From: Azadirachta indica | Lineage: Eukaryota > Streptophyta > Magnoliopsida > Sapindales > Meliaceae | Assembly (NCBI GenBank): GCA_022749755.1 | Contig: CM040448.1 | Span: 926,481 to 990,480, forward strand | Length of the DNA stretch: 64,000 nucleotides | Direction: 5' to 3' | In this document: piece after piece, positions 1-64,000 of the stretch | How the letters are laid out: every line of letters starts with the position of its first letter | Numbering within the stretch: position 1 is the first letter of the stretch | The notes under the pieces: model-generated | What the model was told of the DNA's origin: nothing | The model's input: the letters and a program-made list of their open reading frames with translations, nothing else | Database searches by the model: none | Translations under genes and position numbers: made by a program

Positions 1-1039
1 ATTGACAATATTACAATGTCATAACGTACAAGCCCATACCCGAAAAGCTCAAATGTGATAACCCCAAGAGGAATGATCTGGTGAGTGACAACAACCACAC
101 CCACACCCCCCACTCTATTCTGCTGCAACCGTCGCAGCAATTCTACAAATAAGAGCTGCTTCATAGCTTGTACCTCGTGGTAAAAAAGAAAAAAAATTGG
201 TCAAAGTGGACCCTCATCAAATTCCAGGGGGTACAACCGGTGATAACATTGCAGTCTCTAAATTTTTACAATTTGATAACTAAGAGCAAATAGCATTTCT
301 TTCGTTAAAAGAGACATTCATCTATGTTTTAAAAAATAGCAATGTGATTTATCTATTTTTAACAAACAAATTTGTTAACTAAAATTAAATTAGAAATTGT
401 AGTGTTTCTATTATAGTTTTAAAAAATAATTGAAATTTTTGATAAATATTAAATTTTTATTTCACTATTTATTTACTATTTTATCTCAGCTCTATCTTTT
501 TTTAATTAATTAATTGATAGATTTCTACGGAAGAAATAGATGGAGAAGAGATCTATTACACACAATGTTATTATTCGCAACACATGTTTATCTTGATAGT
601 TAAGTGATTTTATGTTATAGAAAATATGGTTTGAATGTCACAACATACCAAACAAAGCCCTAATCATTTAAGTAGATGTTGGAATTTATTTGATATAAAT
701 AGAAAATGTCCATCTTTTTATCAAAAAAATTAAAATCTAGGGACCTGAACATTATTATCTCGAAGTACATCGGTTAAAGAGCAGTAAAGTCGCGCTTCTG
801 CTAGACTCGAGTGCAGGCAATAAAACTAACCTTTTAAAATGAGGTTGTCTTTTCCCTTTCAGGAAGAAACCGGAAATTGTACCAGTACTGGCCAATAATT
901 TTGCTGTAGTATCTACAATTTATTTAATTGTAGATATCCTCCACCTTTTTTCTAAATAGATCATTGCAATCTGTATTTTGTACTGTGCACTGCGTCTTCG
1001 TCTTCATCTCCATCTTCGCATTTGACTCGCATCAGAAAC
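1..1039. other. Intergenic/upstream region of the CREG-like gene
   Basis: AT-rich DNA with no ORF or RNA gene that I can support. The last 100 bases before the ATG at 1040 are pyrimidine-rich (a cttcgtcttcatctcc-type run), which suits a plant 5' leader. No clear transposon ends were seen. Confidence 0.6.
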
Positions 1040-3126
1040 ATGAACAACAAGAGCTCGGTTCACTGCTTCCAAGTTTTGTCTCTTGTCTTGTTTTTCGTGT
1101 TGGGCATACAGGATTCTGTTCAGGGTAGATTGCTGTCAGTCTCGAAAAAACCCCATAGAAACGATGCTGCTGCTTATGCCCGTTGGTTGGTCTCTCAGAA
1201 TTCTTGGGGAGTCTTAAAGTATGAGTTTCTTTCCTTAACTCTTACAGTTTCCTTTAGCTTGCCCTGATATGTTATATGTGCTTTTGTCTATTACATCAAG
1301 TTTGGTTTGGGATACTTCTGTTTTGGTGTTTATTGGAGAATTCAATGGAGGGTTATGCTGGCTTAGTTGTGTTGGGTTGTCTTATGTTTGGTGAACGATT
1401 GTTCAAAGATTATTGGTTGCTTGTTTAATTGGAAGAAGCGCTAATGAGCATAAACGCGAAGCTTGCAGATTGATTCTAGTCCATTTTGAGTAGATTGAAG
1501 AAATTTTGCGGAAATAATTGATGATCGTGCAATTGTTTCTTGTGGTTGAAAGCATATTTTGTTTTTTTGTGGGTTTTTCATTTTCTGTAACAAATTTCAT
1601 AACTGTTTAAATATAGATTGCCTTAGTTGTCGTTCTTGTTGATCATCTGCCACAAGCTTGTAATAAGAGATTTATTTTGAGAAGCTGAGATGAGATTGTT
1701 TGTCATTTTGAATTTGCAGTACCATATCTAAGGACTTGGGAGGAGCACCGTTTGGGTAATATCTTTATCCTAATCTTTTTGTTAGAAATTATCATACTTC
1801 CCATACTTTTAATCTGCATATATTTTGACTGGTTTCATCAGAAATAGTTGCAATATTGCCCCATGTTTTGGTATTTGGTGGCTTATGGAGTCCTATAACT
1901 TGTGGTGAGATACTTTGTGGATTGATAAAATTGTATCTTTAGCTCTTGCAAACTCATTCTGGATGATATCAAGGTTCTAACTTTAAGAAATAATCCTCTC
2001 ATTTTAATATAACACATACGCATCTTTTAAACTTCATTGACAATGTGGTGACTCAGAATACAGCAAAAAGCTTGTCTTTGGTTCTTGCATCCAGAAGTAG
2101 CAATTTGAAACTTTTTGACTATAATCAAACTCTCTTGTGCTATTTCCATCTTAGCAAAATTATATATTTTGCATTCAGGAATGTTGTTTCGTATAGCGAT
2201 GGACTGCCTGATGAAGGTAGTGGCATCCCCTACTTCTATTTGACAACTCTTGATCCAACTGCGAGCAACGCATTGAAAGACAAAAGGTCTTCACTAACAA
2301 TTAGCGAGTACCCTCTTGGAACTTGTGGCAAAAGCGACCCTGAGAACCCCAGCTGTGCAAAAATTACACTCACAGGAAAGGTGCGCTTGTGCAACCTGAA
2401 ATGTATGAAGAGTTTTTTATATGTTGGCCTCATAATATGTTGGCTATATATGCATGAGAAAGAAGAGGAAAAAGAAAAAAAAAAAAGAAAAAACTTTTAT
2501 CAAGTTTGTTACTCCATTTTGTTTTTATGTTTCTTGGTCCTTTTCATTTTGGACTAAATTGGAATATTATGCATCTTGTGGTTCGTTAGTTGCTGGTTGT
2601 TGACGAAGAGTCCAAGGAAGAAGAATATGCTAGAAGCGCATTGTTCACAAAGCATCCAGAGATGAAGGGTAATTACCTGTAAATTTTTGTATTAGTATCA
2701 GATGATGCAACTGCTATCTCTTCTTTCTTTTAGTGCCAATGTATTATATTATATTTTTGAACTTGCATTCTTGACAGGCTGGCCCAAGGATCACAACTTT
2801 CAGTTCTTCAAATTAGAGATTGAAGATATATTTCTGATTAATTGGTTCGGTGGGCCTAAACCTCTAACAGTGGATCAGTACCTGCACACAAAAAAGTGAG
2901 TAATATAAAGCAGTTGTACATGTCTGTGTTAGCAATGAAATGGAAGAAATAGTTACATAGATATAAATGTTAGTACTGTACCACCAATTATGAGTCAGAA
3001 ATGAATGAAATCATCTTTTTTATTTCCAGTGATAACTTTTCCCTTGCTGATGAGTTGTCTTTTCTGAATACCTGTTCACTCATCTGCAGGAACAAATTGG
3101 CCTTCGTTCTGTCGAAATTCATCTGA
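1040..3126 (+). CDS. CREG-like secreted protein (CREG1/PNPOx-like fold)
   Basis: Six exons: 1040-1218, 1720-1755, 2179-2380, 2590-2668, 2778-2895 and 3090-3126, giving 216 residues. An N-terminal signal peptide (about residues 1-30, with the hydrophobic stretch LSLVLFFVLG) precedes a domain related to CREG proteins, which adopt the FMN-binding split-barrel fold of pyridoxamine-phosphate oxidases but are thought to lack the enzyme activity. Family landmarks are the start AAAYARWLVSQNSWGVL, the block VVSYSDGLPDEGSGIPYFYL, the SEYPLGTCGKSDPENPSCAK segment and the C-terminal HNFQFFKLEIEDIFLINWFG. The ATG at 1040 is the first one in frame before the signal peptide. Exon 2 is only 36 bases. The product probably enters the secretory/endolysosomal route; its plant function is not established. 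The family call is firm, the role is not. Confidence 0.9.
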
Positions 3127-3947
3127 TCTTCGTTCCTCCTACGTGGTTGTGTTGGATGCAAATAAAATTTGTGTTGTGGGTATGATCTGTAAATAAACAT
3201 ACGCCAATTGTGTATAAGGCTCTGTTGTTGTATTCTCCTATATGTCAAAGTTATACTCCATTGTATTCACATGAAACTGATCGGAGAAATAAATTGTTAA
3301 TAAATTTTAGTTTCTTGACGAGGATTGTTATTGTTGTTTCTATTGTACTCTGATGTACATTATCATATGCTCTAAAATCAACTGCTTCGAATCTATTTCT
3401 TTTTTGTCTTTTGGCTGCTGTTGAACAAATCTGCGAGAGTTATACTACACTTACTGATGAATATGTAGTCGTAAGAATTTGCAAAACAGGGATCGTAGCT
3501 ACGAGCACTTACTGATAATTTACCGTATTCTTGGGATTAAGAGACAGTGGAAGGCAACAAAGTTGCAAGATTTTCTAAAATTCTGCGCATTCGCAGCAAT
3601 TCTTTACCTAGACATTTGAAAGCCATAACTCATCGTGTTTTTTGATCATATATCTTGCACAACCCCAAGGCAAAAATTGTTCTTATATTTTGTATATTCC
3701 TGGTTTGAAAATGTGTTCAGAGTTCAGAAAACAGAGAAACATTTCCTTGGAGATTTCAATTGAAATCCGTAACTCGTATCTACTAAAAAAAATTAAAAAT
3801 CAAGAGACACGTGCGAATCACGTGACCAAAGATTTGGAAATAAGTGGGAAATGTTCCGCATTACATCGACTGATTTTTAACGTTCATCCAGTAGAAGCAG
3901 CAAAACGAAAGCTTGCTCTCAATTCTCATCTTAATCTCTCCATTGAA
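3127..3947. other. Intergenic region between CREG-like gene and CFM2
   Basis: Holds the CREG 3' UTR (AATAAA-like signal near 3287) and the CFM2 promoter/leader. Just upstream of the CFM2 ATG the strand stays open with no stop, but without chloroplast-like or conserved sequence. An ACGTG core (gagacacgtgcgaatcacgtgacc, about 3803-3826) gives two G-box-like CACGTG motifs close together, possible bZIP/bHLH sites. Confidence 0.5.
3802..3826. promoter_or_regulatory. Paired G-box-like CACGTG motifs upstream of CFM2
   Basis: Two CACGTG hexamers about 7 bases apart lie 120-145 bases upstream of the CFM2 start. G-boxes bind bZIP and bHLH (PIF-type) factors and are common in light-regulated plastid genes. 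The motifs are directly visible; function is inferred. Confidence 0.4.
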
Positions 3948-6900
3948 ATGTTGTTTTCTCTGTACTACTACAACCCAATACTCCTGCCAAAAACCCTAAC
4001 AAATTCTTCATTTCCCTTCTTCGCCACCCACAAAACTGTGACTCTGCAAACCCCTCAAAAATCATCCATTTCCCTCGTACGATGCTCGCAAACCCAAAAC
4101 GAAAACGTCCCAAAATCTGCCATTGAACGCGTAGCTGACAAGCTGCGGAGCCTTGGCGTTGTTGAACAAACGCGTATGGAAAAAAGTCTGAACTTTGAAG
4201 CTGGAGAGGAAGATAAAGCCGGGGAAATATTTATCCCACTTCCCGAGAAGATTCCAAAATATCGAGTGGGCCACACCATTGATTCCAGCTGGAGCACGCC
4301 TGAAAACCCGGTTCCTAAGCCGGGTTCGGGAGCTGCTATTGTTAGGTTCAATGAGTTGAACAAGGAAGTGGGAAGGCAGAAGTGGTTGGAGAAGAAGAAT
4401 TCGAGGGAAAAAGAAAAAGAAAAAAAGGTGCCTACTTTGGCTGAATTAAAATTATCAGCAGATGAGTTGAGAAGGCTGAGGACTATTGGAATTGGGCTGA
4501 ACAAGAAGCTGAAAATTGGGAAAGCGGGAATTACAGAGGGGATAGTGAATGGAATACATGAGAGGTGGAGGAATAACGAGGTTGTGAAGATTGTGTGCGA
4601 GGATTTGTGTAGGTTGAATATGAAGAGAACTCATGATATGTTGGAGGTAAGATTCTTACACTTTTTTTTTTCTTTTTTCTTTTCGATGGTTTTTTGACAT
4701 TTGAAGTGTCATGAATCTGATGAGCTAGAAATTAATGAGAAAAACGAATGTCAACAAAAATTGATGGGAAATGTGATCAATTTTTCTCCAAAAGCACTGC
4801 TGAATTGTTATAGTATTTGTAGAAGATGGAAGTTCTGGTGAAATTGTTGAATATATCTAAATTTAAAGTTTTTTTGTAGATGTTGATATTTCATAATACA
4901 TATGGTCTAGCTCAATTTGAGCTAAAAAGTGGAGAATGTTAAATTGTAGCGAAAATTGAATTTTTTTGCAATCGTACTATTGGCTGATTTGATTTTTTTC
5001 ATTAAACTCTGTGTGCATCCTACTTTCCCACATCCTTGAATTTATCAGTTTTTCTTATAATCTCCACTTGAAATGTCTTATTGGACGTCGTTTCAGAATC
5101 TTTTATGATGCTTTGAACAATTTCTCGGCCTGCTTTTTCACCTTAAGTTCATTGTGGTCAGTTGCTTGAAATAGAAACCTAATTTATGGTATGTAGTTGT
5201 TGGAATATCATGTTTGTCATTGGTCAATTATTGTGCTTTAATGTATTTCTTTTTCTTCTTTTATTTTTGGACAATTACAGAGGAAAACTGGGGGTATGGT
5301 TGTTTGGAGGGCCGGAAGTAAAATACTATTATACAGAGGAGAAAATTATAAATATCCATACTTCTTGGCAGATGATAGTTCAACAGATGATGCTTCTCCT
5401 GATGATTTACCAAATCAATCTGTAGTTGGTGAAGAACTTAATGAAACAAAGAGTTGTTCCTCTGGCATAGATGGCGCAAAACCTTCTGGATTGAGTCCAA
5501 CCAACAAAAGAGCTCAACCAGCCTTACTAAGGGGTGTTGGCTCTCCGGATAAATTAAGATTTCAACTACCAGGAGAGGCAGAACTAGTAGAAGAAGCTGA
5601 CTGTTTGTTAGACGGACTGGGGCCTCGATTTACTGATTGGTGGGGATATGATCCGCAGCCAGTTGATGCTGATTTACTACCTGCATTAGTTCCTGGATAC
5701 AGGAGACCTTTCCGCCTTCTTCCCTTCGGTGTGCAGCCAAAATTGACAAATGATGAAATGACCACATTAAGGAGACTTGCCCGACCCTTACCCTGCCACT
5801 TTGCATTGGGTGAGTTGAATTCAGTTTCAGAACTGTTTGTAATTTTTCTGGTTGACATTTGTTTCACCAGCTTTCCTCTTTGTAACAGGTAGAAATAGGA
5901 AACTTCAGGGATTGGCGGCTGCTATAGTTAAGCTCTGGGAAAAATGTGAGATTGCCAAGATTGCAGTTAAGAGGGGCGTCCAAAATACTAATAGTGAGAT
6001 GATGGCTGAAGAGTTAAAAGTTAGTATTAATGCGGCAATCTTTTTATTTTTTTGTTTAAATTTCTTTTATCTTTAGTTATTTATATTTTCTAGCAGTTTA
6101 AAATTCTGTGAAGATATCATGATTAGAAACCCCTTTTTATTCTTAATTTAAAATCATGGCTTGAGAAACGCTAAGATTCTACGGTGCTTATTATTTCTAT
6201 GATTTGAGAAGTGTATTGGGAGTCCACTTAAACTGATTATCAGGAGGAATGACAATATTTTTGCATTGTATTTCCAAGATGTTACCAGATAATGTAACTA
6301 GTTGCTTAACCTGCACTTATCAGGTTGGTAGTCAAAAGTCTGGAAACAATGCCAAGTTTTTATTTAGAGAAATTTATTTTAGCTTTTGAATTCATCCTTA
6401 TGAATCTTAACATGGCATTGAGTATTTAATCGGCTTTTGAAAATTTAGTCTACAGAATCGGAAGCATAGGTTTTTTGGTGCTATAGCAGATTTCTAACTC
6501 ATTTGTAGATCCTTCACTACCAGAGTTCTATCGTCAACTAACTTGTGCAAACATTTATTCTTCCTTCTATTGCGTTTCGTTTTCCATTACATTGGACATC
6601 AAATTTCTTCTTTATCATGGCAAGTAAGAATAATTGTTGGTGGTTATTTGATTAATTAATTCTGGTCATTGCTTCTTGTAAACAAGCACTCTATAAATCA
6701 TTTTAGCACTTAAATGTTGGTTTCTTTTTCGAAATCATTATAAGATATTTTCGCAGGCATTGTTTATAAAAAAAATACTCTCTGGCAGTGGCTGACTGGA
6801 GGAACTCTGCTTTCCCGGGATCGGGAATTTATTACCTTTTATCGGGGAAAGGATTTCCTGCCACCTGCTGTCTCTTCGGCAATAGAAGAACGCAGAAAGC

Positions 6901-9809
6901 ATGAAATTCTCAGTGAGAAACGGAGGATAGAATTTAGTACATTGGATGATGCTGCAGAGGAGCCTAAACTTAGGGATATACAGTGTAATTCTGGACATAA
7001 TGTAGAGCCTGATACTGGAAATGAATTTGGTAGTATCAATGATCAGAAAAGCGTTTTGCATCCAGAACAAAAGAAACTAAGGTCTGTCGAGGTGGCTATT
7101 AGAAGAACCAGCTTCAAGCTGTCTATGGTATGATTTTAAAATTCGTTGCTACAATTTTCTTGAATTCTTGTTGAAGCATTAGTTGTGGTACAGCAACTTT
7201 TTCTTTCTTTCACAGGCGTTGGAAAAGAAAGCTAAGGCAGAAAAACTTTTAGCTGAGCTGGAGGAAAAGGAGTTTGTGCAGCAAACTGAATTAGATAAAG
7301 AGGGTGTAACCAAAGAAGAAAGATATATGCTAAGGAAAGTTGGCTTGAGAATGAAGGCATTCCTACTAATGGGTGAGTTCTACCATCTTGCTTGAGATTT
7401 TTGAACTCAAAGGAGCTGATTCACTATTTTTCTTTGTTTTAATGAATATTGTTTTAAAAGATTTTCCTTTTTTTTTAAAAAAAACAAACAAAGTTCAATC
7501 AGATGGCTCTTATAAAAGTGGGCAATAATGATCAATCTTCTTCTGGTGATTAGGTAGACGCGGGGTTTTTGATGGAACAGTTGAAAACATGCATCTTCAC
7601 TGGAAATATAGGGAACTAGTGAAGATAATATCGAAGCAGAAAAGCTTTGAAGCTGCTTATCAGGAAGCACGGACCTTAGAGGCAGAAAGCGGTGGTATTT
7701 TAGTAGCAGTCGAGAGGGTTAGTAAAGGTTATGCAATTATTGTGTATAGGGGAAAGAATTATAAAAGGCCTGAATGTTTGAGGCCTAAGACACTCCTGAC
7801 TAAAAGAGAAGCAATGAAGCGCTCCTTAGAGGCTCAGCGTCGTGAGGTAAAATTGCAAACTTGTACACTTCGTAGTTCATAGCAGAGTTTTCTTTCTCTA
7901 CGGTAATTTGAAAAAAGGAATGAACAAATAAATATCCATAATCACGAGGAGACTTTATTGACTTATGAGCTATGCTACATATGAACCGTGTTATGTTACA
8001 TGCAATGTCACTTGGTTTACACTTCCCAGTTTCCTGCTTTCTGTTTATTTCCTTTTAACAGTTTCCTCTAAACGATATCTACTTGAACTTATTAACTTTT
8101 GTACTTTATAATGCAGTCTCTGAAACTACATGTCTTGGAACTTGCCAGAAACATAGATAAACTGAAACTCCAGTTGGTGAGCTTTTAAATATTTGTACAT
8201 ATTTCGTATTAGATTGCCTATTCATGCCTGTGTTATCTAATTAAATTAAGATAACTTACAGAGTACTTTTTTGGCACAGGTCAAGGACAAGGAGGCAAAC
8301 GCTATGGAAATGGTTGACAAATCAAAATTGCCATTGGTAAGCAGCCTCATTTTTTTGTTCGTTCTTTTCCTTTTACTGAAGAAGGTTTATGATTTGAGAA
8401 TTGTCATAATCATAATGTAGGTTAAAGAGGAGATGTGCAATATGCAATCAGCCACGTGTATGAGATCAGATACTGAACTTAAATCTGACTCTTGCTTCAG
8501 TTTGGTAATTCCTACTTCCTATGAAGCGAATATAGAGGTAGGGCATTGGCAGTTAGATTTCATAAAGTGAACTTATAATGAGGATATGTACAAATATTAT
8601 GCCTGAAATGGTATTTGGTATGACTGCTTCAGGCTACAGAGGAACACGGAGCTGATTCAACTTCCACAGAATCAAATGATACCATGGATGCTACGATAGA
8701 TGATTCACAGGCCACTCAACAGTATAATAAGATTGATATTTCCTCAACACATCATCGGATTAGTAATTGTGAAACTGAATTTGAGTCATCTCATAATTCT
8801 GTAAACAAAGAATCCCAGGCAAATATAACCAAGGATTTGCACGGTGAAGGTCTATCTAGTGACTCTGCATCTTTGCCCGATACATCTATGGTAATATTTA
8901 GAATTTCTTCCATGCCTGATTTGAGTATATGCTTGATCTTTTCTTCTCATGTTTCTTATTGAAATTTCAGCTAGAAGGAATGACCCATTCTAGCATTGTT
9001 AACATGGAGCATTGTTCATCTGATCAGGAGCCAACAGAGTCGTCACTTCAATCGGCTGAAAGTATATCAGAATTATTGAATCCAATAGGGTTTGGAAATG
9101 TGTCGAATGAGACGGCTTCCAGAGCTATACAACTTTCCAACAGAGACAGGCTTCTCCTGCGAAGACAAGCTCTAAGAATGAAGAAACGCCCAGTGCTTGC
9201 CGTAGGTGATTTCAAAACTCTCTTATACTTCCTGTTTACCCCTTTTGCCATCTTTAGTGCAACTTTAGTTGGTTCCTGGTTATTATTTCCTTGCAATTAA
9301 TTGCAATCTAGGGAATTTATTTTTTCTTCTATGTCTTCTATTGTTACTAACTAGGGAGGAGCAATATTGTCACTGGTGTTGCAAAAGCAATAAATGCTCA
9401 CTTTCGGAAGCATCCTCTTGCTATAGTAAACGTTAAAGGCAGAGCCAAAGGAACTTCAGTTCAGGAAGTTGTTTCAAAGCTTCAGGTCTGCATTTCCAAA
9501 TTCACCTTTGTTTGAACCTACATTAAGTGTAATAACAATAGCTGTGATGACATCTTTTTCTTTGGTTCATTACACGTGCAGGAAGAAACGGGTGCAGTTC
9601 TAGTCTCTCAGGAGCCTAGTAAAGTCATACTGTACCGAGGCTGGGGTGCTGATGATGAATCAAACTACAGCAATAAGAAGGCTGCGAGACAGAAACCATC
9701 AATTGGAGGAGAGATTCGACCTCAGCCAGGTGCATCTCCAGAGCTACTCGCAGCAATCAGACTCGAATGCGGGTTGGAAGTTCACCAAGAGCAGCAAGCT
9801 TCTTTATAA
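3948..9809 (+). CDS. CFM2: CFM2-like chloroplast group II intron splicing factor, four CRM domains
   Basis: Thirteen exons: 3948-4646, 5281-5809, 5889-6019, 6789-7127, 7216-7372, 7554-7846, 8117-8176, 8280-8336, 8421-8537, 8633-8890, 8971-9205, 9355-9485 and 9582-9809, giving 1077 residues. The Ser/Thr-rich N-terminus looks like a transit peptide. Four CRM RNA-binding domains are visible, each with the GxxG-type loop: [33 protein letters not shown] and [11 protein letters not shown]; each ends in a YRG-type motif ([31 protein letters not shown]). Four CRM domains mark CFM2; CFM3 and CAF proteins have fewer. The family promotes splicing of plastid introns with partners such as CAF1/CAF2. A poorly conserved acidic/Ser-rich linker, spread over several short exons (8117-8890), separates CRM3 and CRM4. 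The ATG at 3948 is preferred over an open in-frame extension upstream that lacks an ATG-led transit peptide. Exon 9 has a second in-frame donor at 8505. Confidence 0.93.
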
Positions 9810-11030
9810 AGCCTGGAACTTGAAAGCTTGTGACCAACATATTGCTGTAAAAACGCTTGCCGGGTGCATGATAAAGTTTTCTCCAAGAAAGTGCTTGAAT
9901 ACGGAAAGTTCAGGATCATCAGTGAGACCAAACTCATTGCATTATTGATTATTCCATGCACCATCAAAGAACAAATACGCAAAGGTGACACCTTCAAAGA
10001 AGTTGGTGATGATTTTTCCACTGAATTTACATCAATTCTTCATTGAGAAACGAAGGAAAGAAAATGCTGCATGAAAACAATCTCCCTGTTTTATCTTGTA
10101 CATACATGTATAGAAAATCAACAAAGTTGTAACCTTCTTCCCTTTCCTGATGTAATTTACTTAAATCAAATAACTTGGATTAGTTCTTGGGTTGGCCTCT
10201 GATCTGTACTCACCATTGCTAGTTTTGTACACTGTGGTTATGCAATAATTTCCCTCATCAAAATCCTGTAGTTTCTCCGAGACAAGACCGAGTGATGTAT
10301 AGTTTTGTACACTGTAAGCTGTGGTGAAGAGAATAAATGTATAGAACGTGGGACCAGATTCTCACGTGTGATTCAGCATTGAAACTGGGAGGAAATTGTA
10401 TTGAAGATATGACATTATTGAGGTCTACTGTACAAGAAAATAAATTTAAAAAAAAAAATGATAAGTAACGCCCTTAAATGGAGTTTCTGTGCACGCGCAT
10501 GCACACCTTCAACCTGTATTAAAATGAGATAATACCATTCAGATCCCTAATTGTTTGAGTTTTACAAATAGAAACATTATTTTTCTCTTTATGTCAAATA
10601 CATCCTTGCAATGCTCCCTATTAATATGGGGCTGGAATTTTCTCCTGATACAAGCTTTTACTAGATTATATTTGTACATATATAAACTCTTATAATTGAT
10701 GGTCAATAAATAAAAAAATATAATATAAATAATTCATTTTTAATATTATTATGTAAATAAAAATATAATGCACATGTTAAATTTTTTTAAAATATTAGAT
10801 AAATTCATATAAAAATTGGATTTTAATTCACTAATTATTTTTATGGTATTAAAATTTAACCACTAATATATAACTTAATAAGAAAGGGTTGTTCAATTAT
10901 CCCAATAAAAATTAAGTATTGATTTAATACCAATAACGGATACAAAAACATAAAAATAGAGAGACCCAAATGTTATTATGCAATGGCACTTTAAAAACAC
11001 TGTACTTAAAAAGATTGCTTTAGGCTAGGT
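9810..11030. other. CFM2 3' UTR and AT-rich intergenic DNA
   Basis: The CFM2 3' UTR probably ends near 10150-10350 (aataaatgtatag at about 10331). The rest is AT-rich with no ORF, tRNA or transposon ends that I can support. Confidence 0.5.
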
Positions 11031-11081
11031 TAGGTTAAAACTTTAAGGTTAATGATGACGATCACGATCTCTCTTGATGTC

Positions 11082-11083
<2 letters not shown>

Positions 11084-11125
<42 letters not shown>
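11084..11125. repeat. (GA)n microsatellite
   Basis: About 21 uninterrupted GA units near the presumed 5' end of the first mimic locus. GA tracts in 5' leaders are binding sites for BBR/BPC GAGA-binding proteins; that role is inferred here. Confidence 0.95.
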
Positions 11126-11129
<4 letters not shown>

Positions 11130-11535
11130 CACAAAAAGCCTTGAACGAATTTTCCACTCTATTCTTTCTTTGTTTCAAAGGGCAAACCCTACCCACCCTA
11201 CAGCAATGATGTTGTCCTCAGCCTCATCTCTCTCTTCCTTTCTTTCTTTCTCTCATTCTCAAACCCACTACCATTGCCTTCTTCTCCATTGCCATCATTA
11301 TTCCCACCACTACTTACTATTATTCTCCACAAGCCTTCACCAACATTTCCTCATCATATCTATCTATCAGAAACCCAAAAAAGGGAAGAAGAGACACATG
11401 CATTTTTGCTCATCAAAGCAACCAGTACTGCTACTGCTGTTACTACCACCTTTTCATGTATGGGCTGCTGCTGCTGCCTAATTTTTGGTTCTTGGTTTTG
11501 AGTGAAGACTTTTAAAAGTCGTCACTTTGTCTACT

Positions 11536-11559
11536 GGGGAATCAAGCATCTTGGTCCGA
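11536..11559 (+). other. miR165/166 endogenous target-mimic site 1
   Basis: The 24 bases read GGGGAATCAAGC, then ATC, then TTGGTCCGA. Against miR166 (5' half UCGGACCAG, 3' half GCUUCAUUCCCC) positions 1-8 pair perfectly and position 9 is a G:U wobble. The three bases ATC are unpaired between miRNA positions 9 and 10. Positions 10-21 then pair except for one C:C mismatch at 14. This meets the published rules for plant endogenous target mimics (IPS1/miR399-type): perfect seed, a three-base bulge opposite positions 9-12, few other mismatches. Such a bulge blocks slicing, so the RNA would sequester rather than be cut by miR166, relieving HD-ZIP III mRNAs. Confidence 0.75.
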
Positions 11560-11780
11560 TGATTTAATTTGCTAGATTAAGCATATCTCTTTTATTTGCT
11601 TGTACAAGTATCTTAGATCTACCAGCTTGTTACTGCTAGGGTTTCTGAGTTCTTCTTTTTAGTACTTTTTAATTAACTAATGAGGGTATTGTTATGGTGA
11701 GATCGATTTAGAGTGTTTTGCTTCTGTACGAAGAGCAGTTTTATGTTGATATTGTATCTTTTGATTCTCTATATCATGTT

Positions 11781-12916
11781 GAATAATTAGTCTAATTCCA
11801 GTGTTTTTCTTTTTAATTTTATTGTTTAATATTCGGTATGCATTTTGTGTTTGGAGATATGGATCTTAATTAGTTTCATTTTCTATAATTTATTCATTTT
11901 CTTCAAGCAACAAGCAGTACTTTTCAATCTGTATATATATATATATATATATGATAAACATACAACCTAAAACCTTCGGCATTAACTCATGTAATTAAGC
12001 TTGGTCCAAGCAACAAAACCAAGATCGACCTAGCTAAAAACAAAAGCATATTTAGTGAAAATTAAAAATAAATATGTAAATAACATGATTGATCTCTTGA
12101 TATATGTATATATGTAATGTAAGAAGATCGAGTATTAATAATGAATTTTACCATCAATATGATAAATTGTCCATGTTAGGCTACAGAATTCGAAGACTGA
12201 CTTAAAGTTCATTGCCTGTGCTCAATACCATGTTAAGTATTATGTTAGGAAACAAATGAATTAATTGATGCAGCATACATATGTATGCAATGTTACTCTC
12301 CAAATTTCCTCTTTGTCTTCTGTCACGTTTATTTAACTAACAATAGTCAATAATGAATACTAATTTACTGTTAATTCCATCTAAATTTTAGGTGTGACTT
12401 TCACTTTAGGTAGCCAGGTAGGTTTTCGATTTTGACATTTTTGTTGTTTTAAATTGTTTAGCAATAAAATCACTAATGTTAAGAATATAATCACTTGTTA
12501 AGATGAATATATTGGTCAATTAATGATTGGTAAAAATAAATATATTTATCGAGAGCTTTTAATTATTGTATCAATATGAATGTGTCGATATAGATGATAA
12601 TAACCATGCATGATGAAATACAAGTGAGTACCAAATTGTTAAAATTATATTAAAATACAACAATTTCAAATGTATCTTAAATCTCATTATTAATGGTAAA
12701 CACAATTAATATCTTAAAACAAAAAAATTCTACAAATGTAGCAAAAATTGTATAGGTCAAATTAATTCGTTAATTACATTTCTTGTTTTAGGGTTTACGT
12801 GCTTTAGAAAATAGAAGCCGTGTTTGATAATGCTTGGTCATAAGTAGCAGGCTGCTTGCTACCAACAGCTGGCTTTGGACGGTACACTTGTGAAAATTAT
12901 GTTTAATTTCTTCCAT

Positions 12917-12951
<35 letters not shown>

Positions 12952-13590
12952 TTGGAAAAACTTTCACATGATTTGTTACAGTAATATTTGACGTTAATTC
13001 ATGTTTGATTGAATCAACTTTAATTCATCCCTCAGTCAAACTTTATATACATGAAATTAATGTACATGTGGGGTTTAGAAAATTATCACGATGATAAACC
13101 AAAAACTTTTTGCTGTAAAGTATTTCATTTTAAATATGTTTTTTAATTATGTTGTGGTTAATTTAGTTCCGTAATGTATGGTTTCGTGGCATAAGGAATT
13201 CAACGTAAACAGGAAAAAGGATACATAAAAAGAGTACGAAAATATTCCTTCCATGTTAATATATTGTTGCCTCAACAATAATATCAATGATCGTGGGTAA
13301 CAATAAAAAATAAAAGAAGAGGATTATAATTTTTATAAAATATATATTTAACCTAATTAAAACAAATTAAAACATTTCATCTCATTGATTAATGTTGCCC
13401 TAGCTTTGTCACATTAATCGGTCTTGAACATGAAATAAAAGCTCCTTTACACCATTTTATCGGGTACAAAAACCAAAAAGTAAGAGAAAAGAAAAATTAG
13501 ATAATATTATATAAACTAATTAACAGCCCTAAGTTAACTTTAAACAAAACCCTTGATTTCATCACCATCTCTTTCTAAAGCCGTATTATT
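11781..13590. other. AT-rich spacer between the two mimic loci
   Basis: AT-rich, with (AT)n tracts near 11934-11951 and 12919-12940. No protein gene, tRNA or recognisable transposon. A third copy of the mimic element was looked for and not seen. Confidence 0.5.
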
Positions 13591-13887
13591 TATTTATTAT
13601 ATATATAGTTACTTTTTGAAGCGTCTTGGGTGTAATCATAATCTCTCTGTCTCTTCACTATGTCAGAGGAGCGAAAGAGAAAGAGAAAGAGAGGCACGGA
13701 AACCCTAGAATGAATTTTTCTTCTCCTCTCTTTCAAACCCAACAAACATCAATCATCATGTCCTCTTACCATTTCCTCCATCATCATCATTACTCCCACA
13801 AATTGCCCACAAAACTCAAAGCATCATCATCATCACCATTATCTTTATCAACGAAAAGAGAAGAGAACACAACAAGAAAGAGGAAGA

Positions 13888-13926
13888 AAGAAGAAGAAGA
13901 AGAAGAAGAAGAAGAAGAAGAAGAAG
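13888..13926. repeat. (GAA)n microsatellite
   Basis: About 12-13 GAA units inside the second mimic locus; they account for the poly-Glu in the spurious ORF across it. Confidence 0.95.
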
Positions 13927-14032
13927 ATCATCATAAACAACAAATCTGAAGTTCTCTCTTTGCTTTACTAGTACTCACATCCTTTTGGAGCTGGTTATGA
14001 GAGAAGAAGAGAAGGATCTAGTTTCTCTTCTT

Positions 14033-14056
14033 GGGGAATCAAGCATCTTGGTCCGA
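14033..14056 (+). other. miR165/166 endogenous target-mimic site 2
   Basis: Identical over all 24 bases (and the following T) to the site at 11536-11559, while bases on either side differ (ctact versus ttctt before; gattta versus taatgt after). Pairing with miR166 is therefore the same: seed 1-8 perfect, G:U at 9, three-base bulge ATC, one mismatch at 14. It lies about 85 bases downstream of the last stop codon in the locus, in a non-coding position. Confidence 0.75.
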
Positions 14057-14260
14057 TTAATGTTTGTTACTTCGATTCAGTATTTTGTTTTTGTTTTCGT
14101 TAATCTTGTGCCCTGCTAGATAGCTAAGCTGAGGTATTGACATCCAAGTTTTTTTGTTATATGTTGAAGTAGATCTACCATATGTATGCATTGATTGTTG
14201 AGCTAATTAAGATCTTGAAATAGGGTTTATGAGTTTCTGGCTCTATGTGCCATGCTTGTA

Positions 14261-15853
14261 CTTATAATAATATGAATTAATATAGGTGTTATGAGATTTT
14301 ATAATTAATATATATTCTTAAACGTGTATTAGATATTTGTAGATCATCTAGCTAGAGTTATCTTCGTCCATATTTCTGGAATTAATGATTATTTGGTGGC
14401 ACAGCATGCAATATTAATGGTTGAGTTGAAATTAGGTTATGAATATAATTAATATCGGCAAGGCTAGCTAGCGTATAATTTTCATGCTGTATATAGTTTG
14501 GTTGCTTTGTTATATTTTCTTGTTCTTGTTATTCTCCATCTTAAAATATCTATTTCCAACTTAATTAATTAGTTAATTAGAGTTTAATGAAATTTATTAA
14601 ACGCAAACTATACTGTAATATGATTCAGATCCTTGAGGAGATGTTACAATATATATATACATACATATATATATATATATATGTTAGTTATCGTATAATT
14701 ACACATAAACAAATACTAATTTTGCGTATGTTTTTTTCCCGAAGCCAATAGTAAAATTAAAGAGATCAGCATTAGCTTGAGGGAAAAAAACAGTAATTCA
14801 ATAGTTGTTCCGTCTAATATATATATAATTGTACCCTGCTGCAATTTAATTCAATGAATTTAGTTTTGTAATTGCAACAACCAATCTGTCGTTTAGTTTC
14901 CTTTTGATTTTGAAAGCAAAATTTGGGTTGAACTTTTGCCATGGCTTCAGCAAGCCAAAATGTACAGTGATTACTGCTTATCGAAGACGTACCTCAGTCA
15001 ATCAATTAAACAACAGTTAATTATATAGGTTCTCAATTAATTATTTATTGTTGGTTTTGTTTTTGAGATGAGATGCTCTCTAGCTCTCATTAATATATAT
15101 TTTATATTTAATAGCCAAATTAATTAAATTAACTCTATTAATTAGTATTTTATGATCAGTCGTTAATTTTATTTTCATACTTTTCTTTTTTGAGATCTTT
15201 TAGCTTGAGATCTTTTAGCTGATGAAGATGAAGTTAAGGTAGGAAGAAGATGAAGTTAAGGTAGGAATAAGATTTCTCGAACGCGTTTTCTCTTTGATTT
15301 AAGATTTTCGATTTAAGATTTTTTTAAAGCCTCGATGGATCGACTGAGACACCCATAATTTCCAATTAATGGTATTGTTATTGTATTGATTTAATGCTTG
15401 CTTTTCTCTTCGATTTCAATGGGACTCGTAATTTTCACTGCGTCATCTTCTTTGTTTGTATATATATGATATTCCATGATTTATATGTGTGTGCGTGTGA
15501 TGAATTTTAGTTGCTATATTTACTTATTCAGATAATGGAGAGCAGCTCTAAGTAAAATTCCTTCTCTAAAACGATTTATATATATATATATAATATTGTA
15601 GCTAATTACTCTTTCTTCCTATTCGGAAAAAGAATTAACTAAGAATTTAAGTCACTATTCGCAATCAAGAGCTAGAAATTAAGTTCATTTCTTTCTTCAT
15701 TGTAAATTAAAGATTCAACTTCCATTTTCTTTCCACTTTTAAGGTTTAACTGTTGCTGTTTTCTGTTTTTCTTTAGGCTAACATGTTTTGATTAGTGATA
15801 TATTATATATATAAGAAAAAGAGATACTCAAAACATAACTTTCCGTAGTTAAC

Positions 15854-15884
<31 letters not shown>

Positions 15885-16412
15885 TTTAAAAAAATTTAAG
15901 TATCAAATTTCGCTATATATCTCACTCTACTTTCATGCACAAATATAAAACTAAATCGATTTCTCACGAAGGAATCTGGTACCAAGAAGATTCAATTTTT
16001 AGAGCGCTTGCTTATATTAATGGAAAGATATTTAACCAACTAAACTAAGCTATTTCTTTGAGGATGATCAAATCTTGTTTATTTAAAGGTTTTGCTTTTA
16101 TATAACGTTAACCAACTGTATTTCTGCTTTTTTTTTTTTGTTTTATTTTAGGCCTTCTCTTCTCAATAAGTTTATTGGGCCTAATATAGTTGATGGGCCC
16201 AAACAGGCCCAAAAAGTAGCACCTGTAAATTTCATTCCTTCCCTTTCCCTGCTGATATTTCCCAATGTGTGGCAGACAGTTAACTTACGTACGCCATTGG
16301 AAAACAAACAAAAATCCTAAGATTCAATCGAAACAAAAACCACTTCCACGTACATATGTAACAGACACAGACTTTGCTCTTTGTTTCACTGTAAAAACAC
16401 AATCAATCGAAC
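14261..16412. other. AT-rich intergenic DNA and FTR-B promoter
   Basis: Several (TA)n tracts (about 14649-14681, 15583-15592, 15855-15877), a short direct repeat of gatgaagttaaggtaggaa at about 15224-15265, and no supported gene. The last 250 bases form the FTR-B promoter with a Site II cluster (separate entry). Confidence 0.55.
16174..16212. promoter_or_regulatory. Site II (TCP-type) element cluster upstream of FTR-B
   Basis: Three TGGGCC/GGCCCA-type motifs occur within 40 bases: ttgggcct, tgggccc and ggccca, about 200-240 bases before the FTR-B ATG. Clustered Site II elements are bound by TCP factors and typify nuclear genes for plastid, mitochondrial and growth functions. Motifs are seen; the role is inferred. 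Confidence 0.5.
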
Positions 16413-18741
16413 ATGACTCTTCAAGCTTCTTCTCTCTCTGGTTCCAACATCTCGACTTTTATCTGCTCTCCCACAACCAGAACCAGAACTTCCCGTAGTA
16501 TCCACCCGGCAACTCAAATTCGAGCTAAAGGTAAAAAATTTGAACCAAAGTGTTGATTTTTAATTGGGAATTTGATTTTTGTTGCTAATGTTTATGTTCA
16601 TGTTCATGTTCATGTTAATTTTAGTTGAACCATCGGAGAAGTCAGTTGAGATAATGAGAAAATTCTCGGAGCAGTATGCCAGAAAATCCGGGACCTATTT
16701 TTGTGTCGACAAAGGTGTCACTTCTGTTGTTATAAAGGTATTTCCTTCCTTTTTTATTTATTAAAATTATGCTTTCTTTCTTAAGATTATGCAATTGGGT
16801 ATATTTATCTGGGTCATTTGGAGAGGTTTTAGAAAGGAAATTAGATTATGCATACGGAATGCGTTTTACTATTTGATGTTTAGTTCAAATTTTAGGTTTG
16901 GGGAATAGCTTGAATTGGATTAAGGAAGCTTATGCTCTTAGTTTTGTTTATCTTCTTGGAAAACGTTCAGAAGTTTTGATTTGTTTTAATTGCATTTGGG
17001 GATTTCTATTGCTTGTTGCATTTAGTTGCATTTGCTGTCTCATGTTTCGAGATTTTTCTTGAGCTTAAATACTTGTGGGAAAGCTAAGTATTGTTTTTCT
17101 TGTACTTGATGTTTGATTTTCCTGCACATGGCTGTGCATCCATGTTCTGTGTCTCCTTGTGAGTGTCAGTAAATTTTTGCTGAAGTAAGATTCTTGTGAG
17201 TTGTTGTCTATGAAACAACTAGCTAGACTGAAGATCTTTATTCATTAGCTGGTTTGGTAGCTTTATGTTGGTGTAACGAAATGCTATATGTTTCCTATTT
17301 GTACAGCTTCTGCATTGTTTCTACTTATCAGCGTTGTCTTAGTTGATTTGATCACCTTGAGTTGTATATGTTGATGCATTGATTCACCTTATTTTCTAAA
17401 TAGTGAAACCAATCTTGGCAGAGTTGATTTCCTTTTCAAAAGAATGCTAATACTGGCATTTCAAAATCTAATTTTACCATATGAAACTCACCTTAAGATT
17501 TTAATTTCTTTATCTTTATTTCTTTCTTGATGACTTGAACTTACCATGTTTTTTTTTTTTCATTTCTAAAAAAGAATAAAACTGACGTTGGGAAACTTTA
17601 AACAGGGACTGGCTGATCATAAAGATTCATTGGGTGCGCCTCTTTGTCCGTGTAGGTTAGTATTCTTACAAATCTTGCTTGTCCAAAGATATGAACATTT
17701 GTTGGATATTATTTTAGAATACATGAGCGAATGGGATAAAATTTTAAGTTTATTTACTAATCTCATGTTTTAATTTTTCAAGTTTCGAACCATTATTTTA
17801 CAGGCATTACGATGACAAAACTGCTGAAGTCCAGCAAGGCTTTTGGAATTGTCCATGTGTTCCTATGAGAGAGAGGTATGTATCTTTAGAACTGTGAACT
17901 TTTATGCAACATATTGTCATCAGCCAAAGCACAATTTCGGTAATTTGGCTTGTTTGTGTTGCTTTTTAATTTTTCCTGATTGCAATTATAATCCTTTCTT
18001 TTACTGGGTAGCTTGTTGATAGTCTTTCTAATTTCATTTTTTGAGATAAATTTCTGAATGTGAAAGATCTTTTGGAATTGTTCAGCAATATGTTTCCTTG
18101 GTTGTATTTCCCTTTTAGATTGTTTGCATTGAAATATTTGAATAATCAGATATGAGAATCTCTGAAGTTTAATCCAATGTTGTGCTGAATTATTATGTCA
18201 TCTTTGATATCCTTGTTAAAGGGTCAATTACTGAAGATAAATTATGAGCATGCAGTGAAAGAATATTTTTGCTTAAGCTATTTATTAGTTAAGGATAATG
18301 ATGGAGAGATTTCAAGAGTCAAAGAAAGAACAAATTGTCATGTTTGTTGACTATCGGGAAGTATGAAACAGGATTGTTTGAGAGTGCTTATAGGATTTAG
18401 AAAAGAAAATAGAATGGAGCATTCTTAAGTATAATGGAGTGGGCTTAAGAAGGTATCAAATACTTATATCGGCTTGATTTGAGATTTATCATATGTTTAT
18501 ATTGGCAGGAAAGAGTGCCACTGCATGCTCTTTCTCACTCCAGATAATGATTTTGCCGGCCAGGATCAGGTAATAATGTCAATCTACCAGTCACAAGTCA
18601 TATCATCAAAAATGTACATCAATCATCAACTGAATGCTTTAAAACTCAATAAATTTGCATTCCTCTTTAATACAACATCATTGCCCTTCTATGCAGACAG
18701 TCACCTTGGACGAAATCAAGACATCAACAACAAATATGTGA
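16413..18741 (+). CDS. FTRB: Ferredoxin-thioredoxin reductase catalytic (beta) chain, chloroplastic
   Basis: Six exons: 16413-16530, 16625-16737, 17606-17655, 17804-17875, 18509-18569 and 18697-18741, giving 152 residues. FTR-B passes electrons from photoreduced ferredoxin through a 4Fe-4S centre to thioredoxins, controlling Calvin-cycle and other plastid enzymes by light. The first ~40 residues (MTLQASSLSGSNISTFICSP..., Ser/Thr/Arg-rich) form a transit peptide. The mature protein begins VEPSEKSVEIMRKFSEQYAR. The conserved cysteines are all present: TYFCVDKG, then APLCPCRHYDD, FWNCPCVPMRER and ECHCMLFL, which supply the cluster ligands and the redox-active disulfide. The end DEIKTSTTNM matches the usual family C-terminus. 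It works as a heterodimer with the variable subunit FTRA, not encoded in this window. Confidence 0.96.
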
Positions 18742-19531
18742 CGGGGTGAATAGTATAACAAGTTTACTTGTTTAAACAGTACTCTCTAAAATGTTTGGCC
18801 ACAAGAAGAGAAGAGTTCTCCATGGATGAAATCACCGGCAGAGTGTGTAAAGCCTAGTGTATCGAGTTCATTTCTTTAAACAATCATCTCTTACAGCCAA
18901 CACTTACAATCTGTGTGTATATTTGTGTCTTAATCCATAATCACCACCCTTTTCTCTATGCATAATTATCTGTATAGCTGTCTGTTTAGCTTCCTGTTGT
19001 GATGAAATTTTCTGCTACATACGGCTCTCTCCTGATACACGCATGACAACCATTATAAATAATCTTGTGTGAGAGAGAAGATGAAATGTGTTGTATTTGC
19101 AGCAGCAGCAGGACATATTCTTGCTTCATGACATGGAATATGGCTAACTTGTCACCTCCAATGCCATCTTTCCTACCTTTACTAAAAACTATTACGAGTT
19201 AAAGCTGAAAGATACCGATTGAAAATCATAGCATATCAACTAGGAATATTTAAACAATTTAAATTACAAAATTTAAAAGTGTTGTCGGTCAATGATGGGC
19301 TGGGCTTATAGGGCCTGGCTTAAAAGAGTGCGAGCACAAATAATTTTCTTCCTGCACAATGCAACACTCTATTAATCTTTCCCTCTCCCTTTCATCTCTT
19401 TCTTCTCTATGAGGTATGAGAAATGTAATATAAAAAACGTTTTACTTTAGCTTTTATACGAGTTAAAGACTTTTTATTTTTTCCAATGATGAGAGAACAG
19501 TTTTAGCGTTGCTTAACATCTGATCGCTCAA
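18742..19531. other. FTR-B 3' UTR and SAM-gene promoter
   Basis: FTR-B 3' UTR, then about 400 bases of promoter. tgggctgggcttatagggcct at about 19295-19315 is a Site II-like group near 220 bases before the next start codon. No other gene seen. Confidence 0.5.
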
Positions 19532-19644
19532 ATGTCTGAGGCCCGGGTTACCATCACCCTTGGCCGCACCGGCCAGGTACCGTTTACCATTTTCTTCTTT
19601 TTTGTGGGGTGAAAAATGAAACTAGAAATGAAATTGATGTTGTC

Positions 19645-19681
<37 letters not shown>

Positions 19682-21674
19682 GGGTTTTTTCAGGTGGTAA
19701 AGAGAGGGGGTGGAAGCAAACGATTCACGGGTTCTGATGATTTTCTGTCTGCCAATAAAAGGTTTGTTTTTCTATGTATTTATTTGTGGTTTTACTTGGT
19801 TTCTCCATTATTTGTTCTCATTTTCCTTTTCTGAGTATGCTTTATCTGATATGTAAATGTTATTAAGTGCGTCTGGGATACTGTGATCATGTCATTCATC
19901 TTCATGACAAGAAGTTGAGAAAAAAAAAAAAAAGCTAAAGGAAATGGAATTTTTTGTCCTTGGAGAAATTATATTATTACAATATACTTTTAAACTTATC
20001 CTCGCTATCAAATAGAGAGATTTCAGCTTGGAAGATTATACCTTTGGATTGTCTGTGCTATGATAATTTGCTACTTGTTGCTGTTTATGTATGTCAAACA
20101 CTGCTTAAGCTTTAGATTGATAAGTTGAATGCCATTTTTCAGGCGACGAGTAAATGGTATTAAATGGAGACCCGGTGGCAATGGATTAGACGGTAGATGA
20201 CTAATATTGTTGATGCTATAATATCTTTTTCTTTTTGTTGTTAATTTTATTTGTCCTGATTCTGTGCCTTCGAGATGAATGAAGATTCTGGGATTGCTCG
20301 AAAAGATCTTCGATTAACACTAATGCGGAAAAGGCATGCTGAAGAGCAAAGGAAGAGGATCCTACGCGAAAAGCTTTCAAAATCTATTCAGCCTCCAGCC
20401 ACTGGAAATATGCTTCGCCGAGAGCCTGCTCAACCAAATGGACATAACCTTTTGAGGCAGTATCCTCCCTCGGAAATTTTGGATATGTCCCGAGAGGACT
20501 CACTGGGGAAATATTACTCTTCTCAGACCATGAATGGATTGAGGGTTAGATCTCCAGATACAGTGTGGACTGCGTCTAGGGAGCCCTCACTGAGAAGTTT
20601 CAATGATCCGCGGCAAGTACCAGCAACAAGGGTAGCTTCTGTCTCCAGAACTGGGCCGATTTTGAGGAAAGAAGTTGTTGTTACTTCTGGGCAGACAGGC
20701 CTTACTACTATGCAAGCCGTGACTGAAACTGCCAGGCCATTTCCACCAACTGGTTCTCATATGGTATTATCCTTGCTCTGGGTCCAGATCAGCTTGTTTT
20801 AGCAGAGCTGATTTATAGGAACCTTGGACTAACAAATTTACTTTGTTAAGGCATTTATATAGTATGCATTTGTGTAGTGTCCTTATCATGCTGTTTTTGG
20901 CTCTTCTACAGTTTATGGAACCTGTCAATGCTGCTAGCTTATTGCATTCACTTGGTTTGGGGAAATATGCAATTACTTTTCAAGCAGAAGAAGTAAGTAA
21001 CCTACACCTGTCAACTGTTTTACTCTGCTCCATGCTCAGAGATAAAACTCAGCTATTATCTATTTTTGTCAGAGCAAATTATACCCGATTGGGCGATAAT
21101 CACATTAAACTGCCAGGTTGCATTTTAGGCACTATGGCAAATTTACATTCTGAAACTTTTTCAGATTCTTGTCAAAGATATGACAGGAATAAACCTTAAT
21201 AAATTAAAATGCATAATGCAGATTTTGGAAATTTTTGAAATTTTTATTAATCCATCATTACAGGAAGGCACAACCTGGCAGATATTGTTAAACAAAATTT
21301 ATACTTTTATTTGTCAAGCCTTGATGCTAAAGGCGAGTGAATTTACACATTGAGAATTTGTAACACCTGGACATTTTGTGGTTATCTTTTGTCTTTAGAA
21401 CACTTAGATATATCTGATTTACAGGTGGACATGACTGCATTGAAACAGATGAGTGACAAGGACCTTAAAGAATTGGGAATACCAATGGTATTGTCCTATT
21501 CAATCTCCTTTCAATCATTTTTCATTTCCTAGAAGAAGAGTTTTGTATAAAGCTATTTACTTTCATATAATAGCCTGCTCAACTAGGCCATAACTGCAAT
21601 CTCCTTTCATTCAGGGACCAAGGAAGAAGATTCTGCTTGCGGTTCAGCCCCCTCCGAAACGACAACCGCCATAA
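19532..21674 (+). CDS. SAM (sterile alpha motif) domain protein
   Basis: Seven exons: 19532-19576, 19694-19761, 20143-20192, 20285-20763, 20912-20992, 21425-21487 and 21615-21674, giving 281 residues. The N-terminus MSEARVTITLGRTGQVVKRG is conserved in plant members. A basic, probably disordered middle (KDLRLTLMRKRHAEEQRKR, then a Pro/Ser/Arg-rich stretch) leads to a C-terminal SAM domain from about residue 215 (MEPVNAASLLHSLGLGKYAI ... MTALKQMSDKDLKELGIP ... PRKKILLAVQ). SAM domains mediate homo- and hetero-oligomerisation or RNA binding; this protein's role is unknown. The basic middle could direct it to the nucleus. The weakest point is the exon 4 acceptor: I chose 20285 because only that join keeps phase with the strong donor at 20193, although the preceding bases are not pyrimidine-rich. 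Confidence 0.88.
19646..19678. repeat. (GT)n microsatellite in intron 1
   Basis: About 16 GT units, directly followed by the pyrimidine tract of the intron 1 acceptor of the SAM gene; length variation here could affect splicing. Confidence 0.95.
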
Positions 21675-22119
21675 CCTTTAAGGGTTAGTCTTAGAAGGAT
21701 TTTCCAATGCATTTATTTATGTATATTCCTATGTCTGTATTTATGAGAACATATGTGAAGGATACAATAGTATAGTAAACAAACTAGTGTAATCTCTTGG
21801 GATTGAGGTGTCTCGCCCTCAAAAATCCTCTGATTCACATAAGAATGTACTCAAAAAGAGATATTGACTGCTTTGTTGATGTGGAATTTGGACAAAAGTG
21901 ATGTACATATATATATATATATATATATATTGCCCTACCAGCACATCTGTCATAGATGATTTCTAGTTTTCTGCATGCCTCTTGAACGTTAAATTGCACA
22001 TTTCTCACAAGAAAAGAGTTTTGTATTAAGATATCATAAATTCCAGATAAACAGAGTTATATGTAAACAATGTCTTTTTACTCGGAAACCAATGCTGAAT
22101 TTGCGTTGTTCTCTTGCAT
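21675..22119. other. Convergent 3' region of the SAM and SAP genes
   Basis: Tail-to-tail spacer holding both 3' UTRs, with a (TA)n tract at 21907-21930. No further gene seen. Confidence 0.6.
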
Positions 22120-22788
22120 TCAGTAGGCTTTAACAGATGGAGAACTGGACTTTGACGCGGCCGAGGTCAGATCACCCTTGGCACATTCTTTCCCATTTCT
22201 TGAAGCCAAAGCAACCAAAAACTTCTCATTCCATCTCCCTTTTCCCACCACAGCATCATTAGCATTCTTCATCAGAATTGAATCTTTCTTGCAGGAATGA
22301 TCCGCCGGAAACCTGTGTTTCAGACAAAGCTTCAAATTACAAGTCTTGCACGTCGCGGTGTTGGAGAAAGTCAACTTCTCCTTGCACCGTTTTACAGGAC
22401 AAATATCTTTCTTCTGCTTCCGCGGATCACAATCTCTAGATTTCTTGTGCTTCTCCAACATCATCTTCTCCCCTTCTCCCGACTCTCCCGTTGTCTCAAT
22501 CGCAACCGAACACACTTCACAAATAATCACTTTCCTGCTCTTCTGGTCTGAATTCGGACACTCGTGGGACTTGAATGATCTATGCTCCAAACAAAACACC
22601 TGCATAGTTGATAAAAATATTAAATACCCACGTCAAACTCAATTCATCAAACCATACCCAGATCATCAAAAATTAATGTTTACCTTCTGACAACCGTCGC
22701 ATTTGAAAGGAAGAAAATCGAGCTGATTACAATCTTCATGCTGGCAATGTCTTCCCAAATCTGGGAAAGCTTCTGTTCCTCCTCCCAT
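22120..22788 (-). CDS. Stress-associated protein with two AN1 zinc fingers (SAP12-like)
   Basis: Two exons on the minus strand, 22684-22788 and 22120-22599, giving 194 residues. Two AN1-type fingers are complete. The first (residues ~15-52) runs [20 protein letters not shown] then [15 protein letters not shown]; the intron falls inside it, just before VFC. The second (~100-140) runs [20 protein letters not shown] then [17 protein letters not shown]. No A20 finger precedes them and no C2H2 finger follows, so it matches the SAP12 (PMZ) type and not A20/AN1 SAPs or SAP11. These proteins are induced by abiotic stress and are thought to act in redox or ubiquitin-linked signalling. The tail is Ser/Lys-rich and disordered. 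Confidence 0.92.
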
Positions 22789-24105
22789 GTTTCCTTCTTT
22801 GTCTTTTTCCTTTGACAAAAATGAAAATGTCATGAATTTTGCAGCAAGTTACGTTGTTCATTTATAAGTATAAATGGATTGGTGTTGGCTTGGAGCGAAA
22901 GCCAAAGCCAAACCGACGAACGCTGAAGTTCCGCGTCGGTTTTGGAGAGGAGAAGTTTCTAGGACACGCTGGCAACTTCCAGTTCCACAACGGATTCAGA
23001 TAAAAATGGCGGCTGTTTTTGTTTCACTTTTGATTCCTCTCTTAAAGGTTTTTTATTTATTGGTCCTTTACTTTGTCCAATAAATTGATGCCACGTCATC
23101 ATAAATTATAGGCGGAGTTTAATTCTTTTTAATGTATTTTTTGACTAAAAAACAAATTAATGGACGAATAGAATCGTTTTATTATTATTTTATAAACTAG
23201 TTTTTTCTGAGAACGATTTATCCCATCATCCCTTAATAATTCTAAAAGTTTTAATCTGTTGATTTTTTAAAAAAAAAACAATAATTAATAATAATAATAA
23301 AGTTGGATATAGAGAATTTGATTCCCGTCTCCAAAAGGTTGAATGAAGGTCGGAAAAGAATTAAATAACTATTTGAAGCTAAGAATATAGCAGCATATGA
23401 GCAACTCATACGCATTAAATGCAAAATTATTGTATTCAAGTTTTCATAAGCAAGTTCCAGAAATAAAATTTATCATTATTACTGTTATTGCTATCATTTT
23501 CTTCTTGTCAAAAGTCAAATTATTATACTCAAGTTTTCCTAAAATAGTTGAAGAAATTTTTTTTTTTTTTTTCTTGTCAAATCTTAGCACATCTTGTTAA
23601 CTTTAATTATCTATTACACAATTATGTTTCATTAAACTTGCCAAAAAAAAAAAAGTCTATTAAAATTTAGAAAATATGTTAAATACATCCTTATTTCTAG
23701 AGAAATTCTCTTTAAATAAAATAATTTTACATAAAAGAATTAAAGAGTTTTCAATTTCATGTCAATTTGAATCTGTAAAGGAGTTTAAAGCATGATTATT
23801 ATAATTTAAGACTCTTAATTTGAAGATACCATACCAACATCCGCGTACATAAAGTTTAATTTATTATCATGTATGTATAGCATATGATATGGAAAAATCG
23901 TATCATGAATGCTTAAAAATTAAAATGATTAAAGAATTGCCAATTAATCAAAACTGGCCCACACGCATTTTATACGATGATTTTGACTTCAAAGAGATGA
24001 AATTCTTGTCTCTAAAATTTCAGTTAACCTTTGACATCATGTCTCCATTTGAAACAGATTTAAATGTCAAAAAATGGACATGCTCAACTTTAACTACAAC
24101 AAAGG

Positions 24106-24136
<31 letters not shown>

Positions 24137-24704
24137 TCACTTTTTAAGATAATAATAAGTACTTCAAACCATATAAATATTTTAGTAATTAATCTTAACG
24201 TAATTATGTCATAAATGTCAAAAGATAATTATTTTTTAAAGTGTATTTTATAAAGCAAATATTGTAATGTGTTAAAATAAGAATTTTGCGTATGTAATTA
24301 TATATTATTGTAAAGATTGAGAGATTTATATATATAAGACATATATATTGAATATGTGATAGATAATATGATACGATATATATTTATGTATATATTGAGA
24401 TTCATTATTTTAAATAAAGTTATATTTTATTTAGTATGATAAAAATATTCTTATATCTAATTAAATACTTGAATAAATTTGAGTTTTTTTAAATATTAAT
24501 TTGTATTGTTATAATAACTATTTTATATAATAATATTGATAAATGTAGAGATGTCGAATGAGATATATATAGATTATTTGGTATCTTATACTATATATGA
24601 TGAATGAATTATATATATAATATCATGGACAAATGGTTACATAATTATTGAGTCACTTATACAAACAAATTTCGTAAAGTTTGGTGTCACCTTATTGAAT
24701 AAGC

Positions 24705-24737
<33 letters not shown>

Positions 24738-26480
24738 CACTCCTCAACAGGATATATAATATATGTTTCCATTAATTATTAATTAATCTTAGAATCTTGA
24801 TGATATTTTTACTTTAGAGAAAATTATGATAATGAAATAACATGGAGCTAGTGAGTGTTTGTTTGTGTTTAATTTGAGAAGGGAAATTGGGGTGGGGGTG
24901 GGGGTGGAACCTCATTATTCCTTCGTAAAAAAAAGAAAAAAGAAAAAAGAAAAACAAAAAAGGGGAATCAATCACTCTTGTAAAGGGAAAAAGCTTAGAG
25001 CTACATATCCTCCTATCCAGCCTTGAACACTCAGTAAAGTCAACATCATCCCAGCTTCTTCAGAAACTTAGCTATTAAGCGTTTTATGCATAGATATAAT
25101 CAGGAGATTAATAACGCTCCGAGACCTGAATTTTTTTTATATTTTCATAAATAAAGATATACTTGTCCATTTATAACAATTAGAACTAAGTTTCAAACCT
25201 ATGTTAAGATGATTTTATAATACTAAATTTTTACTATTGTAGTCTTAGCTAGGGCATATGCTTTTCAAAGCTAAGAGCATATTCAACATTGTTGGTTTTC
25301 ACTTAATTTTAAAAGATAAAACTGAAAGCATATTTGATAAATATGTTTACCTATTTTTTACGCTAGTAGATGATATTTGGTGCTTCTATTTTGTATTAGT
25401 TGTGATTTTAAAGGCTTGATATCAAGTGCGTTTTGGTTATTTTAGAAGGGGGTTACTGGTTAGTGGTTAGGGATTTATTTGTTAAATAGAAAAACTATGC
25501 AATAATTTGTACAAACTTAAAAATAGGGACTCGAATGTTATTATCCCATACATAATTAGATAGATAAATTGCAAGTTTGCATTTGTATAGTGGAGTTCTT
25601 GATGACTTACTTGTCTAATCTCGATCCATGCATTTTTTTTTTTTTAAAAAAAAACTAAAAATTTGTTAAGAGAAGGGAGACCCAGTTTTGCTTTTATTTA
25701 ACTAATTTGGAATTGGAATTAGTAGAAAAGAGAGAGAGAGCAACACGAGGGATTGTCCGCATTCACGCCTAATTAGTGGAACCAACTGTGATGAATGCAA
25801 TGCAAAATTGCAAAGCCATTTATTTGCTTAATTAGTAAAATAAAAATTAGAAAAGGCCAAATTTTTCCGTTGCGTCACGGAATCAAAAGAAAAGGAAAAA
25901 AACAAAAGTTTTTTTTTTAGCATTAAATTAATTAATTAATTAAACAATAGAATTTTTCCTTGATGTCATGTCGTATTCTATTTCTATCAATAATTGAGTT
26001 TGCATTAATTTCTTTCCGGTGATAGATTTGATTTTTGTGTTTTGCCTTCTCCCCCACCTCACCAACCCCAATTAATTGATGGGCATGATCATTTTTACGC
26101 GGTTTCATCAAATTAATTAACCCAAATTTATTTCATTCATTTATTTATTTTTGCATTTATTTTATTTTAATTTAATTACTCTCCATTTTCCATATATAGT
26201 TTTTTCTACCGTGCACGTATATAAAGTTAATTCAAGTTGAATTTTAAAGCATTAACAAAACAACATGGAACAAAATAGTAATAGTAGGAATCACGATGAA
26301 AAATGTCTAAACGTTAATGGACTAAAATGATATATATTATTATAGCAAATGAGGACCAGAGCATAATTTTCCCTTTCATGAAATATAGCTTAATTAATTG
26401 CTAACAGGTACTTTTAATTTTGTTGCGTAGAGAACAGTGTCTCTCGAGTTGTTGTTTTAATTTAACCACCAGCAGAGACT
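22789..26480. other. Intergenic region between SAP and U-box genes
   Basis: 3.7 kb of AT-rich DNA with long homopolymer and (TA)n tracts (for example 24705-24733), a gggtggggg stretch at about 24889-24907 and no protein or RNA gene that I can support. The SAP promoter lies at the left end and the U-box promoter at the right. Old transposon fragments are likely but no ends could be defined. Confidence 0.5.
24705..24733. repeat. (TA)n microsatellite
   Basis: About 14 uninterrupted TA units in intergenic DNA. Confidence 0.9.
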
Positions 26481-26581
26481 CCACATAATCAATCTCACAA
26501 ACATAACTAAACTGAACCACAAAGCGCTACTACTTCACTTCATTCTCTCTTTGGTTTATCAGATTAACACAAAACTTCACC

Positions 26582-26638
26582 ATGGACCTGGTCCTGAATC
26601 CTTATCTCTTCCTCTCTATGTTTCAGCAACTTCCATGA
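26582..26638 (+). CDS. Upstream ORF 1 in the U-box gene leader
   Basis: An 18-codon ORF (MDLVLNPYLFLSMFQQLP) starting in good context, ccATGG, about 220 bases before the U-box start codon. Its stop overlaps the start of a second upstream ORF (ATGA). If the leader includes this region, ribosomes would meet it first and translation of the E3 ligase would be damped. Whether the leader extends this far is not shown by the sequence. Confidence 0.4.
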   Translation: MDLVLNPYLFLSMFQQLP

Positions 26639-26766
26639 TCATCAATATCTTTGTTCATCAAATCCCGGAAATCATGCAACTAGCTGCTCCTTCAACGCCA
26701 TGCAATATTGTACAATATTTCTTTTTCTTTCCAAACTTTACGTTTTTATCCACCTTTGAACAATAA
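26635..26766 (+). CDS. Upstream ORF 2 in the U-box gene leader
   Basis: A 43-codon ORF (MIINIFVHQIPEIMQLAAPS...) whose ATG overlaps the stop of upstream ORF 1 in an ATGA junction; it ends 36 bases before the U-box ATG. Overlapping stop-start uORFs permit coupled reinitiation. Reality depends on the true transcription start. Confidence 0.3.
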   Translation: MIINIFVHQIPEIMQLAAPSTPCNIVQYFFFFPNFTFLSTFEQ

Positions 26767-26802
26767 AGTCGAAGAATAAGATGAATTAAGCGCTGAGAGA
26801 TT

Positions 26803-28482
26803 ATGGAGATTCAAGGAGCTTTGATGAAGTTGATGATCGATAGTAACACAGAAAGTGCAGTAAATTCAAACGTAGGGAAGAAGACAAAAAGTCCGAAGCA
26901 GAAATGGAAGATTTCCTTATACAGGTCGTCTTCATCTTCATCAATTGGTATAAATAATCGTGATCAGGCGGCAAAGAAACAAACTCCCGAAGAGTTTCTG
27001 TGTCCGATTTCCGCCTCTTTAATGGCTGACCCCGTTATCGTTTCTTCCGGCCACACCTTCGAGCGAGCTTGCGTTCACTCTTGCAAAACCCTAGGCTTCA
27101 CGCCGACTCTCGCTGATAATACGACCCCGGATTTCTCCACTGTCATCCCTAATCTCGCTCTCAAATCCACCATACTCAAATGGTGCCAGAAACATTCCCT
27201 AAACCCGCCAAAGCCTCTCGATATTTCTTCCGCGGAGAAGCTTGTCCGTACACTAATGGCGTCGGGGCGGAAGAAGAACGATGCAGTTTCAGAGGAAGAG
27301 TTGATACAAGGAGTTAAAGAAAACCCTACAGTTAAATTCAACCACGCTGTGACTGAGTTAGCTCGACGACCGGGCCATTTCTACGCGAGCTCCGACGAAT
27401 CTGTCGGAACAATGTCAACTCCTCCTCTGCAACTAGCAACTCGGCCAAGTTGCTGCTACTCTTCTCCGTCTTCCTCAGAGCTTGAACCAACGTTAAACCC
27501 TAATAATAATAACTCAAACGAAGAGGAAGAATTCTTTGTCGGGAAACTGAAGAGCCCACAAGTGCACGAAAGCGAAGAAGCTTTAATTTCACTCAGAAAA
27601 ATTACGAGAACGAGAGAAGAAATCAGAATCACTCTATGTACAACACGTTTACTCTCAGCCCTACGATCTCTGATGATCTCGAAATACACTAACGTTCAAG
27701 TTAACGCCGTTGCGGCGTTAGTTAACTTATCCTTAGAGAAGACGAACAAAGTGAAGATCGTCCGGTCAGGAATCGTTCCTCCGTTAGTCGACGTGTTAAA
27801 GGGCGGACCTGCAGAAGCTCAGGAGCATGCAGCCGGCGCAATCTTTAGTTTAGCTCTCGACGACAGCAACAAAACCGCCATTGGCGTACTCGGCGCGCTG
27901 CCGCCGCTTCTACATTTGCTCGGATCAGAAAGTGAGCGAACTCGGCATGACTCAGCTTTAGCTTTGTATCATCTGTCGCTTGTAAAAAGTAACAGAGCGA
28001 AGTTAGTCAAGCTCGGATCGGTTCCAGTTTTACTGGGTATGGTCAAGTCGGGCCATATTCCGGGTCGGGTATTATTAATACTGGGTAATTTGGCTTCTTG
28101 TTCGGAGGGGCGGGTGGCTGTGTTGGATTCGGGCGGGGTGGAGTGTTTGGTGGATATGTTGAGAGACGGGAGCGAGTTGAGTGAGTCAACTCGGGAGAGT
28201 TGCGTGTCCGTTTTGTATGGACTGAGTCAGGGAGGATTAAGATTCAAGGGGCTGGCGACGGCGGCCGGCACGGTGGAGGTATTGAGGAAGTTGGAGAGAA
28301 TGGGAAGTGAACAGGCAAAAGAGAAGGCGAAGAGGATGCTGGATATGATGAAAGGACGAGCGGAGGAAGAGGATGAGGATGTGGATTGGGAAGAGTTGCT
28401 TGACTCGGGGTTAACGAGTCGGAGTCGGTTCCGACTCACTTGTGGCAGGGGTGAGTCAGTTGCCAACTCCTCCGACTTTTGA
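26803..28482 (+). CDS. U-box/ARM-repeat E3 ubiquitin ligase, PUB38-41 group
   Basis: Intronless, 559 residues. After a basic Ser-rich N-terminus, the U-box spans residues ~62-135: PEEFLCPISASLMADPVIVS then GHTFERACV ... FTPTLADNTTPDFSTVIPN ... LKSTILKWCQKH. It binds the ubiquitin-charged E2. After a variable linker, ARM repeats fill residues ~245-510 (TNVQVNAVAALVNLSLE, EAQEHAAGAIFSLALDDSNK, ERTRHDSALALYHLSLVKSN), probably binding substrate. Lack of the UND domain, length and ARM arrangement place it with PUB38/39/40/41, most like PUB40. In Arabidopsis PUB40 acts in brassinosteroid signalling in roots, degrading BZR1; the same role here is only inferred. The C-terminus is acidic (EEEDEDVDWEELLDSGLT). 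Two small overlapping ORFs lie in the presumed leader. Confidence 0.94.
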   Translation: MEIQGALMKLMIDSNTESAVNSNVGKKTKSPKQKWKISLYRSSSSSSIGINNRDQAAKKQTPEEFLCPISASLMADPVIVSSGHTFERACVHSCKTLGFTPTLADNTTPDFSTVIPNLALKSTILKWCQKHSLNPPKPLDISSAEKLVRTLMASGRKKNDAVSEEELIQGVKENPTVKFNHAVTELARRPGHFYASSDESVGTMSTPPLQLATRPSCCYSSPSSSELEPTLNPNNNNSNEEEEFFVGKLKSPQVHESEEALISLRKITRTREEIRITLCTTRLLSALRSLMISKYTNVQVNAVAALVNLSLEKTNKVKIVRSGIVPPLVDVLKGGPAEAQEHAAGAIFSLALDDSNKTAIGVLGALPPLLHLLGSESERTRHDSALALYHLSLVKSNRAKLVKLGSVPVLLGMVKSGHIPGRVLLILGNLASCSEGRVAVLDSGGVECLVDMLRDGSELSESTRESCVSVLYGLSQGGLRFKGLATAAGTVEVLRKLERMGSEQAKEKAKRMLDMMKGRAEEEDEDVDWEELLDSGLTSRSRFRLTCGRGESVANSSDF

Positions 28483-30139
28483 TTGAGTACAGTTCTTTTT
28501 TTTTGTTTTGGAGTTTTTTATTCTTTAGATGGGTTGTAATTATTGGAGGACTTTTGTTTTTGTGTTTTTTTTTCTAATTTTCGTGACAATAAGAGAGAGA
28601 GGAAAAGAATCAGTGAAGAGTTTCAAAGTTGGGGAGATGGGCTTTCTTTTGAAATTTTCGTGATTCAAATTTAGTTCTCTGTGTTTTTCTTTTTTCTAAA
28701 AAAAAGTGGTTATATGATGAAAAGGTGTAAGTAAACAAGTGCTTTTTCAAAAGTGATTCTGAAAAAGTTTATTCCATCTGATTTATTACTGGTGTCTATC
28801 TAGACTATTATGTAATCATGCAAGAGTGCGTGTGTCATGTTGTGCTTGTAATTACAGTTTGAACGGCGTTGTAATGTGTTTTTTTTTTTTTTTTTTTTTT
28901 TTTTTATATTTTGAGGATGAAATGCATTGGATTGGACTGAATTATTCTTATTTATTATTATTATTATTATATGGTGTGGAGAAAGTGATTTGGGCTTATG
29001 AAAAGCGCTTTTCTCGTTTCAAATCCATTAGGGGCATTGGCCGAGGAGACGCAAAATGGGGAGAGAGATTGATTATCCAGTTTTTTTTGTATTGCAGCTC
29101 CAGTCAAGTCCCAAAGTCCCAACTTTTGTGCTACATTTTAATTTAAACCAGTCTTGGAAAAAATATATTTAAAAATTTAAGGGAAGGGATGTAACTTCTG
29201 GATTCAATATTACTAGCAGTAGCAGCAAATAGAATGATCAGTGATGTAGTCTGTTAGCGAGTTTATTTTCAAGCTACTCGTCTAACTGAAAACATGTCTA
29301 CTACTACTACAGTCTACATACATGAATAAAACCATAACTTGTAACTTTCTCGCTAACAATATTATAAGAAAAGTTATAATATAATACGGTAGATGCGTAT
29401 TAATTTTCAAAATAACCAAACCCACATGAAATGACTGGCAGCAGCATAGCAAGGTACATATACAGTTTATGAAAGCAGACTTCCACAGCCAGATATATAT
29501 TATATTATATAATCAATCAAAATGTTAATGTAGATAAAAGTGCAAACATTAAATATGGAGATGTGCAATTTTAAACTCATTAATCCTTGAGAAAGACACA
29601 AAGAAGAGACAAAACTCAAGCTCAACATCTTAATCTATTCTTCATCATTACCAATTCAGATTTAAAATACCCACAAACACAATCTCCTAAAACAAATCTG
29701 TAATTACTTACCCTAACCCCCTAAGCAAGCAGATGAGACAGAGAACAGAATCCTCAATTACTCCCACTCAACCAGCACAAACAACAAGAAACCAAAAATA
29801 CATATAAAAGATAAAAGAGGCACGGATTCACAGAAAAAGCTCAACAGAGAAAACAACAACAATGGCAATTGCTAGCTAAAGCACAACAATAGAAAGAAAA
29901 CATGAATGGATGGAACTCAGAACATCTATTGAATAAATAAACATTTATAATTATCCTTGATATGATTATGATAATTGGTACAAACATGTATACACAATAA
30001 CAATAACCTCACATCCTCATAACCCGGAAAAAGAAAAAGAAAGAAAGAATTTAAACTCAAAATCATCTTCTCTATTCCTCAATGCAGCTCAATTACCACA
30101 ATCACAACCATGAAAAAGAAACCCCCTTTTTTTTGTCCT
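28483..30139. other. Convergent 3' region of U-box and peroxidase genes
   Basis: Both 3' UTRs and AT-rich spacer, with a run of about 27 T at 28879-28905. No further gene recognised. Confidence 0.55.
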
Positions 30140-31129
30140 TCAGTTAAAAGCATCGCACCTGCTTCTAATCTCTCCTCTTCTTCCAGTCCTGATTCCATAC
30201 AGACTAAGCTTCTCCATAGCTCTGCCAAATGCCTTAAAGAACTGATTTTGATCCCGTGCATACAGCTCAACATAAGGCCTTGTTCTTGCATCATTGAACA
30301 ACCCATGATCTGATTCCAAAAGCCCCAAACCTTTCGGCAGATTCTGATAATACAAGTTATCGAACTTGTTTGGACTCATAATGTCATTAAACACAGACAA
30401 AGTTGGATTCTTTTGATAATCTGCGCAAGCTTTCTGCAAAGCCTGAGCAAATCTGGGATTGTAATGCGAATCGTACTGTGGAACTCTGCTGTAATTGTAA
30501 ATATTGGTGCTGAATTCTTTACAGTGTGAGAAACCAATGGTGTGAGCTCCACTCAGGGCAACCATCTCCTGAACTGTAAAGTTCCTCCTTGCAAAGATCT
30601 CTATAATTTCAGACATGGGCATGGTGGGTTTCGGAAGATTTCCTTCCACATACGAGGCTTTCGAAACTCTCCCATCCTTCCTTCCCAGATAAACATTGTA
30701 GTACGGTCCTCCCACCATTTTGACAAGATCACGAGTAGCGACGGCGAGAATGTCGGAGCAGGAAACGGTGTTGGGACATTCAAGCTCTAGGGCGGTCTTG
30801 GCGCGGGTGATGACATCGAATGCGTCACCGGGGAGGGAGAGATTGATGTCTGCGTCGCGTTCGGCTTTGTTAAAGGGGGTGGATGAGATGAGAATGGAGG
30901 AGTCACAGCCGTTGAGGAGGCAGTCGTGGAAGAAGAGACGGAGGGTGGCGGCGGCGGTGGTGGGGCTAGTGATTTGCTTGTTGGTTATGGTTTCTTGCAT
31001 GATTTTGTCGAATCTAGGACATGATTTGGCGTAGTAGTTGATGCTCAGTCTTGATTCTGCAACACATGCAAGCAATGAGAAGAAGAAGAAGATGAGAATG
31101 CAGAGATATGATGGTAATTTTTCTGCCAT
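30140..31129 (-). CDS. Secretory class III peroxidase (PRX31/41/63/65-like)
   Basis: Intronless, 329 residues, ATG at 31129 chosen because the upstream extension has no ATG. Signal peptide at residues 1-~27 (LCILIFFFFSLLACVA). Class III landmarks: SCPRFDKIM, the distal haem motif TLRLFFHDCLLNGCD (catalytic Arg and His), and the proximal haem-ligand motif MVALSGAHTIGFSHC. All eight structural cysteines seem present. These enzymes use H2O2 to oxidise phenolics in the cell wall, or make reactive oxygen. The single-exon form and sequence match the Arabidopsis PRX31/41/63/65 subgroup; most class III genes have three introns. The isozyme cannot be named without a tree. Confidence 0.95.
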   Translation of the reverse strand: MAEKLPSYLCILIFFFFSLLACVAESRLSINYYAKSCPRFDKIMQETITNKQITSPTTAAATLRLFFHDCLLNGCDSSILISSTPFNKAERDADINLSLPGDAFDVITRAKTALELECPNTVSCSDILAVATRDLVKMVGGPYYNVYLGRKDGRVSKASYVEGNLPKPTMPMSEIIEIFARRNFTVQEMVALSGAHTIGFSHCKEFSTNIYNYSRVPQYDSHYNPRFAQALQKACADYQKNPTLSVFNDIMSPNKFDNLYYQNLPKGLGLLESDHGLFNDARTRPYVELYARDQNQFFKAFGRAMEKLSLYGIRTGRRGEIRSRCDAFN

Positions 31130-33495
31130 TTTTGAGAAGCTGAAGCTGGAGCTTGCTGTCTGCTGTTTCCTAAGTTCCAAGGAGAGTTAAAGAAGCGCTT
31201 TTTTGGCTAAAAATAAGCGCTTTCAAGAAAACAACGGGGTAGATTTGGAGGGTTTATTCACCGAAAAAAAATTAATTTTTTTATATTTAAATTTTTTAAA
31301 ATAGTTTATTATGTATGTGTAAGACAGAGAGAAAGGGAAATTCTTATCACCACCATTCACGGGAAGATTGCTTTCAGCATACAAGATAAGGGCCCACGCG
31401 GAGAGAGTTAATATTGTGGGGGCTAAAATGTCAATAATAAAAAGTTCGGGGAGAAAGTATAAAAAACTATTCTAAAGGTTCAGTTTAATAAATATATTAT
31501 ATATGCGTGGTCTATGTAAAATTTTTCGCCCTTGTCTAACGGAACGTGTCTCCCTCCGCGTATGAGTTGTGTAATAAGAGTTGTATTTTTAATACTATTA
31601 TTTTTTAAAAGAATTATTTTGTTATAATCCAAAATGTAAATATTGATTTGATTATTTTCATATATTTTGTACATTCAGGGGAGTTGCATCTGGTGACTTT
31701 ATGAGATAAATAATTGTAGACCAAATTGTTATTTTTGCAAACTACGAGGATAATTTTGACAATAACTACGAATAAATTCAACTTTTAACGTCGATGCTAT
31801 AGATTATAATTTTTGAATTAAGAGATTATTATATATGAAATAATTGGGGCGGTGAGTGGGAGCAAACTGGAAATGGAGAGGATGAAAGGGCGAACGTGGG
31901 CCAAAGGAGTGATGATTAGACATCCGAGGATTGTTATTGCGCAAGATTTGTGATTGAAATAATAAAAAAATAAGAATAACAATAATTTTTTAAAAAAAAA
32001 AAAAAAAAAAAACCTGAAAAGAAAAGAGAATTGAGGTTTGATTCTGAAAGAAGAAAACGGTTTAATTGGCGCAGATTTCGTGAAGTGTCACATGACATGA
32101 ACATGAGATGAGAGATCATGTTATGTTATGTTATGGTTATGGTTATGGTTATGGTTATTGGTTCTTGGTTATTGGTTAATTCTTCCCACTTTCCACTTCC
32201 CACTTCTATTCTAACGATTGATATCTCATCAATCAGTTCGGACATTCATGAGTCCCATCATCTGCTTCTTCTCCTCTTGTTTATGTATATAAAACTCTTG
32301 TAATGAATGTGATTGAAATTGCATGAAATTAAAGAAATCAATTAGAAGAGCATTTTAATTAAACTACTTATGAAGTCAAAAGAGACCGTGACAAAGAAAG
32401 AAATGAAAAGATTGAAAAAGGGGGAAACAACAACAATAACAACAACATTTATCTCTAACTTTTGTTTTTAACTACAACCTTTTATGAATATGTTTTTATA
32501 TGTTTTTAATTATTATACTTATGTCCCATCTATTGACAAAGAATAAGACCAGAAAAAAAAAAATTGTGTGATACAAATTATGTATGTAAATGATAAACTT
32601 ATTTATAACTATAATTATATATTGAAATGAAATGACTAAATTATTGATTGTTGAAGACAAAGCAACACCGTAGAATTAATGTGTATATATATATATATAT
32701 ATGTATATTGTTAATTAATTAATTAATTTAGTTGTTAAATTATATTCTTTGCTGGAAATGTGTAATCCTGTTGAACAAAAGTGTCGGTGAAAGATCTTCA
32801 AAATGCATGTTTATATGTGTACTTGTGCATATTGGAAAAATTTAAAAAAAAAAAAAAAAAAAAGGGGGCCAAAAATAAAAGAGTATACATTTATTAAAGA
32901 AGTTGCAACAATTGCCAAAAGAGAAAAAGCAAAGGAAAGGACAGGTTAGGTGTTCGGCTACGGTTTAAGTGCATGTGCAAAATGGGCCCATTCCCACATG
33001 AAATATCTGCTTATAAACTTGTAAGCTTAGCTGGTGATTTTTGACTTCTTTTCTTGCTTTATATATAATTATATTCCATTTCCATTTCAATTTCAATTTC
33101 AATTTGAAGCCCAGCTCATATTCTGTCTACACAAACACAGCTATAAACATCATTGCTTGTCTATTATTTATTATCTTACCACCTCCTAAAAATGTTAACA
33201 AAAACTTTAAAAAAAAAGCTTTAACAAATTATAACTATTAAAAATTTAATACATTTTTTTTTTCCTATTACATTAAAATATTGTGACTTTGAAACTGTAG
33301 CTATTCAATATACATTTTTTGCTAATACATTTGAGCTATTATTGTGCTGTCAAATCAGACCGTAAGTACAATATTCCCAAACTAAAAGAGCATATGTACT
33401 AGGAGAAGATAGCCCATTTAGGCAATTTTGAGACTGAAACACGTTGATATATTCCATCTGATACATCACATCAATCATATACCAATAGTAATTAG
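31130..33495. other. Intergenic region between peroxidase and SAG101
   Basis: AT-rich. Contains a short tandem array of atgttatgttatggttatggttatgg type (32116-32160), poly-A/T runs, a (TA)n tract at 32680-32702 and a TGGGCCCA palindrome at 32983-32990. No gene found. Confidence 0.5.
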
Positions 33496-36041
33496 TTACA
33501 AGGTTCCGCAAGCATACTGATTGTAATGGCAGTTCTTCATGAATCCAGTGAGTTCTGAATTATAACAAGGTTCTATAATTTCTTCATACTCTTTCCACCA
33601 TTGCATAAAGCTGCTTCCTCTCAAGAAAATCTCCGGAGATACTGCATAATTCTTAATCTGCTCCATTACATACTCTTCGAACTTAATCACATTCCTTCTC
33701 GCTAACTTTCCCCCTTCGCCATTTCTTACCAACTTGCATTGAATCAAAGCTTCTTCCACATGCACCCAAAAGCAAGAATCCTCTGTTAAACTACCGGAAA
33801 CGTTTTGTTTCTTTGCTTCAACACTGCTTCGTGGTTTTCCTGCTTCCTCCAGCCACTTCTCCAACTGTATGTAATGTGGAGATCTTCCATGAGTTTTGTA
33901 GTCTGTTAGACCTTTGTCTTTGTAGTACTCAGCAATATCAAGTGGTTCAACCATTCTTCGATAATTTGTCCCAGCATAAAGCCAACGCTTCCTGAATGAT
34001 GCCTCTTCTTTCTGGGGCATTTTCTCTGCCTCATCGACCATTTTTTCCCAGTAATTTGTCAGGTATTTCTTGAACTTGACAACTTCCATGTCCTTCTTTA
34101 AAAGTCCCTTGTTCTTGTAACTATCGTAGTACCCTATGTTTCCGGATTTTGAATCCTTCTTGTACCATTCTAGGTAGGCCATATATATCTTCATCTCGTT
34201 CAGTTTCTTGGAGGGATCAAAAACCATCTTCCTTTTCAAAACACACGTCTTTTCCCATTTCTCCATCTTCGCAATCCTCCGAACATTGATGTCACTGTTT
34301 AGCTTTCACCAATAGCAATGACGCAGCCAGAAATAAGACATTTAGAGAACTCCATTGTTCAATTCTGAGTTATGCTTAAGTAAGCATGCTGGCATGAAAG
34401 AAAAGTAATTTGCCCGAGACCTAAGTTGGGAGTGTAAAGAAACAAAATACTCTTACCTGTCTTCTCTCAACTCCAATGGCTTCCAATTGCAAAACTATCC
34501 CTGCTCGAAGTGAAGACTGTATCAATTCACCAAGCTGACAAATTCCCTTGCAAAGTACAACTGACATAAGACGATTAGCGATCTCCCCATAATCTACTGT
34601 GTGCCATTGTTCATTAAGATTTTGGTTTCCGGGTATTCTCGAGCCCATTGCCACCAATAACTCGCATACTGCTTCAGGGTCCTCAAGACAACTACATCCA
34701 GATTCAGAACACAAGAGAAATGTACCAAAAGGCTTGTAAGTGCCAGTTCGAGAATCAATTTCCATGGCATTGAGGTTGTGGGATGAAATGAACAATCTTG
34801 GTACCAAGTCCTGGTTTGCAGCAACATGGAGAAAGCAAGAATTCCATGTCAAATGTTGTGATACAGCTTGTTGTAAGCCTTTGTCGCCAAGAAGAGGCGC
34901 ACCAAAAGTAATGCATAGGGGGAGCTTGGTTCCTGGTCGATTAATGCTTTCAAGTAGCCATAAAGTGAGAAGAGAAGCAACAGATCCTCCCAGAGAATGT
35001 CCAGTTATAATTATTGGAATTGAATTGCCCAACTGCATTAGATACATTATCATCAAACTTTTTCGTAGAAATATAAACCTTCATCTACTGCATACTTCTA
35101 CAAGGCAATATATTGACATTGGTAAAATAGTAAAAAACAGTACTAGCAGGCAATCAAACGGGTAGAAAAACTCACCACTCAAATGAAACAACAAATGGAT
35201 GCAAAAAAAAATCACCATCTAAAGTCGTGAAACTTTCCATTCACTAAAGAAATATAAAGTTGAATGGAAAGTTTAAATCTAAAACTGTTAGCGTAAGAAT
35301 TTTGAAGCTCACTCAACTTAGCATTCATAGTTAGCATTCAACTTTATGAATTCGATGATTCCTGTGTCAATAACTAATACAAGAAATTTTTTGGCTTAAG
35401 ATTTAAGTGTAGTATCTAATTTGGGTATACCGGATATTACAATAATGGTTTTTAACTAGAATAAGCGAAATGTCCAGTCAAATGTGTCAAATCTGATATT
35501 CCCAATGATCAGAGTGAGTCCCATCTGGGAAATGTGAAAAATGGTAGAAAAAACACAAAAACATCCATGGTAAAGACAGAAAAATACCTGAGGTTTCAAG
35601 CTGGAAAGCTGATCACAGACAGAAGCAAAAAGGGTTACTGCAGATCTGTGAATGGAGAATGAAGAATTACTTCTGGTGCACAGGAAGTTAACCAGTGGAA
35701 GAGATGATGCTGAAATCAATTCTGCTTCTTGAAGCAGCTGTTGCGTATGACTGGGTGAGGTAACAAAAGCTATGATAACACAGTTGGGCTGTTGTTGCTG
35801 ATAAACTCTGAATCTTATTTCTTCATTTTGATTCATTTCTCTGTAAAGCTCTGAAATTTTAGCCCATGAAAGTTGCAGAAGACCAGAACTCACCATTAAA
35901 TTAGCCAATTCCAGTCCACTGCTAAATCTGCAATCAAGACCTCAAAAAAACCCAATTTGGAATTTGTTCAGTAACAACAAAGAAAGGAATACATTAAAAC
36001 AATAGCAGAATGTAAAGTGCTTACAGGGGAAGCTGATTCAT
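33496..36041 (-). CDS. SAG101: SAG101, lipase-like immune regulator of the EDS1 family
   Basis: Four exons on the minus strand: 36025-36041, 35588-35927, 34457-35032 and 33496-34302, giving 579 residues. The first exon has only 17 coding bases (MNQLPL...). The N-terminal alpha/beta-hydrolase domain includes SIPIIITGHSLGGSVASLLT, followed by LCITFGAPLLGD, SCFLHVAANQDLVPRLF and FGTFLLCSESGC. The C-terminal EP (EDS1-PAD4) domain has MKIYMAYLEWYKK, RRMVEPLDIAEYYKDKG, SCFWVHVEEALIQ and VSPEIFLRGSSFMQWWKEYE. SAG101 pairs with EDS1 to sense TIR-domain-made nucleotides and signals through NRG1 helper NLRs in cell-death immunity. It differs from PAD4 and EDS1 in the hydrolase-EP junction and the FMKWW/FMQWW block. 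The nucleophile-elbow serine is kept (GHSLGG), whereas Arabidopsis SAG101 has lost it. The exon 4 acceptor at 34303 is the best in-phase choice (LNSDINVRR after VERRQ). Confidence 0.93.
35230..35274. repeat. Hairpin in SAG101 intron 2
   Basis: Perfect 14-base inverted arms AAACTTTCCATTCA (35230-35243) and TGAATGGAAAGTTT (35261-35274) around a 17-base loop. It could be a small MITE remnant or a chance hairpin; the stem is too short for a plant miRNA precursor. Confidence 0.7.
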
Positions 36042-36798
36042 CTTCTCTGCTATTTTCAGTTCTGCTTAGAAACACAGCAACAGGAAGAATTACTGTAATC
36101 TTCAATGGTGTTTGTATGCAATGAAAGGAATTGAACTTTCGTTTTGTAGAAAGGAATTTCAAATGTGAGTCAACGGTCCAAAAGATTTCTTAGTCTTCCG
36201 AAGGAAATTTCTAAGTCATTACCTACCATAAGAGTTGTGCCAAAGGAATATAATAAGAAATGCTCTGAACTTTCCAAGGATTTGGATGATTCCGCATAGA
36301 CATTACTGCCGATCGCCGGCAAATCATCGGAAAAGCTCAGATTCGTTCCTTATTAAAGTGTTCATCAACCTCAGTTGTGAAATCCGAAGTCAACTATTCA
36401 CATATCTGGTTCGTTCAAAAATATTTTGAAGATTCTTTGTTTTGAATTTTTTTATTTTTTATTTTTTGCTTATAACATCTTACAATAAATCTTGCAAAGC
36501 TTGAACCAGAATAATCATATTGAACGGGGGATCCATGAATAAAAAATGGTCAACTTTCACTTATCTAGGAGAGTCTTTACAAGTGACTGCCAAAATTCAG
36601 CTCCACTTGAAACAATGAATGGGAGAATTTGGAAAATCCCACTGGTAACAGATTTTCATAGATACAGAACAAGCTGAAACAATTGGAAATATAACCATAA
36701 AGCCGCTATTAATCCATGGAAGCCGCTGTACCAATGTAACTGCTCACGAGAATCATCCCGATAGATGGTTCGACTGCTTGAACTTCTTCCTGGTTAGC
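36042..36798. other. Spacer between PIG-N and SAG101
   Basis: The PIG-N 3' UTR and SAG101 promoter/leader share this 757-base gap. W-box-like TTGAC/GTCAA cores (for example gagtcaac at 36167, ggtcaac at 36549) may suit a WRKY-regulated defence gene. No further gene seen. Confidence 0.45.
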
Positions 36799-39700
36799 TT
36801 ACATTAGTTTACGGGAGGAAGAACTAGCTGATTTTATATGGACGTCTTTCGTGTATATGTTTGTGAGGGCAAAAAGGAGCAGCACGAATACAACTTGGGC
36901 ACTCACTATTCCGAAATGGCTGATGCTATTGCCAATTTCCATCCAGCTTCCTTTGTTTCGAACCTGTTTATTGCAGAACAGAAAGCAAGTTTCTAACAAA
37001 AGGGAGTAAAATATCATCTGTGTTCACATAATGCAAATAGCCCCGTCTATTTCGTTCAGCTTTGTTTGACTTCACCAGAAAAATTGCGCAAGATAAACAT
37101 ATAATTCAAATTAAAACAGTCTCCATGAACGGAAGATGCAATTGTAAATCTTATCCAACTTGAATATGATATTTGTCTTCAAGCCAGTTAAACTTTTTTG
37201 TATCAATTGAGTCAAAAAGTGGGAAGCTGCAAAATAATATTTAAGAATTAGGAAAGAGTACGGTGTTTGTACCAGGAAGAAGAAGTGGATGGTCATCACA
37301 TCTGAAAGTAGTATAACAAGAAAATAGCATCCCAACTGGGGAACTCGGAGTAGTTTGGTTATGGCACTGAATGTGCATCTGCATTTAAGTTCAGAGTGGA
37401 AAAATACAATATGAATTTTGTCTACTTGACCAGCAATAGAAGCTAATAGAACTGCACATATAAAAAGTATGAGATACTTCCTATACACAAACTTTGTAAT
37501 GACACAACTTCAAGTTAAATAAACAATTCGCGAAATTCTTAAGTCATAATAGGTTAAGAATGCCACATCTCATAAATAAGCCAAAGCATTAATAAAGAAT
37601 CGGCAAAATTTTAAGCATTCTAAGGACTTTGAAGAATATAACTGCTGCATTGGCAAGCAACTCATTCTTTCCTGTGAATAAAACAGCATACAACAATTAA
37701 AAGCATAATTCTTAACATAATTTTCCAGTATTACATTAATAGACTATAAAATTGCAGCAAATTTTCACCTTAATTTGCCACTATTACCCAAAAGTAGGTA
37801 GCAAATTTAAAGCATGCTTATCTATTTTGCCAATTTTCTGCCAGAAGAAATAAAAGGAACTTGAAAACTCACTGTATTGTTTCTTAAGAGTTTCAGTACC
37901 TTAACACAAATTAATCAACAATTTTTGAATAAGTCTAGAATATCATTAGTTACAGAAAATATAGAATGCATATCAAAGCATCATTATCATTTTCATATGA
38001 TACCACAAAACAGAAAATGAATTCCCAATAACAATGATCTTCATATCACCCAGCATGTACACAGATAAGAAATAAAGTAGGAACTTACACAACAAGCAGG
38101 AATGGTATGAATAACTTGAAGATAAGCAGGGCTGCCATCAGAAATGGCTGCAATTGAAAGTACATCATATCAGCTCATTAAAAGTTCCAACAAGAAGCCA
38201 AAATGAATCTTTGTAATGAATCTATACTTACACTGAATACAGTGATGAATCGATAGACTGATGAAATCTCAAAACTTGCAATACTAGCAAAATTCCCCGT
38301 TCCAAAGAATGCAACATTAAATAAGACCAACTGAAAAGCAGAAGACATTACAGCCATTTAAATTTAGCAGCTTGCACAAATTATGGTGCAAAAGTTAAGA
38401 ACCTTAATTTAGTCAAATTTCATGGATAGATGAGGACACATTAGGCACTGAACAAGAAAAATCCAAAGAGAGGAAAGACCAAAGCTAAGTTTATTTCGAC
38501 CATCTAAATTTGATACATATACCATGGCAGCCTAAAAGAAAAAAGCATAAGAAAAGTTGTTCATGATTCAAAATGAGATAGAAACAAAGTGAATAAAATG
38601 GGCAAATAACTTACAAAAATCAGTGGAATTCTCACATCAGACAGCTGCAAGCATCTATTGTCATCTTCAAGAACATCATTTTCCTCCATATTACTCGAGT
38701 AAGATGGAAATTTTTTCCCTTTACTCCAGTGCAGAAGCACATTTTCAAACAGTATCCATGACATAAGCACAAGAGCAAGAGCATTATAGAAGACAGCTTC
38801 ATATCTGCAAGGGTTCCATGAAATGGGGAAAAATCCACGAATTGACAACCAGAAAACATTTAATTATCCAACACAGGGAAAAATCGCACTGTCACAAGAA
38901 GTAGCTTGAACATCAGCTGTACCCGATAGACAGAAGCAGGAATGGGGGCGCAAAACCAAGAAATATAGAAGTTAGTCGTGACAAGAGTCCATTTTCTGAA
39001 AATAATGGCAGAACCATCGAGAAACCTATCATAAAAAGATGACATAAGGTTATATTGACTGACATGTAATGTAATGCTTCAGGCAAGTGGTGATCATAGT
39101 ATTGAGTAATACAAACAACTAAATACAGATCTGATCCTTGACTAGTTGGGGAATCAGGAATAGCATTCTAAGGAGTAAAAATTACAGAGATTCTTCAAAT
39201 GAGAAAAAGATCGTGTTGTATAAGCCTAACAATTAATCCATGGGATGTTAACAGCATATATAGACTATATGTCAGATACAATGTTTAGTGAGCAGACAAT
39301 TACGAGATATGTTTACCATGCATTAAAAGCTTATCATTCCCTTTTGCAGCATATGACAAAACTTTATGGTTCATTGCAATCTAAGCCTATTATGTTGCAT
39401 CTGCATGTATGGCTTTTTACAATCTTAGTATATCCATATTTTCAACTTCTTCTAACATTTTCATCCATAAGCACAAGCCACTGAAAAATGAACAGCACAA
39501 AATAACATATGGGTGTGTGAACTATAGAAACTAAGAGTCAACTGTACAGAAATCATGAAAAATAAAGTTGGTACTGATAGATAAAGTTCAGTCATAACAG
39601 GATGCCAAATCTCTGAGTAAACTACGACAGAAAATGTAGAAATAAGAACATCAAGAGCTTTATTCTATGTAATATGAGTAAAATTTAAGTGAAAATGTAC

Positions 39701-42700
39701 AAGTCCAAAAATATACCAGCAATCGACCAATTTATCAACTGGTGTATGACAAGAAGTTCTTGCTTCTCCGTTCTGTGAGAGGTTGATAGCCATACCATCA
39801 CCGACGCTAACCCAACCAATAGAGCCTAGTTTCCATATAGACAGTCAAGTAATTACAAAATTTGCTCAGAATATTTGAACTTCCAATACCAACATTATAA
39901 CCACATGATGCACCTGTATGTGAAAGAGCATGGGAAATCTGGGCTTCTCCATTTCACGCTTACAGATACTTAGCCAATACTTATTCCCTTCAGCATGCAG
40001 ATCTAGCCATCTTGCAGCAATCCCTATAATGATGATCATTGCCCCACTCGCAATTCTGCATAGTTTTTACCATGTATGTATTATGATCCAATCTAATATC
40101 ACTGAAATAAACATATTTAATACCGTAGATCCCCTGGTTTTCTTAAAAAGCTTTTAGAATTCATTTAACCACTATAACTGACTAGAAAAGTAAGGAAGAA
40201 ATCAGACTTCAACTAGACCATTACTATCTTCAATATCTCATGTCTAAACCATCTCTTCATAGCTTTAAACTCAACAAAAGGAAATATTCAAGGCAAGAAA
40301 CTTACACCAATTGATTATTATCAGGAATCTCTGCTGGCATCAAAGTAAAAAATGACAAAAACCAGCAAGAAATGAATACAAAAATTGGTATTCCAGATCT
40401 CCATGGAATTGAGATAAAAAGATAAAAAGTTGCTACAATCCCCACAATTAGAAAACACCAAGTGTAAAGCTCTCTCTTAGTGAAGCTATTCACCTGCAGA
40501 AAGTAAAAATAACATCATTCAATATACTAAACTTTCACTTTAAATATAGAATAATCAATGACATGTTAAATCCTCATACCAGAAATTCAAGAATAAATAT
40601 TGACAGAGCAGAAATGATGAGAAGTTTGACAATACAATCAAATTTTCTCCCACGAAGGTGTCTCCATAATGCTACCATAAATCGATATTCACTTAGTATT
40701 TGTGTCCAGAGAAACACAGTCATTGCAACATATGCATGATAAAGGGGAGGAGAGTGTTCCAGAATCAATTTGATAGAAATCAATCCCATCAGTAGACATC
40801 CCCATAGGTATACCTGTCACAGAGAATGAGTGACATAAGATACTTATAATGTAGTTGAAAGATAAAAATGATTTATCATGAAAGATACAGATGCTGAAAA
40901 GTAATAAACAATCTCATTATAAAGCTTGCAAGAGGTCAGGCTTACTTAGACATTACTTTTCTAGTCTTATGTCTCTGGTGAAATGATGGCTCCTTCTGTA
41001 ATATATTTTCTGGTAATGAAGTATAAGATTGCAGCACATGGAGAAGAAGACAGATCATCCAACCAATATACCCAAGAGTAATGACAGACATCAGCATCAA
41101 CCAGTCATATGTTTGAAAATAATGAAGTCCTTGCAGCGCTAAGGTTCTTAGATTTTCTGAAAGCTTCGTTGCTGCTTCATAGTCTCTAACAGATATTAGT
41201 TCCTCAATCCGATCCAAAATAGAGGTATACTGAGCTAAGGGCTTAAAAGGCTTGAAATAGAATGAGTTTAACTGCTTTATATCTAAGTTTGTCAAGAAAA
41301 CCATTAAAAAGAGGGAACTGAATCATTGATAAACTTTGCAACAGCTGCATAAATCAAAATTTCAAAAGGGAAAAACAAGAAACGTGTTGCAGATTGATTA
41401 TAATAAGAATGCACAAGCACCTTTGTTTAAAATTCAGAGAGCAAAATCAAGTATTATATGACTTCAATATGCAAAGGAATATGGTAAATTGATTTATAAT
41501 TAGCATCAAATTTAGATTCTCTTCAAACAATCTGGACACGGTATGCATAAGAATTGCAAAAAGCTGTGCCTGTTATAGTCCATATTACAGAAAAGTAAAC
41601 TAATATAGGTAGAGGATACATGATTTCCGGAGAAACTGGTTGAGAATTTGCTTTGTATTGGCTAGCACAGCTTCAACCTTTTCTGCCTGCCCATTGAAAA
41701 AGTAAATAAAATCTCTGTCACTTCCTATCAGATAGAATTCAATTCAGACTGATCCAACTCCCAAAATTATAGTTTTAAGGGGGGAAAAAACACATTTTCC
41801 AGCACAAAGGACTCATATCATTTGTTACAGTTGAGGAGTAGTCCTCTGGATAGAACTCACCTCATTCAAGTTAATGTATTCAAGTGGAAGATTTCCAACT
41901 GAGTTAACAGGACATGGCAGACCAAGCAGAGTTGACTGCCACAAAAGTCAATCAGCAAATGAGACCAATAAAAACTATGGGCAGATTAAACTTAAGTCAT
42001 TGGCTAAAGAACACAGAACAACAAAGACAAAACTTAAGTACAACCATGAGTGGTGCAATATCTGCTTGATTGACATCCACCCTTTCAATGTGGTTAAGGC
42101 CCCATTCATCAGGTGTTGGTGCATCATGTGCATGTTCATCAATAAAACGGAAACCACAATCAGAATGATTTGTTTCAGAGACTGGCTTGGGATGTTTAAC
42201 ACCAGCACCCCAAACAACAAGAGGGGTATCAGTGTTTGTAGGATGACCGTCTCCATGACTACCTGTCAGGACAAAAAGTAATTACGTTAACATCATTTTT
42301 CATCTTTATGGCAAACAGAAAGAAGTTTTATTAGTCTTAAAATAAACAATTCAACAAGAGAGGTGAACAAGCTGCCCACCAACAACCTGAGCAAAAAATG
42401 AGTCAAATAACAACTCAAAAAACTAATTTAGTATTCTGACCTTTGTCACTCATCCCATGATCAGCTGTGAAAATGTATGCTGTGCGATTGTCCTTAAAAT
42501 AACCTTCAAGAAGATTATACATGCGCTCTGCAATATGGTCGACAACCTTCACATTATTGAGATAGATGGATGAAAAAGGTCGATGTGCATGTCCATTTGA
42601 GTCACAACCAAGTAGATGTAGAAATATGACAAGATTATCCTGTAGCAGTAACTCCTTCAACTTTGGGTCTTCATTGGACCTATTAAGAAGGCTCTGAAAC

Positions 42701-44222
42701 TGATCAAAAGACCACTCATCCAAAAATGACGCATCTGCAGTAACACTATCAAATTGATAAAGCATTGAACAAAAGTGAGAACTGTGGAAGGTAATATGTC
42801 AAGATTAAAAAAAAAAAAAAAGATTGGCCCAACATCATTGCTGATAATATGGTTCACCCAAGCAAGTTCAAAACAAGGGTATATTACTGGTACTTGACTT
42901 GTAATGGGAGCCAAAGTAAAATTCAGAATTGAACAAATGCATTTTTTTGGAAAATTATATCATTGAGATCACAACCAATAATTAGTCCATAAGTTCTTTT
43001 TGCCTTCACCTTTCAGTTAATAGCTTTATTGATGAAATATGTTTCTAAAATAAATTAATTTGCGCATACAGATTGTAATTGAACAAACCAGTTGCAAAGT
43101 CTTCAAAGTCATGAGGATAGGAGTTCCAGGTGCTGTGCGGCAAGGCTGCACAAAATATTGGGACAATATCTGGACTACCAAAAGAAATTGTATGGCGGCT
43201 TTGGTTAAAAACTGAATCAAACTCAACTGGATTAGCTTTCCATCCTGCAAGATGCAATAAAACCTTTTAAGCATACAGAAGAAAATGCAGGCAACTAAGC
43301 AACTTCACAGGCACTGCAAGTGGCTAAAAGAAAATAGAAAAATAATTCACAGTCACCTTTTGTAACTGCACTAGGATCCTCATAAAAACCAGCAATAATG
43401 GCCACATGTCCAGGCCGTGATTCAGTTGGAGGCCGAGCATGCGACACTCCCCATCGACCTTGGTTTTGAATCACACTTCTCAAAAATGGTGGTCTGAAAT
43501 TTCCTTCCGAGTCCGGCTCATAAAATTTATCAGCACGTAAACCATCCGCTGGGTTAACATTACCCACCCAAAATTCAAACAACATACAAAGAATTTAAAA
43601 AAAAAAAAAAAGAAAGAAAAATGAGTCCTTTAATGTGACAACACACATAGAATTTTAACAAGCTCTTTAATATCTGCAGTCTATATGCGTACTATTCCTA
43701 TAAACAATCTAATCATTCTACTTAAGCTGGAACTCAACATGAGAAGTAAAAAAGAAACATCTTTAAACCCCACAAACCAAACCCGTTACCTCTTCAAATG
43801 CCATTAAGTAATGCAAGACGTCAAATTATGAATTAGGAGCTTATATGGGTCAACACAAACAGAGCAAACTAATTAATAACACAGCATCACAAAAGATTAA
43901 TAACAAACAGCACACATTCCAACCAAGGCCCTTTTTTTAACGTTTTTCATTCAGACAAATCAACAAACAGTTGTTCCCCAAAGATTGTAGCAGTACCCAC
44001 TAAAAGGACGAGGCGTTTCGCGGGAGCATTGAAGCGAGGTTTGACTGGATCCATGCCATGAACAATGGGAGTTTTGAAATAGATATCGAATATGCTTAGC
44101 ATGTAAACTGCATGAAGTATCACACCCAGAACCACCAGCCACATCTCCCGCGTCTTCAGCCATTTTCTTCGACTGCTTTTAGTAGATTTTTCTCTCGTTC
44201 CCAAAATCCCATCGATCCCCAT
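36799..44222 (-). CDS. PIGN: GPI ethanolamine phosphate transferase 1 (PIG-N/Mcd4)
   Basis: Eighteen exons on the minus strand: 43997-44222, 43357-43548, 43089-43244, 42441-42734, 42045-42262, 41861-41935, 41620-41686, 40957-41282, 40580-40813, 40306-40493, 39914-40055, 39717-39825, 38923-39025, 38615-38804, 38232-38330, 38089-38147, 37273-37378 and 36799-36963; 982 residues, the usual size. In the ER it adds ethanolamine phosphate to the first mannose of GPI anchors. After an N-terminal membrane anchor ([16 protein letters not shown]), the lumenal alkaline-phosphatase-like domain shows metal/nucleophile motifs [42 protein letters not shown] and [17 protein letters not shown]. The C-terminal half holds many membrane helices and ends [13 protein letters not shown]. 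The donor of exon 10 is placed at GT-gtaagt, not the earlier GT, because only that keeps phase. Confidence 0.95.
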
Positions 44223-44567
44223 TTGTTTTCTCCTCGTTTTGTTTTTGCTTTCGCTCTCACGTTTGTGTTTTCCCGGAGCAGTTTGGAGTGCGAGCGAATA
44301 CAGAAATTTCTAAATACACCCACGTTATTTTAATACTTAACGTTTTGGACAAGAGTTTAATTGGTCAGATCAGATCTGTTTGACTCAACTTTTTAGTGAA
44401 ACCATCCCGTTTATTTTCATATAAATTATAAAAATAAATATTATTTACAGAGAATAGTTCTGATTCTTGTGTATTTAATTTTGTAGATGATCAAAATAAA
44501 GCCATGGAAAATCAATATCAGTCATTGTAGATACTTGTATGGTAACAATTCAAACAACAATCTAAGC
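44223..44567. other. Spacer between the charged-protein gene and PIG-N
   Basis: 345 bases containing the PIG-N promoter/leader and the 3' UTR of the next minus-strand gene. The genes are head-to-tail. Nothing else seen. Confidence 0.55.
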
Positions 44568-46192
44568 TCAGTATCTCCTAGTAAAGGAACTGTTGTCAAG
44601 GTTCTGGTTTGCAGGATTTATTTGGAGCTCTTGTAGGTTAAATTGCAATTCTTTCAAGGCCGTCTCACTTGTTACATATACACCATCCATCTGGGTCGTA
44701 CTATCAGGGGCTGATGCTGCTTGTTGAGCTCGTTCTACTGCTTTCTTCTGTGGCATCCTGCAGTTATTGTCGTCCTCTCCAAAACCAAGTTGAACCACCT
44801 GATTTTCCAACTTCTCCACCTCTTTCTGCAAGCTCAATGCTTTGTCTTCCTTCATCCCCTCAATTTTAAGTTCAGCCTCCATATACATCAACTTTAAACT
44901 CTCTTTCTGTTTCCCCGTCAGATGCCGATGGCCCAGGCTCTTCTTCTCCTCTGCTGTTTCTTTAAATACATTGAACACCAATCTTGTATTATCCGGCCTC
45001 GTCCTCATCAAAAACTTTGGCTTGTTCTCCCGAATCCCAGCACCTTCATACATCCCTAATTCCTTGGTATGCTTAAAACTCCGAATCTTGACACCCATTT
45101 CTCTCTGTTTATCTGGAATATCTTCCTCAAATTTCAACATCCTCCTCCTCTTCCGCACTTTTACTATGATACTTGACAACGCCCTCTCCTCAACATCCTC
45201 TTCCTGCAAGTTCGATGATGTCCTTTTAAACTGCATCTCCTTAAGCATACCTTCAGTAATCTTCTCAAATTCAAGCTTAGGCATCGACCCAAAACTCTCC
45301 TTCTGCATACACATTGTATGCTGGTGCACCAAACTCTTCTTCTCCTCTATAATTTCTCTGAATATATTGAATCCCACTCCCATATTCTCCGGCCTCCTCC
45401 TTGCTTCCAGTGGCATCAAAAACTTTGTCTTGTTCTTCCCAAGCGCAGCAGCTTCATGCTTAAAACTTGGAATCCTAACACCAATTTCTCTCTGTTTCCT
45501 TCCTCGAATTTCTTCATCTAATTTCCATATCCTCTCCCCCTCTCTAAATATGATTCTAGGAATCAGGGAAGGTTCCTTACTTTCATACCTCTCTGTGTAC
45601 TTTCCTACCCGAACTTCTTCGGCTGTTTCCAACAGATTCTTATTCGAATACGACCTCTCAATTATCATTCTCCTATCCTCAGCATTCCTTTTGACTTCAC
45701 TTTCCTTCTTCCTCGAGCTACTCGCCACGAACCCTAAACCAAACCTATTAACAATACCATCGCTCCCGGAAATATCAAAATTTGGAATCAGAAAACCTGT
45801 GAAAAACAAATTAAAAATCAAATTAATATTCTGCTTCATACATATATAAATGTCACAGCATTTATGTTGTTTCATACAATTTTAAAACCGTAATCCAAAC
45901 CTAAAACACAATTATTTTTCACAAATTAAAACTTGGAATTCCTACACCAATAACTTCTCATTGTCATAAACATAAGTGACAAACATATAATCAACTACTT
46001 ACCAGCCGCACCAGCGTCCAGCACCGGCTTCGGAGTAGGTGGATCTCTTCCTCGGAATTTACCGCGACTTCTTCGGTGATCGTCGTTGGAAATTTCGAAC
46101 TCATTGTGAGAAGACTTCTCGTCGTGTATCCGATGATCCTCCATCTCATTCTTAGCGTCTACTCTCTCCTTCTTCATGCGAGCAGCGTTCAT
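44568..46192 (-). CDS. Unrecognised charged protein with an internal duplication
   Basis: Two exons on the minus strand, 46003-46192 and 44568-45796, giving 472 residues. I do not recognise the family. It is very rich in Lys, Arg and Glu, with no signal peptide or membrane segment, and is probably nuclear or cytosolic. Residues ~150-247 and ~280-378 are two copies of one module: QREIGVRIPSFKHEAAALGK versus QREMGVKIRSFKHTKELGMY; KTKFLMPLEARRRPENMG versus KPKFLMRTRPDN; GFNIFREIIEEKKSLVHQH versus VFNVFKETAEEKKSLGHRH; then QKES...L...EGM in both. A coiled-coil-like stretch follows (ALSLQKEVEKLENQVVQLGF). The exon 1-encoded N-terminus contains RSRGKFRGRDPPTPKPVLD. The long open frame, clean phase-1 intron and protein-level repeat support a real gene. 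A Site II cluster lies 160-190 bases upstream. Confidence 0.72.
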
Positions 46193-46350
46193 CTTTAAAA
46201 CTTAAAATTCTTTTTTTTTTTTTTCAAGTTCTTGTTCACAAAGAAAAGCGCGGCAGAGAATTTTGCCGGTGATTAAAATGTATACGTTTCAATGCTAGAA
46301 GCAAACTGGTGACTGGCAAGCGTTTCATCCACCAACGGAAGAAATTGTAA

Positions 46351-46378
46351 TGGGCTCAGTTGGGCCACAATGGGCTGT
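46351..46378. promoter_or_regulatory. Site II (TCP-type) cluster upstream of the charged-protein gene
   Basis: tgggct, tgggcc and tgggct at 10-base spacing, about one helical turn, 160-190 bases upstream of the start at 46192. A perfect TGGGCCCA lies further up at 46495-46502. Such clusters mark TCP-regulated housekeeping or growth genes. Confidence 0.5.
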
Positions 46379-47199
46379 CTAATGCCTTTTATAGCAGCGA
46401 TTATTAAGTATCCCACATGCATGTCTAAAAAAACCCTGAAGAGTATTTCTTCATTACACAATTTTGTTCATATTCCTTTTTGTGGTCTATTAAATGGGCC
46501 CAAAGTATACACTTTGTGCATCGTAACCAATCCATCAACATAATTATCGTTTTCCTAAATAAATAAATTATACGTGATGACGATTAGTACATAAGTGAAA
46601 TCATATACTTTTATTAAATTTTGTCTTCTTGATAGCCTCAAATAGTAATAAAATTGGCATCAGACAATTTTTTTATATTTTTTTCGTTAAAGAACTTATT
46701 ACATGTTTGAGCTAACATAATTCAAGCCACGGTTTTGGTATATAATTAATATTTAAAAAAAAAATTGACCACCCTTTTCAGCAGAAGCGTGTTGACAACA
46801 TTCTTTCATCGTCATCACTGCTAATCCGTTTAGTGTAGTGTACTTTCATAAGACACAGCATCATGTACAAATTTTAAAGGCACATCTATTACAAAACAAA
46901 AGGATTAGATATTTATAAAAAAAAAAAAATGAGCCAATTCACTAAAACTTGGTGTTAACTATAAAAATATCACAATTTCAAAGGAAACATAAATTTATAT
47001 GTATATATATGATCGAGAAGATCAAACCTGTCTACAAAAAGAAAAAATAAAAATAAAATAAAAAATAAAAAAAAGATGACAACTAATTTAGTTATGAAGA
47101 AAAAAGTAGAAGGTGAAAATAATGGTAGGAGAGGAAAGAGACACAGAGAAGAGAAGAGAAGAGAAGCCAAACGCAGACAGGATAGCCTTGAAAGTCACT

Positions 47200-47545
47200 G
47201 TAAGTGTTAGAAATATATTTGAATATAACTCAATTCAAAAGTTAGTTCAAAGAATGAGGGTGTTTAATGAATATATAAGGGAAATAACAGTTCAGTACAA
47301 TGACGATATGGGACAGTTAACATTCTCTTTCATGTGAAACGTGGATCAAATGCATGGGAGGGCAAAGGAACAAAGGAACAAAAATCTCACCATCGTCGAA
47401 GTGTTTGACTCTGATATCATATTAGAAATAAATTTAGGTAAAACTCAACTTAAAAGATAAATCAAGGAATGAGAGTGCCAATAGATATATAAAGGAGATA
47501 ACAGCTCAGTACAATGATGATATGAGTCGGTTAACAGTAAGATAA
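47200..47545. repeat. Two diverged direct repeat copies, about 135 bases each
   Basis: Copy A (47200-47335) and copy B (47413-47545) share in order ttagaaata, aactcaa-ttaaaag, tcaa-gaatgag-gtg, atatataa-gg-aaataacag-tcagtacaatga-gatatg and gttaaca. Divergence is high and no coding content is seen. The pattern suits two fragments of one dispersed plant repeat inserted or duplicated in tandem; I cannot assign a transposon family. Confidence 0.6.
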
Positions 47546-48678
47546 GATAGAATTCTAACTGAAATCAGCTATATGTGGAATATGAACAATGCTGAAAGCA
47601 GAAGCACTTTGTGTTATATTATATATGGCAGAAAAATGTTAACTTAACCAACATGCTACATATGATCTTATTACACCACATGTCTTGATTATCCGTAACT
47701 TCCCACGTGTTACAGTAAATTATCGTCAAAACTTAAAGGATCTAATTAAGACATTCCAATTTTGTAGATTTAGATAACTTAGTTTAAGACAAAGTTGTTG
47801 TAATGTAATTCTGACTAAATTAAAGGATATGAGATAATGACTTGTTGCCTAAGACATTAACTCATTTTTGAAATATATGGATTCTCTCTTGATCGACTAA
47901 ATACATAACAAATACTACATAATTGCATTTTTGTATTCCGAACGTCAACATGAACATTCCCCTACCAAATGAAAGGAATTGGACCGTACTTCACGAGGTT
48001 CTATATATATAACAAGCTCCTTCAAGCTGCCTGATTCGATGTACATCAGTAACCACTTGGTTTGATCCTAACAGCATCTGGGGTTTCTAATCTTGTAGCC
48101 AAGAACATGGAGGAGCAAGCAAACCAAACGACCAAAACAGTAAAAAATCCGACCTAAAAGTTTAAGCCACTCAGAAATAGAAGATAGAAGCCCAAACCGA
48201 TACAAAAGAAAAAATAAATACAAATGAAGTCTTTTAATAAAACTGGTTAAATTACTACTTGACTCAAAAATTTAAGTTGGTAGATAAGAATGCAAACAAT
48301 AGCATTAATCTTTGTTTGATATAAGAACCATCTTTCCTACAATGCGTTAGAAGGTGAAACCTTAAATGCTTCTTGAACCTTGATAAACAAGGCATGCAAC
48401 TTTACAGATAATATCAAGTCAACATTTCAGTAACAATAATATGAAAATTAACTTTGTATTTATTGATATAAGCTGTTGACACGAGAAATCTCAGCATATA
48501 CAACAGAATAAGAAATGGCTGGACTTGATTCTTTCCAATAGATAACTTGTGGAAGCAATACAGAAGTCAACAGAAACAATTACTTTTCATGCTTATTACA
48601 TTCTTTAGCTAACACAAACTGTCAATAGATCTTTTAAATAACATGCACCTCACTGATGTCACCTCAGTATCAGTGCAT

Positions 48679-50161
48679 TTACGGTGATTCTGGCTCAGCC
48701 CCGTCAGCCAAGTCTTCCTGCGCTGCTTCTTCTTCTGCTCCTCCTGCTGCTGCTTCTTCTCCTGCTGCCGCTTCTTCTTCTGCTCCTCCTCCTGCTTCTG
48801 CTCCTCCTCCTGCTTCTTCTCCTGCTGCTTCCTCCCCTCCTGCTGCTCCTCCTGCTCCTGCTTCTTCTTCTTCTGGTAGTGAAGATGGCGGTGGTGGTGG
48901 AGGACTTTTAGATGGCTTCTTTGCCGGAGGAGATTTTGGTTTCTTACCTGCCCCCTTCTTTCCTGCTCCTTTCTTGCCTGGGCCTTTCTTTCCTTTCTTT
49001 CCTTTCTTTCCTGCACCTTTCTTGCCTGCCCCTTTCTTGCCTAGGCCTTTCTTGCCGAGGCCTTTCTTTCCTGCCCCTTTCTTGCCTGCACCTTTCTTGC
49101 CTAGGCCTTTCTTCGCTTTTTTTGCTTTCTACACAGGATTAAAAATTGCAAAGAGAGAAAAACTTTTACAACCCTTGTAAACTCGAGTAAGAATTCGTCT
49201 AGTAGCAACTATATATGTAACTTGTGATGCAAGCAGTGTCTGTAAAAGTATACTACCTGCAGATTTGCATTCAAGTTAACCTGCTCTCCTCCAACTAACT
49301 TTTCCGTGGATGAAACCTACAAACAGAACAAGTTGAGTGAAAATCAAGTGCAGAGTGCCACACTAACTAAACAAGAGAACTGAGATATCAAACATTTTCT
49401 AAAAATTACATTGGCAAGATCAACCCCAGGTCCATCTGTTGCTGAAGCCTACAAGAAAAAGCGTATACGCCCACTTAATCATATATCAAAGAAAACTGAA
49501 ATTAGGATCTTCAGAACGTATATAACAAAAAATTGCAAATCTTGAAACTTTTATCAGCCTGTCAACTTGAATGGACTCATCTAGCAGCAGCAAGTAAACT
49601 GGTAACAAATGTTGTAATATGCACCTAAGAAAGAAATGAAGTTTCAAGTGCATAGAGCTGAAGTTCACAAGATTTTATTAGCATGTCATCATATTTGGCA
49701 TTAGAGCTAAATTAATTTACCGGCTTCACTTCATTTTGCTTCTCTTTTTCCTTCCCGTCAGATGAAACCTACAAAAGTGATACATCAATGCCATAAACAA
49801 AGAAGATGACTAAGATATAAAAGTTGTAAACAGATTACATTTTCCGACTGATATTTTACCTGATTTTTCAAACTGAGTTTGGAACCAGCCTACAAGAGGG
49901 AAAAGAAAAATAAAATTATTTAGGCATCAAATAAAATTATAAGTACCATAAAAATTTCAAAATCAGTGACAGCTGGGATATGAACATTACATTGTTCAGC
50001 AAAGGATCTTCTTCGCCAGATAAAACCTGCAAAAAGAATGGAACAGAAGTACTTAAGCTCCTTCTAAGTGTAATTGTTAAGAGGAAAGGCAGAGATTTTT
50101 TTACCGCTGTTGTGCAGAAAAGAAAAGCAGCTAGCAGAAACAGCACAGTTTTGAAAGCCAT
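48679..50161 (-). CDS. Secreted Lys/Gly-repeat protein with acidic tail
   Basis: Seven exons on the minus strand, all introns phase 0: 50105-50161, 49991-50026, 49860-49889, 49721-49768, 49410-49448, 49257-49316 and 48679-49128, giving 239 residues. I do not recognise the product. Residues 1-19 (MAFKTVLFLLAAFLFCTTA) are a signal peptide encoded by exon 1 alone. Five mini-exons of 10-20 codons follow, three starting VLS or VSS and two AGS or ASA. Exon 7 encodes about 12 GKKG-type units (GLGKKGAGKKGAGKKGLG, residues ~97-153), then SKSPPPPPPSSLP, then a Glu/Ala/Gly tail with almost no Lys. The result is a secreted, cysteine-free polyampholyte with a strongly basic and a strongly acidic half. It lies next to a GASA14-like gene with the same first-exon size. 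The frame was set by splice phase and the stop at 48679-48681; two other frames across exon 7 are also open. A wall-binding or scaffolding role would be a guess. Confidence 0.72.
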
Positions 50162-51137
50162 TATAAGACTAAGACAGAAGCTGAAAAAAACACATTAACA
50201 AAGTTGAAGAGATAACATTCTATGATGATGCTGGAAGCAGAAGCAGATGAGGTTTATATAGAGCTGATGTGAAAGAGACTGTTACTTAACAGCTTATCCT
50301 GTTTCTATAAATGTAACAATTCCAGCTTCAACAGATAACATAAGAAAATAAAGATGCAGTATAAAATTTACTAAACACAGAATGTTTGTCTTTCAAATTT
50401 TTGAAGCCAAAGACATTCTAACTGGGTTGATTCATATGTTTTCAATTGAAAACGTTGGCCTGCAACACTGCACATGACTTTGTAATGGGTGACATATGGC
50501 TTGTTTTATGGCTAACATTTATTTGGTAATTTTGTATAGTATGGTTGGGCTCATTTGAAATCGCATAATTACTTAATAGTTTAAAAAAAAAATTGAAATG
50601 TAAATTACTTGTTAATAAACTCAACTTGTATTGCGATTAATTCAAATTAGAATAACATTATATTTTTATGAATTGCATTCTATATTTTCATCCAAAAGAA
50701 TGTGGTCACTTGTTTGATGATATCGATATCTAGACAATGAAAGGACGCCCAGAATGTAGTATTACTCTTTACATTAAATACTCTTTGTTATGACATACCA
50801 TTATATATTTATGGAAAATTGAATTAAACACTCTTTAATTCTTATGTAAGCGGGATTCAAATGACTTCATCCTAAATCTACTATGTTTTCGAGAGCTTCT
50901 TTCGTTGGAAAATGCAATATTCTGTTAAAATTTAGAATTTTCTAACATGTAAACAATACTTAGTCCGACCACGAATCACAAAGGATTTGCAACGTAATTC
51001 AAGACAGAGGAACTTGGCACATGGTAGTAAAAAGAATTTGAAAGAATTTTCAACATAGCATTTTTATATCTGCATTATTTTGTAAACTGCAGACATGAGC
51101 ACAAGCAAACGGATTTTCACGCGGCTAAAAGGGGTTC

Positions 51138-51293
51138 GCTTGTCTGAAGGAGAGGCATGGGAGAGAAACGGGCTGTTGCTCAGCCAATTCAACCGTCTAC
51201 TGCCTTCCTTTCTCTTTATCTGTAACTATAAGTTCTTGTTCAACACGATTTCAATATTCTTATTCTTTACACTTTGCACTGTCTAGTTGGTTT
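51138..51293 (-). pseudogene. Decayed fragment of exon 1 of the HMA-like chloroplast gene at 57.5 kb
   Basis: On the plus strand, gcttgtctgaaggagag, gaaac-ggctgttgctc, tctgtaac, tcaatattct-attc and cactttgca-tgtc occur in the same order and orientation as in the antisense of exon 1 at 57513-57690. Small deletions break the frame and no start or flanking exons accompany it. It is a partial, non-functional duplicate about 6.4 kb from its presumed source. Confidence 0.62.
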
Positions 51294-51371
51294 AGAGACA
51301 GAATTCTTTTGTTCATGGTAAGTTCACGACGCTTCCGTGAAACTTTGAAAGTTCGGTGAAATTACAAAGCC

Positions 51372-51387
51372 TCCGTGAATTCACGGA
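51372..51387. repeat. Perfect 16-base palindrome TCCGTGAATTCACGGA
   Basis: A self-complementary 16-mer. The CCGTGAA core also occurs at about 51332-51339 (ttccgtgaaa) and 51408-51415 (cccgtgaaa), giving three copies in 85 bases. It is a candidate dimer-factor binding site or remnant of a palindromic repeat. Confidence 0.8.
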
Positions 51388-51771
51388 AAAGCTAATTCCC
51401 GACTGCCCGTGAAATCACGATATTTGACTCGTAATACCATGCTTTCCACATTCTCATGCAGCTTCCAGGGTGCCAGTACAATAAGTGAAGATTATGCATA
51501 TGATTGAAATATTATTTCACTCAACATTAGCAAAGAAAATATACTTTTATACATATATATATATATATATATTAATGCCTACAATTGACATGGGAAATTT
51601 CAGTAGACACAACAGAGCAAGCTAGATATGGCTTCAACACACTACGCCCAAAGCATGGCTTCTTGTAGTAACTGAGAAAGTCACTTGAGAAAACCAGTTT
51701 GCTTTCAAACTTATTGCAGATCAACATTAATTAGCTAACATAAAGTTTGGCCAGACAGAATTGTTCTAACT

Positions 51772-53072
51772 TCATGGGCACTTGATTCTGTTTCCATGGG
51801 TGGTCATATCAGTGTAGCACTTGCCACACATCTCTCTATTGCCATAAGTTCCCGGTGGTACACATTTGCACCTGTCACAGCATGTAATGCAAGCTCTAGC
51901 GCAGTAGTTTGGCCTTGAATGTGCTTTGCATCTTGCTGCACAGAGTGGAGTGCAATCTGCAAATAAAAGGAGCAAGAGTATTGTCAAAAATGTGAACAAC
52001 CAAAATATAAAAATTGAGCTTATGCTATAGCAGGGAAAGTATATATGAGTTACCCTTTCTTGTCCTGACTCTTGGCATTGGCGGCCCGGCCGGTGAAGGA
52101 ACTTGGGGCGGTGCAGGAGCTGTTTTTGGTGGGCTCACTGGTGGTGTAGTTGTGGGGGGCTTCGCTGGTGGAGGTGGGGCTGTTTTGGGTGGGTACACGG
52201 GCGGCGGTGGGGTTGCTTTGGGTGGGTACACTGGTGGTGGTGGGGTTGTTTTGGGCGGGTTCACTGGTGGTGGTGGGGTTGTTTTGGGTGGATTCACTGG
52301 CGGTTTCACTGGTGGGGGTGGAGTTGTTTTGGGAGGCTTCACTGGTGGTGGTGGTGGTGGTGTACTCGTGGGTGGCTTCACTGGAGCCTTAGGAGGAGCT
52401 GGTACTGGGGCTTTGGGGTAAGTATCCTGCAAAAGAATGAAATTGTCAAATTACACATCACTAGCAAAGGCGATTAGGTGAGCTTGAGTAGGTTCTCCCA
52501 ACTAAATTGAGAGCTCCAAAATAAAAAAAACAATATTTACTTGGTTGTTGAGCCCAAAATGCGAATCATCTAATAAACTTTCCAGCAATGACAAACTCAA
52601 ATAGATCACTAATCTAGCTACTACTACAAGTAAAACCACAAGGGAGTAAGCCATTTTCTTGTAATGACGTTCTATAAACTGAAGATTATAGTACATGTAT
52701 GTTTTTCCATGAATCTAAATGTAAAAACAGTTAAAAGCATCCATTTTTACACTATAAACTGTATGTGACAAAAGTTGGGTTTTTAGAGCATAAGCTGAAC
52801 TTCTATTTTATTTCAGCTACCATATTTGACATCAGTAACCAAACAAGAGAACCGAGACACAAACATTGTACATGAAATACCTTTTCCATCTGATATTCCT
52901 CCTCATTGTTAGATGAAACCTACAAAAGCAACAAACAGACTAACATATTAAGAGATCAAACAGAACAGAAGATATTATGCATGAAACTGTTAAGAGAAGA
53001 GACAGAGAGCCATACTTTTGTAGCTACCAGGAGCAAAGTGGCCAACAGAAGCAAAGCAGCTCTGAGAGTCAT
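51772..53072 (-). CDS. GASA14: GASA14-like gibberellin-regulated protein, Pro-rich with C-terminal GASA domain
   Basis: Four exons on the minus strand: 53016-53072, 52881-52919, 52054-52426 and 51772-51956, giving 217 residues. Exon 1 encodes the signal peptide (MTLRAALLLLATLLLVATK), exon 2 VSSNNEEEYQMEK, exon 3 a Pro/Val/Lys/Thr-rich domain of TPPPPVNPPKTTPPPPVYPP-type repeats (residues ~35-150), and exon 4 the GASA/snakin domain (~158-217), starting DCTPLCAARC and ending GNRIKCP, with all 12 conserved cysteines. Only GASA14-type members combine the long Pro-rich domain with the GASA module. Arabidopsis GASA14 acts in the wall, promotes leaf growth and lowers reactive oxygen under stress, downstream of gibberellin/DELLA. 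The proline repeats may be hydroxylated and anchor it to the wall. Intron 2 contains an extra in-phase signal-peptide-like exon (52541-52654). Confidence 0.93.
52541..52654 (-). other. Possible alternative first exon in GASA14 intron 2
   Basis: ATG at 52654 opens 38 codons (MAYSLVVLLVVVARLVIYLS, then LSLLESLLDDSHFGLNNQ) and runs into a good donor, CAA-gtaaat, in phase 0, the phase needed to join GASA14 exon 3. The product would be a signal peptide or signal anchor on the Pro-rich/GASA part. It may instead be a relic first exon of a lost tandem GASA gene. Confidence 0.4.
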
Positions 53073-55553
53073 TGGAAGACAACAAAACCTAGAAAGGAAC
53101 CAAGAACAAGTTGAAGCAAGAGCTACCTAGCTTGTCACTGGTTGGTGCTTTAAGCAGAAGCAGCCTTGTCTTTATAAATAGAGTTGAGGAGGTAAAAAAG
53201 TGATTTTTTAAAATTCCCAGCTGGGTGTCGGGTTCAATAAATGTGCTATGCCAGCTGCTTCACCAGATCACTGAGAACATCACTTATGGCCAGCATGTCA
53301 AAATCTGAGACTCTTGTCTCCTAAATTAGCATATCTATCATCACATGATAATATTATTTTATTAACCGGCTCTCAAGGCCTTGTCTTTCAATACTTGGGA
53401 CATACGGTATCCATTTTAGTAGATTCACTTCCTCTTAGATAGTAGGCATCTAAGGATACACTATTCTGGAGGCGTCCAGAAGTACGTTATGTCGGTCGAG
53501 GTCACATAACTAAAGGTTATTTGTGTTTTACGTTCTATATTGAATTCGTATTTATACTTCCAGGCTGTTCTTCCTCCCTTCGTACACCATTTCTATTGAC
53601 CAACAAGAAAACTCCACACGACACCAAATGGGAGGTTGTGGCCAATTACCAAAAGATTATGATCGAACATGTAAAATTCTTTGGTCACTCCATTAAGCAA
53701 TCAGCAGTAAATTCCCTAGTATAGTTTAATATATTAACAGAGCTCATTCAATCATAAAATACTTAATAGTTTGAAAACTGACCCACACCAACTCTTCGGA
53801 AAACTCACCTGCTCCATTGATTATAAATTCATAGCACAGTTCTGGGATCCTCCTAATAACAACTTTTAAACCAGTATAAATCTATATTAAATTGGTGTAA
53901 GCCTGGAAAAGGCAGCAAAAACTAGCATTACAAGTGGGTATTTCTTTTTTCTTTTTTTTTTTTTTGCTTTTGAGTTCCAGTGAGATTTCTTCTTGTTTAT
54001 AGCATGTGATGTCACATGCTATAAACAGTAGTCAACGAGATCAGTGTGCCAGATTCATTGAGTTGGAATATGGCCTGGAAAATTCCAGCGCTCTAAACTG
54101 CACATGAACAGCTGCATTTAATTTTATAATAGAGGTTCTTGAGCACTGTCAAAATTTATCTTTTTTCTTAAGAAAAGATAAAAACCAAAATAAAGGAAAA
54201 CTCAATGATATTGATCCTTTCTCCTTTAATCTTGGGAAACAGACAATTGCATTGCAACAAGAAATGGGACTCTTGTGTTTTCAGACTTCAGTTGGATGGA
54301 TAAGCAATTTCATTGCTTTCTTCAGACAAACTTTCTGTACTATTTTAACTTTTACCTCAAGGGTGTTAGTCTTTTTAGACTACAGGGAATTTGCACTAAA
54401 ATGTGTTTGGTTTAGAAATTTGAAAAAAAAAAAAATCTATTGAATATTGGTTGGAAATGGGGCCTAAGACTTATGCATTGCATGTGAATCCATCTATTAT
54501 GACAGGTCAAGCAAAATTATTGCCAAATTTAAATGATTTGATGCTTTTATTTTTCATATTTATGCATGTGTTTATTTTTGCACTGTACATACTTAGAAAA
54601 ATTAGACCCAATCCTTTAGTATCTTGTTTTGAAGTTTTTTGGGCAACAAAACATTTTATAAATGGAAAACATCTGCATGCACTTTATACTTTAAACCTTA
54701 AATTGTTTTTACTGTGTATATTGTTTCAAGGTAAAAGTTACAGAGATTCTCTGCAATAAGAGAAGATATCTGACCTGTGCACAGTGAGAATGGGTCTAGC
54801 TTGGCCCACTTCTTAAATCTACGAATGATTCCGAACGAGTACCAGTACTGGAAATTTAATGGTTTATAATTATGCCTGTGAATCAAAACTACATTCCCAA
54901 GTTTTGATGGCCAAGTTTGGCAGAATTTTCCAGATTCAAGTGGTTGGATTCTGAGATAACCACGTAATTCGATTGATGAACTCACCAGCTAGCTCAAAAT
55001 TTTCACATTTGAGTCATAGTATTCAAGGATCGCTCTTCAATTTTTTGGTAAGATTTGAAATTGCTCAAATTGATCATGAATATCCGGATAATACCTACAC
55101 TGCTCCTATTCGGATTGTGTTGGAACTTGAAGCAGACATTGGACAAAAATGTCAGTCTCCCCAAGGAGAAAAAAAAAATAGGTTTTAGGCTCTGCTGTTA
55201 GATCAAGCTTATAATTAATGGAACCTGTAAAGCAACTTGAACAAATTTAACTATCAACAGAAGACAGAATGGACAGAGAGTGAGCTGTGCAGAACAAGGT
55301 GTGAAACTAAAATCACTGCATAATAATCACCTGATGCTACGCAAACAATCTCAAGCATAATGTCAATAACGAAGGGTTTTGAATAATGAAATACTACAAT
55401 TACATCGATGCAACTAGCTGGGACCAAAAATACAGCAGTGAAATATGGTTTCTCACAAACAAATGCCAAACCAAAACCAAGAAAGATAAACATTTTCTCA
55501 TCTTCTTTTCATTTTTTTTTTTCTGCTGAAATATTAAAAATAAACATCAATGT
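53073..55553. other. Intergenic region between GASA14 and the HMA-like gene
   Basis: The GASA14 promoter has a TATA-like tttataaatag at about 53171-53181. The rest is AT-rich, with a perfect palindrome at 53994-54027 (separate entry) and a few 60-100-codon open frames near 54.3-55.2 kb without recognisable protein sequence. Confidence 0.5.
53994..54027. repeat. Perfect inverted repeat, 16-base arms and 2-base centre
   Basis: Arms TGTTTATAGCATGTGA and TCACATGCTATAAACA flank TG with no mismatch, 34 bases in all. The tight loop favours a cruciform or a dimeric protein site, or a leftover of a small palindromic element, and not an RNA precursor. Confidence 0.9.
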
Positions 55554-57805
55554 CTAAACAAGAACTTCCTCTTCATCCTCAAAACTCAAGTTCAATGTCT
55601 GTAACTTGAAGCCTGAACCCTGTATGATCTCAACCAAATTGGCAGCCACTCCAGTAGATTGCACTGTCGTCTGTTTCTTTAACTGAACAAAGAGAATAGG
55701 CTGGTCACTATCCACATTGTAAGCAGAAGATTCATTGATAACCATATATACAACAAATACAACAAGGATTCAATTTTCTTTTCCTTGTAAAATAGAAAAT
55801 ATCTATGGACACCTGTCTAGGTGACCAGAATAAATATATTCTATGTAAGCAAAGTCATGAACAGCTACTAAGGATGAAAAGTACTCAATCTGATTATTTG
55901 TTTCGCTATATTTTGTGATTTGAGTATTCACATGAATTTAAAAAAATGCCGTGCTCATGGGAAGTGAACCACAATCTCAGATATGTAAATATCATATTCT
56001 GTAACAAGAGATTCATACACACCTCCACAGTGGCAATACCCTCAACGACTTGAACCTTCAGATCGGAGATTCCTTCAGTTCCCTGAAAAAGAAGCTGTGA
56101 CAGTAATCTCTCTGAGCTCACAAAAAATTAGATGACACTGTGTACATGATACACTAATGGACCTCCTACAATAGCAAGATTGAGCAGTAATTCCAATCCA
56201 AACAAGTGACAAGACACCACAGTTTCCCTCCAGTTATTCATCAAAGTAAGAATAGTCGGTCAAATTAATGGGATAATTATCCCTCCCACTTGTTCAAAAG
56301 ATTCAAACATAGAAGAGGATCTTCACTACTTTTCCCCATGATGGTCTGTAACCAGCTATCAGTGTACACCCATTTCCAAACAAAGCAGCATTAATAAACA
56401 AAATATAATGTCAGCCACATGGATCAAATTCCAGCAGCAATCTTTTATTCTATTAAAAGCTTAAGAAAATTTCAATAGTAATCCACATTCAACCATATCA
56501 TGCAAATAGAAATGCCAAACTCAACTTGTCTGCTTAATATTCAAATGGAATAAAGTTTGAGTTTAATCTAATAGCAATCTCAGTTATCAACTAGTCTTGG
56601 GTTATGCATTAGATTATCATTTTACAACTGGCTCAAATTTAATTTCCAGTGATTACTACAAACTCAATTGAGCCCTTTTGCTTCCCACAAAGTCTTTAGT
56701 ATTGTAACTTCACATAGAAACTCATTGATTGTCTAGATAAACTTTAAGATTAATAGAAACGCGGCACAACATTCATGTATAAATTATTTTCTTCCTATTG
56801 CTATGACATAATATTAACATCTTCATCAAGTAACATTATCTTTATATGAAGAACAAGAAATCAAAAGAAAACACTCACCATATTGCAGTATTTGCTGATA
56901 AAATATATCTCAAGGACAAAATTATCTTACCTGTAAGGCCTCAGTCACTGCAGGAATGGCTGTTTCATTCATTGTTCCATCAGCCTTGACACACAACAAT
57001 CAAGCATTAGCAATCTATCAAGCAAAAGGTTTAAAACAAGGCCAACATTTCCAAAACCAAATGAACCAACATAATGATTTCTCGGGTACCTGGCAAAATA
57101 AAATGTAATTAAGTACGACTGATATTAGACAAATCAATCAATAAGCTTTAACGCGCACACCAAAAAAGAACCACACAGGGAAACAAAGGGGCAGACTAAA
57201 AGAAAACTCAAGAAACATGAAAACAATTAAACCAAAATCATAAATATTGTAGACATTTCCGGGAATATAACACAATAAAAGATTTCTCTTTTCTTATTAG
57301 AAGAAGAATTCTCTACTTAAAATACACTGAAAAAACTAATCTTTGCATAATTTCAGCATTAGCATTCAGCATTCATCAATCAAATTTCAAAAAACAACCC
57401 AAATGTAAGTAAGCTGCAACAAAAAGAATTTCTTTTTTCCTCTGAAATTCACAAAATACAATCTTTAACAACCGATAAAAGGTCTCAAATTAGTACCTGG
57501 AAGTACATGGTGAGCTTGTCTGAAGGAGAGACAGGAACAGAAACAGGCTGTTGCTCTTCCGCTGCAACTGTTTCTTCTCCTGCTTCATTTTCTTGTTCTG
57601 TAACCGCAGTTTCCTCTTCAGCAGACCTCAATATTCTCATTCCACTACAGCCCCACTTCTTTTTTCCACTTTGCAATGTCAATTTGGTCTGAAAATGGAA
57701 GTTCCTCATAGGAATTGTCAAAGAATGCGAAGGAACTATCTTGCAAGCGTGAAGTTTGGTTCTGTAAGTTGCGTGAAGCGTTGAAGATAAAGAAACTGCA
57801 GCCAT
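55554..57805 (-). CDS. Chloroplast protein with HMA-like (ferredoxin-fold) domain lacking CxxC
   Basis: Four exons on the minus strand: 57497-57805, 56931-56984, 56023-56082 and 55554-55682, giving 183 residues. The N-terminus is rich in Ser, Thr, Lys and Arg with few acids (MAAVSLSSTLHATYRTKLHA), a transit peptide, followed by an acidic linker (ILRSAEEETAVTEQENEAGE). From about residue 95 the pattern beta (DKLTMYFQ), helix (NETAIPAVTEALQ), beta-beta (ISDLKVQVVEG, IATVELKKQ), helix (GVAANLVEIIQGSG), beta (KLQTLNLSFE) matches the heavy-metal-associated domain. The loop that holds MxCxxC in metallochaperones reads ADGTMN, with no cysteine, so metal transfer in the usual way is unlikely. The fold assignment is by eye. 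The C-terminus is acidic (EDEEEVLV). Exons 2-4 are 54, 60 and 129 bases, all phase 0. Confidence 0.82.
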
Positions 57806-59291
57806 TTCTGCAGTGCTTTTGGATTGTTTTGGTTCTGGGTTCGGAGCAACTTATCAACTGAAGAATTGAGTTTCGATTTTTTACGATTTTCCTCCTATCC
57901 AATACTCAAAGAGATTGTCTAGTGTCTGATTATTCATATATATCTTAAGTTGTGATAATTTTGGGAGGGATAATAATGTTCGGGTCTATTAGTTTTAAAG
58001 TTTTCACAATAACGACACGTTTATCCCTCTGAAACAAATATCCCTGTTGAAATTATTAAATACTCATTTTGTATTAAGTTCCTTACGCTAATATTAACGT
58101 TGATGATCAAAATTATAGCCGGATTAGGGTTGTTTTTGAAAGACGCAAAAGCAACCCTAAACTAATTGGTAGAAAATAAAATTATTAAAACTTAAATAAT
58201 ATATATTTTTTTGAAATATATATATGCACCAATTACATAAAACTAATTTATTTTTCTTTTTAAAATATATATATATGTGCATAATTACATAAAATTGATT
58301 TTCATTTATCATTATTCATTTTAATTGTTCATATTATTATAATATTTTAACAATAAAATTTATCAAAAATATAAAATTTGTTATCAAAATTTATAATATT
58401 TTCAAAAACAAAATTTATTAAACACTTAAAATTTATTTATAATATTTTCGTAAAGATAATTTTGTTATTTCAATAGAGCTAGGGGTCTAATTTTTATAAA
58501 TAAATAAAATATGCCCTTATATGTACAAACATAAAAAACTTGGGAGACGAATGATATAAGACCGGTAATATAAATAAACGGCTCTTGGATTTTTGATCAA
58601 AGTCGGAGGAACTTAACTGATTTCTTTGTTCCTTGGTCAGTCTTACTACATTTTTGTAACTGCTAGAATAGAGGTTTCTCTTTTCTTCTAATTTTAAGAT
58701 GATTAATAAGAATTTTTCCGCAAGAAAGTCTTCAATTATATGTAAAAAAAAAAAATCATAAAATTAAAAAATTTCACCCATACGCGCGTGCCACATACGC
58801 GCACACGAGCATAGACACGTACACGCGCGCGCATACATACACGCGCACACGAGCGTAAACAAGTGCGCACACAGAGTCATATGCGCGCGCTGACTTTTGG
58901 CTGGGGTAATGACATTGATCCAAATAGAAGTAATGCCCACAATCTAAGGGAAATTATAATAGGGAGAGATACCATTGGAGATGATGTCAAGATTCATACA
59001 CGATATAGACACCATTTGCTGATCACAGTTACATAAAGACCAGAGTACAAAATGAATCGTCATATTTCTTCTGGTAATTCTCATAGTCATTCCAAGATAC
59101 TAATCTACAAAAGCACAAGCTCGGACCAACAAAAGCTAGCTCTTAAAATTGCATTTTTTAAAGATACGGCCACTTCAACTTTTGAACTTGATGCTTCTAG
59201 TATTTAGCATGTTCAATATGTATGCTTCATTCATTTCACCTGCTAAGGAACAAAAATGAAAATGGCATTAGTTATGGAAAATCCTGCATGT
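57806..59291. other. Intergenic region with a CG-rich alternating tract
   Basis: Promoter of the HMA-like gene, AT-rich repeats, and at 58780-58892 a purine-pyrimidine alternating, CpG-rich stretch (separate entry). The RNase H gene 3' end lies at the right edge. Confidence 0.5.
58780..58892. repeat. Alternating CG/CA-rich tract with Z-DNA potential
   Basis: About 110 bases made of acgcgc, cacacg, tacacgcgcgcgcatacata and tgcgcgcgct units, almost entirely purine-pyrimidine alternating, with a CpG density far above the surrounding DNA. Sharp composition edges suggest a repeat expansion or inserted fragment. Confidence 0.75.
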
Positions 59292-62200
59292 CTACCAATA
59301 ATATTTTGTCATCGAAAAGAACATTGTAGCCTGCCTCTTTGAGTTTGAATTATTCGTGATACAATCCTCTTCAACTTGACCTTCTGCATAAGCATCAGAT
59401 CAAACTTGTTAAGCTTGAGCAAAGATGAGGAATATTATAAACCCTGAGTGCCATAAATACAGATGTATTTAGAGTCAGAAAGCTCTCACCTCTGAGATAA
59501 ATACCCTTGTTGGCTTGTGCATCAGCATCAGAGTTGAAATTCTTGGAAGTGAGCAAAATAAATGAGTCATTTGCGAAAAAGAAAACCAGCATGTTATGAA
59601 ACTTTAATTACCGATAAGGCAATAACTTGAAAATAGTTAAACTACTACACCAAAAGCATGAAGCCAGAAAAATATCCTGGCTCTAAAAGTATAAAGGTAA
59701 TTATCAGAGTGTACCCTCAAAACATGATTGATCTCAAATGAGAGAAACTTATCCTTCAGCTCTTTTGCCTCCTTACACAAGCCAGCCAAATTCTGGTTAT
59801 TTATCTTCCATAATCCCTGAATCTATTTGAGGAGGAATTCGACAGAGAAAATTCAGCATATGTTCATGTAAAAAGTATGGAGAAATTTTGAACCCTCAAA
59901 GGCATTTGTATTAGTTTTCTTTCATACTTCACCAGGCCTTCTTTTTTATTTTCCAAAAAACTTGCATAAATCAAAATGCTTGTACTAGCAAAACCTTGCT
60001 TATTCTACCTCTAGAAACAGATTTAGAGGAAAAATACAAAATGCATAACAGACCTGCATACAGACAAGCTTAGAGTCTCCTTGGGCACGAACATGTTTAT
60101 ACCCTTTCTTAAGAGCATATTTCAACCCTAAGATTACAGCTCGATATTCGGCAACATTATTTGTGGCAATGCCCAAACCTTCACGAAGTCGGTAGACCTA
60201 TGAAAACTCAGGATCAAAGATAGCTACTTTAGCGCAGGATATATCAACCCAGAAACTCAACATATAATCTGAGAAACAATGTACCACACTGCCATCTTCA
60301 GCACGCAGAACAGCTCCTGCACCAGCTTGTCCAGGATTTCCTTTTGATGCGCCATCAAACTCAAGAATACAGGAGTGCTGGACATAAACATAGATTTTCT
60401 TCATGCAGCATTAAGTCACAAAAATAGAACTAGGACACATATTTTGGCTAGAACAAGAATTGGACATCAACACAGAACAAACATTGCTTTATGTTTGGTA
60501 ATATTTTCTTAATTGGATTTGCCAGGATTTGTCAACTCCTAGAAAAAATAACTAATCTAACAAAGAGATCCTTGAACAGGGCTAAATATAGATACAGAAT
60601 CATCATCACACAATGTATAGTTATAGATGTACAGAGTCAGCAGTGACTAACGCAATTAGCGGGAACTGATTGAGTGTTCACACAATTATCTACATCCATG
60701 TGCTTTTTGTGAGGATTTGATGAAAATGAAGTTGATCCAACTGCCTCCTGCAGGGAAAGAAAAGACATTGCATGTATACGATTCTTGCCGCAACAAAATC
60801 AATGTCAGAAACAGATGTCCCGGTCACAGTATCTAAAATCTTTAATCTTACACAGAATATTTTGAAACTCAAAGTATTTATTATCCATCATTAACCATGG
60901 TTCAAAAGTATAATGAATGCATAATGGGGCAAGGTATAATCTGATAAGATGATATTGACATAATTTCAGGAGTTCAGTTTCTTTCCATAATGACACAATC
61001 ACAGGAGAACATAGCTAAAAACTCCCAATAAAAAGTCAGGTCATGTTACAATAACCTAATTTACCTTCTCATGGTTTCCAAATTGACAGATGGAAATTCT
61101 GGCTGTTGCAAGTATTATAATAATAGATAAACTATTTTCTCAATCTGGCAATATCAATACACAGCAACAGCCACATGGTTTCTAAGAATTTCCTACTTTT
61201 CATTAAAACACCATATGCTCAGAGCTAAAATTCTCTACAATGTTTATGTATGGTTTAAGCGTTACAAGATCATTTGATTCCATTACCTCATGCAACCTCT
61301 TTGAAGGAGAGACATTAGCAGATACTATTCCTCCTGAAGTAGTTGGTTGCTGAGAAAAAAAAAATTAACCAAAATCTCAATTATTGAATATAGCAACTCA
61401 TGTACAGAGTCTTAGTGACATAATATGTTTATCTATAGACATAAAATGTGCTTCAATTCAACATCTGGCAGGAAAAAAAGATTTAGAGAAATACTTTTAA
61501 AATATCAGACTATATTACAGAGCGGAAATATCGTTCCAAAATTTTATAAAACAATCTACATAGCATTTATAAGTTGAGGTCAACAAAATAGATCACCAAA
61601 CCACTTAAAACCTATATAGAGGACTCAAACGTTCTAAAAACTCTTTTCAAATTATAAAATAAAACACATACAGTGTTTAATTATCAAACCTGAAATGGGC
61701 AAGGAACGGCTTTCCCAAAAAGATCATATGTAACGTCACTTGCACTGATAGAATAGATTGCATTCTTAAGCCCGTGTGAGGCAAGGTACTCCTCGGCCTC
61801 CTTAGATAAGCCATAACCCTTATACACCGTTACAGAAGGATCACAAACCTATAAAGTAAAAAGAAGCACCACTTCATAAATCCACAGCAAGTTAACAAAT
61901 AATACACAAAAACCACAATACTCCCATCTCTAAATGTCTAGCTAAGAGCTTAATTCACATGACAAATGGAACAAACAGGCACACTGCCAATAAGAAAGTA
62001 TACTAATGGTGCTTTTTTTAATGATGAAACATACACTTTGAAAGTAACAGAAAACAGCCCTCATGTATTCTAGAAACAAATATTAAAATTAAAAAAAAAT
62101 GATTGATTTGGTGTATATAAAGCATGAATCCCAAGCTGATTACATTGCTCTGCAACAAAAGAACCAGGTTTAAACTTAAGTGAGATCATTTCAAAATCAA

Positions 62201-62672
62201 ACAGAGGAACCCACCATAATATAAATTCGTGCTCAAATAACTCTAATTTACTATCTCACATTTTGACAATGTGAGATAACAAGAAAATAGACTCCATGTT
62301 TACCAGGATACAAAAGGACAATGGAAATTCAGTTATAGTCAGAAACTTCAATTTCCCATTCAAGGATTATTTTCATCTATGTTCAAGAACTTCAAAAGCA
62401 AAAAGTGTCAACTTTTGCAAGATAAAGAAAACCCAGAAAATAAAAATCAATTGAGTACACGAGTATGGTTATATTTTTCAGAGAAAGAAAGGAGACGCAT
62501 GGAGATGTGCACAAAAGCACAAACCTCGGATAGAAATTCATATCAAGAACACAAGTTAAAGAGAAAGAATTACAGAAAATCCAGTTTGAAGTTGGCAATC
62601 GTTTAGTGTCTTGTAAACGCCAATAACATCTCCCTTTCTAACAACGTAAAAAGCATCTTTCTCTTCCGCCAT
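59292..62672 (-). CDS. RNase H1-type protein: hybrid-binding (viroplasmin-like) domain plus RNase H domain
   Basis: Nine exons on the minus strand: 62574-62672, 61690-61848, 61287-61349, 60652-60747, 60285-60377, 60054-60197, 59715-59822, 59490-59541 and 59292-59380, giving 300 residues. Residues ~6-60 are the RNA/DNA hybrid-binding domain of RNase H1 (FYVVRKGDVIGVYKTLNDCQ, then DPSVTVYKGYGLSKEAEEYL). After a Ser-rich linker the RNase H fold has all four acidic catalytic positions: Asp in LEFDGASKGNPG, Glu in NNVAEYRAVI, Asp in AQGDSKLVCMQIQG and Asp in NSDADAQANKGI. It should cut RNA in RNA/DNA hybrids (R-loops, primers). No clear transit peptide is present, so a nuclear location is likely, although other plant RNase H1 paralogues serve organelles. 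The joins for exons 8 and 9 rest on phase and the catalytic motif and are the least certain. Confidence 0.9.
62252..62278. repeat. Small hairpin in RNase H intron 1
   Basis: Perfect 11-base arms TATCTCACATT and AATGTGAGATA with a 5-base loop. Probably chance or a small element remnant. Confidence 0.6.
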
Positions 62673-63546
62673 TAATGATCAAGCACTCAAAAAGGTCAAA
62701 GCTTTTTCAGTTTCTCGTATGGTGTTTTCTACTGTGCGTTGAATGACAAAGGACGTATGATACAGACTGAAAACGTAGACTTAAGAGACTTTCGTGTCGG
62801 GGTGGCGAAAAAGGGGCCGTAGGATAATAACACTCGGGTCCTTGATTTTAATTAATTTCACGTCGATCCTGCAGTTATGGATTTCAAGAAAGAATTGAAA
62901 TTATCTTTATATCAAACTCTAATTTAACTCGAAAGAGTATTCTTTGATGTAAAGACATTAACAGAAGCCCTAAAAGTAAAATTTTCATAAAGAAAAAAAA
63001 AAATCTCTCTTTTTCTTCGAAGAAAATATATCCAAAGGACCAAAACTCACCATGCTACATCTCATTTACGATTATGAAAAAGTAGGACCAACAAATTTAG
63101 CAGATGCCCCATTCTATCAGAGTATTAATTTTAATTTTAACAAGACTAAAGAGCAAATAAAAACACCAGGGGGACCATTAGATTTTCTTGACACACCACA
63201 CCAGAGGAGATAAGAAAAAACATAAGCAATTAAGTGTTGTAATCAAGATATTCAATTCCAGTAGTACTCTTAACAAAATCTACGTGAGTCCGCAACGTCC
63301 GCATTTCTACTGTGTTTCTACATTCTTGTGTGTAGATTTTCAGTCTACCAAAACCGCTTGAATGAGCATGAATCAAGATATGAAGTACTCCTATATGAGA
63401 TGAATTAGCCGATGAAGAAACTTTGGGATTGGAGAAAGGTTCAGGCCAGCTTAAAATGCAAGGTAGTTCACACTGTAACAGATTCCTTTCTTTTAACCTT
63501 CGAACTCTTCCCAAAGTTTGTGGGATCTTTGTGCCTACAGTAGATC
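62673..63546. other. RNase H promoter and EMB506-like 3' UTR
   Basis: Head-to-tail spacer with the RNase H gene promoter and the 3' UTR of the next gene. The open frame across 63230-63550 overlaps the end of that gene and shows no conserved sequence. Nothing else seen. Confidence 0.55.
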
Positions 63547-64000
63547 TCACTCAACTGGTAAAATCTTCACTAACTTGGCAAGGTCATAGGATTTGAAGTC
63601 CCTCCCATAACACAAGCTCATATCCAGAGCTGTTTTCCCATCCTGAAAGATAGCAAACCAACCATATCAAATTCCTATTTGCTACATGAAGCGAGAAAAG
63701 AAAAGGTCTTCACATGGTACATAAGCAAAGATATAAATATAATAGATTTACTTCCTCAAACAAGTCTATACTAATTCTATCTCTAATAAGTTGATGGTAC
63801 AAGATTGAGAAGGGAAAAATGAGAAATTTCCAAAACTGCAGCAATTTTTCTGAAACATATAGTCCCACAAAACTTTACCTTGTTTTTCCTTGTCTTATCT
63901 GCACCATTGATTAACAAAACTTTTGCTATGTCTCTATTTCTGCTTTGTATGGCAATATGCAATGGAGTCCATCCTTCCTGTATGAAAGGGTATGAAACAA
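63547..64000 (-). CDS. EMB506: EMB506-like chloroplast ankyrin-repeat protein (3' end only)
   Basis: Only the last two exons are in the window: 63879-63977 and 63547-63642; the rest lies beyond the right edge. They encode an ankyrin repeat ([20 protein letters not shown] then [13 protein letters not shown]) and the family tail ([20 protein letters not shown] then [11 protein letters not shown]). This tail matches EMB506 better than generic ankyrin proteins. EMB506 works with AKRP in chloroplasts and is needed for embryo development in Arabidopsis. The frame is supported by the acceptors at 63978 and 63643, the donor at 63878 and the TGA at 63547-63549. Confidence 0.85.

Follow-up and report, generated by a model that had tools for sequence, protein, structure and literature searches.

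A bulged miR166-binding site, probably an endogenous target mimic, downstream of short open reading frames in neem (Azadirachta indica)

A 24-base site that pairs with miR166 around a central three-base bulge occurs in two identical copies in a 64,000-nucleotide stretch of the neem genome (hereafter the window, C9:926481-990480), and it probably represents an endogenous miR166 target mimic that has been conserved in the 3′-UTR of an mRNA carrying a short open reading frame (ORF). It is well established that the dose of HD-ZIP III in leaves, meristems and vessels is determined by miR166. In the mechanism proposed here, each of the two tandem loci would give rise to a short mRNA, whose site would be bound by the seed and 3′ half of AGO-loaded miR166, and the central three-base bulge would block slicing; miR166 would thereby be held, and perhaps degraded, and HD-ZIP III mRNAs would be partly spared. 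The genome searched comprises 280,826,157 bases in 21 contigs, and the two sites of the window are as follows:

11536..11559 (genome C9:938016), plus strand: bulged miR166-binding site, copy 1 (c1), characterized by pairing, duplex energy and chance controls
14033..14056 (genome C9:940513), plus strand: identical bulged miR166-binding site, copy 2 (c2), found by the pairing scan

Elsewhere in the window, a U-box protein encoded at 26800-28482 is 93% identical to a protein of Melia azedarach, with matches in Pistacia, Xanthoceras and Acer further down; all four genera belong to Sapindales. Overlapping low-complexity frames on both strands (of the KKGAGKKG type, and proline-rich on the minus strand) were also observed at 48609-49180 and 52011-52477.

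The 24-mer of copy 1, GGGGAATCAAGCATCTTGGTCCGA, was paired with the miR166 reference sequence UCGGACCAGGCUUCAUUCCCC. In both copies, miRNA nt 1-8 and the 3′ half are paired and three target bases in the centre are unpaired, and the imperfect positions outside the bulge are a G:U pair at nt 9 and a C:C mismatch at nt 14, so that the seed and 3′-half pairing and both imperfections described for 11536-11559 in an earlier note on this DNA are borne out. The ATC bulge which that note placed between nt 9 and 10 is a valid drawing but not a unique one, as CAT after nt 10 (the IPS1 register) is equivalent and leaves the same two imperfect positions. The IPS1-like geometry that it proposed therefore holds, with a three-base central bulge and the nt 10/11 register available, and the second copy implied by its wording is the identical 24-mer at 14033-14056 on the plus strand.

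Several controls indicate how rarely such pairing arises. A miR166 scan of both window strands with bulges of 0-6 nt (mismatch 1, G:U 0.5) ranked 11536 and 14033 at the top with a score of 1.5 each, the next-best unrelated place scoring 5.0. For 22 other plant miRNAs, the best window scores with a 3-nt bulge were 3.5-6.0 compared with 1.5 for miR166, and the best window score of 300 shuffled versions of miR166 was 3.5, none of them (0/300) reaching 3 or below. Since neither set scored nearly as well, the bulged site is not a product of chance. The predicted duplex energy of c1 and c2 is -29.2 kcal/mol, versus -44.1 for a perfect site, and 18,280 window 24-mers sampled at every 7th position on both strands had a mean of -6.4 and a minimum of -27.3 kcal/mol.

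Both the miRNA and genes of the type that it controls are encoded in this genome. The sequence TCGGACCAGGCTTCATYCCCC occurs at seven places, all of which are miR166 and none miR165 (7/7 versus 0/7), so the name miR165/166 used previously has to be narrowed to miR166; each of the seven exact miR166 sequences lies in a foldable hairpin with 17-19 of the 21 mature bases paired, and of two near-copies within two mismatches, one lies 162 bases from an exact copy and the other has only 10 mature bases paired. With none of the seven exact sequences on C9, the window locus does not appear to be a MIR166 gene, and an Rfam scan of the window returned no family at its cut-off. Ten matches to the MEKHLA domain in five loci (two on C12 and one each on C7, C3 and C13) mark genes of HD-ZIP III type, and none of the ten is on C9, the contig of the window. 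An unbroken HD-ZIP III miR166 site gave no match in the genomic DNA; an intron splits that site. The earlier note was right that the site is no ordinary HD-ZIP III target, as it is bulged and C9 has no MEKHLA match, but its argument that the bulge would interrupt START-domain codons was loose, since three bases keep the frame; the better argument is the lack of an HD-ZIP III gene on C9 together with the absence of the unbroken site from genomic DNA. Two arrangements of miR166 genes were observed in passing. On C5, two miR166 sequences (9377790 and 9377952) lie 162 bases apart on the same strand and may form a double MIR166 precursor. On C2, between 14.55 and 14.70 Mb, miR166 genes of equal fold energy at 14601228 and 14695155 lie on opposite strands 94 kb from each other, and equal-score matches to a CFM-like exon lie 100 kb apart (14551515, 14651666); these pairs may stem either from a segmental duplication of recent date or from duplication in the assembly.

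The bulged site is rare in the genome as a whole. Exact matches to GGGGAATNAAGCNNNYTGGTCCGA number three, with none for the reversed pattern, and allowing up to three mismatches gives 10 places, namely the three exact ones, one with a single mismatch (c4) and six with two or three. These six (two on C8, two on C6 and one each on C13 and C2) were set aside as bulged sites because the reversed control gives three matches at the same setting; both C8 matches sit within one short repeated stretch, and one C6 place has an identical twin 60 kb away. The C13 place among the six (C13:14562018-14562041, L014), AGGGGATGAAGCTTCTTGGTCCGA, pairs well with miR166 (-33.8 kcal/mol, nt 14 paired) and is a candidate single-copy bulged site; it falls in a range where the pattern search also yields chance matches. 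The looser two-half pattern GGGGAATNAAGN{2,9}GGTCCGA finds 11 places and its control none; seven correspond to miR166 on the opposite strand and four are the bulged sites c1-c4, which adds the following two:

C6:4552672 (L004:3673-3696): bulged site c3, found by the two-half pattern search
C6:3625334 (L012:1501-1524): bulged site c4, found by the two-half pattern search, with a related short ORF upstream

All four sites consist of GGGGAATCAAGC, five central bases and GGTCCGA, and the central five (ATCTT in c1 and c2, CTGCT in c3, GTCTC in c4) hold the sole varying letters. These letters form the bulge together with the two positions opposite nt 8 and 9 of the miRNA, the 3′ half and nt 1-7 being intact. 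Target mimics are reportedly defined by the rules of Wu et al. 2013 as having perfect pairing at nt 2-8 and no more than three mismatches plus G:U outside the bulge; c1, c2 and c3 conform to these rules, and c4 leaves nt 8 unpaired unless its bulge is placed after nt 7. Under the criteria given in PMC3441763 (a bulge of 3-5 nt facing nt 10-12, at most four mismatches and no further bulge), c1 and c2 also qualify. Several features of the sites count against mimicry. No register tried gives c4 perfect pairing at nt 8-9. The C facing nt 14 is a mismatch common to all four sites, and a genome search for a miR166 variant with G at nt 14, which would pair with it, gave no exact hit among nine matches within two mismatches. 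In addition, structure prediction does not show the site to be exceptionally accessible, its mean unpaired probability being 0.34 in c1, 0.32 in c2, 0.34 in c4 and 0.36 in c3, and that of the surrounding 424 nt being 0.42, 0.39, 0.39 and 0.37, respectively.

The RNA that carries the site is probably an mRNA in which a conserved short ORF is followed by the site in the 3′-UTR. Upstream of each copy in the window lie an ORF and a GA-rich leader, and a further segment shared with other loci follows copy 1:

11047..11124, plus strand: leader of copy 1, GA-rich stretch ATGTCAGGAGAGAG..., alignable with the copy 2 leader
11125..11481, plus strand: 118-codon short ORF (stop codon excluded) preceding copy 1, the site starting 55 nt after it; weak similarity to the proteins P0121-P0123 described below
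11571..11586, plus strand: GCTAGATTAAGCATAT just 3′ of copy 1; c4 has GCTAGATCAAGCAAAT, and a willow protein LDQAN, at a like place
13660..13709, plus strand: leader of copy 2, GA-rich stretch ATGTCAGAGGAG..., alignable with the copy 1 leader
13710..13949, plus strand: 79-codon short ORF (stop codon excluded) preceding copy 2, the site starting 84 nt after it; similarity to P0121-P0123

The copy 1 frame has an additional ATG at 11077 and is the only stop-to-stop frame of at least 120 codons in the 11-kb stretch between the ORF ending at 9300 and the one starting at 20260. Upstream of c4 is an ORF of 78 codons, with the site 60 nt after its stop, and upstream of c3 one of 40 codons, with the site 81 nt after. 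Among 500 shuffles of the same stretch, the ORF length was reached in 0 cases for c1, 5 for c2, 7 for c4 and 219 for c3, so the first three ORFs are longer than expected by chance and the c3 ORF is not. As the c3 ORF also found no relative in the protein search, the short-ORF claim was dropped for that locus.

An alignment of the c1, c2 and c4 ORFs (25% identity to the first row) was used for a protein search, which returned three proteins with E ≤10 among 179 candidates: the Salix viminalis entry P0121 (E 7.9e-9) and the JGI proteins P0122 (E 9.5e-8) and P0123 (E 4.1e-5). These E-values lean on composition because the proteins are rich in His, Ser and Glu; the relatives also contain the specific stretches PT(A/S)IIMPSSS, HHHYPL and LHIPKPK. 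No domain was found by a Pfam scan of P0121, P0122 and the c4 ORF. Downstream of the related ORF, P0121 continues at a like place through SNNFSGESSVSVRSIFNLLDQAN. Comparison of P0121 with translated c4, with filters and composition correction off, showed that the c4 24-mer, translated in frame 1, gives exactly the GESSVSVR of P0121, and that SNN before and LDQAN after this segment match c4 in other frames. We read P0121 as a related willow locus that appears to keep the site, with a gene model reading through it. It is the one relative of the three that reaches the site, a count that weighs against mimicry. Searches of non-plant collections gave 82 pattern-matching stretches in viral contigs, none confirmed, nothing in a second viral search and nothing in bacterial and archaeal genomes; coming from collections other than plants, these blanks say little. 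The earlier note had called the locus non-coding and the element outside any conserved ORF; the 24-mer does lie outside the short ORF, but that ORF, of 118 or 79 codons, ends 55 or 84 nt upstream of it, and the reading of the carrier as possibly coding is founded on ORFs longer than nearly all shuffles, on the relatives P0121-P0123 and on three of the four sites lying 55-84 nt downstream.

The main rival to mimicry is that miR166 regulates the short-ORF mRNA itself, restraining or destabilizing it without slicing, so that the peptide would be the output and any effect on the miR166 pool negligible. Such regulation would suit a site placed 55-84 nt behind an ORF with willow relatives whose length exceeds chance expectation at three of the four loci. 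We nevertheless regard it as unlikely: the peptide is poorly kept (25% to the first row) and the site almost letter for letter, and centrally bulged sites are poor repressors in plants, their geometry being known as that of a decoy (PMC8005961, PMC6162444).

The contrast between the site and its surroundings is a reason for considering the site a probable working decoy, as the site has been kept much more closely than the adjoining sequence. Between c1 and c2, 25/25 site bases are identical compared with approximately 49% outside, and in the six pairwise alignments of c1-c4 (regions of ~600 bases) the site plus one base has 25, 23, 22, 23, 22 and 21 of 25 identical positions. Identity outside the site in the same alignments is 42-50%, a level at which unrelated sequence, above all that of c3, could align. 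The longest exact word that c1 and c2 have in common measures 26 bases, and 40 dinucleotide shuffles give at most 14. Although a repeat finder (at least 60 bases, window 8000-40000) detected no duplication between the copies, and a 161-base query around copy 1 matched only itself in the genome and not copy 2, short-word BLASTN and MAFFT indicated diverged homology of the two regions. Common ancestry of c1, c2 and c4 is supported by the leader and ORF features that they have in common; the flanks of c3 bear no clear relation to the other three loci, which again tells against mimicry. One CFM-like exon of the window, taken as a gene-order marker, had eight genome matches, none near c3 or c4, so gene order in common was not found with it. 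Across the four loci and the willow relative, selection seems to act on both pairing halves and not on the centre. A similar pattern, in which the binding sites of mimics of the same miRNA are well conserved and the rest is variable, is reportedly described in the abstract of Wu et al. 2013.

These comparisons also bear on the possibility that the two identical 24-mers are functionless relics of a young tandem duplication. That many predicted target mimics are unproven favours such a relic, but the c1 and c2 flanks have diverged to about 49% while the site is identical, and the site is kept at two further loci on another contig and in a willow protein, which makes a relic improbable. Smaller still is the chance that the 24-mer is kept as the code for an octapeptide (GESSxxVR) and not for miR166 binding. 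No stop interrupts the frame across the site in the P0121 gene model from willow or in a 40-codon c2 ORF (13997-14119), yet in c1 it has no ATG and meets a stop directly after the site, and both the listed c1 ORFs and the long c4 ORF end before the site. Moreover, none of the four loci differs in the first 12 bases, third codon positions included, which peptide constraint would not require, and the match to miR166 exceeds chance in both halves.

The 5′ miR390 site of TAS3 is a non-cleaved anchor for secondary small-RNA production, and although a bound, uncut miR166 site would fit such use, the presumed transcript has no second miR166 site and the copies lie ~2.5 kb apart with a leader and ORF each, so this reading is the least credible of all.

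Target mimicry of miR166 is thus the favoured reading, and its kind is already known; the rise in HD-ZIP III activity that the earlier note expected would follow from it. The mimics ath-eTM166-1 (Arabidopsis) and osa-eTM166-2 (rice) are said to come from Wu et al. 2013 and csi-eTM166 of sweet orange from Ke et al. 2019; Citrus also belongs to Sapindales. Both ath-eTM166-1 and osa-eTM166-2 are functional miR166 mimics (PMC8005961; PMC6162444 names the Arabidopsis one) whose overexpression alters leaf shape and raises miR166 targets (PMC8005961, PMC4683531, PMC6162444), and centrally bulged miR166 mimics are functional in other plants (PMC8005961, PMC4683531). By description, they resemble the neem sites in being endogenous miR166-binding RNAs with a central bulge, but they are described as intergenic or non-coding, whereas the neem carrier probably has a conserved short ORF and forms a tandem pair. 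The tomato RNA slylnc0195 (PMC4683531) and csi-eTM166 (PMC8861278, PMC8215657) are reported as miR166 decoys in other eudicots, a likeness that again is one of description. The IPS1/At4 mimics of miR399 have a three-nucleotide bulge between miRNA nt 10 and 11 (PMC5785843, PMC3441763), which is one of the two c1/c2 registers, and share the combination of a short conserved site and an otherwise variable RNA; they differ in the miRNA, which is miR166 at the neem sites. With miR166 mimics reported in Arabidopsis, rice, tomato and sweet orange, the neem family would add a member to a known kind, and since csi-eTM166 could be an orthologue of one neem locus, part of it could already be known in Citrus.

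Among the matches listed from the open-access subset, neither the literature on Meliaceae together with miR166 or mimics nor that on miR166 mimics with short ORFs or tandem duplication contains a report of this family. In PMC9918958 and PMC11478739, both of which name miR166, the passages on Azadirachta consist of the cited title of a paper on neem miRNAs, and passages of the poplar lncRNA paper PMC9135444 give eTMs for other miRNAs and name miR166 once, without an eTM. A text search for pieces of the site returned no plant paper, the lone match being on glial cells.

A bolder proposal, which we put forward tentatively and hold to be somewhat less likely than not, is that a rosid gene family present in at least Meliaceae and willow may make a bifunctional mRNA, encoding a conserved short peptide rich in His and Glu/Lys and carrying a conserved miR166 decoy that resists cleavage in its 3′-UTR, with tandem duplication having changed the decoy dose. 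If this were true, peptide expression and miR166 titration would be coupled. Many plant miRNA decoys have been predicted from one genome without a sign of selection. The present family would lend itself well to testing whether native decoys have an effect at the levels found in nature, because comparison of the four diverged loci and a relative in willow indicates the positions on which selection seems to act, and the linked short ORF provides a handle for finding orthologues.
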